DNA of 52,038 nucleotides from Chthonomonadales bacterium. GTDB lineage: Bacteria > Armatimonadota > Chthonomonadetes > Chthonomonadales > CAJBBX01. The notes beneath the pieces were generated by a model that did no database searches, was not told the origin of the DNA, and was given only the letters and a program-made list of their open reading frames with translations. This document shows, in pieces, positions 1-52,038 of the stretch (its first letter is position 1; each line of letters starts with the position of its first letter). The stretch is from the NCBI GenBank assembly GCA_020849275.1, contig JADLGO010000052.1:1-52038 (forward strand). The letters run 5' to 3'. Made by a program: the position numbers and the translations under genes.

Positions 1-73
1 AAGCTTGCCCAAAACCTCCAAACGCCGCTGTTGTCTGACGCTCAATGTGATTGTCCCCATACCCATTAGCATG

Positions 74-125
74 CGGACAAAGTCCCTGAGCAATAACACC
101 GGACATATTCCCTGAGCAGTTACAC
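74..125. repeat. Two tandem 26-bp imperfect repeats, possible IS end
   Basis: Two abutting 26-base units (74-99 and 100-125) share CGGACA, TCCCTGAGCA and ACAC and differ at about five positions. Short tandem direct repeats of this kind are known from the ends of IS21-type elements, where they bind transposase. No transposase lies in the window, so an element would have to extend to the left of base 1, or this is a remnant. The flanking 1-73 is less GC-rich than the rest. Confidence 0.4.
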
Positions 126-222
126 CGACGGCGCGCGCCTCTTGCCAGATAGCGGACGACGTAGTACAATACGCATGGCCCCGCTGCGTCCACAGCTACC
201 CGGAAGGACGGTGACCACCCTC

Positions 223-1686
223 ATGTTCTGCGTCGCGTGCGGAGCACGCAACCCTGAGGATTCCAACTACTGCAAGCGGTGCGGCCGCAGGATCGAGACC
301 GATGATGCCGCTCAGGCCGCCGCGGCGGACGCGCCGCCGCCCTCAGGCTCGGTCTCGCCTCCCGCCGGTACCGCAGTGATCGGGGACGGCGGCGCTGCCG
401 GCATTGCTCCGCCTCAGGGCCCGGAGCCCGCCGCGGAGGACGCCGAGCCTGGCTCACTGCCGCATCGCCTGCTCGCCGCGTTTCGCAAGTACGAGGAGGG
501 CGACCTGAGCGCGGCGGTGGCGCTGTGCGCACGTGCCGTCGAGCAGTTCCCCGGCTCCGCGGACGCGCACGCGCTGCTGAGCACGCTGCACGAGAAGAGC
601 GGCAATCTGGAGGGCGCGATCGCCGAGCGTGAGCGCGTGCTGGAGATCACGCCGGGCAGCCCCACCGACGCCGAGCGCCTCGCGCTGCTCCGGTCGGGCA
701 CCATGCAGGTGTCGCGGCGCCACATCGTGTCGGCGCACCCGGCCCGTGCGGGCCTGCTCGACACGCCTCGCGGCGCGCTGGCCGTTGCCGCGTGCGTGGC
801 GGTCCTCGTCTTCAGCGCGGCCGGCGGGCTGCTCTGGATGCAGTCGCGGCAAGCGGCGCGGGCCGAGCCCGGAGCCGCGAAGCCGCAGGCTCCCGTGCCG
901 CAGCGTCCAGAGCCGGTCGGGCCGCAGGCGGCCTGGACGGCCCAGCCCGGCGTCGCGGGCGCCGCGACGGGCGCTCCGGTCGGCGCGGCTCAGCCGCCCA
1001 ACGGGCAGCAGGCCCAGGTCGACGCCGCGCAGCGGTCCGTGGTCGGCGGCCTCCGGCCGCCGACCAACGCGCACCGCGCCTCGCGCGAACAGGCCGGCTA
1101 CGCGGCGATGGCGCCCGAGGGCATGGTGCCGCCGGCCAGCGTGACTCTGCCGCCGAGTGGCTCGCTCGGGGCCAACGTCGACGGTCGCGGAGCCGGACAG
1201 GCCGGCTCGGTCACCTATATCCTGCCCGACCAGGGCTCCGCGTCGGCCGGCCAGGCGCCCGCCGCGGCCGCGCAGGACACGGCGGCCCGAGGGCCAGGCA
1301 AGATCGAGATCGTCGTCTCGGACGACACGCGGGACGCCGCGGGCAGCGGTGGGTCGCAGTCGGCCCCGGGTGGCAGCGGCCGTCTCGCGTCCACGATGGA
1401 CTCTCGCTCTCGCCGCGCCATCGCGCTAGACCTCCAGATGAAAGGGGACTACCGGCGAGCCGCCGCCGAGTATCTGAAGTCGCTCGACGGCGCCGGCGAC
1501 GAGGCCGCGCTGATCCACCAGCGAATCGCGCTCTGTTATCAGCGGCTAAACGAGAAGGACCGCGCCGTATCGCACTACTCCGAGGCCGTCAAGGCGTTCC
1601 GCGAGCAGAAGGAGGCCGGGCGAAAGCCCGACGCGGCGGCACAGGGGATCAAGGCATGCGAGGCGGGGATCCAGGCGTGCAAGTAG
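223..1686 (+). CDS. Zinc-ribbon, single-pass membrane TPR protein
   Basis: The 487-aa protein starts with a four-cysteine zinc ribbon (C3, C6, C17, C20), followed by an Ala/Pro-rich linker, TPR-like helices at about 83-146, one membrane helix at about 184-207, a long Pro/Gly/Ala/Gln-rich low-complexity stretch and a second TPR pair at about 402-466. The architecture suggests a cytoplasmic ribbon/TPR head and an extracytoplasmic tail that scaffold other proteins; no enzymatic motif is visible. ATG at 223 is chosen because the ribbon begins right after it; GTG at 211, and a longer form from 142, are possible. The next gene starts inside its 3' end. Exact function unknown. Confidence 0.75.
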   Translation: MFCVACGARNPEDSNYCKRCGRRIETDDAAQAAAADAPPPSGSVSPPAGTAVIGDGGAAGIAPPQGPEPAAEDAEPGSLPHRLLAAFRKYEEGDLSAAVALCARAVEQFPGSADAHALLSTLHEKSGNLEGAIAERERVLEITPGSPTDAERLALLRSGTMQVSRRHIVSAHPARAGLLDTPRGALAVAACVAVLVFSAAGGLLWMQSRQAARAEPGAAKPQAPVPQRPEPVGPQAAWTAQPGVAGAATGAPVGAAQPPNGQQAQVDAAQRSVVGGLRPPTNAHRASREQAGYAAMAPEGMVPPASVTLPPSGSLGANVDGRGAGQAGSVTYILPDQGSASAGQAPAAAAQDTAARGPGKIEIVVSDDTRDAAGSGGSQSAPGGSGRLASTMDSRSRRAIALDLQMKGDYRRAAAEYLKSLDGAGDEAALIHQRIALCYQRLNEKDRAVSHYSEAVKAFREQKEAGRKPDAAAQGIKACEAGIQACK

Positions 1687-3308
1687 CCCTCGGGCGCGCG
1701 GGGCGCCTGGCCCTCTGTGGGCCTCTCGCCGCCGTGCTTCTCGCCGCGCGCGCGGTTCCCGCCGCGGGGCAGGAGACGCGGCGGCCGCTCGTGCTGATCC
1801 TCTCGCAGCCCGCCACGGGCAGCCCCGGCGCCGACTTCGTGGACATGAGCTACTTCGTCGTGCGTGGGCTCACCGCGTCCGGGAAGTTAGAGGCGCTCGT
1901 CTTTCGCCCGGACGCTCCCCCCGTTCAGCAGGCGCTCGGCAGCGGTCGGCTGCAGACGGCGGATGTCACCACTCCCCTCTCGCTGGACGCCGCGCACAGG
2001 GTCGCCGCCGCCGTTGGCGCGGACCTGCTTTTGCGGGTGGGGGGCGCGCGAACGAGCAGGGGCATCTCCGCGTCCGCACAACTGGATCAGCGCCTGGGGC
2101 AGGCCGCCTGGAGCAGCCTGTTCAGCATCGAGCTCGAGCCATACCGCGGAAGGAGCCAGCGCAGCCAGCTTGTCGACGCCGTGAACGCCCATGTCTCGGC
2201 CATCGTTGAGCGCGTCACCGGGGCGCGCCCGGCGCCCATCACGGAGCAGTCGGGGCCCGTCGCTCGCCCGGACGGGGCCGGCAAGGGCAAGGGTGAGCCG
2301 GCCGGCCCGCCGCCGACCGCGGACCGTCCCGGGCCCGGCAGCGACCCCAAGCCGCCTACGGACAGCGGAGCGGCGGAGGCTCCAGCGCCGCGGAGCGAGA
2401 CGCCCACGGCGCGCGAGGTGCTCATCGCCCAGTTTCGGCGGGGAGGCGACAGCGCCAACCTGATCGTGGCGGTGCGCCGCGCGATCGACGAGCGCCCGCG
2501 CGACCCGGCACTGCGGCGCGAGCTCGTGGAGGCCTATCGCGATCGCGGCTGGTCGGCCGCCGCGCGCGACGAGGCGGCGCGCGCCCTCGCCCTCGCGCCG
2601 GAGGACGCCCTTCTCCGGCGCCTGCTCGGCGACACGCTGGCGGAGAGCGGCGATCTGGCGGCGGCGCTCGAGACCTACCGCGAGGCCGTCCGCCTGAGCC
2701 CGAGCGCGTCGAACCAGGTGGCACTGGGCGACGCGCTGTGGGAGAGCGCGCAGCCTGACGAGGCCCAGCAGGCCTACGAAGCGGCGGCGCGGGCCGACGC
2801 CAGGGACCCGGCGCCGCAGCGGCGTCTGGCCCTGCTCAATGCCCGCCGTGGCAAGCTTGCCGAGAGCGCCGACAGGATGCGCGCCGCCGCGGCGCTGACC
2901 AGCGACTCGACGGCGGACGCCTTCACAGGCGACCTCTCGGAGTTGATGGCCCTCGCCGAGGGCGTCGTGTCCGACTTGCTGGCCGACATGCAGCGCGCGC
3001 ACAGTGCCTTTCTAGGCGGCACCCATACGCGCGAGCAGGCCTTCAGGGCGTTTGAGGCCGCCAGGGACCGGCTGCAAGGCATCCTGAGGTATCTGGACTC
3101 GCTGCCCGCGAGGGGGCCCGCCGCGACCGTCGCCGCGCTCCATATGCAGGCCACCGCGCTCGGCGCGCAGGCCGCCGAGGTCGGGCTGCTCGCGCTTCAG
3201 TCGCAGAGCGACACCGAGGACCGCGAGTACTCACTGCTGCGGCTGGAGGCCGTGCGCCAGCTCGCCGAGGCCGGAACGAAGCGCAAGGCGCTCGCGGAGC
3301 ATCGCTGA
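1656..3308 (+). CDS. Exported TPR protein with CsgG/TolB-like N-terminal domain
   Basis: The 550-aa protein has a signal peptide (hydrophobic core at about residues 15-35, Ala-x-Ala-type end), a domain at about 43-190 whose pattern (loss-of-specificity core ADLLLRVGG followed by repeated Ser/Thr-rich strands) resembles the CsgG/TolB N-terminal fold, a Pro/Gly/Lys linker at about 195-248, then consecutive TPR units at about 250-400 and a helical C-terminus. ATG 1656 has AGGGGAT about 8 bases upstream and overlaps the previous gene by 31 bases; GTG 1677 is an alternative. The overlap and shared TPR content suggest a two-gene envelope complex. The CsgG resemblance is by pattern only. Confidence 0.7.
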   Translation: MRGGDPGVQVALGRAGRLALCGPLAAVLLAARAVPAAGQETRRPLVLILSQPATGSPGADFVDMSYFVVRGLTASGKLEALVFRPDAPPVQQALGSGRLQTADVTTPLSLDAAHRVAAAVGADLLLRVGGARTSRGISASAQLDQRLGQAAWSSLFSIELEPYRGRSQRSQLVDAVNAHVSAIVERVTGARPAPITEQSGPVARPDGAGKGKGEPAGPPPTADRPGPGSDPKPPTDSGAAEAPAPRSETPTAREVLIAQFRRGGDSANLIVAVRRAIDERPRDPALRRELVEAYRDRGWSAAARDEAARALALAPEDALLRRLLGDTLAESGDLAAALETYREAVRLSPSASNQVALGDALWESAQPDEAQQAYEAAARADARDPAPQRRLALLNARRGKLAESADRMRAAAALTSDSTADAFTGDLSELMALAEGVVSDLLADMQRAHSAFLGGTHTREQAFRAFEAARDRLQGILRYLDSLPARGPAATVAALHMQATALGAQAAEVGLLALQSQSDTEDREYSLLRLEAVRQLAEAGTKRKALAEHR

Positions 3309-3327
3309 GGTCATGGAGCAGGTGGGA

Positions 3328-5535
3328 TCAGAAGAGGTCGAGTCGCTCCTGCGCGGGCAGGCCCTCCGGCGTCGGGCGGGGAATGAGGGAGTCGAAACGG
3401 TCGCCGAACGCCTCGCGCAGCCGGAGCGCGAACTTGTAGAGCTTCTCTACATAGTAGGTCACGCTCTCGTCGTTCGAGGTGTAGTCCCCGCTGCGCCCTA
3501 GCCGCCCATTCGCGCGCTCGTAGACCCTCAGGTACTCGCCGACCGGCGTGTCGCGGGCCACCTCGGCCACCCGCTGCTTCGCCGCGCTCGTGAAGGTCTT
3601 GTCCGTCACGCGCTCTCGCCGCGACAGCCGCTCGATCGACACGCGGTGGCGGACCAGGTCCTCGATGGTGGCGGCGTAGAGCGCGCCGATCTCCTCCACG
3701 CGGTGCGCAAGGAGCAGGTCGACCGCGCTCGCCAGGAAGTCGCGGCCGTAGGGCTCGTCGGCGCGCGAGCGCAGCGAGGCGCCGCGGAACGTTTTCTCGC
3801 CGTCGTACCCTTCCAGCACGTAGTTCTTCGTTTTCAGCGACACCATCGCGCGGAAGCGCCCGTCGAACGCCAGTCGGATGCCTTCCGCCAGACACCGCGC
3901 ACCCACCGCCTCGACGTAGGCGCGCTCGGCTCCCTCGCCCGCCACCTCGGGCGGAGGCACGAAGTAGACGCCGTCCGTGTCGATCTCGATCACGCGACTG
4001 CCGGACGCCTCCATGTCGGCCGCGATCCGCTGCACGAGCTCGCGGCCGAGCTCAGTGACCCGTCCGGCAGCGGCGGGGTCGTTGAAATTGAACCCGGCCG
4101 CCCCCAGGTAGCCGTAGAACGAGTTCACGAGCACCTTGAACGAGCCCTGCAGACCATCCCACAGGTGGCGCTCAGCGCCCTCGGCGCCCTGCGCTCGCGC
4201 CTTGGCCTCCAGCCGGCGCCTCGTCAACTCGCGCAGCGCGGGAAGGAAGATGCCGAGCGAGTCGGTCACCGGGGCGATGCGCTGCGTCAGCATGAGGCTC
4301 GGGTACAGACTCTCGACATCGGCCTTCACCACGCGGTCGATGACCCCGGTCATTCGTACGTCCGTGTAGCCCCCGGCGTACGAGACGGTCGGGAGCGGCC
4401 GCGGGATGGCGGCGCCTCGGGCCAGGTACTCGCGCACGAACAGCGAGTTGATCTTCTCGCCGCTGCCGCTGACGGCGCACGAGCCGTAGGCGTCAGGCAC
4501 CATCTGCGTCTGGTAGAACTCGGTGGCCGTCACGAGCTCCGCCAGGCGAGCCGTCTCGCGGATGTCTTGCGCGGCGTAGGTCAGCACGCGCTCGGGGTCC
4601 TCGCGGTAGACGCTCGCGATGGCCGCGCCGGGCAACTCCACCCGGTCGTTCTCGGCGATGCCGAAGGAGCGGGCCGCCTCCTTAAGCCCATAGCTGCTGA
4701 GCGAGGCGCGCGCCCAGTCGAAGCGTTGCACGGCCAGATAGGTGTCGATCACGTGGCGGCCGAACAGATAGACCGGCACGAACGGCCGGGTGATGCCGCC
4801 GATAGCGAAGTTGCGCTCGGTGCCCGCGCGCGGCTCGGAGCCGTCGCGCCCGAGCGCCAGGCGGATGCCGTGCGCGCGGGCGCGCGCCATCAGATAGGGG
4901 AGGTCGAACCTGAAGATGTTGTGGCCCTCAAGGATGTCTGGGTCCCACTCTCTCACGAGCGCCACCAGGTCGTTCAGGATGTCGCGCTCGTCGCCCCGCA
5001 GCAGCTCGACCGGGTGCCCGGTCGCTCCGCACGCGGCGATCAGGATGCGGCTGCCGGGCTCGCTGGGAGAGAGTCCGTCCGTTTCAAGGTCTACCTGCAT
5101 GCGGACCACGTCGCCGAGGGTCAGCCCCTTAAACAGCGTCTTGCCGGTGCGGGTGAGGGCCAGCCTGGTCGCGGAGCCGTAGGTGAGGTGCTCCACGTGC
5201 TGGGTGCGCAGGAGGAAGCGAGCGTCGAGGAAGGCGCGTCGGTCGGGGAACTCGCACAGCCAGCGAAACGCCGCGTCGCCCTCAAGCTCCACCACGCGGG
5301 CGTCGGCCAGTGGGAGCGTCTCGGTCAGGAGCAGCCAGGGCGAGAAGGGCTCGCGGGTCGTCTCGACCCTGCCGTCGGCCAGTCGGCGCCACAGGCACAG
5401 GTGGCCCTCCAGTGGCTCGGCGGCCACGATGCGCTCGGTGGGGTCACGGCCGAACAGCACCGCCTCGTGCGCGGCCGGCGGCGCGGGCGCCTCCGGGGCG
5501 AGGTCGTCGAGGTCGAAGAGGGTGGGCTGCTGCAT
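3328..5535 (-). CDS. polB: Family B DNA polymerase with 3'-5' exonuclease
   Basis: The 735-aa protein carries the family B exonuclease motifs in order: Exo I with D149 and E151, Exo II NIFRFD with D211, and Exo III YxxxD (Y320, D324). The polymerase motifs follow: DVESLYPS (D406), KVLVNSFYG (about 467-475) and the catalytic DTDG at 519-522, where Gly replaces the Ser of the more common DTDS. A KTKNY-type motif follows. It is about the size of E. coli Pol II (783 aa) and complete. In bacteria such enzymes usually serve in repair or damage tolerance. It lies 21 bases downstream of the thioesterase gene and is probably cotranscribed. An N-terminal QQPTLFDLDDL stretch resembles a beta-clamp-binding peptide (QxxxLF). 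Confidence 0.93.
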   Translation of the reverse strand: MQQPTLFDLDDLAPEAPAPPAAHEAVLFGRDPTERIVAAEPLEGHLCLWRRLADGRVETTREPFSPWLLLTETLPLADARVVELEGDAAFRWLCEFPDRRAFLDARFLLRTQHVEHLTYGSATRLALTRTGKTLFKGLTLGDVVRMQVDLETDGLSPSEPGSRILIAACGATGHPVELLRGDERDILNDLVALVREWDPDILEGHNIFRFDLPYLMARARAHGIRLALGRDGSEPRAGTERNFAIGGITRPFVPVYLFGRHVIDTYLAVQRFDWARASLSSYGLKEAARSFGIAENDRVELPGAAIASVYREDPERVLTYAAQDIRETARLAELVTATEFYQTQMVPDAYGSCAVSGSGEKINSLFVREYLARGAAIPRPLPTVSYAGGYTDVRMTGVIDRVVKADVESLYPSLMLTQRIAPVTDSLGIFLPALRELTRRRLEAKARAQGAEGAERHLWDGLQGSFKVLVNSFYGYLGAAGFNFNDPAAAGRVTELGRELVQRIAADMEASGSRVIEIDTDGVYFVPPPEVAGEGAERAYVEAVGARCLAEGIRLAFDGRFRAMVSLKTKNYVLEGYDGEKTFRGASLRSRADEPYGRDFLASAVDLLLAHRVEEIGALYAATIEDLVRHRVSIERLSRRERVTDKTFTSAAKQRVAEVARDTPVGEYLRVYERANGRLGRSGDYTSNDESVTYYVEKLYKFALRLREAFGDRFDSLIPRPTPEGLPAQERLDLF

Positions 5536-5556
5536 GGCGCGCGACGAGGCGGCGCC

Positions 5557-6066
5557 CTACGCGGGGCCGCCGTCGGTGGGCGCGGCGCTGCCGTCCAGCC
5601 GCTCACGGGCCACGCAGTCCTCGTCGAAGACCAGAGTGTCGAGCACCTGGCGGGTGCGCTCCACGCTCATGGGCATGAAGCGCCCGTGCCCGCGCACGTA
5701 GACGGTGCCGTCCGCATCGCGGATCTCCCCCTCCGCCTGCCAGATGCGCCTCCGGTGCTCCGTTGACCAGCCGACGACGGTTACCTCGGTGCCGATGGGC
5801 ACGGCGCGGCGGTACTCCAGGTTGAGCTCGATCGCCATGCAGAAGCGGCCTGCCGCCATCGCCGGCGCCCAGCCCATCGTCTCGTCGAGCAGCGCCGCCA
5901 GCACGCCCCCATGTGCGATGCCGGCAAAGCCCATGTGCGGCACGTCCGGGGTGAACCGGGTCCATACGCGCTCGCCGTCGGTGTGGAATCGGCGCCTCAG
6001 GCCATGCGGGTTGTCATCGCCGCAGACAAAGCAGCGGTGCGAATTGGGCAGCTTCGGGTGGCTCAT
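5557..6066 (-). CDS. PaaI/YbgC-type hotdog thioesterase
   Basis: The 169-aa protein has a single hotdog domain with the helix motif HGGVLAALLDE (about residues 52-62) and the strand pattern typical of acyl-CoA thioesterases of the PaaI group, which hydrolyse acyl-CoA. An N-terminal CFVCGDDNPHGL segment carries a Cys-x2-Cys pair seen in a subgroup of these enzymes. It is the first gene of a likely two-gene unit with the polymerase. The substrate cannot be predicted, and the pairing with a DNA polymerase is probably not functional. Confidence 0.85.
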   Translation of the reverse strand: MSHPKLPNSHRCFVCGDDNPHGLRRRFHTDGERVWTRFTPDVPHMGFAGIAHGGVLAALLDETMGWAPAMAAGRFCMAIELNLEYRRAVPIGTEVTVVGWSTEHRRRIWQAEGEIRDADGTVYVRGHGRFMPMSVERTRQVLDTLVFDEDCVARERLDGSAAPTDGGPA

Positions 6067-6261
6067 GTGCGTGGTGTTCGCGCGGGACGAACGCCTCGGG
6101 CGTACCTCCGACCGTCAGGTGGAGGAGTGGGACGGATGCGGCACTCTCGGATCCCTTAGGTTCTAGAAATATCTGGCGGCGGCTGGAACCTGACCGGCGC
6201 TGGCGGCGTATACCAATTAGCGCATGTCCTCCTTTTCAAGGAATACCATCGTCGTGATGGG

Positions 6262-6289
6262 AGCCCGCCGCCCTTCGGGGAGGCGGGCT
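6262..6289 (-). terminator. GC-rich hairpin after the rpmH-khpB operon
   Basis: An 8-bp stem (AGCCCGCC pairing with GGCGGGCT) lies 57 bases after the khpB stop on the minus strand. On that strand no U-tract follows. On the plus strand the stem runs into TTTCTCTTTT, so it is formally a better terminator for plus-strand RNA, for which no gene is visible. The simplest reading is the operon end, possibly working in both directions. Confidence 0.5.
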
Positions 6290-6345
6290 TTCTCTTTTGT
6301 GAGGAGGGTTCCAGCGGGGCTCCGCCGGGGCCGGTGCCGGGACGG

Positions 6346-6852
6346 TCAGCGCGGCGCGATGATGACGCATCGGTTGGGCTCGACGCCCTCGCTGTAGGTG
6401 CGCACCTCGGGGTCATCGAGCAGGGCGCGGTGCACCAGACGGCGCTCGTGCGGCGGCAGAGGGTCGAGCTCGCACTCCTCCGCCCGCTCCTTCACCTGGG
6501 CCGCGCATTCCAGCGCCATCGTCCGCAGCCTCTCGGCGCGCTGTTCGCGGTAGCCGCCCGCGTCCAGGAGTATGCGCGCGTTCTCGTTCGTCCGGCGCGC
6601 GACGATCAGGTTGACCAGGTACTGGAGCGCATCGAGCGTGCGGCCGCTGTGCCCGAACACCTGCGCACCCTCCTCGCCGAGGAGCTCAATATGGATGTAG
6701 GCGTCCTGCTGGTCGTGCAGCTTCGCCGACATTTCCAGGCCGCTGGCCGCGCAGATCTCCTGGACCACGGAGTGCGCCAGGTCCTGGGTGCTGAGCGCGC
6801 GCTCCTCGCCGGCGTCGTCCGGCTCTGCGACCGGGTTGCTGGTATCCGCCAC
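6346..6852 (-). CDS. khpB: KH-R3H RNA-binding protein KhpB (Jag/EloR)
   Basis: The 168-aa protein has a KH-type domain at about 25-100 (hydrophobic strands and a GHSGRTLDALQ loop) and an R3H domain at about 105-165, with the RRLVHRALLDD segment containing the R-x3-H signature. The N-terminal Jag_N domain of longer homologues is absent. KhpB binds RNA and in several bacteria links cell elongation and division with translation. It is the last gene of the conserved rpmH-rnpA-yidD-yidC-jag cluster, 12 bases after yidC. Confidence 0.92.
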   Translation of the reverse strand: MADTSNPVAEPDDAGEERALSTQDLAHSVVQEICAASGLEMSAKLHDQQDAYIHIELLGEEGAQVFGHSGRTLDALQYLVNLIVARRTNENARILLDAGGYREQRAERLRTMALECAAQVKERAEECELDPLPPHERRLVHRALLDDPEVRTYSEGVEPNRCVIIAPR

Positions 6853-6864
6853 TCGGATCCTCCC

Positions 6865-8169
6865 TCAGCGTGACCGCTTGCGGCGCGGTCGCACTCGCGC
6901 GGAAGCCTGGGGCGCCGTCGTTCGCCCCGCCGTCTCGCGGGGGGCTCCGGCCCCGTTACGGGCCGGCTCGGCACGCTGCGGGGCGGCGGCCGGCTCCACG
7001 GCGCTGAGTTGGCGCTCGCGATGCGGCTTGTAGACGTACTCGTACTGCTGCCATATGGAGAACAGGTTCAGGGCGAGCCAGTAGAGCACGAAGGCCGACG
7101 ACCATTTGTAGCTCAGGAACATCCAGAAGAAGATGACCGAGGTCATCAGCGCCATCATGTTCTGGCTCTGCTGCTGCTGCGGGTCCTGCGCCGGGGTCAT
7201 CCGCATCGTCACGTAGTTGGTGATGCAGTAGAGCGCGAGCAGAGGCACGTCGGGTTGAGCAAGGTTGCGCGCGATGGCCGACTGGCCCATGAACTCGGGC
7301 GACCCCTTGGCCAGCCCGCTGCCGATCCAGAGGAACTTGCCGTGCGCGAAGGCGATCTCGTACTCGCGGATGGCGGTGTAGATGCCGATGAGGAACGGCA
7401 TCTGCAGGAGCGCGGGCAGACAGCCGGCGAGCGGATTGACACCGTGGAGCTTGTAGAGCTCCATCGTTTTGGCCTGCAGCTCCTGGCCCTTGAACTTCTT
7501 CTTCAGGTCGTTGACGAGCGGCTGCATGCGCTGCATCTCGCGCATCGACGCGTACTGCCGCTTGGTGAGCGGAAGCAGCAGCATCTTCACGGCGACCGCG
7601 AGGAGGATCAGGGCGAGCGCGTAGCTGAAGGCCGGGGTGCTGCCGGTCGCCTTCACGAGCCCGTCGATCATCTTGTAGCGGAAGTCCGCGGAGTTGCGCC
7701 GGTCGATCCGCTTCTCGAGCCCGGCCATCGGGCCGTCGGGCATATTATCGGTCGGCGTCGTCAGGCGGCGGGCGGCGGCCGTCTTCGGGAACTCGTCGCG
7801 GAGCTGGCGCCACATCTGGTGAGCCTGGTCGAGGCCGGTTGGCTTGGTGGCGGCGTAGCGTCCGGCGCTATAGAGCGCCTCGGCGGCAACCTCGGGCCGG
7901 GCCTTGCGCTGCTCGCGGACGATGCGGTTGTACTCGTTGAGCGCGTCCTGGTACAGGCCGTCCTGCTCGAGCTGATGCGCTCTGGCGAGGGGATCGGCGG
8001 GCGCGGCGGGGGCCTCGGGCCGGCCGGCGGCGCCGGGTGGCGTCTGCGGCGTGCCCTGGGCCGCGGCGCGCGGACGGCCGTAGACCGCAAAAAAGACCAT
8101 CGCCCATAGGACGATAGTCAATGGGAAGAGGCGACGCATTCTGTTCCTCAGCATCAAGTGGGCCGTCAT
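6865..8169 (-). CDS. yidC: Membrane protein insertase YidC/Oxa1
   Basis: The 434-aa protein has an N-terminal membrane anchor (about 14-30), an extracytoplasmic region at 31-175, then the conserved YidC core with five membrane segments starting at about 178. The groove arginine of the Bacillus enzyme appears to be replaced by Lys195 (VAVKMLLLPLT). A cytosolic coiled-coil hairpin (about 205-240) and a very basic C-terminal tail for ribosome contact follow. The extracytoplasmic region is short; residues 60-130 look like two TPR-type helical hairpins instead of the beta-rich P1 domain of Gram-negative YidC. Starts at residues 6 or 11 are also possible. It follows yidD by 28 bases. Confidence 0.95.
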   Translation of the reverse strand: MTAHLMLRNRMRRLFPLTIVLWAMVFFAVYGRPRAAAQGTPQTPPGAAGRPEAPAAPADPLARAHQLEQDGLYQDALNEYNRIVREQRKARPEVAAEALYSAGRYAATKPTGLDQAHQMWRQLRDEFPKTAAARRLTTPTDNMPDGPMAGLEKRIDRRNSADFRYKMIDGLVKATGSTPAFSYALALILLAVAVKMLLLPLTKRQYASMREMQRMQPLVNDLKKKFKGQELQAKTMELYKLHGVNPLAGCLPALLQMPFLIGIYTAIREYEIAFAHGKFLWIGSGLAKGSPEFMGQSAIARNLAQPDVPLLALYCITNYVTMRMTPAQDPQQQQSQNMMALMTSVIFFWMFLSYKWSSAFVLYWLALNLFSIWQQYEYVYKPHRERQLSAVEPAAAPQRAEPARNGAGAPRETAGRTTAPQASARVRPRRKRSR

Positions 8170-8197
8170 CGCGCTCCCCGCGTCTCGACCAAGCGCG

Positions 8198-8467
8198 CTA
8201 TGGGACCGGGTCGTGTCCGCCGCGGCTGAACGGGTTGCACCGCAGAATGCGCCAGCACCCGAGCGAGGCGCCCTTCAGCAGGCCGTATCTGCCGATGGCC
8301 TGAGCCGTGTACTCCGAGCAGGTAGGGTAGAAGCGACAGGCGGGCGGCCGAAACCGGCCGGTCGCCTGATACAGCCGTATCAGGGCAACTGCCGCGCGCC
8401 GGGGCGCCGTCCGGACGAAGGCGACCACCGGCGCGGTCCTCCGCCGCGCGTCCGCGAACCCTCTCAT
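8198..8467 (-). CDS. yidD: Membrane protein insertion factor YidD
   Basis: The 89-aa protein shows the family signature [10 protein letters not shown] with conserved cysteines, then [19 protein letters not shown] and a final GGHDPVP. An amphipathic N-terminal helix precedes it. YidD assists YidC in insertion of membrane proteins. The ATG overlaps the rnpA stop by four bases (ATGA), which fixes the start. A longer reading of this frame runs into rnpA and is not real. Confidence 0.93.
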
Positions 8468-8814
8468 CGCGGGCCGAACGAAGCCACGCCGAGGTGCGCC
8501 ATCAGCCCCTTGGCCGAGTCTCTCAGCGCGTCGAAGTCGGCGTCTCGCATGGGGGCGCGCCCCACGAAGATCAGATCGAAGCCGCGTCGCATCCCCGGCA
8601 GGGCGGCTCGACAGATCTCGCGCATGCGCCGCTTCGCGCGATTGCGCTGCACGGCCCCGCCGACCTTCTTGCCGATCGAGTAACCGATCCGAACGAGCTC
8701 CGATCGGTTCTGCCGGGCATACAGCACCAAAAAGGTGTTGGCCTGCGAGCGTCCGCGGCGATAGACTGCCTGGAAGTCGCGCGCCCGACGCAGGCGGTTG
8801 CACTCCGGAAGCAC
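8464..8814 (-). CDS. rnpA: Ribonuclease P protein component
   Basis: The 116-aa basic protein has the RnpA pattern: an N-terminal [14 protein letters not shown], a central strand region and the RNR motif [15 protein letters not shown] at about 53-67 that binds RNase P RNA. Length is normal. It sits directly between rpmH (21 bases upstream) and yidD (4-base overlap). It provides the protein subunit for maturation of tRNA 5' ends; the RNA subunit gene is not in this window. Confidence 0.95.
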
Positions 8815-8835
8815 GCAGACGCTCCGCGCGGCGCG

Positions 8836-8970
8836 CTACACGGTGAGTCGCTCGCGGCCCTTCAGGCGGCGAGCGCGCAGAACGTTGCGGCCGTCCTTGC
8901 TGCTCATGCGCCTCATGAAGCCGTGCACCCTCTTGTGCCGGCGCTTCTTCGGCTGATAGGTCCGTTTCAC
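8836..8970 (-). CDS. rpmH: 50S ribosomal protein L34
   Basis: This short gene encodes 44 residues, starting [17 protein letters not shown] after the initiator and ending RERLTV, which is a full-length L34 with its typical Lys/Arg density. It begins with GTG, preceded by GGAGGG about 7 bases upstream. It is the first gene of the rpmH-rnpA-yidD-yidC-khpB operon, with a strong promoter about 30 bases upstream. In many bacteria dnaA and the replication origin lie just beyond; here selB does instead. Confidence 0.97.
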
Positions 8971-9000
8971 TCGTGTGCCCTCCGCATCGCTTGGAAGGCT

Positions 9001-9029
9001 ATTATAGCACAATCGAGTCGGCGCAGCAA
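9001..9029 (-). promoter_or_regulatory. Sigma-70-type promoter of the rpmH operon
   Basis: On the minus strand, TTGCTG (9029-9024) is followed after 17 bases by a perfect TATAAT (9006-9001), with an extended -10 (TGC just before). Transcription would start near 8994, giving a leader of about 24 bases before the rpmH GTG. Confidence 0.85.
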
Positions 9030-9299
9030 CGCCGCCGCGAGGGCCGCGCGCCCGCTACTCTCGGGGCGTCGGCGACGCGACTGCCGGCAGCTCAGGCGGC
9101 GCGTCCGATGGCCTCGGGCTGGCGGAAGGATGGCTGGGGGGACGAGGAGCGCTCTGCTGGCGCCGCTCACGGAGCGGCCCGCCGTGGCCCCGGGCGCTCC
9201 CGAGCGGCCGGGGCCACGATGCCGACTGTGATACCACGGATCGTGCTCGACACATCGGGCACTGGCGCCGGTCCGCCGCACGGTCCGCCACACAGGCGC

Positions 9300-9328
9300 T
9301 TGACATCGCCTGTGGGCTACCGTACAAT
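9300..9328 (+). promoter_or_regulatory. Near-consensus sigma-70 promoter with no downstream gene
   Basis: A perfect TTGACA (9300-9305), a 17-base spacer and TACAAT (9323-9328) form one of the best promoters in the window. It points rightwards toward the 3' end of the opposing selB gene, with start near 9335. No plus-strand protein gene follows, so it may drive a non-coding RNA or an antisense transcript. Confidence 0.65.
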
Positions 9329-9535
9329 GCGTGTGTGACGCACCTTACTTCAGCCGCACCCATGCCCGGACGTCGGCGCGCCGCAAGGCCCGAATCGGCG
9401 CCTGGCGCGGCCGCGGCGGACCTGCTGGCCCGCCGCCGGTGAGGTCGCGCGCGGGTCGGAGGGCGCCCCTCGGTGCGGGGTCTGCCCTGATCGAGCTGCG
9501 GGGTGTTCGGTGGCGCCGCTTGCGCGGCGTTCGTG

Positions 9536-9563
9536 GGCCCGCCGGCTATCCAGCCGGCGGGCC
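9536..9563. terminator. Perfect 11-bp hairpin, terminator candidate
   Basis: GGCCCGCCGGC pairs perfectly with GCCGGCGGGCC around the loop TATCCA. On the plus strand it is followed by TTGTCTGT, a weak U-tract, and would end an RNA from the promoter at 9300-9328. On the minus strand it lies about 80 bases after the selB stop and may instead end selB transcription. Confidence 0.55.
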
Positions 9564-9644
9564 TTGTCTGTGGTGGCTCCGCGGCGGATCGCGCTCCTGG
9601 TCGGGCCGTTCGGGCATCGTAGCGGCCGCCGATCGCGGCAGCGA

Positions 9645-11537
9645 TCAGCCACCATCCGCCAGCAGACGCACATCGCCGCGGCGGCGCGTGAAGCGCACCG
9701 AGTCGAAGTACTCGAGCAGCGGAACCGCGTACTTGCGCGAGGTGCCCGTCACGTCTCGGAAGCGGCCCACCGCGACCACGCCATCCTCGGCGGCGATCGA
9801 CGTGAGGGCCTGGCGCGCCGCCTCCACGGCGTCGGCGTGGAACGCCATCTCCTCGGTGACGCGCACCACGACTCCACGCTCCGCCCCCACGCGCAGGATC
9901 GCCGCGACCGCGTCGGGCGGCGCGCCGACGCCCTGGCTCAATTCCGCCAGGCTCGGCGCCGCCAGCCACGCGGAGCGCAGGGCCGCCGCCACGCGCTCAA
10001 GCAGCGAGCGCTGGCGCGGGTTGAGCTCCACCGTGAACCCGGCGAGACGCACCGTCACGCCCTCCGACACCACGCTGCCCTCGTTCTGCCACCGACGCAG
10101 CAGTGGCGCGAAGGCGCGCGGCTCGAGCGGCCTGCCGAGCGCGGAGCGGAGCTCCTCCTTCGGCATGCCGCGCCGCAGCGGGTTCGCCGCGTGGTAGGCC
10201 GCCAGAGCCCCGCGTGCGCGCTCCGTGACCAGCAGCAGGGCAGCGGGGTGGATGATCCGGTTGCCGCCGAGAGCCTGGACGCCCTCGGCCTCAAGCAGGC
10301 GCGGCACGTCCTCCGCGGCGATGCCAGCGCTCGCCGCGGCCACCTCCAGCTCCGCCCCGAAGGGCTGACCCTGCAACCACACCGTGGCTACCTCGATCGC
10401 GTCGCCGCGCGCCCGCGCCGCGAGGGCCTCCACCACACCCGCATCGCTCCTCCGATGGCGCGCGGGGTGGGCATCGAGAACGACGCCGCCCCCGATCAGC
10501 GCCATGGGTGAGTAGACCCGCATCACGAAGCGATCCCCCCGGACACACGCCATCGGGGTCTCCGCGCGAAACTGCACCCACCCATGCTCGCCCGGGCCAA
10601 TGCGGGCGCCGCCAAGCACGCGAACGCGCCCCAAAACCTCGGCGGCGCCCAGGTAGAGCCGCACGCGCTCGCGGTCGGCGAGCGGCCGAGCGGCCTCTTG
10701 GAGCACGCGCGCTTCGGCATCGAACGCACTCGTCGGCACGATGTAGCCGGGCGGCGCCAGCAGCGCGCCGCGCGCCACATCGTCGGGCTCCACGCCGGCG
10801 AGGTTCGCCGCGACCCTCGTGCCCGCCGACACGCTCGCCGCGCGCGACCCGTGGCTCTGCAGCCCTCGCACCCTGGCCGGCAGGCGGGCGGGCAGCACCT
10901 CGATCGGGTCCTCGGTCGTGATCGTTCCCGCGATGAGCGTGCCGGTGACGACCGTTCCGAACCCGGGCCGCGTGAACACGCGGTCGATCGGCAGCCGGAA
11001 CGGAACGCGGGCATCGCGGGGCTCGGCACGCGAGACGGCGGAGAAGAGCACGCGCTTGAGGGCGGCGATTCCGGTGCCCTTCAGCGAGTCAACGCGGACG
11101 ATGCGAGCGGAACGCAGGAACGTGGCGGCCAGTTGCGCCCGCACGTCCTCCTCCACCACCTGCAGCCAGTCGCGGTCCACGAGGGCCACCTTCGTGAGCG
11201 CGACGACGCCCTCTCTGGCGCCGAGCAACTCCAGGATTCGCACGTGCTCCAGGGTTTGCGGCATCACGCTCTCGTCGGCGGCGACCACGAGCAGGACGAC
11301 GTCGGCGCCGCCGGCGCCGGCGAGCATGTTCTTGAGGAACCGCTCGTGCCCCGGCACGTCCACGATCCCTGCCACGCTGCCGTCGGGGAGGGTGAGCGCG
11401 GCGAAGCCCAGGTCGATGGTCATGCCGCGCGCCTGCTCCTCCGTCAGCCGGTCCGTGTTGGTGCCGGTGAGAGCCTGGATCAGCGTCGTCTTGCCGTGGT
11501 CGACATGGCCGGCGGTCGCGATGACGACGTGCTTCAT
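9645..11537 (-). CDS. selB: Selenocysteine-specific elongation factor SelB
   Basis: The 630-aa GTPase delivers Sec-tRNA(Sec) to the ribosome at UGA codons followed by a SECIS element. It has G1 GHVDHGKT (10-17), G3 DVPGHE (60-65), EF-Tu-like domains 2 and 3, and C-terminal winged-helix repeats ending in GTSRKYAVPLLEYFD...TRRRGDVR, the SECIS-binding WH4 pattern. Length matches the family. The G4 motif reads TKVALVD (115-121), so the guanine-specifying Asp of TKxD is Ala. It lies 26 bases after the ribokinase gene. selA, selC and selD are not in the window, nor did I see a gene interrupted by an in-frame UGA. Confidence 0.95.
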   Translation of the reverse strand: MKHVVIATAGHVDHGKTTLIQALTGTNTDRLTEEQARGMTIDLGFAALTLPDGSVAGIVDVPGHERFLKNMLAGAGGADVVLLVVAADESVMPQTLEHVRILELLGAREGVVALTKVALVDRDWLQVVEEDVRAQLAATFLRSARIVRVDSLKGTGIAALKRVLFSAVSRAEPRDARVPFRLPIDRVFTRPGFGTVVTGTLIAGTITTEDPIEVLPARLPARVRGLQSHGSRAASVSAGTRVAANLAGVEPDDVARGALLAPPGYIVPTSAFDAEARVLQEAARPLADRERVRLYLGAAEVLGRVRVLGGARIGPGEHGWVQFRAETPMACVRGDRFVMRVYSPMALIGGGVVLDAHPARHRRSDAGVVEALAARARGDAIEVATVWLQGQPFGAELEVAAASAGIAAEDVPRLLEAEGVQALGGNRIIHPAALLLVTERARGALAAYHAANPLRRGMPKEELRSALGRPLEPRAFAPLLRRWQNEGSVVSEGVTVRLAGFTVELNPRQRSLLERVAAALRSAWLAAPSLAELSQGVGAPPDAVAAILRVGAERGVVVRVTEEMAFHADAVEAARQALTSIAAEDGVVAVGRFRDVTGTSRKYAVPLLEYFDSVRFTRRRGDVRLLADGG

Positions 11538-11563
11538 GGGGGCTCCGGAGGCGCGCGGGCTCG

Positions 11564-12490
11564 CTACCGCTGCGCGATGAAGGCGTCCACCTCCGCGCGC
11601 GTGGGCAGCGAGGGGTGCGCGCCCATCCGCGTGACCGAGAGCGCGGCCGCGGCGTTGGCGAAGTGCAGCGCCGGGCCAAGCTCCGTGCCCTCGCCGAGCG
11701 CGCAGGCGAGCGCTCCGGTGAAGCAGTCGCCCGCAGCGGTGGTGTCGACGACCTGCACGCGCCGCGCCGGCACTTCGTGGACGCGCCCCCGCGATACGGC
11801 GACCGCGCCGCGCGCGCCCCGCGTGATCACGGCGGCTCCGACGCCCCGGGCCACGAGCGCGCGGGCGGCCTCCACGCAGGCCGGATCGTCGCCCACATCG
11901 CAGCCGAGCAGGAGGCTGGCCTCCACCTCGTTTGGCGTGATCACGCTCACGCCGTCCAGGAACCCATCCGGCAGCCTCTGCGCCGGCGCAGGGTTCAGGA
12001 TGACCAGCTTGCCGAGCTCCTTGCCGATTCGGATGGCGGCCGCGACCGTCTCAAGGGGCACCTCGCACTGAAGCACGAGCACGTCGGCGCTGGCGATCGC
12101 CGGCCGTGCGGACTCGACGCAAGCCGGCCTGAGGGCCATGTTGGCGCCGGGCGCTACGACGATGGAGTTCTGGCCGCGCGCGTCCACGAAGATGAGGGCG
12201 ACGCCCGAGGGCACCGCGAGGTCGCGAAGGACGGAACGCGTGTCAACGCCGGCGAGCCCGATGCTCTCGACGGAGCGGTCACCGAACACGTCGGTGCCGA
12301 CGCGCGCCACGAAGGCAACGTCCCCTCCCAGCCGCGCGGCCGCGACCGCCTGATTCGCCCCTTTGCCGCCGGGGACCATCACGAAGTCGCCGCCCAGCAC
12401 CGTCTCGCCCGGCGCCGGGATGCGTTCGGTCTTGACGACCATGTCGGTGTTGCTGCTGCCAATCACCGCGATACGCGCGCGCCGCTGCAT
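11564..12490 (-). CDS. rbsK: Ribokinase (PfkB family)
   Basis: The 308-aa protein has the N-terminal GSSNTDMVVK strand, the sugar-binding PGGKGANQAVAAARLGG segment and the catalytic DTTAAGDCFTGAL motif with base D255, plus NPAP and TPNEVE segments typical of ribokinases. It phosphorylates ribose or deoxyribose at O5. The ATG at 12490 has GGAGGG about 8 bases upstream; longer readings lack this site. It lies between the DUF6785 membrane protein and selB on the same strand. No ribose transporter is adjacent, so a different pentose or nucleoside-derived sugar is possible. Confidence 0.9.
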   Translation of the reverse strand: MQRRARIAVIGSSNTDMVVKTERIPAPGETVLGGDFVMVPGGKGANQAVAAARLGGDVAFVARVGTDVFGDRSVESIGLAGVDTRSVLRDLAVPSGVALIFVDARGQNSIVVAPGANMALRPACVESARPAIASADVLVLQCEVPLETVAAAIRIGKELGKLVILNPAPAQRLPDGFLDGVSVITPNEVEASLLLGCDVGDDPACVEAARALVARGVGAAVITRGARGAVAVSRGRVHEVPARRVQVVDTTAAGDCFTGALACALGEGTELGPALHFANAAAALSVTRMGAHPSLPTRAEVDAFIAQR

Positions 12491-12673
12491 CGGACGCCCT
12501 CCTTCCCGCGAGGCCGGTGCGACGTCGGCCGCGGGAACGAACGCGCCGCGGCCGCCGCGAATGGCCTGCCTGACTCTTCGCGACGATGGGGCGCCGATCC
12601 TTTGTGCGGTTCGCCGCCGCCCCACTGCCCGCCTGCCACGGCGCCTCGGGTGAGTCGCGGATCCCTGACGAGC

Positions 12674-14602
12674 CTACTGCCAGAACTGGTACGTGGGAAC
12701 GCCCATCGTGATGCCGTAGATGTTCCAGAGGCTGCCGACCACGAACTGCCCGAGCATCAGCCCGAGGAAGAAGGGAATGGAGCGCTGGATCCCGATGCGC
12801 CCACCGTAGCGAAGGATAATCACCTTGAGGACCCAGGCGATAAAGAGCGGCATCCAGACCAGGTTGATCTCCCAGCTCGCCGTCACGGCATAGCCGAGGG
12901 GGTGGAAGGGCCACCACGGGAACCGCACTCGCATCGCCTGAAGGAAGAGGGCTGTCACGAGTCCGACGCCGATCGCCAGCGCGGCCGGCACGCTGGCATA
13001 CTTGGGGGTTTTCAGCCAGCCCTCCAGACGCGTGTAGGCCTCCGATCCGAACGTCATGGTGGACTTGGCCCGTGCCCCGTAGTCGTACATCAGGTGCAGG
13101 ATGGCCCAGAAAGCCACAATACCGGCCACGAAGCCGAAGGCGGCGAGGGCCCAGAACCATCGGCGGTAGTCGCCCCGGGTCTGCTCCGCGAGCTTGAACG
13201 CCTCGAGTTGGTGGGGCATGGGGTGGCAGCGGTAGGCCCGGTTGAACCACCAGAACAGCGCAAAGATCGTGAGCTGGTCGGGCGTAAAAGCGCGCTGGCC
13301 GAACGTGTCGGTCAGGATCGTGTCCGGCCCGGTGAAGTGCAGATCGTGGACGGGCGTTCCCATCTCCGCGCGCATGCGCGTAATGGCCACCGCGAGCGCG
13401 AAGTAGATGACAAACACCGCGATGGGCAGGAGCGGACCCATGCCGAGGGCGCTCGTGAACCAGCAGAGGATCCCCATTCCGACGACGGCGCCAACGACCG
13501 CGAAGCGGTAGGAGACGGGCTCGTGACGGTCGTCGGCGCCACCCGGCATGCCGAGCGCGCGCCGCAGGACGGCGCGCAGGTAGTCGCGGCTGAGCCACAG
13601 CGAGAAGAGGCAGAAGGCCATGTAGGCGCCGAAAGCCTGGAAGTTGGTGTAGGGGAACTGCGGGTCCTGGTCCCAGGCCATCGCGACGGCCACCACGAGC
13701 TGGAGCTTCCAGAAGACATAGAAGAACCAGGCCGAGAAGAGGAAGTCGAGCGGCATCAGCATCCCGAGCCCAACCATGAACGGGTAGAACGAGAGCGGCG
13801 TCCATCCAATGGCGTTCCAGGGCTTCTGGGTGACCCAGTCGTTGAGGTTGTAGTAGCTCTGCCCGCGTCCGGGGGTGAAGATCGTGGGCACGCTGGGGTA
13901 GTAGACATTGAGGCTGTTCACCGTGTCAATGAGCGCGGCCACGAAGAAGCCTGCCCAGAAGAGCCGGTTGCGGAAGATGCCGATCTTCGGCGCGAACGAC
14001 TGCTCGTTCGTGATCTGGAGCGGAAGCTGCACGATCGGGTAGCTGAGTCGCTCGTTCTCCGTCCATTGCTTGCGGAGAACCGCGTTGATGCAGAGCATAA
14101 CAAAGAGCAGTACCGCGGTGAAGCCGGACCAGATCGCCGCGACGGGCAGCCATGCGCGAATGTAGGTCCAGCGGTAGAGGGTGTCGTTGCCCTTGAAGTA
14201 GCCGTCGATGACGGATTTGTCACTCATCATCGCCCAGGTGGGCAGGTGCTTGTCGATGAAGAGCGCGTGCCACTGGTTAGCGGCATCCGCATACTCGTAG
14301 GGCCAACAGAGAGTGGGCACGAGCACCTGGAACATGTCGTGGCCGCACAGACACGAGCCGATGGCCAGGACGGCGTAGACGAAGAGCGTCTCGCCGCGCG
14401 TCAGGGCGGCGCGAGGCCAGCGGCGGCCCACGGCGCGGTTCAGCAGCACGAGCACCAGCAAGATGAAGATCAGGTTGAAGAAGAGGGAGATGGTGGTGGG
14501 GTGGGCCGAGTAGCGGACCACCTCCATCTGCACCACCCAATAGGCGTTGATGGGCAGTAGGATCAACGCGGCCGCGATCGACCGCCAGGTGACCGCCTTC
14601 AT
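12674..14602 (-). CDS. DUF6785/DUF6784 polytopic membrane protein
   Basis: The 642-aa protein has roughly 14 membrane segments and matches, from memory, the DUF6785 N-terminal pattern (LCGHDMFQVLVPTLCWPY at about 78-95) and the DUF6784 C-terminal half. The family is found mainly in Planctomycetota, Armatimonadota and relatives and is uncharacterised; its layout resembles oligopeptide-transporter-like carriers. The start at 14602 begins directly before the first membrane segment. It sits between the polyprenyl synthase and ribokinase genes. A role in sugar or peptide uptake is inference only. Confidence 0.8.
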   Translation of the reverse strand: MKAVTWRSIAAALILLPINAYWVVQMEVVRYSAHPTTISLFFNLIFILLVLVLLNRAVGRRWPRAALTRGETLFVYAVLAIGSCLCGHDMFQVLVPTLCWPYEYADAANQWHALFIDKHLPTWAMMSDKSVIDGYFKGNDTLYRWTYIRAWLPVAAIWSGFTAVLLFVMLCINAVLRKQWTENERLSYPIVQLPLQITNEQSFAPKIGIFRNRLFWAGFFVAALIDTVNSLNVYYPSVPTIFTPGRGQSYYNLNDWVTQKPWNAIGWTPLSFYPFMVGLGMLMPLDFLFSAWFFYVFWKLQLVVAVAMAWDQDPQFPYTNFQAFGAYMAFCLFSLWLSRDYLRAVLRRALGMPGGADDRHEPVSYRFAVVGAVVGMGILCWFTSALGMGPLLPIAVFVIYFALAVAITRMRAEMGTPVHDLHFTGPDTILTDTFGQRAFTPDQLTIFALFWWFNRAYRCHPMPHQLEAFKLAEQTRGDYRRWFWALAAFGFVAGIVAFWAILHLMYDYGARAKSTMTFGSEAYTRLEGWLKTPKYASVPAALAIGVGLVTALFLQAMRVRFPWWPFHPLGYAVTASWEINLVWMPLFIAWVLKVIILRYGGRIGIQRSIPFFLGLMLGQFVVGSLWNIYGITMGVPTYQFWQ

Positions 14603-14696
14603 CGGTGCGTCGGTGTCCTCTCGGGGCGCGCGGCGACCGGCCCGTGCCCCTCCCAGCGAAGGAAGCGCACCGTGCGCGGCGAGCCCGCAAGGCGCC

Positions 14697-15581
14697 CTAC
14701 AGGTCGCGCTCGACGATGTAGCGTGCGATGGCTCGCAGCGGATCGGCACCCGGTCCGAACGCGGCGAGGGCCTCCACGGCCCGCTCGGACTCGGCGCACG
14801 CGCGGCGGCGCGACTCCTCCAGGCCGTGGAGCCGGGGGTAGGTGGCTTTGCCCTGCCGAGCATCGCCGCCGACGCGCTTGCCGAGCTTGCTCTCATCGCC
14901 GACCACGTCCAGGATGTCGTCGGCGATCTGGAACGCCAGGCCGATGTGTCTGCCATAGAGGCGAAGCGCTTGCAGTTGCTCCTCGCTGGCTCCGCAGAGG
15001 AGGGCGCCGACGACGGCGGAGGCGCTCAGGAGAGCGCCGGTCTTGTGCGCGTGGATGTACTCGAGCGTCTGCCCGTCCACGTCACGGCCCTCGGACTCCA
15101 TGTCGAGCACCTGTCCGCCGACCATGCCGCGCGTTCCCGAGGCGCGGGCGATCAGTGCCAGAGCCGGGACCACCCGCTCCGGCGCGGACGTTGCGGCATT
15201 GGCGGCCACCAACTCGAACGCGAGCGCCAGGAGCGCATCACCGGCCAGAAGCGCCACTGCCTCGCCGAACACCCTGTGGCTCGTGGGCCGACCGCGGCGG
15301 TAGTCGTCATCGTCCATGCACGGCAGGTCGTCGTGGATGAGCGAGAAGGCATGGATGCACTCGAGGGCACAGGCCGTCGGCAGGACATCCCGCGGGTCGC
15401 CGCCTACCGCCTCCGCGCTGGCGAGCAGGAGCACGGGACGAAGGCGCTTGCCAGGCGCGAGCACGCTGTAGCGGATGGCCTCCTGAAGGCGGGTGGGCGT
15501 TGCGGGGGCGTGGGGTAGCGAGGCGTCGAGCGCGGCTTCCACCATCTCTCGACGCGACCGAAGATAGGACTCGAGATCCAT
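14697..15581 (-). CDS. ispA: Polyprenyl diphosphate synthase (FPP/GGPP type)
   Basis: The 294-aa enzyme condenses isopentenyl diphosphate with allylic diphosphates. It shows the first Asp-rich motif DDLPCMD (D84, D85, D90), the second DDILD (D221, D222, D225), the GKRLRP segment near residue 45 and the SKLGKR segment after the second motif. The four-residue spacing in the first motif is the bacterial short-chain type. ATG 15581 has AGGAAG just upstream; ATG 15599 would be nearly leaderless. With ispDF at 34.5 kb it belongs to isoprenoid supply for menaquinone and undecaprenyl carriers. Chain length cannot be assigned securely. Confidence 0.92.
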   Translation of the reverse strand: MDLESYLRSRREMVEAALDASLPHAPATPTRLQEAIRYSVLAPGKRLRPVLLLASAEAVGGDPRDVLPTACALECIHAFSLIHDDLPCMDDDDYRRGRPTSHRVFGEAVALLAGDALLALAFELVAANAATSAPERVVPALALIARASGTRGMVGGQVLDMESEGRDVDGQTLEYIHAHKTGALLSASAVVGALLCGASEEQLQALRLYGRHIGLAFQIADDILDVVGDESKLGKRVGGDARQGKATYPRLHGLEESRRRACAESERAVEALAAFGPGADPLRAIARYIVERDL

Positions 15582-15608
15582 TGGCTTCCTGGAGTGCATT
15601 ATCGGCCC

Positions 15609-15637
15609 ATTATAGGGCCTTTTGCGCGGGTCGTCTA
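15609..15637 (-). promoter_or_regulatory. Promoter of the polyprenyl synthase gene
   Basis: On the minus strand TAGACG (15637-15632) is followed after 17 bases by a perfect TATAAT (15614-15609). Transcription would start near 15602, about 20 bases before the chosen ATG. Confidence 0.65.
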
Positions 15638-15677
15638 GTGGCGGGCCGCGCAGCGCCGGGGCGGCGCGGGGGCGGCG

Positions 15678-15706
15678 TTGATCGGCGCGCGCTTTGCGTG
15701 TACAAT
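15678..15706 (+). promoter_or_regulatory. Promoter of the HIT-UDG pair
   Basis: TTGATC (15678-15683), a 17-base spacer and TACAAT (15701-15706) precede the HIT gene by 28 bases. It is divergent from the polyprenyl synthase promoter, the two -35 boxes being about 40 bases apart. Confidence 0.75.
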
Positions 15707-15734
15707 AGGGCCAGCCCGCCGCGAAGGAACGCGC

Positions 15735-16217
15735 ATGGAACGCCTCTGGGCGCCGTGGAGGATCCAGTATATCGAGAACGCCGACCGCGAGGACGGGTGC
15801 ATCTTCTGCCTCTTTCCGGCGGCGAACGACGACCCCGCGCACCTCATCCTTCTGCGCGGTCAGACGGCCTTCATCATACTCAACGCCTTCCCCTACAGCA
15901 ATGGTCACCTGATGGTCACCCCGTATCGGCACACGGCGAACCTCGACGACCTGTCCGACCGCGAGCTGCTGGAGTTGATGACGCTCACGCGCCGGGCGGT
16001 CAACCTGCTGCGCGTCGCCTTCCATCCTGACGGGTTCAACATCGGCGTCAACATGGGACGGGTGGCCGGTGCGGGCATCGCCGATCATGTTCACATCCAT
16101 GTGGTTCCGCGCTGGCATGGCGACACCAACTTCATGACGGTCCTGGGCGACACGCGCGTGATCCCCGAGGATCTGTCCGCCGTGTATGCGCGGCTCAAGG
16201 ACCGGATCGATGGGTGA
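15735..16217 (+). CDS. HIT family hydrolase/Ap4A phosphorylase-like protein
   Basis: The 160-aa protein has the histidine triad HVHIHVVPRW (H118, H120, H122) and the GFNIGVNMGRVAGAG loop before it; C22 and C25 form a Cys-x2-Cys pair that together with downstream histidines can bind zinc. This subgroup (with the N-terminal LWAPWR) resembles bacterial and mycobacterial Ap4A phosphorylase-like HIT proteins, which cleave dinucleoside polyphosphates. AAGGA precedes the ATG by a few bases. The following DNA glycosylase overlaps its end by 8 bases, so both are probably cotranscribed. Confidence 0.9.
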   Translation: MERLWAPWRIQYIENADREDGCIFCLFPAANDDPAHLILLRGQTAFIILNAFPYSNGHLMVTPYRHTANLDDLSDRELLELMTLTRRAVNLLRVAFHPDGFNIGVNMGRVAGAGIADHVHIHVVPRWHGDTNFMTVLGDTRVIPEDLSAVYARLKDRIDG

Positions 16218-16851
16218 GGAGCCGGCCAACGCCGAGCGACTGGCGGGGGTGGCCGAGAGAGCGTCGGTGTGCCCGGCCTGCCGGCTGGCAGAGACGCGCA
16301 CGAACGTGGTGTTCGGCGAGGGCAACCCCGACGCGCCGCTCGTGCTGGTTGGAGAGGGGCCCGGTCAGCAGGAGGATGCCACCGGCCGCCCGTTCGTCGG
16401 CCGCGCCGGCGTTCTGCTGGATGAGTGCCTGCGCGATACGGGCATGACGCGCAAGCATATATACATTTGCAATGTCGTTAAGTGCCGCGCCTGCGTGATC
16501 GAGAATGGCCGCGTTCGCAATCGGCCCCCGCGCGCCGACGAGGTCGAGGCCTGCGCTCCCTGGCTCGACGAGCAACTCACCATCATCCGGCCGCTCGTGA
16601 TCGTCTGCCTGGGTGGACCGTCCGCCAGCACCCTCATTCACCGCAGCTTCCGGATGACCCAGGAGCGGGGACAGTGGTTCACCACGTGTCGCTACGCACG
16701 CTACGCCATCGCTGCCCTGCACCCCGCCTACGTCCTCCGGCTCGACGGCGAGAACTACCGAGCGGCGCGGCAGTCCCTCGTCGACGATCTTGAGGCCGCG
16801 CGTCAGAAAGTGATCCAGGCGCGCAAGGAACCCCCGCCGACCCTCTTCTGA
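16210..16851 (+). CDS. Family 4 uracil-DNA glycosylase (4Fe-4S)
   Basis: The 213-aa enzyme removes uracil from DNA. It has the family 4 motif GEGPGQQED (48-56), the second catalytic loop HPAYVLR (H171) and cysteines C21, C24, C92 and C115, placed like the 4Fe-4S ligands of family 4. The segment after KCR is extended by about ten residues (including C95) before NRPP, as in some actinobacterial and Chloroflexota homologues. ATG 16210 has AAGGA 8 bases upstream and overlaps the HIT stop. It could substitute for Ung-type glycosylases. Confidence 0.92.
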   Translation: MGEEPANAERLAGVAERASVCPACRLAETRTNVVFGEGNPDAPLVLVGEGPGQQEDATGRPFVGRAGVLLDECLRDTGMTRKHIYICNVVKCRACVIENGRVRNRPPRADEVEACAPWLDEQLTIIRPLVIVCLGGPSASTLIHRSFRMTQERGQWFTTCRYARYAIAALHPAYVLRLDGENYRAARQSLVDDLEAARQKVIQARKEPPPTLF

Positions 16852-16916
16852 GAGCGCCGGCCTCTCGCGGGCGAGGTGCGCGGACGCCCCCGCGGCGAAA
16901 GGAGACACGCACGGCG

Positions 16917-18107
16917 GTGGAACTACCCGATCGCGGAGCGCCCGCCGGCATGGCGCGCGGGGCGCACGGATTCGCCACGCAGGCGATCCACGCTGGACAG
17001 GAACCTGACCCCGTGACCGGGGCCGTCGTCACACCCCTCTACCAGACCTCCGTCTTCTCGTTCGAGGCGGTCGGCAAGGATCGCGGCTACCAGTACTCGC
17101 GGTTCGGCAACCCCACTCGCACCGCGCTGCAGGTCTGCCTGGCCGCGCTCGAGGGCGGGGAGCGCGCCTGTTGCTACGCCTCCGGCATGGCCGCGGCCGA
17201 CGCCGCCGCGCGTCTGCTGAGACCCGGCGACCACCTGCTGCTCGGAGTCGACATTTACGGGGGCATGTTCGCGCTCGTCGAGGAGGTGTTGCGTCCGCTC
17301 GGGATCGAGGCGACATACGCCGACGCGCTCAACGCGGACGCGTTCGCCGCGGCCATGCGGCCCAACACGCGAATGGCCTGGATCGAGAGCCCGACCAACC
17401 CACTCCTTCGCGTCGTGGACATCGCCGCCATTGCGCGGTGCGTTTCGGCCGCCGGCGCGCTGCTCACCGTCGACAACACCTTTGCGACACCGTACCTTCA
17501 GAGCCCGCTCGCGCTGGGCGCCGACATCGTGATGCACTCGACCACCAAGTACATTGGCGGCCACTCGGACGTGGTGGGCGGCGCCCTCGTGACACGTCGC
17601 GCCGACCTCGGCGAGCGCCTCGAGCGCATCGCGCGGGTGGCGGGCGCGATCCCGGGACCGTTCGATTGCTGGCTAACGCTGCGCGGCGTCAAGACGCTCG
17701 CGGCCCGGATGCGCGAGCACCAGCGCAACGCGCAGCGCGTCGCCGAGCACCTGGCCGCACACCCGAAGGTGGCGAGGGTCTACTACCCCGGCCTGCCGCG
17801 CCACGAGGGCCATGCGCTGGCCGCGCGCCAGATGCGCGGGTTCGGCGGCATGCTCTCGGTGGAGCTTGCGGGCGGCGGGCGAGCGGCCCGCGCGATGCTC
17901 AACGGCGTGCGCCTCTTCGCGCTCACCGGAAGCCTGGGGGGCGTCGAGAGCATCATCAGCTACCCGTGGATGATGTCCCACGCGCCGCTGCCCCCCGCTG
18001 AGCGGCTCCGGCGCGGCGTCACCGAGGGGCTCGTCCGGCTCTCCGTTGGCATCGAGGAAGCGGAAGACCTGATCGCGGATCTGGATGGGGCTCTCGAGGG
18101 CGCCTGA
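16917..18107 (+). CDS. Cys/Met metabolism PLP enzyme (cystathionine synthase/lyase type)
   Basis: The 396-aa protein is a full-length member of the cystathionine gamma-synthase family. It shows the N-terminal GFATQAIHAGQ, YSRFGNPTR (substrate and phosphate contacts), the Gly-rich ASGMAA loop and the PLP lysine K211 in STTKYIGGHSD. Reactions in this family include cystathionine gamma-synthase, beta- and gamma-lyase and O-acetylhomoserine sulfhydrylase; sequence reading alone does not separate them. GTG 16917 lies 12 bases after AAAGGAG; ATG 16950 is the alternative and gives a more usual N-terminus. Confidence 0.88.
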   Translation: MELPDRGAPAGMARGAHGFATQAIHAGQEPDPVTGAVVTPLYQTSVFSFEAVGKDRGYQYSRFGNPTRTALQVCLAALEGGERACCYASGMAAADAAARLLRPGDHLLLGVDIYGGMFALVEEVLRPLGIEATYADALNADAFAAAMRPNTRMAWIESPTNPLLRVVDIAAIARCVSAAGALLTVDNTFATPYLQSPLALGADIVMHSTTKYIGGHSDVVGGALVTRRADLGERLERIARVAGAIPGPFDCWLTLRGVKTLAARMREHQRNAQRVAEHLAAHPKVARVYYPGLPRHEGHALAARQMRGFGGMLSVELAGGGRAARAMLNGVRLFALTGSLGGVESIISYPWMMSHAPLPPAERLRRGVTEGLVRLSVGIEEAEDLIADLDGALEGA

Positions 18108-18140
18108 CGCGGCGCGGCGAGCCAGCCGCCCGCGCGACGC

Positions 18141-19568
18141 GTGGCGACAGCGCCGCGCCGGCCGCGCAGGGACGTGACTCGACGCGGCGGCGCCCGTGTC
18201 GCGCCGAGCAGGCTTCTCTGCGTCGCTTGCGTGGTGGCGCTGACGGTTGTGGTGTGCTCGCGCCCGGGGGTCGCCGACGCCCCGCCCACGGCCGACGCTG
18301 TGGCTGCCTCCGCCTCAACGCACACCGGCGACATGTCCCTCGTGCCGGCGCCGTCGCCTCGCGTCCGCATGTACCACGCGCTCGTGTACGCCCTCCTCTT
18401 CGAGGGCGAGCTCTGGCCGTTCGCGGGCCTCGCCGCGCTCGCGTTCACGGGGCTCGCGCGACGCCTCTGGCGGTCAGTAGAGCGCCGCGTGCGCCCGCCG
18501 GGCCTGCGGCTGCCGGCGTACCTGGGCATCGTCTTGGCGGGCCTCGCGCTCTGGCAGGCGCCCGTCCGGCTCCTCGGCTACGCCGTGAACCGCGCGTTCG
18601 GCTTCGCCACTCACGGCCCGGCCCTGTGGCTGGCCGACATCGGCCGCGACGCCCTGTTCGCGCTGATCGGCGTGCCGGTTATCTGGCTCGCGTATGCGCT
18701 GGTCCGACGCTCGCCGAGGCGCTGGTGGCTGTGGCTCTGGGCGGCCTCCGTGCCCTGGCTTCTTGCGACGACCGTGCTCTACCCCGAGGTCGTCGCGCCG
18801 GCCTACAATCGCTTCCGACCCATGGCGCCCTCGCCCCTGCGCTCCCGGATCGACGCGCTCGCCCGGCGGGCGGGAGCGGGAAGGCCGCGCGTGCTCGTCG
18901 TGGACAGCTCGCGGCGCACCACCATGCTCAACGCCTACGTGACAGGGTTGGGCCCCACGGCGCGCATCGTGTTGTGGGACACGACCCTGCGCGCGCTGAC
19001 GACCGACGAGGTGGTTGCGATCACGGCGCACGAGCTCGGGCACTACGTGCTCCGGCACGTGTGGCTGGGGTTCGTGGCCAGCGCGCTGGGTGCGCTGGCC
19101 CTCCTCGCGGTCGGCGCCGCCGTGGCCCCGACGGTCATTCGGACCTCCGGGGCGGCCCCGGCGCTCTCACACCCCGCCGGCCTGCCGGCAGCGCTCCTGG
19201 TGTTCCAGGCGCTGCTCCTGGCGCAGATGCCCGCGGCCTCTGCTCTGTCACGCCTGCAGGAGCGCCAGGCGGACCGGTTCGCTCTCAGGCTGATCGGCGA
19301 CGGACGATCGCTCGCGCACGCGCTGGCGGCCTTCGTCGAGCGCGACTATGCGGACCCGGTCCCGCCGGCGCTCGTGCAGTTCTGGTTCGGCACCCACCCG
19401 CCGCTGCGCGACCGCATCCGCTCCGCTGTCGCGTACCGTCCCACGGCTCAGCGCGGCTCCGTCTCGCGCAGCGTCCTGGCCGTCTCCTCGGGTAGCGTAT
19501 CGTTGATGAACGCACCGGCGCCGGCCTCCGAGCCTGCCAGGTACTTGAGCTTGTCCTCGGTCCGGTAG
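18141..19568 (+). CDS. M48 family zinc metalloprotease (Ste24/HtpX-like)
   Basis: The 475-aa membrane protein has an N-terminal hydrophobic segment, several helices like the Peptidase_M48_N region of CAAX proteases, and the zinc motif HELGH (H297, E298, H301) with a downstream ERQAD segment (E374, D378) supplying the third ligand. Such proteases degrade misfolded or signal-released membrane proteins. The last 40 codons run through the 3' end of galT on the other strand (121-base overlap) and look unlike protease sequence, as if the original stop near 19450 was lost. Start choice among GTG codons is uncertain. Confidence 0.85.
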   Translation: MATAPRRPRRDVTRRGGARVAPSRLLCVACVVALTVVVCSRPGVADAPPTADAVAASASTHTGDMSLVPAPSPRVRMYHALVYALLFEGELWPFAGLAALAFTGLARRLWRSVERRVRPPGLRLPAYLGIVLAGLALWQAPVRLLGYAVNRAFGFATHGPALWLADIGRDALFALIGVPVIWLAYALVRRSPRRWWLWLWAASVPWLLATTVLYPEVVAPAYNRFRPMAPSPLRSRIDALARRAGAGRPRVLVVDSSRRTTMLNAYVTGLGPTARIVLWDTTLRALTTDEVVAITAHELGHYVLRHVWLGFVASALGALALLAVGAAVAPTVIRTSGAAPALSHPAGLPAALLVFQALLLAQMPAASALSRLQERQADRFALRLIGDGRSLAHALAAFVERDYADPVPPALVQFWFGTHPPLRDRIRSAVAYRPTAQRGSVSRSVLAVSSGSVSLMNAPAPASEPARYLSLSSVR

Positions 19569-20422
19569 GGCGGATAGAACTCGACGTGGTAGTGGTAGTG
19601 CGGGTAACGGTCGCCATCGGTCGGCCGCTGGTGCATGGCCATGATGTAGGGCATCGAGCGGTTCCAGAGGTTGTTGTACTTGAGCATTACGGTCTGGAGA
19701 ACCTCGGCCAGCATCCGGCGCTCGCTCGCGTCGAGGTCCGTGATCGCCTCGCGGTGTGCGCGCGGCAAGACGTGCACCTCGTATGGGTAGCGCGCGAAGA
19801 AGGGTACGAGCGCCGTGCATCCGTCGTTTTCCGCCACGATTCTGCGGCCATCGGCGCGCTCCTCGCGCAAGATGCGGCAGAAGAGGCACTCGCGGTGGCG
19901 CTCGAAGTGGTCGCGGCTGCCCGCCAATTCGCGCTGGGCGGTGGGCGGTACGAACGGGTAGGCGTAGATCTGCCCGTGGGGGTGCGAGAGCGTGACGCCG
20001 ATCTCCTTGCCCTTGTTCTCGAAGATGAAAACGTACTCCACCTCGGGCCGCGCGCCGAGGTCGGCGAACCGGTCCGCCCAGACCCAGACGAGCTGCTCGA
20101 TCTTCCTGATCGGCATGGCGGCCAACTCGGTGTTGTGCTCGCTGGTGTAGAGCACGACCTCGCAGACGCCCTCCGATGGCCGTACCGGGCAGAGCTCGCT
20201 GCCGGCGACGCCTGGCTCCGGCGGGTTGCGGCGCAGGCTCGGGAAGCGGTTCTCGAAGACCGCCATGTCGTAGTCCGGCCGGGGCACCTCGGTCGGGAAA
20301 GCGCCCGGCCGGGTGGGGCAGAGCGGGCAGTACTCCGGGGGCGGAAAGAACGTTCGCTCCTGGCGCTGAGTCGCGGTCACCACCCACTCGCGCAGGACCG
20401 GGTTCCAGCGCAGCTCAGACAT
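19448..20422 (-). CDS. galT: Galactose-1-phosphate uridylyltransferase
   Basis: The 324-aa enzyme of the Leloir pathway exchanges UMP between UDP-glucose and galactose-1-phosphate. The nucleophile is H149 in HPHGQ; probable zinc ligands are C32 and C35 (CPLC), H96 and H147. A second half with YPYEVHVLPRAH follows. Length matches class I GalT. No galK or galE is adjacent. Its 3' end overlaps the convergent protease gene. Some relatives act as ADP-glucose phosphorylases, which cannot be excluded. Confidence 0.9.
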   Translation of the reverse strand: MSELRWNPVLREWVVTATQRQERTFFPPPEYCPLCPTRPGAFPTEVPRPDYDMAVFENRFPSLRRNPPEPGVAGSELCPVRPSEGVCEVVLYTSEHNTELAAMPIRKIEQLVWVWADRFADLGARPEVEYVFIFENKGKEIGVTLSHPHGQIYAYPFVPPTAQRELAGSRDHFERHRECLFCRILREERADGRRIVAENDGCTALVPFFARYPYEVHVLPRAHREAITDLDASERRMLAEVLQTVMLKYNNLWNRSMPYIMAMHQRPTDGDRYPHYHYHVEFYPPYRTEDKLKYLAGSEAGAGAFINDTLPEETARTLRETEPR

Positions 20423-20470
20423 GGACGGCCTCCCCTGCAGTTGGCCGGTGTGCCCCAGCAGCGGCGCGGC

Positions 20471-20629
20471 TCATCGCTCGCGCTCCGGGTCGGCGCTCGC
20501 TGCCCGCTCAGAGTGATCGCCACCCGAATCGTCGACGACCACGCCATCCGGCTCCGCCCCTTCCTCCAGCGTGTAGTAGATCAGGTGTCGGCCGTCTTCT
20601 TTCCGCGTAACCGTCTTGCGTATCGCCAC
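20471..20629 (-). CDS. Small acidic protein of 52 residues, unknown
   Basis: GTG at 20629 is preceded by GGAGG at an 8-base distance, a very good ribosome binding site. The product begins VAIRKTVTRKEDGRHLIYY and ends in an acidic, Asp/Glu/Ser-rich tail with no cysteines and no membrane segment. The Lys/Arg-DGR-LIYY pattern looks like a small conserved protein rather than chance. It lies 48 bases upstream of galT on the same strand and may be cotranscribed. Function unknown. Confidence 0.6.
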   Translation of the reverse strand: MAIRKTVTRKEDGRHLIYYTLEEGAEPDGVVVDDSGGDHSERAASADPERER

Positions 20630-20870
20630 AGAAGGCACCTCCGTTCCCCTCGGCACTGTGCCGGCCTCGGCGCGCAGCGGACGGAACACTTGCGCGCCTC
20701 GCGGCGTCTTCTGAGCAGCGATCGCCGCGTCGCGCCGCGATCCGCACCCACGGTTGCCGTTCGGCCAGCACTCCACCAGGGGTGACGTTCGGGCGACGCG
20801 GTGGGGTTCCGGCGTTAGCACCGTCCATCCGACCCGGCGTCGGCCGGGCATCACGTGGAGGAAGCCCACC

Positions 20871-21323
20871 ATGAAGTGGTTCGCAGCAGCATCCCTGGCC
20901 GCGCTGGCGCTCATGTCGGTCCCCGCCTGCGCTCAGAACCTCACGGTACTGCCCATCGGGCGCATTCCCATCCTCAACGATCGCGGCCCGGCCGTCTGGG
21001 CGATCGCTGGGTTTGAGATCGTTCACGTTCGCGCCGGCAAGAACGGCCGCGACCCGGTCTCGCGCACGCTGGTGTGGGACGCACGGAACGTGGAGATCCT
21101 CTCGCGCACCCAGAGCCCGCCCTTGCGGCGCACCGACACGCGCGTGGTCAACCGGAATGGTCACACCTACGTCACCGTCCGCAAGTACGTGCTGCTGGAG
21201 GTGACGCCAGAGGACGCCCGCGCCGAACGCACCTCGGTGCGCTCCCTGGCAGACCGGTGGGCGGACCGCGTGCGGCAGGTGCTTCCGCAGATCGCGCCGT
21301 ACCCGAACCGCTTTGGCGTCTGA
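20871..21323 (+). CDS. Exported protein of unknown function
   Basis: The 150-aa product has a clear signal peptide (MKWFAAASLAALALMSVPACAQ) with an Ala-x-Ala-like site near residue 21, preceded by GGAGGAAG at good spacing before the ATG. The mature part is about 128 residues, rich in Arg and Val, with no cysteine pairs or catalytic motif that I recognise; the pattern of alternating hydrophobic residues suggests a beta fold such as an envelope or stress domain. The gene faces the following exported protein gene, with a hairpin between. Confidence 0.7.
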   Translation: MKWFAAASLAALALMSVPACAQNLTVLPIGRIPILNDRGPAVWAIAGFEIVHVRAGKNGRDPVSRTLVWDARNVEILSRTQSPPLRRTDTRVVNRNGHTYVTVRKYVLLEVTPEDARAERTSVRSLADRWADRVRQVLPQIAPYPNRFGV

Positions 21324-21344
21324 GTGACGGCGGCCTCGCCGCTT

Positions 21345-21374
21345 CGAGGGGCGCCGCGACCGCGGCGTCCCTCG
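21345..21374. terminator. Convergent hairpin between two exported-protein genes
   Basis: A 14-bp stem (CGAGGGGCGCCGCG against CGCGGCGTCCCTCG, one G-T pair) with a two-base nominal loop lies 22 bases after one stop and 27 bases before the other. It has no U-tract on either side and likely ends transcription from both directions. Confidence 0.55.
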
Positions 21375-21400
21375 CGCTCCCCGGTGTCATCCTGGGCGGT

Positions 21401-22249
21401 CTACCCCGCCGGACGCCCCGCGACCGCCGATCCGATGGCCGGAAGGAAACTGGTCACCATCGCCTGCATCGTCTGCCGGTTGGCGTCGAAGCGTGCGGCG
21501 GCGGCGCGCGCGCTCACCACGTAGGCCCGGCCGCCCTCTACGAGTGCCAGCACCATCGAGGTCGTCTTGACCCCCGGATGGGTCATATCGACGCCCGTGA
21601 AGGTCATCCACTCCGCCTCGTAGCTCAGATGGCGAACCTTGCCGCTCGTTAGCACTTGCGCGCCCGCATAGCTGCCCGCCAGCGACTTGCGCACGCGCTC
21701 CATCAGTCCCGCGGCGCTCATCTCGGCGCCCGGAAGCATCGACACGGCCAACCGGTCGACGCTGTCGTCCTCCTGCTGGAAGAACACAAGCCCGTTGCGG
21801 GCGGGGTCCGGCAGCGCAACCACGTCGTGCTTCCAGCCGCTACGGCACTGCACCTGCCAGCCATGGGGATCGCGATACACTCGCAGCGGAGGCCCCGGCG
21901 CCTTCGTCACCTTCACCACCGTATCGTACCGCGCCTTCACCGACCTGCCCGGCTCGCCCGCCGCCCTGGCGGGGTCGGCACTGTCCTTGTACCAGGTGTA
22001 GACGGCGTAGCGGGTAGTCTTCGACGGGCGGTCCACGGCGAACGTATACCCTGTGACGTCGACGCCCTTGCCGAAGCGGCCGCCGAGCAGGACGACCTTG
22101 TTGCCACCGAAGCGCCAGCGCAGCATGACGGGCTGGCCCGCGGCAACGACGGCGGGCGCGGCCGAGAGGGGAGGGGGATCAGAGGCGAGCGCGGCCGAGG
22201 GGAGGAACACGGCGGCGATGAGCGCGAGCAATGCGGAGAGCGAGCGCAT
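21401..22249 (-). CDS. Exported Ig-like/PsbP-like protein
   Basis: The 282-aa protein has a signal peptide (about 1-22), then a domain at about 25-100 with the pattern G-Q-x-V-x-L-x-W ... TTRYAVYTW, resembling the Ig-like 'GQxxTLxW ... TTTYTL' domains of Acidobacteriota extracellular proteins. The C-terminal part (about 120-275) resembles PsbP-like lipoproteins (GW and FFQQEDDS strands, PG turn). Both are pattern resemblances only. ATG 22249 has AGGAG 8 bases upstream. No cofactor or catalytic motif is evident. Confidence 0.65.
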   Translation of the reverse strand: MRSLSALLALIAAVFLPSAALASDPPPLSAAPAVVAAGQPVMLRWRFGGNKVVLLGGRFGKGVDVTGYTFAVDRPSKTTRYAVYTWYKDSADPARAAGEPGRSVKARYDTVVKVTKAPGPPLRVYRDPHGWQVQCRSGWKHDVVALPDPARNGLVFFQQEDDSVDRLAVSMLPGAEMSAAGLMERVRKSLAGSYAGAQVLTSGKVRHLSYEAEWMTFTGVDMTHPGVKTTSMVLALVEGGRAYVVSARAAAARFDANRQTMQAMVTSFLPAIGSAVAGRPAG

Positions 22250-22558
22250 GGCGAGAACTCCTGGCGAGGTGCGACCCATCTGTGGCTCCGTGCGGGCGGC
22301 GCGGCGGTGAGCGCGGTACAAAGGATAGGATACCTCACGGCGCGAGGTGGCGCCACCTTGCGCGCAGCCTGCAGCGTCTGCTATCATCTTGTCTGTAATG
22401 TGGGTAGGCCAAGGGGCGGCGCTGTCACGAACGCCCGCCGAGTGCTTGCTTCCTGACACGCCGAGCCCATCGGCGGCAGGGAGGTTGACGCGTACGATCC
22501 TGCACCTACCCTCGGAGCGCGACGCCGGGAGCGCCGGCGCCGCGCCAAGGAGAGCGAC
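22250..22558. other. 309-base divergent intergenic region
   Basis: It separates the minus-strand exported protein gene from the plus-strand ROK-like gene. The best promoter for the latter is TTGCGC (22358-22363), an 18-base spacer and extended -10 TGC-TATCAT (22379-22387), giving a leader of about 165 bases. AAGGAGAG lies just before the ATG at 22559. A small 6-bp hairpin occurs near 22460-22476. No gene is visible. Confidence 0.45.
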
Positions 22559-23977
22559 ATGGTGGACATCGCCGGCGCGCTCGGGGCCAGCGCCTCTCAG
22601 CCGCCGCCCCTCGATACGACATTCCAGCCGGCCTCGGTCGTCGGCCGCGCGGTGCGTAGGGGCGCCGTCGCGGAGGGTGGTGTGCCCGTGCGCATCGCGA
22701 TCGAGCGCGCGGACGGCTCAGTGTCACTCTATGAGACCATCGCGTTCGCCCCGGGTTCGCCCCGGTTTGCGCTGAACCTGCCGTACATCGAGCGCGTCGT
22801 TAAGTTCCTTCTCTGGCAGCGCGGCGGCTGGCGCGTCTTCGTTGGCGGGCCGGAGCCGATCGGCGAGCACGTCCGCGCGCTCTACCGCGCTGGCGGTGAG
22901 CGGGCGTTCGATGCCGACTTCATGGGCAGCGTGTTCGAGCATCCGTTCACCGTGGAGGTCGTGGGCGCCGACGCGGTACCCGTCGAGCGCGAGACCTCCA
23001 TGCCCCTCGGGCGCCACCTGGACGGCTGCCGGGTCGGCTTCGACCTGGGCGCGAGCGACCGCAAGGCGAGCGCCGTCGTCGATGGCGAGGCCGTGTTCAG
23101 CGAGGAGGTCGTCTGGGACCCTCGCGGCGAGTCGGATCCCGAGTACCACTACCAGGGCGTTATGGACTCGATTCGGCGCGCGGCGGCCCATCTACCCCGG
23201 CTGGACGCGGTAGGCGGCAGCGCGGCCGGCGTCTACATCGGGAATCGCGTGCGGGTGGCATCGCTCTTTCGCGGCATCCCGCGCGACATGTTCGAGGCAC
23301 GCATCGCGGACATGTTCCTGCGGATCCGCGACGCGCTGGGCGTGCCACTGGAGGTGGTGAACGACGGAGAGGTGACGGCGCTTGCCGGCTCGATGTCGCT
23401 CGGCGCCAACCCGGTTCTCGGGCTCGCGATGGGTTCGAGCCAGGCCGCCGGCTATGTGAACCGCGCCGGGAACATCACCGGCTGGCTGAACGAGCTCGCC
23501 TTCGCGCCGATCGACTACCGCCCCGGCGCGCCGATCGACGAGTGGTCCGGCGACGCGGGCTGCGGCGTGCAGTACTTCTCGCAGGTCGGCGCGATCCGCG
23601 TGGCCGAAGGGGCGGGCCTCCGGTTCGGCGAGGGCCTCACCTTGCCCCAGAAGCTCGAGGAGCTACAAAGCCGGATGGCGGGCGGCGAGCCGACGGTCAT
23701 CCAGGTCTATGAGACGCTCGGTACCTATCTGGGCTACGCCATGGCGCACTATGCGGAGTTCTACGACCTGGCCCATGTCCTTGTACTCGGGCGCGTGACG
23801 AGCGGCCGGGGCGGCGAGGTGATCGTGGATGCCTGCAACCGCGTGCTGGCCCGGGAGTTCCCGGAGGTCGCCGAGCGCGTGTGCGTCGCCTTGCCGGACG
23901 AGAAGTCGCGCCGAGTCGGCCAGTCGATCGCGGCGGCGAGCCTGCCGTCGCTCGGCGGCAGCCCGGCACGGGCCTGA
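22559..23977 (+). CDS. Divergent ROK/ASKHA-fold protein
   Basis: The 472-aa protein has about 165 residues of its own N-terminal region, followed by an ASKHA fold. The first phosphate loop reads GFDLGASDRKASAV in place of the DLGGTN of ROK kinases; the catalytic NDGEVTAL (N-D) and a second loop LGLAMGSSQAAG follow. The GH...CxCGxxGCxE zinc cluster of ROK kinases is absent; instead there is WSGDAGCGVQYFSQ. It could be a kinase on an unusual sugar or a sensor. It starts a possible operon with the PIG-L gene 29 bases after its stop. Confidence 0.7.
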   Translation: MVDIAGALGASASQPPPLDTTFQPASVVGRAVRRGAVAEGGVPVRIAIERADGSVSLYETIAFAPGSPRFALNLPYIERVVKFLLWQRGGWRVFVGGPEPIGEHVRALYRAGGERAFDADFMGSVFEHPFTVEVVGADAVPVERETSMPLGRHLDGCRVGFDLGASDRKASAVVDGEAVFSEEVVWDPRGESDPEYHYQGVMDSIRRAAAHLPRLDAVGGSAAGVYIGNRVRVASLFRGIPRDMFEARIADMFLRIRDALGVPLEVVNDGEVTALAGSMSLGANPVLGLAMGSSQAAGYVNRAGNITGWLNELAFAPIDYRPGAPIDEWSGDAGCGVQYFSQVGAIRVAEGAGLRFGEGLTLPQKLEELQSRMAGGEPTVIQVYETLGTYLGYAMAHYAEFYDLAHVLVLGRVTSGRGGEVIVDACNRVLAREFPEVAERVCVALPDEKSRRVGQSIAAASLPSLGGSPARA

Positions 23978-24006
23978 GCGCCCGCGCGCGAAAGGAGCTC
24001 TACAGG

Positions 24007-24855
24007 ATGAGGCTTACGAAGCCGGGAGCCGAGGTCTACGCGCCCGATGGAGCCGCCGCGGGAGCAGCGCTCGCCCGTACGACCCATATGGCCATCGGCG
24101 CCCACCAGGACGACCTGGAGATCATGGCGCTCGAAGGCATCCTTGCCGGTTTCGGCCGACCGGACCACTGGTTCTCGGGGGTCGTGGTGACCGATGGCGC
24201 GGGAAGCGCACGCGACGACCTCTACGCCGCGTACACCGACGAGCAGATGCGGGCCGTCCGACGCGTTGAGCAGAAGAAGGCTGCCTTCGTGGGTGAGTAC
24301 GGCAGCGCCGTGTTCCTCGACTTCACCAGCGCCGAGGTGAAGGACCCCGCCCGCATGGAGCCGGTTGAGGACATCCGGGCGCTCGTCGAGGAGGCGCGAC
24401 CGGGGGTCGTCTACACCCACAACCTGGCGGACAAGCACCCCACCCACGTCAGCACGGCGCTGCGCGTCGTGCGTGCGCTGCGCGAGTTGCCGGCCCGAAG
24501 CCGTCCCCAGCGCGTCGTCGGCTGCGAGGTGTGGCGCGACCTGGACTGGCTCGTGGACGAGGACAAGGTCGTCTTTCGCCTCGACAAGCACGAGAACATC
24601 GCGGTGGCGCTGGTGAGCGTGTTCGACTCGCAGGTGGTGGGCGGCAAGCGGTACGACCTGGCGACCCTCGGCCGCCGCCGGGCGCACGCCACCTACCACG
24701 AGAGCCACGCCATCGACGTCTCGCAGATGGTCAACTTCGGCATGGACCTCACGCCGCTCGTGATGGACCCCGGGCTCTCCGTCGAGGAGTACGTCATGGG
24801 CTATGTCGACCGGTTCGCCGCCAGCGTGCGCGACCTGCTGGCTCGGCACGGCTGA
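24007..24855 (+). CDS. PIG-L family deacetylase (LmbE-like)
   Basis: The 282-aa zinc enzyme of the LmbE/PIG-L/MshB family removes acetyl groups from N-acetylglucosamine-type sugars. The N-terminal AHQDD motif supplies metal ligands (H-x-D-D, about residue 35) and the THNLADKHPTH segment a second histidine and acid. ATG 24007 is preceded by AAAGGAG. It lies downstream of the ROK-like gene and faces the ROK kinase gene; together they suggest handling of an amino-sugar conjugate. The specific substrate is not predictable. Confidence 0.88.
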   Translation: MRLTKPGAEVYAPDGAAAGAALARTTHMAIGAHQDDLEIMALEGILAGFGRPDHWFSGVVVTDGAGSARDDLYAAYTDEQMRAVRRVEQKKAAFVGEYGSAVFLDFTSAEVKDPARMEPVEDIRALVEEARPGVVYTHNLADKHPTHVSTALRVVRALRELPARSRPQRVVGCEVWRDLDWLVDEDKVVFRLDKHENIAVALVSVFDSQVVGGKRYDLATLGRRRAHATYHESHAIDVSQMVNFGMDLTPLVMDPGLSVEEYVMGYVDRFAASVRDLLARHG

Positions 24856-24882
24856 GCGCGGGCCGGGCGAGCGGCCCGCGCT
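24855..24882. terminator. Shared convergent terminator hairpin
   Basis: AGCGCGGGCCG pairs over 11 bases with CGGCCCGCGCT around a six-base loop. The hairpin spans the end of the PIG-L stop and the first bases of the opposing ROK stop, so it serves both convergent genes. There is no U-tract. Confidence 0.6.
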
Positions 24883-25903
24883 ACGCGCCCGCGCCCACAT
24901 GCCGCCATGCGAGCTCCGCCGCGCCCATCATCCCCGCGTCCTCCCCGAGCAGCGCCTCAACGATGTGGCACGTCCGCGCCAGCGAGTAGATGCCATGCCG
25001 GCGCATCGACCGCTCGGCGGCCTCCAGCAGCCCGGTGGCCTTGCGGATTCCGCCGCCGAGAACCACAAGCTCCGGGTTGAACAGGTTGACCGCGTTGGCG
25101 ATGCCGACGCCGAGGTAGTAGCCGGTCTCCTCCCACACACGCATGGCGGCCGCGTCGCCTTCGCGCGCGGCCTCGTCCACCATCAGCGGAGTCAGCGTCA
25201 TCTTGTCGCCAGCGATTCGGTCGAAAAGCAGGGACGGCTGGTTCTCCTCCAGGATGCGGTGGGCGCGCTCGATGATGGCGGACGTGCCGCAGTAAGCCTC
25301 GATGCACCCGAAGGTGCCGCATCCGCACTGGCGCCCGCCGGCCACGATGATGCAATGGCCGAGCTCCACCGCGCCGCCCGTGCTGCCCGTGACCACACGT
25401 CCCTCGCTGATGACGCCGCCCCCGATGCCCGTGCCCAGGGTGAACAGCACCATGTCGCGCACGTCGCGGCCGGCTCCGTAGCGGAACTCGCCCAGCGCGG
25501 CGACGTTGGCGTCGTTGCCGGCGAAGCAGGCGAGCTGGAGCGCCTGCGATAGGGGCTCGGCGAACGGCACTTCCAGGAAGATCCGAAGCCTCCCGTCCAC
25601 GACTTCGCCGAAGTTGGGCGACCAGTGGATGACGCCGGTGTGCGGATCGATGTGCCCCGGCACGGCCAGCCCCACGGCGCCCACGTCGCCGCGGTTCAGG
25701 CCGGCGTCGGCGAGCGCAGCGTCCACGACCTCCACGATGCGCGACACCACACCCTCCACGCCCGACCTGGCATCCGAAGGGCCGCGCGCCTGCCCGAGCT
25801 TTCGCCCGTCCTGCCCGACGGCGGCGGCGCGGACGTTGGTTCCGCCGAGGTCGACGCCCACCACGCAGCGGGCTCCGGGCCTGGGCTCGATGTTCATTGT
25901 CAT
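24881..25903 (-). CDS. ROK family sugar kinase (glucokinase-like)
   Basis: The 340-aa protein is a canonical ROK kinase: DLGGTNVRAA phosphate loop, second loop GTGIGGG, catalytic NDAN, and the zinc site H183 with C193, C195 and C200 (CGCGTFGCIE). It phosphorylates glucose or another hexose using ATP; ROK repressors would carry a DNA-binding domain, which is absent here. ATG 25903 is preceded by GGAGG. It is divergent from the nitrilase gene and convergent with PIG-L. Confidence 0.92.
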   Translation of the reverse strand: MTMNIEPRPGARCVVGVDLGGTNVRAAAVGQDGRKLGQARGPSDARSGVEGVVSRIVEVVDAALADAGLNRGDVGAVGLAVPGHIDPHTGVIHWSPNFGEVVDGRLRIFLEVPFAEPLSQALQLACFAGNDANVAALGEFRYGAGRDVRDMVLFTLGTGIGGGVISEGRVVTGSTGGAVELGHCIIVAGGRQCGCGTFGCIEAYCGTSAIIERAHRILEENQPSLLFDRIAGDKMTLTPLMVDEAAREGDAAAMRVWEETGYYLGVGIANAVNLFNPELVVLGGGIRKATGLLEAAERSMRRHGIYSLARTCHIVEALLGEDAGMMGAAELAWRHVGAGA

Positions 25904-26070
25904 GTGGCCTCCCTCGTTGGCGGCCGCGGCCGCATGGCTGTATGCTTCGACGGCGCGCGTGCGGGCGCCTCCTGCCAGGTCGCCGGAGGAGCGGCCCGGC
26001 CCAGCGGTGAACGGCAGGCGTGATGGCCAGCGACCGTGCTGGCCCGGGCACGGCATGGAGGTGGACGAGG

Positions 26071-27000
26071 ATGAGGCGGCACGCGACCCTGGCCAGCGTC
26101 TCGAAATGGCCCGCGCATAGCATCGGCACGCCCGCGTCCACGGCGGCGCTGTTGGACGACGTCGCCGCGATGGTCGTGCGCGCCTCGCGGATGGGCGCCG
26201 ACCTGGTGGCCTTCCCGGAGGCGTTCCCGCAACTCGGCACGGGCGAGATCGCCGCGCACGCCGAGCCCGAGGAGGGGGGCACACTGGACGCCGTCCGCGA
26301 GATGGCCCACCGCCATCGCCTGTACCTCGTCTGGCCGCGCGTCGAGCGCGACGCCGCGGGCGTGCTCCACAACGCCTCGGTGCTTGTCGGCCGCGAAGGA
26401 GAGGTGGTCGGGCGCTACCACAAGATGTTCCCGACGATCGGCGAGATGGACGCCGGCATCGCGCCAGGCATCGCCTGCCCGTGCTTCGAGACCGACTTCG
26501 GCCGGCTTGCCATGTGCATCTGCTTTGACCTGAACTTCCCCGAGGTGCGCGGCGCGCTGGAGCCGCGACGGCCCGACCTGGTGGTGTTCAGCTCCATGTA
26601 CCGGGGCGGCATCCAATGCCAGGAGTGGGCGTTGCACCTCGGTTGCCACTTCCTCACCGCCATCTCGGCGGAGCTGGGCAGGCTGGTCGATCCGGCTGGT
26701 CGGGTCGTGGCGACATCCACCTACGAGGCGCTCCTGGCGCAACGCGTGAACATGAACAAGCGCCAGCTTCATATGGACGGCAACTGGGACAGGATGGATG
26801 ACATGCTCGCAGCCTACGGGCCGGACCTGACGTTCGAGCTCGCTACCCAGGAGGCGCGGCTCGTCATCGGCCATGAGCGCGAGGATCGCGACGTGGACGA
26901 CATCGTGCGCGAGTGGGGCCTCGAGGGGGTCGGCACCTACCTAACGCGCTCCCGGGGGGCGCGGGAGGCCGCCCTGGCGGGCAGGTCGGCCCCCGCGTAG
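26071..27000 (+). CDS. Nitrilase superfamily carbon-nitrogen hydrolase
   Basis: The 309-aa enzyme hydrolyses amide or nitrile bonds. The catalytic triad is E50 (FPEAFP), K118 (GRYHKMF) and C151 (ICFDLNFPE). The arrangement matches the amidase branches rather than true nitrilases. The start at 26071 has GAGG and GGAGG upstream; an in-frame ATG at 26020 lacks that support. Substrate is unknown; proximity to the PIG-L and ROK genes hints at amide-containing sugar conjugates. Confidence 0.88.
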   Translation: MRRHATLASVSKWPAHSIGTPASTAALLDDVAAMVVRASRMGADLVAFPEAFPQLGTGEIAAHAEPEEGGTLDAVREMAHRHRLYLVWPRVERDAAGVLHNASVLVGREGEVVGRYHKMFPTIGEMDAGIAPGIACPCFETDFGRLAMCICFDLNFPEVRGALEPRRPDLVVFSSMYRGGIQCQEWALHLGCHFLTAISAELGRLVDPAGRVVATSTYEALLAQRVNMNKRQLHMDGNWDRMDDMLAAYGPDLTFELATQEARLVIGHEREDRDVDDIVREWGLEGVGTYLTRSRGAREAALAGRSAPA

Positions 27001-29274
<2,274 letters not shown>

Positions 29275-29309
29275 CGCTGGCAATCGCCGCGTGGACCGCA
29301 CCGCGAACC

Positions 29310-29344
29310 AGGCCGGGAGCGTCCTGACAGGGCGCGCCCGGCCT
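29310..29344 (+). terminator. Long hairpin downstream of gyrB
   Basis: AGGCCGGG pairs with CCCGGCCT, and inside, after one mismatch, GCGTCCT pairs with AGGGCGC (one G-T) around loop GAC. The hairpin lies 36 bases after the gyrB stop. No U-tract follows. Confidence 0.55.
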
Positions 29345-29436
29345 CGGCGCACGTGGCCCGTGCACCGCCCGCGGGGAGCGGCAGCGGGTATACTCCCCGT
29401 AAGCTTAGCTGTGATAGCAACCACGGAGCGGTCCCG

Positions 29437-30579
29437 ATGAGCAGCACGGTCGCGAGGGAGCACATGAGATCGGCGGCGGCCGAGTTGCTCGCCGACATCA
29501 GGGAACGGGTGTGCGCCGGCGAGCGGCTCGGCCGCGAGGACGCAGTACGCCTCTACACCACGCCAGACCTCACCTCGGTCGGACGCATGGCCAACCTCGT
29601 GCGCGAGCGGCGCCACGGCAAGCGGGCGTACTACATTCGCAACCAGCACATCAACTACACCAACATCTGCAACAAACACTGCAAGTTCTGCTTCTTCGCC
29701 CGCAACCCCAGGGACGGTGGCCCGGACCCCTACCTGATGTCCCTCGATGACGTTCGCGTGGCGCTGCGACGCCATCGCGATGTGCCCATCACCGAGGTTC
29801 ATATCGTCGGGGGCATCAACCCGAGGCTCCCCTACGCCTACTACCTCGACCTGCTCGCCGTCATTCGCGAGGAGCGCCCCGGCGTGCACGTCAAGGCGTT
29901 CACGGCCGTGGAGTTGGTGGAGATCGCCCGCGTGGCGGGCAAGCCGCTGCCGAAGGTGCTCGCCGATCTGAGAGAGGCCGGGCTTAGCTCGGTTCCCGGC
30001 GGAGGCGCCGAGGTGCTCTCCGACCGCGTGCACGCGCTGCTGCATCCGCGCAAGATCGGCGCCGACGACTGGGAGTCCGTGGCGCGCGAGGTGGCGCGCG
30101 CCGGGCTGCCGCAGTACGCCACCATGCTGTACGGTCACGTGGAGACCGTGGAGGAGCGCGTGGACCACCTGCTGCGCCTGCGCGCGCTGCAGGACGAGAC
30201 GGGGCACTTCCTCGCCTTCACTCCTCTCTCGTTTCACCCGGAGGGGACCTACCTCAGCGACCTGCCCTCGCCGACCGGCGTGGACGACCTGCGGGCCATC
30301 GCCGTGAGCCGTCTGGTGCTGGACAACTTCGCGCACATTAAGTCGTTCTGGATCATGAACAGCGCCCAGGTGTCGCAGGTGGCGCTCTGGTATGGCGCCG
30401 ACGATTTCGATGGCACGGTGCACGAGTACGAGATCACCTATCCGGAGGGAGAGATCGGCCGCAAGGAGCAGGTGCTCACTCGCCGCGAGCTCCTCTCGCT
30501 GATCGCCGAGGCAGGGCGCGAGCCGATCGAGCGCGATAGCCTCTACAGGGAGCGAGTGGCACAGGGGGAGCCCGTATGA
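29437..30579 (+). CDS. mqnE: Aminofutalosine synthase MqnE
   Basis: The 380-aa radical SAM enzyme forms aminofutalosine in the futalosine route to menaquinone. The 4Fe-4S ligands are C78, C82 and C85 (CNKHCKFC), preceded by the NQHINYTN motif. Typical SPGGGAEV-like and HPEGTYL segments follow. It overlaps mqnC by 4 bases (ATGA). Other steps in the window: mqnC next and mqnD at 38.8 kb; mqnA and mqnB are outside. ATG 29437 is selected; a GGAG lies upstream. Confidence 0.95.
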   Translation: MSSTVAREHMRSAAAELLADIRERVCAGERLGREDAVRLYTTPDLTSVGRMANLVRERRHGKRAYYIRNQHINYTNICNKHCKFCFFARNPRDGGPDPYLMSLDDVRVALRRHRDVPITEVHIVGGINPRLPYAYYLDLLAVIREERPGVHVKAFTAVELVEIARVAGKPLPKVLADLREAGLSSVPGGGAEVLSDRVHALLHPRKIGADDWESVAREVARAGLPQYATMLYGHVETVEERVDHLLRLRALQDETGHFLAFTPLSFHPEGTYLSDLPSPTGVDDLRAIAVSRLVLDNFAHIKSFWIMNSAQVSQVALWYGADDFDGTVHEYEITYPEGEIGRKEQVLTRRELLSLIAEAGREPIERDSLYRERVAQGEPV

Positions 30580-31709
30580 CCATCGCGCGGGCCGTGCCGG
30601 GCATCGAGGACATCGCGGAGCGGGTCTACGAAGGGCAGCGCCTTAGCTGGGACGACGGGCGCCGTCTGCTGCGCCACCACGACCTGCCCGGCCTGGCCGA
30701 GCTGGCCGACCACGTGCGCCGTCGCCTGCACCCCGACGACGTCGTTACGTACGTCGTCGGGCGCAACGTGAACTACACGAACGTGTGCTGGGTGCGCTGC
30801 AGGTTCTGCGCCTTCTACCGGGTGCCGGGCGACGTGGAGGGCTACACGCTTCCAACCGAGCGCATCCTCCAGAAGGTCCGCGAGATGGCCGAGGCCGGCG
30901 GCATCGAGATCCTGATGCAGGGCGGCCTGAACCCGGCGTTGCGTATTGGCTACTTTGAGGACCTGTTCCGCACCATCAAGCGTGAGTTCGGCGCGTACGG
31001 CGTGGTGCTGCATGCGCTCTCCCCCGCGGAGATCATCTACATCGCCCGCATCAGCCGGCTCTCGCTGGCGGAGTGCATCGCGCGCCTTCGTGATGCCGGG
31101 CTCGACAGCATTCCCGGCGGTGGGGCCGAGGTCCTGACCGACCGCGTTCGGCGTGCCATCGCGCCCTACAAGGACACGGCCGACGCCTGGCTGGGGTGCA
31201 TGCGCACCGCGCACCGGCAGGGCGTGCGGACCACCCTGACGATGATGTACGGATCGGTGGACACGTGGGAGGACCGTCTGGAGCACCTGTTGCGTGCACG
31301 TGACCTCCAGGACGAGACGGGCGGCTTCACCGCGTTCATACCCTGGTCGTACCAGCCGGACGGTACCGAGTTGGGCGGCTCGCGGGCGTCTGCCTTCGAC
31401 TACCTCCGCACGGTGGCCGTCTCGCGTCTGATGCTCGACAATATCGCGAACATGCAGGCGTCCTGGGTCACGCAGGGCCCGCGTATCGCGCAGGTCGCGC
31501 TCGGGTACGGACTGAACGACTTTGGCTCCACGATGATGGAGGAGAACGTCGTGTCCTCGGCCGGATGCTCCTTCACGATGCCGATCGTCGAGATGGAACG
31601 TCTGATCGCCACGGCCGGGTACGCGCCCGTTCGTCGCACCACGCAGTACCGCCGTCTGCCGCTGGGCGTGCCAGAGGGCAGCCCGCTGCTGGCGCGCATG
31701 GCCCCCTGA
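30576..31709 (+). CDS. mqnC: Cyclic dehypoxanthine futalosine synthase MqnC
   Basis: The 377-aa radical SAM enzyme converts dehypoxanthine futalosine to the cyclic form. The cluster ligands are C71, C75 and C78 (CWVRCRFC), following GRNVNYTNV; MQGGLNP and IPGGGAEVL motifs are present. It is a paralogue of MqnE, cotranscribed with it. Length is normal. Confidence 0.95.
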   Translation: MTIARAVPGIEDIAERVYEGQRLSWDDGRRLLRHHDLPGLAELADHVRRRLHPDDVVTYVVGRNVNYTNVCWVRCRFCAFYRVPGDVEGYTLPTERILQKVREMAEAGGIEILMQGGLNPALRIGYFEDLFRTIKREFGAYGVVLHALSPAEIIYIARISRLSLAECIARLRDAGLDSIPGGGAEVLTDRVRRAIAPYKDTADAWLGCMRTAHRQGVRTTLTMMYGSVDTWEDRLEHLLRARDLQDETGGFTAFIPWSYQPDGTELGGSRASAFDYLRTVAVSRLMLDNIANMQASWVTQGPRIAQVALGYGLNDFGSTMMEENVVSSAGCSFTMPIVEMERLIATAGYAPVRRTTQYRRLPLGVPEGSPLLARMAP

Positions 31710-31745
31710 TCGCGCTCCTCTGCTCCGAGCCCTGCCGGCCGCGGA

Positions 31746-31754
31746 TGGTATAAT
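31746..31754 (+). promoter_or_regulatory. Extended -10 promoter of the transglutaminase gene
   Basis: TGG precedes a perfect TATAAT (31749-31754); no good -35 box is visible, which is usual for extended -10 promoters. The start would be near 31761, about 60 bases before the preferred ATG. Confidence 0.55.
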
Positions 31755-31820
31755 GCTTGCGTGCCGCCAACCTGCGTCCCGACGCCCGTCGGCGAGCCCT
31801 CACGGAGCGAAGTGGCCGAC

Positions 31821-33305
31821 ATGCGCGTGTCTCGTGGGTGGTTCCCCCTGTCTCTCCTCTTCCTCGCGACGATGGCCGTCGTTGCCTGGCCCGCACAGCC
31901 GCCGGATGCTCCAGACGCCTGGTTCGGCCTCTACCTGAACGGCCGCAAGGTTGGCTACTCCAGCGCGCGCACCGAGCCTGCCACTTGGCAGGGGCGTCCC
32001 TGCCGCCGCATCGTCACGCGCAGTCTCACCCGTGTGCGGATCCAGGGCGCCGAGGTACGCCAGGAGACCGAGACGACCACGCTGGTGGATTCCGCCGAGC
32101 GCCCACTGCGCCAGGACTACATGCTGCGCTCCGGGCGAAGCAGCCTGCGCGTCGTATCGGCCTTTGAGGACGAGCGCGTGGTGTGCACGGTCGATACGGG
32201 TTATGGGACCGCGCAGCGCGTGGTGCCCGTGCCGGCCGGTGCGAGGGTCCTCGCCGATCCGGCCCAGCCCGGCGCGGCCGACCGCGCTCCGAGTGTCGGT
32301 GATCTCTACACGCTGAACCCGCTCACGCTCGCGCTGGACCGGATCCGCCTGCAACCCGCCACGCCCGTCGCCGTCAGCCTCGGCGGCGTGGCGTACCGGG
32401 CAGTGTGCCGGCGCGCAGCCACTCCATCGGGCACGGTGATCGCCTGGCGCGTGCCGGGTGGGCGCGTCCTTCGGACGGACATGCCGCTTGGCCTGACCGC
32501 GGTGCTGCTTCCGGCGGACGCCGCGCGGAGCGAGAGCACCTCGATGCCGGCCTTCCGCGCGGATGGCCAGGAGATCCGTCCGGTGGAGGCCGATGCCGAC
32601 CTGGCGCGCGCCACGTCTATACCCGTGGCACATCCGCCGCCCACGGCGCCGCCCTGGCATGTGCTGACGGTCTCTCTGTTCGGGTTCGCGGACGGCGCCT
32701 TGCCGCCCGCCGACGGTGGGCAGACGGTGCGGCCGGTTGAGGGCGAGAGAGCTGGCTACGTCGTGGAGGTTCGCGACGATGGCCTGGGTGGCGGGAATGC
32801 GGCCCTGCCGGCGACGGGCCCGGATCTGGCCAGGTACCTTGCGCCCGGACCCTACCTGGAGATCGAGGATGCCGAGGTTCGGAAGTGTGCCGCGGCCATT
32901 CGGCGCGAGCAAGTCGACGCCGCGGCGACGGCGGCCGCGGTGTGCCGTTGGGTCCGCCGCTCGATGCGTCCCGACTACACGATCGGCGTTCCGCGCTCGT
33001 GCGCGGCGATCCTCCGTGACCGGCGGGGCGTCTGCCGCGACTACGCGACGCTGATGGTGGGACTGGCGCGGGCCGCCGGCGTGCCCGCCCGCGCGGTGGG
33101 CGGTATCGTCTACCAGGACGGGAGGTTCTACTATCACGCGTGGGTCGAATGCTGGACGGGCCGATGGGTCGCGTTTGACCCGACGAAGGCGTCCGGCGAG
33201 GTGGACGCGTCGCACGTCAAACTCTCGCAGGGCGACGTGACCGCCATGTACGCGGTGACCAACCTGATCGGGCGCCTTTCCGTCGGCGGCGTGTCGGCGA
33301 GCTAG
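31821..33305 (+). CDS. Exported transglutaminase-like cysteine protein
   Basis: The 494-aa product has a signal peptide or anchor (about 5-25), a long beta-rich region without a recognised domain, and a C-terminal transglutaminase-like core with the triad C405 (GVCRDYA), H439 (YYHAWVE) and D453 (FDPTK). Bacterial relatives are proteases, amidases or crosslinking enzymes of the cell surface. ATG 31821 fits both the signal peptide and the promoter; a GTG at 31761 would be leaderless. Confidence 0.85.
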   Translation: MRVSRGWFPLSLLFLATMAVVAWPAQPPDAPDAWFGLYLNGRKVGYSSARTEPATWQGRPCRRIVTRSLTRVRIQGAEVRQETETTTLVDSAERPLRQDYMLRSGRSSLRVVSAFEDERVVCTVDTGYGTAQRVVPVPAGARVLADPAQPGAADRAPSVGDLYTLNPLTLALDRIRLQPATPVAVSLGGVAYRAVCRRAATPSGTVIAWRVPGGRVLRTDMPLGLTAVLLPADAARSESTSMPAFRADGQEIRPVEADADLARATSIPVAHPPPTAPPWHVLTVSLFGFADGALPPADGGQTVRPVEGERAGYVVEVRDDGLGGGNAALPATGPDLARYLAPGPYLEIEDAEVRKCAAAIRREQVDAAATAAAVCRWVRRSMRPDYTIGVPRSCAAILRDRRGVCRDYATLMVGLARAAGVPARAVGGIVYQDGRFYYHAWVECWTGRWVAFDPTKASGEVDASHVKLSQGDVTAMYAVTNLIGRLSVGGVSAS

Positions 33306-33395
33306 AGAGTCTCCGCGTTACGAACGCAGACGGCCTGGCCGCCGAACGCGTATAGAGTACTGGCTACATCGAGTGAGGGGGGGTGCTTCTCCAGC

Positions 33396-34580
33396 GTGAG
33401 CATACGCAACTTCCGGCAGCTCTTCAGCTTCTTCTGCATACTTATCTTTGGTATGGTGGGCCTCGCCCTGGGGCTGGCGATCCGCGGTCTGCCATCGTTC
33501 TGGGTCTTTCCCAGCGTGCGCGACCTGGCCCAGGCCTACCCGTTCTACCTGCCGTTCACCATCGTGGCGATGTGTGTGCTGGGCGTCCTTCTTGGCACGA
33601 TCGTCGGCCCGAAGGTCGCTCTTTGGCTGGTGAACATGGGCAACGCGCTGGACGGCATGTCCACGCGCGACAAGGTGGCGGTCGGGGTGGGCACGTTCAT
33701 CGGTGTGCTTCTGACGCTGCCGTTCTTCCTGCTTCTGTCGCGGGCGCCCATCATTGGGCTGCCGCTCTCAGCGCTGATCTGCCTTGCGTTCGTCTACCTG
33801 GGCATCCGCGGCACCATGGGCATGAAGGACGAGCTCGTGTGGTTCGGGGCGGGGCGCCCGGCGGTCGCCGCCGAGGCGCAGGAGGCGCCCGTCGACCGCT
33901 GCAAGCTTCTGGACACGAACGTGATCATCGACGGCCGGATCGCGGACATCTGCCGGGCCGGCTTCGTGGAGGGAACGATCTACGTTCCGGGGTTCGTGCT
34001 TGACGAGCTGCAACACATCGCGGACTCGTCCGACTCGCTGAAACGCGCGCGCGGCCGTCGCGGGCTGGACATCCTGAACGCGATGCAGAAGGAGCTGCCG
34101 CTCGTCGTGCGATCCTACGACCACCGGCTCGGCCCGACGCACGGGGCTGGCGAAGAGGTTGATACGCGTCTGGTCTCGCTCGCCAAGCGGCTCGAGGGCA
34201 GCATCGTGACGAACGACTTCAACCTGAACAAGGTCGCCGCGCTCCAGGGGGTCGCCGTCCTGAACGTCAACGAGCTGGCGAACGCGCTCAAGCCCGTCGT
34301 TTTGCCCGGCGAGGAGATGGGCGTCACCATTATCCGCGAGGGCAAGGAGCCCAACCAGGGCGTGGCCTACCTGGACGACGGGACGATGATCGTTGTGGAG
34401 GACGGGAGGCGGCGCATCGGGGACAGCCTGGACGTGACGGTGACCAGTGTGCTGCAGACCGTCGCCGGCAAGATGATCTTCGCGCGCACCAAGGACCACG
34501 CGGGCGACAACGAGGATGGGCATGAGGGTGGCCGCGGTCGTTCCGGCAGCGGGTCGCGGGGCAAGGTTCGGCAGTCCTGA
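33396..34580 (+). CDS. PIN-TRAM membrane protein, YacL family
   Basis: The 394-aa protein has four membrane helices (about 11-33, 45-65, 88-105 and 109-128), a PIN nuclease domain with D173 and D179 (LDTNVIID), TND and related acids, and a C-terminal TRAM RNA-binding domain (about 290-365). YacL-type proteins commonly precede ispD in Firmicutes, and this order is kept here. It starts with GTG after a G-rich site. Its last 59 bases overlap the start of ispDF. The role is uncertain, perhaps RNA cleavage at the membrane. Confidence 0.9.
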   Translation: MSIRNFRQLFSFFCILIFGMVGLALGLAIRGLPSFWVFPSVRDLAQAYPFYLPFTIVAMCVLGVLLGTIVGPKVALWLVNMGNALDGMSTRDKVAVGVGTFIGVLLTLPFFLLLSRAPIIGLPLSALICLAFVYLGIRGTMGMKDELVWFGAGRPAVAAEAQEAPVDRCKLLDTNVIIDGRIADICRAGFVEGTIYVPGFVLDELQHIADSSDSLKRARGRRGLDILNAMQKELPLVVRSYDHRLGPTHGAGEEVDTRLVSLAKRLEGSIVTNDFNLNKVAALQGVAVLNVNELANALKPVVLPGEEMGVTIIREGKEPNQGVAYLDDGTMIVVEDGRRRIGDSLDVTVTSVLQTVAGKMIFARTKDHAGDNEDGHEGGRGRSGSGSRGKVRQS

Positions 34581-35793
34581 GAGCAAGATCTGGGCTCCGC
34601 TGGGCGACCGGACCGTACTGGAGTGGACGCTCGGCGCTCTAGACGCCTGCGTGCGCATCGACGCGATCGTACTGGTCGGCGCCGTGCGCGACCTGGAGCG
34701 CCTTCGCCGGACGGCTGCGGGCTTCGGCCGCGTCGCGGGCGTTGTGGAGGGCGGCGGGACCCGCGCGGAGTCGGTGGCGCGCGGCCTGGCGCAGCTTCCC
34801 GACGAATGCGAATGGGTGCTGGTGCACGACGCCGCCCGGCCGCTCGTCGCGGCCAGTCTCCTCACGGCGGTGCTCGACGCGACGATGGAGAGCGGCGCGG
34901 CGGTGCCAGGCCTGCGCATCGCGGACACGGTAAAGCGCGTGGACGCTCGGCGCACGGTGCAGGAGACCGTGTCTCGCGAGGGGCTCTGGACCGTCCAGAC
35001 GCCGCAGGGCGCCCGCCTGTCGGCGCTGCGCGCGGCTTACGAGACCCTGGGGACGCGCGCCCTGGACGCGACAGACGAGGCCGGTCTGCTGCAGGCCGTC
35101 GGCATCGCGGTGCGGGTCGTAGACGGCGATCCCCGCAACATCAAGGTGACCACCCCGCACGATCTGGCGCGGGCGGCCGCGCTTCTCCCGGCGCGCGCGG
35201 CGTCGCCAGGCGTGGCCGTACAGGGTTGGGACGGCCCCGGCCGGCCAGTGGAGACGCCGGCGGACCGCGTCCAGGCGATGCCGGGCGGAGAGCGGCGAAT
35301 GTGCGAGGACGCGGTGGAGACACGCACCGGGATCGGGTACGACGTGCACGCGTTCGAGGAGGGCCGCCCGCTGTGGCTCGGAGGAGTCAGAGTGTCGCAC
35401 GCGCGCGGACTGAAGGGCCACTCGGACGCCGACGTCGTGCTGCACGCTGTGTGCGACGCGCTGCTCGGCGCGGCCTGCATGGGCGACATCGGCGCTCTGT
35501 TCCCGGACACCGACGAAGCACACCGTGATCGCCCCAGCATCGAGTTTCTGCGGGAGGTTCGCGCGCGTCTGGCCGGGCACGGTTGGCGCATCGTGCACGT
35601 CGACACGGCCGTGCTGGCCGAGGAGCCACGCATGGCCCCGCACCGCGCGGCCATGGTGGAAGCTATCGCGGAGGGCCTGGGCGTTGATCGGCACCGCGTA
35701 AGCGTTAAGGCCACGACCTCGGAACGATTGGGCTTTGCGGGGCGCGCGGAGGGCATCGCCTGCTGGGCGACGGCCACCATCGCGAACCCCTGA
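34522..35793 (+). CDS. ispDF: Bifunctional IspD-IspF of the MEP pathway
   Basis: The 423-aa fusion catalyses two isoprenoid steps. IspD occupies about 1-224 (PAAGRGARFG nucleotide loop, HDAARPL, TPQ) and makes CDP-ME. IspF is at about 266-423 with metal ligands D274 and H276 in GYDVHAF, GHSDAD and FPDTD, making the cyclic diphosphate. A linker of about 40 residues joins them. ATG 34522 is favoured over 34516 by GAGG spacing. Fusions of this kind are known in alphaproteobacteria; IspE is bypassed or separate. Confidence 0.92.
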   Translation: MRVAAVVPAAGRGARFGSPESKIWAPLGDRTVLEWTLGALDACVRIDAIVLVGAVRDLERLRRTAAGFGRVAGVVEGGGTRAESVARGLAQLPDECEWVLVHDAARPLVAASLLTAVLDATMESGAAVPGLRIADTVKRVDARRTVQETVSREGLWTVQTPQGARLSALRAAYETLGTRALDATDEAGLLQAVGIAVRVVDGDPRNIKVTTPHDLARAAALLPARAASPGVAVQGWDGPGRPVETPADRVQAMPGGERRMCEDAVETRTGIGYDVHAFEEGRPLWLGGVRVSHARGLKGHSDADVVLHAVCDALLGAACMGDIGALFPDTDEAHRDRPSIEFLREVRARLAGHGWRIVHVDTAVLAEEPRMAPHRAAMVEAIAEGLGVDRHRVSVKATTSERLGFAGRAEGIACWATATIANP

Positions 35794-35845
35794 CCCGCTG
35801 GCAGCCTCGGCGCGGCCGGCGCGGCATGGACATGGGAGGTGTCGG

Positions 35846-36403
35846 ATGAGGCTGAGCATCAAGGCGAAGAGCGGCGCCGTTGCGGACTCGCTGAGGGAGC
35901 ATGCGGAGCGCAAGGTCCGCAAGCTGGAGAGGCTGTTCCGCGACCTCGGCACCGCCGACATGATCCAGGACTCGGAGCGCGGGCAGCACATCATCGAGTT
36001 GACGATGGAGGGGGATGGCCTGATGCTTCGCAGTCAGGAGCGCTGTCCCGACCTCTTCGCCGCGGTCGACAGCGTCGTCGACAAGATGGAGAAGCAGATC
36101 AAGCGGTTCAAGACGCGGGTCCGCCACGACCGTCGCCGCCCGAGGGCGGAGCGCGAGGCCGCCGGCGCGCTGGCAGCCATCGAGGAGGTGGAGGCCGACA
36201 CGGAGGAGAAGGCGCTGTTTCGCCCGGCCATCGCGCGACGCAAGCAGTACGTGATGAAGCCGATGGCCGCCGAGGAGGCCGCCCAGCACATGGAGTTGCT
36301 CGGCCACAGCTTCTTCATGTTCCTCAACGAGGAGACCGACGAGATGAACGTGCTCTACCGACGCTGGGACGGCACGTACGGCATCATCGAACCGGCGCCC
36401 TGA
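35846..36403 (+). CDS. hpf: Ribosome hibernation promoting factor, long form
   Basis: The 185-aa protein has the N-terminal HPF/YfiA beta-alpha fold (about 1-95) and a C-terminal dimerisation domain (about 125-185, ending YRRWDGTYGIIEP). Long HPF binds the 30S decoding site and dimerises ribosomes into inactive 100S particles in stationary phase. GGAGG lies just before the ATG. It follows ispDF by 52 bases. Confidence 0.94.
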   Translation: MRLSIKAKSGAVADSLREHAERKVRKLERLFRDLGTADMIQDSERGQHIIELTMEGDGLMLRSQERCPDLFAAVDSVVDKMEKQIKRFKTRVRHDRRRPRAEREAAGALAAIEEVEADTEEKALFRPAIARRKQYVMKPMAAEEAAQHMELLGHSFFMFLNEETDEMNVLYRRWDGTYGIIEPAP

Positions 36404-36416
36404 TCGGGCGATCCAG

Positions 36417-37406
36417 ATGACCACGGTCGATGTCACGTGCCTGGGCGAGGCGCTGATCGACTTCGTGCCGCTCGAGCGCGGCGTTTCGTTTGCCGATGCC
36501 AGCCGGTTCCTGAGGGCTCCAGGCGGCGCTCCGGCCAATGTGGCCGCCGGCGTGGCCCGTCTGGGGGGCGCGAGCGCCTTCATCGGTCGCGTCGGCGACG
36601 ACCCGTTCGGGCGGTTCATCCGCGATACGCTCGCGCGCGATGGCGTGGACACGCGCGGGATGCGGTTCGACACGACGGCCCGCACCGGGCTCGCGTTCGT
36701 CGCGCTTGGCGAGGGGGGAGAGCGCGACTTCTGCTTCTTCCGCAACCCGAGCGCCGACATGCTTCTGTCGCCTGGCGACGTGGATGCCGGTCTGGTCGCG
36801 GGCAGTCGAGCGTTCCACTTCGGCAGCATCAGCCTGATCGACTCGCCGGCTCGTGAGGCCACGGAGCATGCGCTCGGCGTCGCCCGACGGGCCGGAGCGA
36901 TGGTCTCCTACGACCCGAACCTGCGGCCGGCACTCTGGCCGGATCTGGAGAGCGCCCGGCGCACGATCCGCTGCTTCCTCTCGCTGGCGGACGTCGTCAA
37001 GGTAAGCGACGAGGAGTTGCGCTTCCTCACCGGTCAGGCCGACGTGGCGGAGGGCCTGCGCTCGCTTGCCGAGGGTTGCCCTGGCCTCCTCGTTGCGACG
37101 CGCGGGGCGCGCGGCTGCGCCTGGCGGCTGGCCTCGGGCGCGACCGGGGCGCTGCGCGGCCACGCAGTACGTTCCGTGGACACGACGGGAGCCGGCGACG
37201 CCTTCGTTGCGGCGATGGTCCTGTCTCTCGTGCGGGCGACACGCGGCGGGCCGCTGTCGGCCCTCGACGAGGACGTGGTCGCCGGTGCGATGCGCCGCGC
37301 CAACGCCGCTGGCGCGCTGGCGACCACCGTGGAGGGCGCCATTCCGTCGCTGCCTTCGGCCGCGGCGGTCGAGGCACTGGCGGGTGCAGAGCCGTCCGCG
37401 CAGTAG
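36417..37406 (+). CDS. PfkB family sugar kinase, fructokinase-like
   Basis: The 329-aa kinase has GEALIDFVP, the GGAPANVAAGVARLGG substrate motif and DTTGAGDAF with catalytic D261. The GEALIDF and YDPNLRP patterns point to fructokinase (ScrK-type) rather than ribokinase, but 2-keto-3-deoxygluconate kinase is another option. It lies between hpf and pfkA and may be cotranscribed with pfkA, 23 bases downstream. Confidence 0.88.
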   Translation: MTTVDVTCLGEALIDFVPLERGVSFADASRFLRAPGGAPANVAAGVARLGGASAFIGRVGDDPFGRFIRDTLARDGVDTRGMRFDTTARTGLAFVALGEGGERDFCFFRNPSADMLLSPGDVDAGLVAGSRAFHFGSISLIDSPAREATEHALGVARRAGAMVSYDPNLRPALWPDLESARRTIRCFLSLADVVKVSDEELRFLTGQADVAEGLRSLAEGCPGLLVATRGARGCAWRLASGATGALRGHAVRSVDTTGAGDAFVAAMVLSLVRATRGGPLSALDEDVVAGAMRRANAAGALATTVEGAIPSLPSAAAVEALAGAEPSAQ

Positions 37407-37429
37407 ACATGCAGCCGGGTAGAGGGCAC

Positions 37430-38395
37430 ATGCGCAAGGTCGGGGTGCTGACGAGTGGGGGAGACGCGCCGGGCATGAACGCGGCGCTGCGAGCCGTGGT
37501 TCGCTCCGGGGTGGCCGCGGGCGTGCAGGTCGTCGGCATCGAGCGCGGCTTCCAGGGCCTGATGGCGGGGAGTCTGCGCCCAATGGACGCGGGCTCGGTG
37601 AGCAATATCATCAACCGGGGTGGGACGATCCTCCGCAGCGCGCGCAGCGAGGAATTCAAGACGGCGGCGGGGCAGGCCCGGGCGGCCCAGGTCATCGAGC
37701 GCGAGGCGATCGACGGTCTCGTGCTGATCGGCGGCGATGGAACCTACCGTGGCGGCCTGGCGATCAACAGTACGTGCGGTGTGCGCGTGGTGGGCATCCC
37801 CGGCACGATCGACAACGACATTCCGGGGACGCGCTACACCATCGGGTTCGATACCGCCATCAACACGGCGATGGACGCGATCGACCGCGTTCGCGACACC
37901 TCGGCCTCGCACGACCGGGTGTTCGTCGTCGAGGTGATGGGCCGCCACAACGGCTTCATCGCCATGGAGGTCGGCCTGGCGGCCGGCGCCGAGGCCGTCA
38001 TCATCCCGGAGTGCCCCTGCGATATGATCGGCCTGTGCGAGGAGGTGATGGCGTGGAACGCGCGCGGCAAGATGTCGTGCATCATCATCGTGGCGGAGGG
38101 CGCCGCGAGCGCCGCCGACGTTGCCACCGCGATCACGCAGGTCACGCGCATCGAGACGCGCCTCACGGTGCTCGGACACATCCAGCGCGGAGGAAGCCCC
38201 TCGGCCCGCGACCGTGCGCTGGCTACGCGTTTCGGCCACCACGCCGTGCAACTGCTGCGAGAGGGCGCGACCAACGTGATGGTCGGGGTTCAGGAGGGGT
38301 CGGAGGTGGTCGCGAGCCCGTTGGAGCAGGTGCTCGAGGGGCGGCGCGACCTGAACCTGAGCCTCTTCGACGTCGTACGGGTGATGGCTACCTGA
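37430..38395 (+). CDS. pfkA: ATP-dependent 6-phosphofructokinase
   Basis: The 321-aa enzyme phosphorylates fructose 6-phosphate. LTSGGDAPGMN, GGDGTYRGG, the active PGTIDNDIPGT and MGRHNGF motifs are present. Glycines at the two ATP/PPi discriminating sites indicate an ATP-dependent form. Length equals the usual 320 aa. An ATG at 37409 would add seven residues. Confidence 0.94.
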   Translation: MRKVGVLTSGGDAPGMNAALRAVVRSGVAAGVQVVGIERGFQGLMAGSLRPMDAGSVSNIINRGGTILRSARSEEFKTAAGQARAAQVIEREAIDGLVLIGGDGTYRGGLAINSTCGVRVVGIPGTIDNDIPGTRYTIGFDTAINTAMDAIDRVRDTSASHDRVFVVEVMGRHNGFIAMEVGLAAGAEAVIIPECPCDMIGLCEEVMAWNARGKMSCIIIVAEGAASAADVATAITQVTRIETRLTVLGHIQRGGSPSARDRALATRFGHHAVQLLREGATNVMVGVQEGSEVVASPLEQVLEGRRDLNLSLFDVVRVMAT

Positions 38396-38429
38396 GGCCG
38401 CGGACCGGCCTGCGCGAGGTTACGACGCC

Positions 38430-38750
38430 TTGAGGATCGAGGAGTTTCGCAAGCAGATACGCACCGAGTTCGGCCCGAACCTGGAGCACGCCACGCCCGC
38501 CAACGTGCGCGAGTTTCTGGATCGCATGAACGAGCGCGAGTTCGGCGGGCGCCTCCGGCGCCGCATCGAGATCAACGAGCCGAAGACCACCTACGAGGAG
38601 ATCCTGCGCGACTTCTTCGCCCGCGTGCTCGATTTCCCCCAGGACGAAGCCCTGGTCCTGCTGTGGACGATGGCGTTCGAGCTGTCGTTCGCAAATCTCG
38701 AGCACCACCTCGCCGACCGCCTGAACAGCCTTTTCCGCGAAGCCGAGTAG
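38430..38750 (+). CDS. Small helical protein of unknown function
   Basis: The 106-aa product has mostly helical character (MRIEEFRKQIRTEFGP, NVREFLDRMNERE, PQDEALVLLW) with no membrane segment or cysteine. The TTG start is preceded by only a weak GAGG. It lies 34 bases after pfkA. I do not recognise a family. Confidence 0.55.
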   Translation: MRIEEFRKQIRTEFGPNLEHATPANVREFLDRMNEREFGGRLRRRIEINEPKTTYEEILRDFFARVLDFPQDEALVLLWTMAFELSFANLEHHLADRLNSLFREAE

Positions 38751-38771
38751 CCGCGGCCGCGGCGCCGAGGG

Positions 38772-39608
38772 TCAGTCCACGAACTCCGGCGGGCCGCCGG
38801 GCGGCACGAGCCCTGCCGCCTCGGCGCGCTTCAGGAAGAGGGCGATGCTCCGACGGCCTGCCTCGCCCATGTCCAGCGTCCAGTCGTTGACGTACATTCC
38901 CACGAACCGATCCGCGGTGGCGCGCTCCATGTCGCGCGCGAATGACATCGCGTACTCAAGCGCCTCCTCCCGGTGGTTGAGCGCGTACGCGATGCTCTCG
39001 CGCAGGGCGCGCGAGATGACGGCCTGGCGGCCCTCCGGCAGGTCGCGCCGGATCGCGTTCACCCCGAGCGGCAGCGGCAGGCCCGTCACGGCCTTCCACC
39101 ACGCGCCCAGGTCGACACAGGGCGCCAGTCCCAGGCAACCGTGCGTGAGCTGCCCCTCGTGAATGACCAGAGCGTAGTCGGCGCGCCCCTCCTTGACGGC
39201 GTCCATCACCTGGTCGAAGGGCAACACGATGTGCCGAAACGGCCGGCCCAGGAAGAGCGAGAGGGCCAGGAAGGCGCTCGTCATCCGCCCCGGGACCGCC
39301 ACGAGCCCGTCGGCGATGGCCTCGGGGCCAGCCGTTTGGCGCGCCACCACGAGCGGCCCGTAACCGTCCCCCATGCTGGCGCCATGGGTCAGGATGGCGT
39401 AGCGCTCGCGCACGTGAGGATAGGCGTGCACCGAGATGGCGGTGCACTCCAGTCGGCCCTCGCGCGCCCACTCGTTCAGGGTCTGGATGTCGCGCAGCAC
39501 ATGGTCGAAGCGCAGGTCGCCGGTGAAGGTGCGGCCACTGGCCAGTCCATAGAACATGAAGGCATCATCGCTGTCGGGGCTGTGGCCAATCTGCACGTCG
39601 TCGTCCAT
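38772..39608 (-). CDS. mqnD: 1,4-dihydroxy-6-naphthoate synthase MqnD
   Basis: The 278-aa enzyme forms dihydroxynaphthoate from cyclic dehypoxanthinyl futalosine. It resembles periplasmic-binding-fold proteins with GHSPDSDDAFM near the N-terminus and the YALVIHEGQLTH segment carrying the conserved His. Length is normal. It is the third futalosine-route gene in the window, on the opposite strand from mqnEC. AAAGGA lies 8 bases before ATG 39608. Confidence 0.94.
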   Translation of the reverse strand: MDDDVQIGHSPDSDDAFMFYGLASGRTFTGDLRFDHVLRDIQTLNEWAREGRLECTAISVHAYPHVRERYAILTHGASMGDGYGPLVVARQTAGPEAIADGLVAVPGRMTSAFLALSLFLGRPFRHIVLPFDQVMDAVKEGRADYALVIHEGQLTHGCLGLAPCVDLGAWWKAVTGLPLPLGVNAIRRDLPEGRQAVISRALRESIAYALNHREEALEYAMSFARDMERATADRFVGMYVNDWTLDMGEAGRRSIALFLKRAEAAGLVPPGGPPEFVD

Positions 39609-39772
39609 CGTGGGCGTCCTTTCCACCGGGAGGTCGGGTGTAGTATACCTCGCCGGCCTGATCGCTCCTGGCTGGCGAGGCGCGCCGACCGCCGGCGGGT
39701 GGCAAGGAAACGGCGGGGTCATCCGCGAAGTAGTGAGGCGATTCTGCCACTCTGCCGCGAGGAGAGAGCCTG

Positions 39773-40783
39773 ATGTTCAGAGTAGCGATGGTGGGCGCGG
39801 GAGGCATGGCGACGACACACGCGCGCTGCTATGCGGCGCTACCCTCGGCGCGCGTCGTCGGCGTGATGGATGCCCGCGCGGAGGCCGCGCGCGCGCTTGC
39901 CGAGCCTCACGGCGCGGAGCCGTTCAGCGACCTGGACGCGATGCTCAAGGCCACCAGGCCGGACATCGTGGACGTCTGCGTGCCGACGCCATTCCATGCT
40001 GAGTATGTTTGCCAGGCCGCCGAGGCCAGGCCGCGCGGCATCGTGGTCGAGAAGCCCATGGGGCGCAGCGTGGCGGACTGCGAGCGCATGATCGCTGCCT
40101 GCGCCGCGACGGGCGTGCCGCTCTTCGTGGCACACGTGCTCCGGTTCTTCCCCGAGTTCGTCGCGGCGCGCGAGCAGGTGATCGCGGGCGCCATTGGCGA
40201 GGTCGTGACGGTCCGCACGCGGCGCGGAGGCCCGTTCCCGCGGGCCTGGGAGAACTGGTATGGCAACGTGGACTGGAGCGGCGGGATCATCCTCGACCTG
40301 GTGATCCACGACCTGGACTGGCTGCGCTGGACCTTCGGCGATGTGGAGCGCGTCTTCGCCGCCGGGCTGTCCGGCAAGGCGGGCTCCGGCGAGCGCATCG
40401 AGCGCGACTACGCGCTGATCACCCTGCGCTTCCGCTCGGGCGCGCTGGGGCACGTCGAGGGCACGTGGGCCGATCCGGGCGGCTTCAAGGTTACGTTCGA
40501 GGTGGCCGGCACCGAGGGGCTGCTCGAGTATAACCACAACCAGCCCTCGTCACCGCCGTTCGTTGCCGCCCTGCAGCGCAGCGCCGAGGCGGGGCCGGGC
40601 GTGCCGGTGCCGGAGAGCCCGGTGACCGTAAGCCCCTATCAGGCCGAGCTCGACCATTTCCTCACGAGCCTGACGCTCGGCACGACGCCGCGCGTCAGTC
40701 CGCGGGACGGGCTCGAGGCGGTTCGGCTGGCGCTCGCCGCCAACGAGTCGATCCGCACCGGCGAGCCGGTCTCGCTCTCGTGA
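39773..40783 (+). CDS. Gfo/Idh/MocA family oxidoreductase A
   Basis: The 336-aa protein binds NAD(P) through the N-terminal GAGGMA loop and has the catalytic EKP (E93, K94, P95). The C-terminal domain is the usual beta sheet with a DLVIHDLDWL helix. Such enzymes oxidise sugars or inositol, often at C3. Divergent from mqnD with a 164-base spacer that holds a possible minus-strand -10 (TATACT). Confidence 0.88.
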   Translation: MFRVAMVGAGGMATTHARCYAALPSARVVGVMDARAEAARALAEPHGAEPFSDLDAMLKATRPDIVDVCVPTPFHAEYVCQAAEARPRGIVVEKPMGRSVADCERMIAACAATGVPLFVAHVLRFFPEFVAAREQVIAGAIGEVVTVRTRRGGPFPRAWENWYGNVDWSGGIILDLVIHDLDWLRWTFGDVERVFAAGLSGKAGSGERIERDYALITLRFRSGALGHVEGTWADPGGFKVTFEVAGTEGLLEYNHNQPSSPPFVAALQRSAEAGPGVPVPESPVTVSPYQAELDHFLTSLTLGTTPRVSPRDGLEAVRLALAANESIRTGEPVSLS

Positions 40784-40821
40784 GCGCCGCGCGCGCGGAT
40801 CCCCGCATGGAGCAACCCGTA

Positions 40822-41805
40822 ATGAGCGTCAAGATCGGCATTATGAGCGTCGCGCACATGCACGCTTTCAGCTACGCCGCCGCCCTCCAGGAGCTCGCCA
40901 CGGCTGAGCTGGTGGGAATCGCGGACCACGAGCCCACCCGCGCGCAGGAGGCGGCCCGCAAGTTCGGCACGCGAGCCTTCGCCTCGTACGAGGATCTGCT
41001 CGCCTCTGAGCTGGATGCTGTCATCATCGGCAGCGAGAACGTGCGCCACCGCGATCTGGTCGAGATGGCGGCCGCCGCCGGGCGCCACGTGCTCTGCGAG
41101 AAGCCGCTCGCTACGAGCAAGGCAGATGGCCAGGCGATGATCGAGGCCTGCCGCAAGTCCGGCGTACAGCTGATGACCGCCTTCCCGTGCCGATTCAGCC
41201 CGGCCATGACACGTCTGAAGGCGGCGGTGGACGCCGGCCAGGTCGGGGCCGTGGCCGCGATGCGGGGCACGAACCGAGGGCGCTGTCCGTTCGGCTGGTT
41301 CACCGACCTGTCGCTCAGCGGCGGGGGGGCTGTGATCGATCACACGGTGCACGTTACGGACCTGATGCGCTGGCTGCTCGGCCGGGAGGTTCGCCGCGTG
41401 CACGCGGAGATCTCGCGCCGTATGTTCGGCCAGGGGTTCGACGACACCGGCTTTCTGACGCTAGAGTTCGATGGGGGCGTGTTCGCCACGCTCGACTCGA
41501 GCTGGTCGCGCCCGAAGTCGTTCCCGACCTGGGGCGACGTGACACTGTCGGTGGTGGGCGAGAAGGGCGTGCTCAGCCTCGACATGTTCTCGCAGAACCT
41601 GGTGGTCTACTCGGACCGCACCTGCGGCGTCTCGTGGGTGCCGTGGGGCAGCAACATCGACCTGCTGATGGTCTCCGCGTTTGTGGATGCGATCGCCGGC
41701 GGCGAACCGGTGCCGGTTACCGGGATGGACGGCCTGCGGGCGGCCGAGGTCGCGCTGGCGGCCTACCGGTCGGCCGAGGCGGGGCGGCCGGTGGAGGTGG
41801 GCTGA
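40822..41805 (+). CDS. Gfo/Idh/MocA family oxidoreductase B
   Basis: The 327-aa protein has the catalytic EKP (E93, K94, P95), but the cofactor loop reads IMSVAHMHA and lacks the canonical GxGxxG. This variant loop occurs in other family members with a FAH-x-H loop. The GGGAVIDHTVHVTDL segment is intact. GGAG lies 9 bases before ATG 40822; an in-frame GTG at 40780 would overlap the previous stop. It is probably cotranscribed with A. Confidence 0.86.
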   Translation: MSVKIGIMSVAHMHAFSYAAALQELATAELVGIADHEPTRAQEAARKFGTRAFASYEDLLASELDAVIIGSENVRHRDLVEMAAAAGRHVLCEKPLATSKADGQAMIEACRKSGVQLMTAFPCRFSPAMTRLKAAVDAGQVGAVAAMRGTNRGRCPFGWFTDLSLSGGGAVIDHTVHVTDLMRWLLGREVRRVHAEISRRMFGQGFDDTGFLTLEFDGGVFATLDSSWSRPKSFPTWGDVTLSVVGEKGVLSLDMFSQNLVVYSDRTCGVSWVPWGSNIDLLMVSAFVDAIAGGEPVPVTGMDGLRAAEVALAAYRSAEAGRPVEVG

Positions 41806-41844
41806 GGCCGCGCAGCGCGTTCTCGGGAGCGCCGACCGGGCAAC

Positions 41845-43851
41845 TCAGCCGACAACCGGCGCGGCGGCGCCGGTTGTCGGCGCTGGTCGTCGCCCGTCGA
41901 GTGGGAACGTCACGGTGACGCGTCCGCCGCCATCCGGCGCGTTCCCGTAGTTCGTGGCGCCAGCGAGGTCCCACCGACTGAGGCGCTCAACGAGTTCCAG
42001 GCCCGTGCTCGCGGCGGCCATCGGCTCGAAGCCGGGCGGGAAGCCTGGCCCGCCGTCGATGACATCGAGGCGCGCCTGGCGGTCGCCGGCGGTTAAGGCG
42101 ACAACGACGCGGCCATCGCCGTGCTTGAGACCGTTCGCGACCAGCTCGTTCACGACCAGGCCGAGTGACGAGCCCTGCCGGCTCGTGAGCCAGACGTCCT
42201 CGACCTCGCCCAACTGAACCTCCTGAGCCCCCGCCGTGTTGCGCAGTACGCCCACCAGACGCGTCAGCACGTCGCGCGCGGAGAGCCCGCGCATGCCCTC
42301 CTCCACGTCCAGGTGCTCGGTGAGCAGGTCATGCACGATCGCGAGCGCGCGAACGTGGCTGCTCAAGCGGTGGATCTCGGCGATGGGTATTGCAGCGCCG
42401 CCGTCCATGATGCGCATGTCGAGCATGGCGGCGATGACCTGCAGGTTGTTCTTCACCCGGTGGTGTGTCTCGCGCATCGCCTCCTGCAGTCGCTCGTTCA
42501 GGAGGGCGATATGCTCCTGGTTGTGCGCGAGGGTTTGCTCGGCGCGCAAGCGGTCGGTGATGTCGGCGGTCACCCCGATGATGCCCACCGGGCGTCCTGC
42601 GTCGTCCAGCACGGGCGTCTCCGTAACGAGCGCTGCGAAGGGCGTTCCGTCGCGGCCAGTCAGCGTGCGCTCCCCGTTCCAGGGCGAGCCGGCGAGGACC
42701 TCATCGCGTACCTTGGCGGCCTCGCCCTCCTGGCCCGGCGCTCCAATGAGCTCGTGCGATTTCCGGCCGAGCGCCTCGTCCCGCTCCCACCCGAACACTC
42801 GCTCGGCACAGCCGTTCCAGTAGGTCACGGTATCGTGCACGTCGGTTGCCACCACGGCCTGACCGATCGCGTCGAGGAGCTGCGCCTGGAACCGGAGCTG
42901 CTCACCGGCACGCTTGAGCGAGCAGAGATGACCGATCATGGCCGCGTAGAGCCAGAGGAGCCGCGGCTGCTCGTCGGCAAGCGGCGCGCCGCTCACCAGG
43001 TTGTCCGCACTGAGGAATCCGGTGACGCGCGCGCCGTCCCACAGAGCGGCCATCGCGTGCCACCCCGTGCCGACCTGGCAGAGCCGGTGGTCGTAGAGCG
43101 GCCCGTCGCGCACGAGCAGGGACGGGTGCCGGCCGGTCAGCACGCGTGCCATCAGCTCGTCGCTTTCGGTGTCGATGCGCGAGGGGCGCTCATCGCGGAT
43201 CTGTCCGGTCTCGTCGACGCCGAAGGAGCCGCGGGCCATGCCGCCGTCCGGCGACCGGAACCAGATGCTCAGGCGGTCGAACCCGAGCCGTTCGCGCCCC
43301 AGCTCGACCGCCCGACGGCAGACGGCGTCGACGCTGACCAGGGTCGATAGCTCGTTGCCGATGGCGAGGAGGGCCGTCAGGCGCTCCTCGAACCGCCGGT
43401 CGACGCTGCGGCTGAGTTGGAGCGCCTGCTCAGCCTGGCGGCGCGCCGCGACGGCGCGCGTGAGCTGCTCGACCTGGCGCGTGAGGAGCACGAACTGGTG
43501 CGCCGACTCCAGGCGCGGCAGAAAGCGCAGCTGGACCACCGCCGACGCGCCCCGTGCGCGAGCGGCCACGAGGGCACCTTCCACGCGGCAGCGGCAGAGC
43601 GTGCCGTCAGCCTCTCGCAGCGAAAGCGTCCCGATGGTCGGCTCGGCCGTTCGCGCGCAAGCGCGCAGGAACGCCGCGAGGTCCTCGGTATGGGCCACGG
43701 CGATGTCGGCGAGCTGGCGTCCGGCGAGGTCAGGGGCGCCCGTGCGTCTGAGGGCCGCCCGGTTGGCGGCGAGGATCGCTCCCCCGGGGGCGGCTAGCAG
43801 CATCGGCTCGGGGAGCGGGTCGGCAAAGCGTCGAAACTCCTCGGTGGGCAA
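41845..43851 (-). CDS. PAS-GAF-PAS histidine kinase, HisKA_2 type
   Basis: The 668-aa kinase has an N-terminal PAS-like domain (about 8-110), a coiled segment, a GAF-like domain (about 175-345), a second PAS with a PAC tail (about 345-470), the HisKA_2 dimerisation helix with HHRVKNNLQ (H463, H464) and an ATPase domain with NELVANGLKHG and DGGPGF. No membrane segments: it is cytoplasmic. The start TTG 43851 has GGAG five bases upstream and follows the MetOD1 stop by two bases, so the two are one unit. No response regulator is adjacent. Confidence 0.85.
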   Translation of the reverse strand: MPTEEFRRFADPLPEPMLLAAPGGAILAANRAALRRTGAPDLAGRQLADIAVAHTEDLAAFLRACARTAEPTIGTLSLREADGTLCRCRVEGALVAARARGASAVVQLRFLPRLESAHQFVLLTRQVEQLTRAVAARRQAEQALQLSRSVDRRFEERLTALLAIGNELSTLVSVDAVCRRAVELGRERLGFDRLSIWFRSPDGGMARGSFGVDETGQIRDERPSRIDTESDELMARVLTGRHPSLLVRDGPLYDHRLCQVGTGWHAMAALWDGARVTGFLSADNLVSGAPLADEQPRLLWLYAAMIGHLCSLKRAGEQLRFQAQLLDAIGQAVVATDVHDTVTYWNGCAERVFGWERDEALGRKSHELIGAPGQEGEAAKVRDEVLAGSPWNGERTLTGRDGTPFAALVTETPVLDDAGRPVGIIGVTADITDRLRAEQTLAHNQEHIALLNERLQEAMRETHHRVKNNLQVIAAMLDMRIMDGGAAIPIAEIHRLSSHVRALAIVHDLLTEHLDVEEGMRGLSARDVLTRLVGVLRNTAGAQEVQLGEVEDVWLTSRQGSSLGLVVNELVANGLKHGDGRVVVALTAGDRQARLDVIDGGPGFPPGFEPMAAASTGLELVERLSRWDLAGATNYGNAPDGGGRVTVTFPLDGRRPAPTTGAAAPVVG
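41848..41881. terminator. 15-bp perfect hairpin at a convergent gene end
   Basis: GCCGACAACCGGCGC pairs without mismatch with GCGCCGGTTGTCGGC around the loop GGCG. It is 42 bases after the stop of oxidoreductase B and lies inside the last codons of the convergent histidine kinase. No U-tract follows on either strand. Confidence 0.6.
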
Positions 43852-43853
43852 GG

Positions 43854-44390
43854 CTACTCCAGGTCGCCGAAGTACTCGCGGCCGTCGGCGGCGCGCGCCT
43901 CTTCGGTGGGCCGCAGGTAGAGCACGACGCGGCACTCGGGGTCCCCCCGCGCGATCGTCTGTCGGAGCGCAACCTTGCCATAGCCCAGGTTGTCGGCCGC
44001 GATCACGCCGAACACGTTGGAGGTCATCATACACATCGCCGGTCGACCGGCCACTTTGTCGCCGAACGGGCAGGCCCGGTTGCCGAACACTATGCGATCC
44101 TCGTTCTCCTCGATGACGTAGAAGGCGCCCTGGATGCGTCGCTTCAGGTCCACGAGTACCCGCGCGACCTGTTCTGGGGAGAGCGAGCGCACGTTCAGCG
44201 CTCTCCGGTAGCTGGCGTTGATCTGCTCACCCATCCGCTGGCCGACCACGCTGACGAAGCCCGCTGCCTCTTCGAGCCCGACTACCTCCTGCAGCGTGCC
44301 GGCCAACTCGCGGATCAGCGTGCGCATGAAGCCATCGCGCTCCAGCGCAACGTCGGCCTCGCGCACGGCGCGTGCACTAGAATCGCTCAT
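43854..44390 (-). CDS. MetOD1 (methanogen output domain 1) sensor protein
   Basis: The 178-aa protein matches, from memory, the methanogen output domain 1 family: [27 protein letters not shown] and [18 protein letters not shown]. Two cysteines (in ACPFG and MCMMTS) and further ones may bind a metal or sense redox. In methanogens the domain is attached to kinases; here it is a separate gene directly before one. ATG 44390 has GGAGGGG 8 bases upstream. Confidence 0.75.
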
Positions 44391-44693
44391 CTGTGTCACC
44401 CCTCCGCGCACCAAGGGTCCCGGGGCGTCGGCCAGCGCGCGCCGCCGTCTGGCCGCCCGCCACGCACGCCGGCCGGGAAGGAGACCCGGCTCGCGGCGCG
44501 GAAGTGTTGACCGCCGGCGGACGCGGTCGCGCCTTCGCGCGCCCACGGGCCGCCGCCATGCGGCAGGCCGCGAGCTCATAGTGCACTATACGCAGCGGCG
44601 GTCCGACCATATCCCGTGTTCGGCGTACGTGTCGGTGTGGCCAGACGTCGGAGTCGGCGCCGCATCGGCGCCCGTCGCGCGAAGGAGGCAGGC
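44391..44693. other. 303-base divergent intergenic region with palindrome
   Basis: It separates the MetOD1-kinase unit (minus) from oxidoreductase C (plus). It contains a perfect 12-base palindrome at 44578-44589 and possible -10 boxes on both strands at the palindrome edges. No protein gene is credible. Confidence 0.5.
44578..44589. promoter_or_regulatory. Palindromic operator candidate
   Basis: ATAGTGCACTAT is a perfect palindrome in a GC-rich setting. On the plus strand TATACG (44587-44592) and on the minus strand TATAGT (44590-44585) overlap it and could be -10 elements of divergent promoters, so a bound repressor would control both. Confidence 0.4.
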
Positions 44694-45683
44694 GTGGACA
44701 ACGTGAACCTCGGCGTCATTGGCTGCGGAAAGATGGCTACCGATCTCGCGCGGCGCTGCACGCGCACCGGGCGGGCGAGAGTCTCGGTGGTGGCCGATCC
44801 GGACCCGCACGCGCTTCGGGCGGCGGCGCTCGGCTTCAACTGCGACGCTGAAGCGGATGTTGGCGCGCTCTGCGCGCGCCGAGACGTCGACGCCGTGATC
44901 GTGGGCTCGCCGCCCGGGTCGCACCTGGCCAACGTGACGGCGGCGGCGCGCGGCGGCAAGGCGGTCTACTGCGAGAAGCCCCTCGGCATCAGCGTGGCCG
45001 AGTGCGACGAGATGATCGACGCGTGCCGTGCGGCCGGCGTGCCGTTGTTCGTGGGGCAGGTTCTGCGGCTACTGCCGCTCTTCTGGCACTCCCATGTCCT
45101 CATTCGCGACGGCGCCATCGGCGAGCCCCGCGCCGTCGCCGTGACGCGGGCGGGCTTCAGCGGCGCCTTCCACGGCGGGTGGCGTGCCGAGCGCGCTCAG
45201 GCCGGCGGACTGCTGCTGGAGGTCAACGCGCACGAGCTTGACTACATGCGCTTTCTGCTCGGCGAGCCGCGCGAGGTGTACGCCCGTCTTGACAACATCC
45301 TGGGGAAGATGGACTACGAGGACCAGGGCTTCGTGACGGTTGCGTTCGCGGGCGGCGGGGTCGGGTGTCTGCACACCAGCATGTCGTCCCCGGTGGGCGA
45401 GTACCGGGTCCACATTCAGGGCACGGCTGGCAACATGGTACACGGCGGGTTCGGCGGCACGCTCCGCTGGCAGAAGGTGGGGGGCGAGGCGCACCAGGTG
45501 GCTGTCGGCGACATCAGCGTCCGAGACCCCTACGACCGCGAGATGGAGGCCTGGATCGACTCGCTGACGACGGGGGCGGAGCCGCTCTTCACGGGCGCCG
45601 ACGGGCGTGCCGCCGTGGCGATGGCCGAGGCGGCCTACCGTTCGGCGGCGAGCGGCCGCCCGGAGGCGGTCGCCGCCGCGTAG
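44694..45683 (+). CDS. Gfo/Idh/MocA family oxidoreductase C
   Basis: The 329-aa protein has the cofactor loop GVIGCGKMA and EKP (E94, K95, P96), with a full C-terminal domain including EVNAHELDYMRFL. GTG 44694 has AAGGAGG at optimal distance. It is transcribed divergently from the sensor-kinase pair. Substrate unknown, most likely a sugar or inositol derivative. Confidence 0.88.
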   Translation: MDNVNLGVIGCGKMATDLARRCTRTGRARVSVVADPDPHALRAAALGFNCDAEADVGALCARRDVDAVIVGSPPGSHLANVTAAARGGKAVYCEKPLGISVAECDEMIDACRAAGVPLFVGQVLRLLPLFWHSHVLIRDGAIGEPRAVAVTRAGFSGAFHGGWRAERAQAGGLLLEVNAHELDYMRFLLGEPREVYARLDNILGKMDYEDQGFVTVAFAGGGVGCLHTSMSSPVGEYRVHIQGTAGNMVHGGFGGTLRWQKVGGEAHQVAVGDISVRDPYDREMEAWIDSLTTGAEPLFTGADGRAAVAMAEAAYRSAASGRPEAVAAA

Positions 45684-45696
45684 CCGGCGCGCGGTC

Positions 45697-46029
45697 CTAT
45701 TTGCCGGGCCAGTTGTGCAGCACGCTGCCGAGCGCGTAGATGCTGAGGTAGAGGGCCAGCGCTACCCGCAGGGCGCCGCGCACGAAGGCGGGATGCCGGT
45801 CGCGCGCGCCTTCCGCGACGGTGAGCGGCCCGGCAAGCAGGAGCGCCTTGGCGAGCACGAAGCCGCCCGGTCCCCAGGCGTGAAGGACGCTCGCCATCAG
45901 CGGGTTCGCCTCGTAGGCCTCGCCGCTCGCCAGGAGGTAGACCGTCCAGAGCAGGTCGGCCCCGCCGACGGCCGCGATCGCGACCGTCTCGGGCAGCACG
46001 TAGCGGGGCCGCCGCGTCGGCACGCTCAT
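45697..46029 (-). CDS. DUF5658 small membrane protein
   Basis: The 110-aa protein has three membrane segments with the DLLWTVYLL...EANPLM pattern of DUF5658. The start ATG overlaps the mgsA stop by four bases, so it is the last gene of the DUF1080-oxidoreductase-mgsA unit. Function unknown. Confidence 0.75.
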   Translation of the reverse strand: MSVPTRRPRYVLPETVAIAAVGGADLLWTVYLLASGEAYEANPLMASVLHAWGPGGFVLAKALLLAGPLTVAEGARDRHPAFVRGALRVALALYLSIYALGSVLHNWPGK

Positions 46030-46421
46030 CGGGGCGGCGTTGCGCTCGCCCCATCCGGCTCGAGGCGCTCCAGGATCAACTCCGCCGTCGCCACGTTGGT
46101 GGCGAGCGGCACGTTGTGCGTGTCGCACACCTTCATCAGCGCCGCGATGTCGGGCTCGTGCGCGTGCGCCGTGAGCGGGTCGCGCAGAAACACGACGGCG
46201 CGCACGGACCCGGTGGCGACCATCGCGCCGATCTGCAGGTCTCCTCCCATCGGGCCGGAGAGAACCTTGCTCACGCCGAGCCCGGCCTCGCGCTCGATCA
46301 GCGAGCCGGTCGTGTGCGTGCAGACCAGGTCGCAGTCGCGAAGGCGCGCCACCCAGCGTCGCGCGAGCGCGACCATCGCTTGCTTCTTGGCGTCGTGCGC
46401 GATCAACGCTACGGACCCCAC
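46026..46421 (-). CDS. mgsA: Methylglyoxal synthase
   Basis: The 131-aa enzyme converts dihydroxyacetone phosphate to methylglyoxal. The AHDAKK N-terminus, THTTG, GPMGGD (with the catalytic Asp) and HAHEPDI motifs match. GTG 46421 has GGGAG 8 bases upstream and follows the oxidoreductase stop by two bases. It relieves sugar-phosphate build-up when phosphate is limiting. Confidence 0.93.
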   Translation of the reverse strand: MGSVALIAHDAKKQAMVALARRWVARLRDCDLVCTHTTGSLIEREAGLGVSKVLSGPMGGDLQIGAMVATGSVRAVVFLRDPLTAHAHEPDIAALMKVCDTHNVPLATNVATAELILERLEPDGASATPPR

Positions 46422-46423
46422 GC

Positions 46424-47713
46424 CTATAGCTCCCAGCCGGCACGGTACGCGTGCCGGAGGTAGCGATCCGCCTCCGGGCAGCCGCGCGCGCGCAGGTCGC
46501 GCGGCTCCCAGGCGAGCTTCTGGCCCGTGCGGTAGGCGACGTTGCCCAGGAGCACGGCCTCCGTGAGCACGCCGGAATAGCCGAAGTTGCACGTGGTCGG
46601 CGAGCCCGTCTTGCAGGCGCGGATCCACTCGGCGTAGTGGCCGATCGACTCGGGGATCGTGGGCTGCGGCGCGGTGTAATCGCGGTAACGATCCTCCGGC
46701 AGCAGCACGTGTCGGCCATAGTCGGCCAGCAGCATGCCCTTCTCGCCGACGAACAGCGTCCCGTTGCCCCAGGTGGGCAGGAGGCCCTCAGCGAACTGGG
46801 GCGGGCGGCGGCCGCCGTTGTACCATGTCAGCTTCACCGGCGGCAACTCCTCGCGTCGTGGGTGTTCGTAGCGCACGATCAGCCACGTTGGGCAGCACTC
46901 CGGATGCACCGGCGGTCCCTCGGCCTCCACGGTGAGCGGCTGGGCCAGGCGAAGCGCCCAGTAGGGCAGGTCCATGTGGTGGCACGCCATGTCGCCCAGC
47001 GTGCCACTGCCGAAGTCCCACCAGCCGCGCCACTGGTGGGGCGCGTAGACGGGGCTGTACGGGCGGACGGGGGCCGGCCCAAGCCACAGGTCCCAGTTCA
47101 TCGTGATGGGCACGGGCGGCGTGTCGGTCGGCCGTTCGCCGCCGGAGTCGCCGCCGCCCACCCACACGTGCACCTCGCGCACCGGGCCGATTGCGTCGGC
47201 CCGCACTAGCTCCACCACGCGCCGATAGTTGCTCTCCGCGTGGATCTGCGTGCCCATCTGCGTGGCCGCTCGATGGCCGCGGGCCAGGTCCTCCAACACT
47301 CGGGCCTCGTCGACCGTATGGGTGAGCGGCTTCTCGCAGTAGACATGCAGCCCGCGCCGGAGCGCGCCGGCCGCCGCGGGGGCATGCGTGTGGTCGGTGG
47401 TGCTGATCACCACCGCGTCCAGCTTCTCACGGTCGAGCAGGCGCCGAAAGTCGGCGTACGTTTCGGCGCGCGGGAAGCGCTTCGCCGCCGCGGCCAGGTA
47501 GGTCTCGTCGACGTCACACAGCGCGACGATGTCCTCGCCCGCCACGCCGTCGATGTTGGCCTGCGCGCGGTTGGCCGCGCCGATGATGCCGATGCGCAGC
47601 CGCTCGTTGGCCTGGTAGGTGCGCGCGGCCGAGGCGCTCGTCGCCAGCAGCGTGCCGGCGCCGGCCATGGCCGTCCGCGCAAGGAACTGGCGCCGGGTGA
47701 ACGATGTCGGCAT
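46424..47713 (-). CDS. Exported Gfo/Idh/MocA oxidoreductase D (Tat)
   Basis: The 429-aa protein begins with a Tat signal, RR at 7-8 in TRRQFL and a hydrophobic stretch, followed by a cofactor loop GIIGAANRA and EKP (E127, K128, P129). A long C-terminal domain with PHQWRGWWDFG and MACHHMDLP resembles planctomycete-type members. Folded export with cofactor is usual for this class. It follows the DUF1080 gene by 13 bases. Confidence 0.9.
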   Translation of the reverse strand: MPTSFTRRQFLARTAMAGAGTLLATSASAARTYQANERLRIGIIGAANRAQANIDGVAGEDIVALCDVDETYLAAAAKRFPRAETYADFRRLLDREKLDAVVISTTDHTHAPAAAGALRRGLHVYCEKPLTHTVDEARVLEDLARGHRAATQMGTQIHAESNYRRVVELVRADAIGPVREVHVWVGGGDSGGERPTDTPPVPITMNWDLWLGPAPVRPYSPVYAPHQWRGWWDFGSGTLGDMACHHMDLPYWALRLAQPLTVEAEGPPVHPECCPTWLIVRYEHPRREELPPVKLTWYNGGRRPPQFAEGLLPTWGNGTLFVGEKGMLLADYGRHVLLPEDRYRDYTAPQPTIPESIGHYAEWIRACKTGSPTTCNFGYSGVLTEAVLLGNVAYRTGQKLAWEPRDLRARGCPEADRYLRHAYRAGWEL

Positions 47714-47726
47714 GTCGCATTCGCTC

Positions 47727-49022
47727 CTAGCGGGCCACGGCTTGCGTGTGCTGCCGGGGGATCTCCCGGATGTAGATGCTCTTGAAGTAAAGCGGGGCTC
47801 CGTGGTGCTGCAGCTCGATCTGGCCGGTCGGGTACATCGGCTTGTCGCGCTCCCAGTAGTTCTCCATCGTGACATTGTGCACGACGAGTTGGCTGTTGAG
47901 ATAGACGCTGACTTTGTCCCCGACCATCAAGATCCGGAAGCGGTTCCACTCGCCCGGCGGCCGATCCGCGTTCGCGGTCGGGTTGCTCGGGTTCTTCTGG
48001 TTATTGTAGAGCCCGCCAGATCCCTCGGCCCGATCCCAGATCTGTACCTGCGGGCAGCCGCGCAGGTAGATGCCGCTGTCGCCGCCCGGCCCTATCTTCC
48101 AGTCGACCAGGAGCTCGAAGTCGTCGTAGTCCCTCGCGGTGCAGAGGCTGTTGTTCTTCCCGTCGTATGTGATGACCCCGTCCACGACCTTCCAGTGGCG
48201 CAGGGCCTCCTCCGTGGCCTGCCGCTCAGCCGACGCCAGCTCCGCCGGGCTCATCTTTGCGCGCGAGGGCGGGTCGCCGACCAGGCCCTTCCAGCCGCGC
48301 AGGTCGCGGCCGTCGAACAGGGCCTTGAAGCCGGGCGGCGGCACGTTGTCCTTCTCGGGCTTGTCCATGTCGCGGATCCGGATATTCCGGAAGGCGACGG
48401 CGCTGGGACCGTGGCCCATAAAGGCGACGTAGCCTCGATCACGCAGAATGCCCGGATGCTCAGCCAGGGTCTCGGGATCGTGCACGGCGTTCAGGTCGGC
48501 GTCGGTCACGAGCTTGCCGTTGATGCGCACCTGGATTCGCCGGCCGACCGCGCGGATCTCCTCGGTGTTCCACTCGCCTGGTTTCTTGAGCGATCCGCGC
48601 CGGGCGGCGGCGACGCGGTACACGGAGCCGCAATACTGGCCGGGAAGCAGGTTGGCGTACATCGGGTCGTCGTCGTCGAGGATCTGGATCTCCATGCCCT
48701 GGTAGGCGGCGTCGCCGCCCAGCGGCGTCCGGATACCGACCCCGTTGTTGCCCGCCTTGTCCAGCCTGAACTCAAAGCGCAGCACGAAGTCGCCGTACTC
48801 GCGGTCGGTGTAGAGAGCGCCGCCGCCGTCGGCGGGGCACACGATCGTTCCGTCCTCGACCAGGTAGCCCTCACCGGCCTTGTTGACAAGTTGCCATCCA
48901 TGGAGCGTGTTGCCGTCGAACAGCGAGACGAAGCCGGGCTCCACGGCCCGCGCCGGGAGCGCCGGCACGCACAGGGCGAGCGCCGCCATCAGGAGCAGGC
49001 GGGTTCGCGGATTCAGACGCAT
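47727..49022 (-). CDS. Tandem DUF1080 protein (3-keto-disaccharide hydrolase)
   Basis: The 431-aa protein has a signal peptide (about 1-26) and two DUF1080 domains, at about 30-218 and 235-425, each with an FVSLFDG/FKALFDG start, a WK/WN-rich concanavalin-like fold and a final strand region. DUF1080 members have been shown to cleave 3-keto-glycosides formed by Gfo/Idh oxidoreductases. Here the adjacent gene D is such an oxidoreductase. Both domains look complete. Confidence 0.9.
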   Translation of the reverse strand: MRLNPRTRLLLMAALALCVPALPARAVEPGFVSLFDGNTLHGWQLVNKAGEGYLVEDGTIVCPADGGGALYTDREYGDFVLRFEFRLDKAGNNGVGIRTPLGGDAAYQGMEIQILDDDDPMYANLLPGQYCGSVYRVAAARRGSLKKPGEWNTEEIRAVGRRIQVRINGKLVTDADLNAVHDPETLAEHPGILRDRGYVAFMGHGPSAVAFRNIRIRDMDKPEKDNVPPPGFKALFDGRDLRGWKGLVGDPPSRAKMSPAELASAERQATEEALRHWKVVDGVITYDGKNNSLCTARDYDDFELLVDWKIGPGGDSGIYLRGCPQVQIWDRAEGSGGLYNNQKNPSNPTANADRPPGEWNRFRILMVGDKVSVYLNSQLVVHNVTMENYWERDKPMYPTGQIELQHHGAPLYFKSIYIREIPRQHTQAVAR

Positions 49023-49166
49023 CGGTGTTGCCCTTCGTGTGGGGGATACCAGCGCGCGGCACCCCGGCCGCGGCGGGCGCGGGACCGTCCGCGCCCCATC
49101 AGAGTTGGCCAGCCGTGCCGTGCATTCCTGTCGGCGAGAGAGGCGCCAGCGGTCGCGCCAGGTGGC

Positions 49167-50225
49167 CTAACAGATGCGCGGGAGCTGCTCGCCGCTCAGC
49201 ATATCCAGGATGCGGTTGGCGCCGATGGCGCTGCGGAGCGTAACCACCCCCGGATCGTCCCCGCCAGCGCTCCCGATTCGGCACGCGCCCTCGCAGACGC
49301 GATGCTGCCGGAGTATGCTCAGCGCGCGCCCGGCGTCGGCCTCCGGCACGAAGGCCAGGAACCGCCCCTCATTGGCCACGTAGAGCGGGTCGAAGCCGAG
49401 TACCTCGCAGGCTCCTCGCACCTCCTCGCGCACGGGCACTGCCAGCTCGTCCACTTGCAGGTGCGTGCCGGACTGCTCCGCTACCTCCACGAGCACGCTC
49501 GCAACGCCTCCGCGCGTTGCATCGCGCAGGCAGTGCACGTCGATGCCGCCCTCCAGCAGCGCCATCACGGGCTCCACGAGCGGGGCGCAGTCGCTCTGAA
49601 TGGCGCCCTCGAACGCCAGACCCTCGCGCAGCGCCATCACGGCCATGCCGTGCCGGCCAACGTCACCGCTGAGCAGGACCGCGTCGCCTGGCCTCACCGA
49701 GGCGGGGCCGATCTGTGCGCCCGTCGCCAGCGCGCCCACGCCAGCAGTGTTTACGTAGATGCCGTCGCCCTTGCCCCGGTCCACCACCTTGGTGTCGCCG
49801 GTCACGATCTGCACCTCCGAGGCGGCGGCGGCTCGGGCCATCGAGGCCACGACGCGCCAGAGGTCCTCCATCGGCAAGCCCTCCTCGAGGATGAACCCGG
49901 CGCTGAGGTACCGTGCTCGCGCGCCGCACATCGCCAGGTCGTTGACGGTGCCGTTCACCGCCAGGGCGCCGATGTCGCCGCCGGGAAAGAAGAGGGGCCG
50001 CACCACGTAGGAGTCGGTGGTCATGGCGATGCGAGCGCCGGGCGCGGCGAACGTCGCGCCGTCGTGGCGCGCGTCCAGAAGCGGGTTGGCGAAGGCGGCG
50101 CCGAAGAGCCGCTCCACGAGATGGCGCATCAGCTTGCCGCCGCCTCCGTGCGCCATGACCACGCGCGGATAGTCGGCGACCGGGATGGGGCACGCGGCCA
50201 GTTCCAGGTGTGTGGCGCCGCTCAC
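49167..50225 (-). CDS. hypE: Hydrogenase maturation protein HypE
   Basis: The 352-aa AIR-synthase-fold protein dehydrates carbamoyl on its C-terminal cysteine to cyanide for the NiFe site. AHGGGGKLM at the N-terminus and the final PRIC tail are diagnostic. GTG overlaps the hypD stop (GTGA). It follows hypD, hypC and hypF. Confidence 0.96.
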
Positions 50226-51334
50226 GACCCGCCTCCGCGAGCGGCCGCGGGCTGGCGCCGATAGCGGTGGTAGGCGGCGCAGGCGCCCTCGGAGGACACC
50301 ATGGTCGCCCCGAGAGGCTTCTCCGGCGTGCACCGCGTGCCGAAGGCTGGGCATTCGTGGGGCGTCTTCAGCCCCTGGAGCACGAGGCCGCTGATACACT
50401 CCTCGGGTTCCGCCACCTCCGTCGCCGCCACGCCGAACCGGTGCTCGGCATCGTGGGCCCGGTAGGCAGCGCGCAGCCCGAGACCGCTGCGCGGGATCTC
50501 GCCGACCCCGCGCCACTTGCGGGGCACGATCTCGAACACCTCGCGCATCAGTTCGCGCGCAGGAGCGTTGCCCTCGCGGCGCACCGATCGGGCGTACTGG
50601 TTCTCGACCTCGGCACGACCCTCCTCGAGCTGGCGGACGCACATCAGCACGCCTTGCAGGACGTCGAGCGGCTCGAAGCCCGTGACGACGATCGGCACCT
50701 GGTGCTTCCGAGCCAGCGGCTCGTACTCCGTGTAGCCCATCACGGTGCAGACGTGCCCCGCGGCAAGAAACGCCTGGATCCGACAGGTCGGCGACGCGAG
50801 GAGCGCCTCAATGGCCGGAGGCACGAGAACGTGCGAGGCCAACATGCTGAAGTTGGCGACGCCCTCCCGCGCGGCCTGATACACCGCCATCGCGTTGGCC
50901 GGCGCCGTCGTCTCGAAGCCCACACCGAAGAAGACGACCTCGCGCTCGGGGTTTTCGCGGGCAAGCTTCACCGCGTCGAGCGGCGAGTAGACGATGCGCA
51001 CGTCGCCGCCGCCGGCCTTGACGGAGAGCAGGTCCTGGTGACTCCCGGGGACGCGCAGCATATCGCCGAACGAGCAGAGAATGACGCCGGGCATCTCCGC
51101 GATGGCGATCGCACGGTCGATTACCTCGAGCGGTGTCACGCATACCGGGCAGCCTGGCCCATGCAGGAGCGTCACGCCCTCCGGCAGGAGCGTGTCGATG
51201 CCGAACTTCACGATGGCGTGCGTCTGGCCTCCGCAGACCTCCATCAGGGTCCACGGGCGGGTCACCGTGCGCGCCAGCGCCGCGGCGTACTCGCGAGCCG
51301 CCCCGGCGTCCCGATACTCGTCCATGAACCTCAC
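50222..51334 (-). CDS. hypD: Hydrogenase maturation protein HypD
   Basis: The 370-aa Fe-S protein scaffolds Fe(CN)2CO assembly with HypC. It has CGGQTH, the GPGCPVC motif, FETTAPANA and a C-terminal cysteine cluster ([21 protein letters not shown]). GTG 51334 has GGGGGAG upstream and overlaps the hypC stop. Confidence 0.96.
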
Positions 51335-51591
51335 TGCGATGCTCCCCCTATCTCGTCGAGCTCCTCCATCTTCGCCAGGTACTCGAACACCTGCCGGGCC
51401 TCGCTCTCGTCGACGACGCTGATGGCGAGGCCGACATGCACGATCACGTAGTCGCCCTCCCTGGCCTCGGGCACGCAGGCCAGGTTGACCTCCTTCACGG
51501 TGCCGCCGAAGCTTACGCGCCCGGTGCGGCCGAGCGGCCCGGGGGCGCCGCTATCGACGCTCTCGATCCTGCCAGGTATGGCAAGGCACAT
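51331..51591 (-). CDS. hypC: Hydrogenase maturation chaperone HypC
   Basis: The 86-aa protein starts MCLAIPG, with the essential Cys2, and has the central VNLAC segment. HypC carries the iron-ligand unit to the large subunit. Start and length are typical. It is 5 bases after hypF and overlaps hypD. Confidence 0.95.
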
Positions 51592-51596
51592 GGGCT

Positions 51597-52038
51597 CTAC
51601 TTCTCCTTCCTCAACTTCTGGATGGCCCCGACCGCCTGTCCGAGGGCGATGCCGCCGTCGTTTGGCGGCACCCGCTGGTGCCAGTAGGGCCGGAATCCGG
51701 CCTCGCGCAGCCGGCACACGGCGCTCTCCGTCAGGTACCGATTCTGGAAGCACCCGCCGGTGAGGACCACGCGTTCCAGTCCCACGCGCTCCACGACCGC
51801 CGCGATCGCCTCCACCAGGGCGTTGTGGAAGCGCGCTGCGATGTGGCCGAGCGGGGCGCCGTCCGCAACGTCGGCCAGGACGCCTCGCACGATGGGCTCC
51901 CAATCAACCACCAAGGGGTCGCCTCCATCGCCAAGCGCAAACGGGTAAGCCTCGCCACAGCTCTCGTCGATGCTCAGCTCCAGGCGCATCGCGGACTGCC
52001 CCTCGAAGCCGGAGACCTGCGCGATGCCGCCGAGCGCC
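51597..52038 (-). CDS. hypF: Carbamoyltransferase HypF, C-terminal part
   Basis: About 147 residues of the C-terminal end lie within the window; the rest is beyond base 52038. EGQSAM, TGGCFQNRYL and NDGGIALGQ are the Kae1-like metal and nucleotide motifs. HypF makes the thiocarboxamide on HypE. It heads a hypFCDE unit. Confidence 0.93.
   Translation of the reverse strand, partial: ALGGIAQVSGFEGQSAMRLELSIDESCGEAYPFALGDGGDPLVVDWEPIVRGVLADVADGAPLGHIAARFHNALVEAIAAVVERVGLERVVLTGGCFQNRYLTESAVCRLREAGFRPYWHQRVPPNDGGIALGQAVGAIQKLRKEK

What the first reader, a model, noticed from the sequence alone, without database searches (positions are those of the whole stretch)
9300..9563. Orphan transcription unit between rpmH and selB
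A TTGACA-17-TACAAT promoter points right into a 230-base region with no protein gene, ending at a perfect 11-bp hairpin. The promoter is among the best in the window. It may be a non-coding RNA, possibly connected with selB expression, or an antisense RNA to the selB 3' end. No tRNA-Sec, 6S or SRP RNA signature was seen. The hairpin could alternatively end selB.
Basis: partly seen in the sequence, partly recalled or inferred. Interest (0 to 1): 0.6.

Follow-up and report, generated by a model that had tools for sequence, protein, structure and literature searches.

The report
Orphan promoter, short unconserved non-coding unit
Between two ordinary bacterial genes there is a real-looking promoter that points into about 230 bases of non-coding DNA ending at a strong hairpin; it could make a short RNA, but nothing shows that the RNA is conserved, folded or functional, so it is at most an ordinary unproven small-RNA candidate.

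Summary
In 1.11 Mb of this genome 51 sites score 11/12 or better, against about 2 per Mb in simulated non-coding sequence. Most sites scoring 10/12 or better directly precede a gene or tRNA, so the promoter is probably genuine. No frame of 9030-9640 looks coding, and no Rfam family or tRNA matches.

The interpretation as a regulatory RNA is not supported. The 200 bases between promoter and hairpin fold no better than shuffled sequence. Nothing similar exists in the 11 other genomes of the family. None of the sampled relatives shows selB beside rpmH, so this is a lineage-specific junction. In relatives a divergent promoter beside rpmH serves a tRNA (two genera) or a small ORF (one genus). The hairpin can end the orphan RNA, selB, or both.

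Best reading: an active but orphaned promoter giving a short, fast-evolving, possibly functionless transcript.

In passing: a transposon whose end opens the window sits 16-17 bp upstream of the -35 box of promoters across this genome.

The parts
9300..9328 (+). sigma70-type promoter TTGACA-17-TACAAT (11/12)
9291..9314 (.). inverted repeat CACAGGCG-N8-CGCCTGTG centred on the -35 box; possible operator, but unique in the genome and no longer than chance repeats in non-coding DNA
9335..9563 (+). putative non-coding transcript of about 230 nt; start inferred about 7 bases after the -10 box
   Evidence: inferred from promoter and hairpin; no coding signal, no Rfam match, no similar sequence in family
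9536..9563 (+). perfect 12-bp hairpin, terminator-like, followed by TTGTCTGT on the + strand; may also end selB on the - strand
   Evidence: z = -5.2 for 9530-9570
9645..11537 (-). selB, convergent neighbour
8836..8973 (-). rpmH, divergent neighbour; its own -10 box TATAAT is near 9000-9006 (- strand)

Best explanation
A genuine sigma70 promoter at 9300-9328 directs a short (about 230 nt) non-coding transcript that ends at the 9536-9563 hairpin. It is an orphan: in related genomes a divergent promoter beside rpmH serves a tRNA or a small gene, and here the unit it once served has probably been lost or rearranged when selB came to lie next to rpmH. The hairpin probably acts in both directions, ending the orphan RNA and the selB mRNA. 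Promoter and hairpin are shown as sequence patterns; transcription, termination and the history of loss are inferred.
For: Promoter match far above chance; 59 of 86 such sites in the genome lie within 300 bp of a same-strand gene or tRNA. No coding signal, no RNA family, no folding signal between promoter and hairpin. Divergent promoters beside rpmH in G004 (tRNA-Arg), G002 (tRNA-Pro) and genus g7 (small ORF). selB is not next to rpmH in the sampled relatives. Strong hairpins are 7 times denser in non-coding than coding DNA and densest between convergent genes, mostly without T-runs.
Against: No homology shows that this promoter descends from the relatives' divergent promoters: it lies about 330 bp from rpmH instead of 58-144 bp, and no tRNA remnant was found. 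No other genome of the same genus is held, so recent conservation cannot be judged. Two other apparently orphan promoters (L213:2572, 12/12, antisense to a cupin-like gene; L186:5259, with a hairpin about 150-180 nt on) may mean that short non-coding units are a regular feature here.
Confidence: 0.5

Rival explanations
1. A functional lineage-specific small RNA (trans-acting), with its own promoter and terminator, perhaps controlled through the inverted repeat over the -35 box.
For: Complete anatomy: strong promoter, about 230 nt, hairpin with the better T content on the + strand; perfect 8-bp inverted repeat centred on the -35 box, one of the two longest around the 86 promoters examined.
Against: No folding signal in the body (z = +0.8 for 9335-9535), no relatives, no regulon of the inverted repeat, and repeats of 8 bp or more occur in about 6% of random non-coding stretches.
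Confidence: 0.25
2. Antisense or convergent control of selB: transcription from 9300 reads through the imperfect terminator into the selB 3' end.
For: The promoter points at the selB 3' end, 310 bases from the inferred start, and there is no true T-run after the hairpin.
Against: A 12-bp G+C-rich hairpin stands before selB; the arrangement is confined to this genome.
Confidence: 0.08
3. The promoter-like match is inactive and the hairpin is simply the selB terminator.
For: About 2 chance sites of 11/12 per Mb of non-coding sequence, that is about 0.2 in the 0.12 Mb of non-coding DNA examined; the hairpin lies 82 bases after the selB stop, and hairpins at gene ends are common.
Against: Odds favour a real promoter for a site of 11/12; the T content is on the + side of the hairpin only.
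Confidence: 0.12
4. A small protein is encoded, for example the 26-codon frame 9362-9442.
For: An ATG frame of 26 codons follows the promoter.
Against: No Shine-Dalgarno sequence before the ATG, no codon-position signal in any frame, no similar sequence in relatives.
Confidence: 0.05

Closest known systems
Orphan bacterial intergenic sRNA transcription units (own sigma70 promoter and intrinsic terminator)
   Same: promoter, gene-free stretch of about 230 bases, terminal hairpin
   Different: no conservation, structure, known target or transcript shown
Divergent tRNA unit beside rpmH in relatives G002 (tRNA-Pro TGG) and G004 (tRNA-Arg CCG)
   Same: a strong sigma70 promoter upstream of rpmH, pointing away from it
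   Different: no tRNA here; 327 bp from the rpmH start instead of 58-144 bp; no sequence similarity found

Membership tests
Bacterial intergenic sRNA gene | own promoter | tested here: met
   11/12 match, (pattern only, no transcript)
Bacterial intergenic sRNA gene | intrinsic terminator | tested here: inconclusive
   perfect 12-bp stem; 5 T in 8 but no T-run; the consensus scan found no terminator
Bacterial intergenic sRNA gene | conserved sequence or structure | tested here: not met
   no match in 11 family genomes, no folding signal; no same-genus genome held
Bacterial intergenic sRNA gene | detected transcript | not testable with these tools
   no RNA data
Known Rfam families (6S, SRP, tmRNA, RNase P and others) | covariance model score at or above gathering score | tested here: not met
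   RNase P RNA lies elsewhere, on C26
tRNA or tRNA-Sec | ARAGORN or Rfam match | tested here: not met
   the tRNA-Sec model matches on C11 above its cut-off

The most novel reading that the evidence does not exclude
A genus-specific regulatory RNA of about 230 nt whose promoter is controlled through a palindromic operator over its -35 box.
Probability: 0.15. Interest if true: 0.3.

Novelty: new member of a known kind. Interest (0 to 1): 0.2.

Why it matters
If transcribed, it would be a candidate small RNA in the order Chthonomonadales (Armatimonadota), where my one literature search found none described. By itself it is an ordinary kind of feature. The survey made for it shows that consensus sigma70 promoters can be called reliably in this G+C-rich genome, and it revealed a promoter-targeting transposon.

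Tried and rejected
Known RNA families at gathering score and at E up to 10: only chance matches (best 23.6 bits against a gathering score of 50). tRNA or tRNA-Sec at the locus: none. Origin of replication beside rpmH: no DnaA box in the window with up to one mismatch, and dnaA lies on another contig. Dispersed repeat: DNA matches inside and outside the genome are short G+C-rich chance hits of similar score. Inverted repeat as operator of a regulon: 3 sites with up to 2 mismatches against 4 for the control. Homology with the intergenic region of relatives: none. A search of 84,980 species for selB neighbours gave no relative closer than 62% in SelB.

Full report
Setting. The window is contig C52 (1-52038) of a 4.8 Mb, 73-contig genome. 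The nearest genomes are Armatimonadota, order Chthonomonadales by the titles of the selB hits. The window is 66-74% G+C. rpmH, rnpA, yidC and jag lie to the left on the - strand, selB and a ribokinase-like gene to the right on the - strand.

Observation. The promoter TTGACA-17-TACAAT at 9300-9328 is present, and it is one of the two best in the window. The hairpin at 9536-9563 has a perfect stem of 12 bp and a loop of 4. I surveyed 1.11 Mb of the same genome. It holds 86 sites of at least 10 of 12, of which 47 lie within 300 bp upstream of a same-strand coding gene and 12 upstream of a tRNA; the reversed sequence gives 2. At 11 of 12 or better there are 51 sites, against 1-3 per Mb in simulated non-coding sequence. 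The gene calls were my own, by codon-position G+C, so the classes are approximate; several sites classed as converging or inside genes turned out on reading to precede real genes. An 11/12 site in non-coding DNA is therefore very likely a real promoter, though activity is not shown.

Content of the unit. No reading frame between rpmH and selB shows the codon-position G+C bias of real genes. No tRNA, tmRNA or Rfam family is present. The stretch 9335-9535 folds no better than dinucleotide shuffles (z = +0.8); only the terminal hairpin is exceptional (z = -5.2). The whole 9335-9570 stretch has z about -1.2.

Conservation. The interval has no match in the 11 other genomes of the family, and matches further out are short G+C-rich chance hits. 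In the relatives sampled, rpmH and selB lie on different contigs or far apart, and several genomes of the family show no selB at E 1e-40. The gap is thus a junction special to this lineage as far as sampled.

What relatives have instead. In G004 a promoter TTGACA-18-TATAAC 58 bp from the rpmH start precedes a tRNA-Arg (CCG). In G002 TTGACT-18-TATAAT at 144 bp precedes a tRNA-Pro (TGG). In three genomes of genus g7 TTGACA-17-TAGCAT at 67 bp precedes a small ORF. A divergent promoter beside rpmH is thus frequent in the family, and what it serves varies. In this genome tRNA-Pro (TGG) and tRNA-Arg (CCG) lie elsewhere. That the orphan promoter is what remains of such a unit is a plausible inference, not shown.

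The hairpin. Perfect stems of 10 bp or more are 7 times denser in non-coding than in coding DNA, and densest between convergent genes, as expected for terminators; most have no T-run. The hairpin at 9536-9563 fits that pattern. Its tail on the + strand has 5 T in 8, among the best of the survey, and on the - strand none. It may serve both the orphan unit and selB.

The inverted repeat. CACAGGCG-N8-CGCCTGTG (9291-9314) is centred on the -35 box. It is unique in the genome. Repeats of 8 bp or more occur in about 6% of random non-coding stretches, and in 2 of 86 promoter regions. It is a weak hint of an operator only.

Verdict. Observation confirmed; a transcription unit is likely; a regulatory function, or a link with selB, is unsupported.

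In passing: a promoter-targeting transposon. Window positions 1-124 are the end of an element present about 28 times in this genome, mostly at contig ends. In nearly all right ends that are close copies and could be read (20 or more; listed), the element is followed by 16-17 bases and then the -35 box of a promoter scoring 9-12 of 12. The one exception, L258, was read at a wrong place by the script; the start of that contig (L185) shows ATTGACA about 17 bases after the element. A diverged copy (L267) shows the same arrangement. Left ends begin TGTTCCTGCTCAGCGATAATGTCC; four of them (L269, L274, L279, L291) are preceded by exactly the 17 bases that follow the matching right end, so the target duplication of about 17 bp abuts the -35 box. 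By eye L266 pairs with L255 in the same way with 16 bases. Ends of the form TGT...ACA with repeated terminal motifs recall the IS21 and IS481 families (from memory, not tested); the transposase gene was not found, probably because the interior is collapsed in the assembly. Three literature searches found no described element of this behaviour, which is weak evidence. This deserves its own study.

Noticed in passing
window 1-141 with promoter at 142-170; copies in L241-L269, left ends in L266, L269, L274, L279, L291: End of a multi-copy transposon (about 28 copies). In nearly all readable close copies it lies 16-17 bp upstream of the TTGACA box of a good sigma70 promoter, and the target duplication (17 bp in four left/right pairs) abuts the -35 box: an element that targets promoters with base precision. 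Transposase not found.
   Followed up: partly
L225 1-140, L229 1-130, L281 and L285 ends: A second repeated sequence at contig ends, with terminal motifs ..GTGAGGCAACG, also lies just upstream of a TTGACG box in L225; in L242 the same motif stands between the first element and TTGACA, so both may use the same kind of target.
   Followed up: no
L186 5259 to about 5060 (- strand): Another apparently orphan promoter (TTGACT-17-GATAAT) followed about 150-180 bases on by a perfect 13-bp hairpin, between convergent genes; no Rfam match.
   Followed up: no
L213 2572-2600 (+): Perfect consensus promoter TTGACA-17-TATAAT pointing into the 3' end of an oppositely oriented gene that looks like a cupin protein; possible antisense RNA.
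   Followed up: no
L189 1-185; L290 end: CRISPR-like array: repeat GTTTCAATCCTCACCGGCCCCGAAGGGCCGGTGCA with spacers at contig ends.
   Followed up: no
window 9183-9218: Second strong G+C-rich inverted repeat in the same intergenic gap, left of the promoter (self match of 36 bases at 89%).
   Followed up: no
window 24855-24882 and 41848-41881: Long perfect hairpins at or near gene 3' ends without T-runs, typical of this genome.
   Followed up: partly
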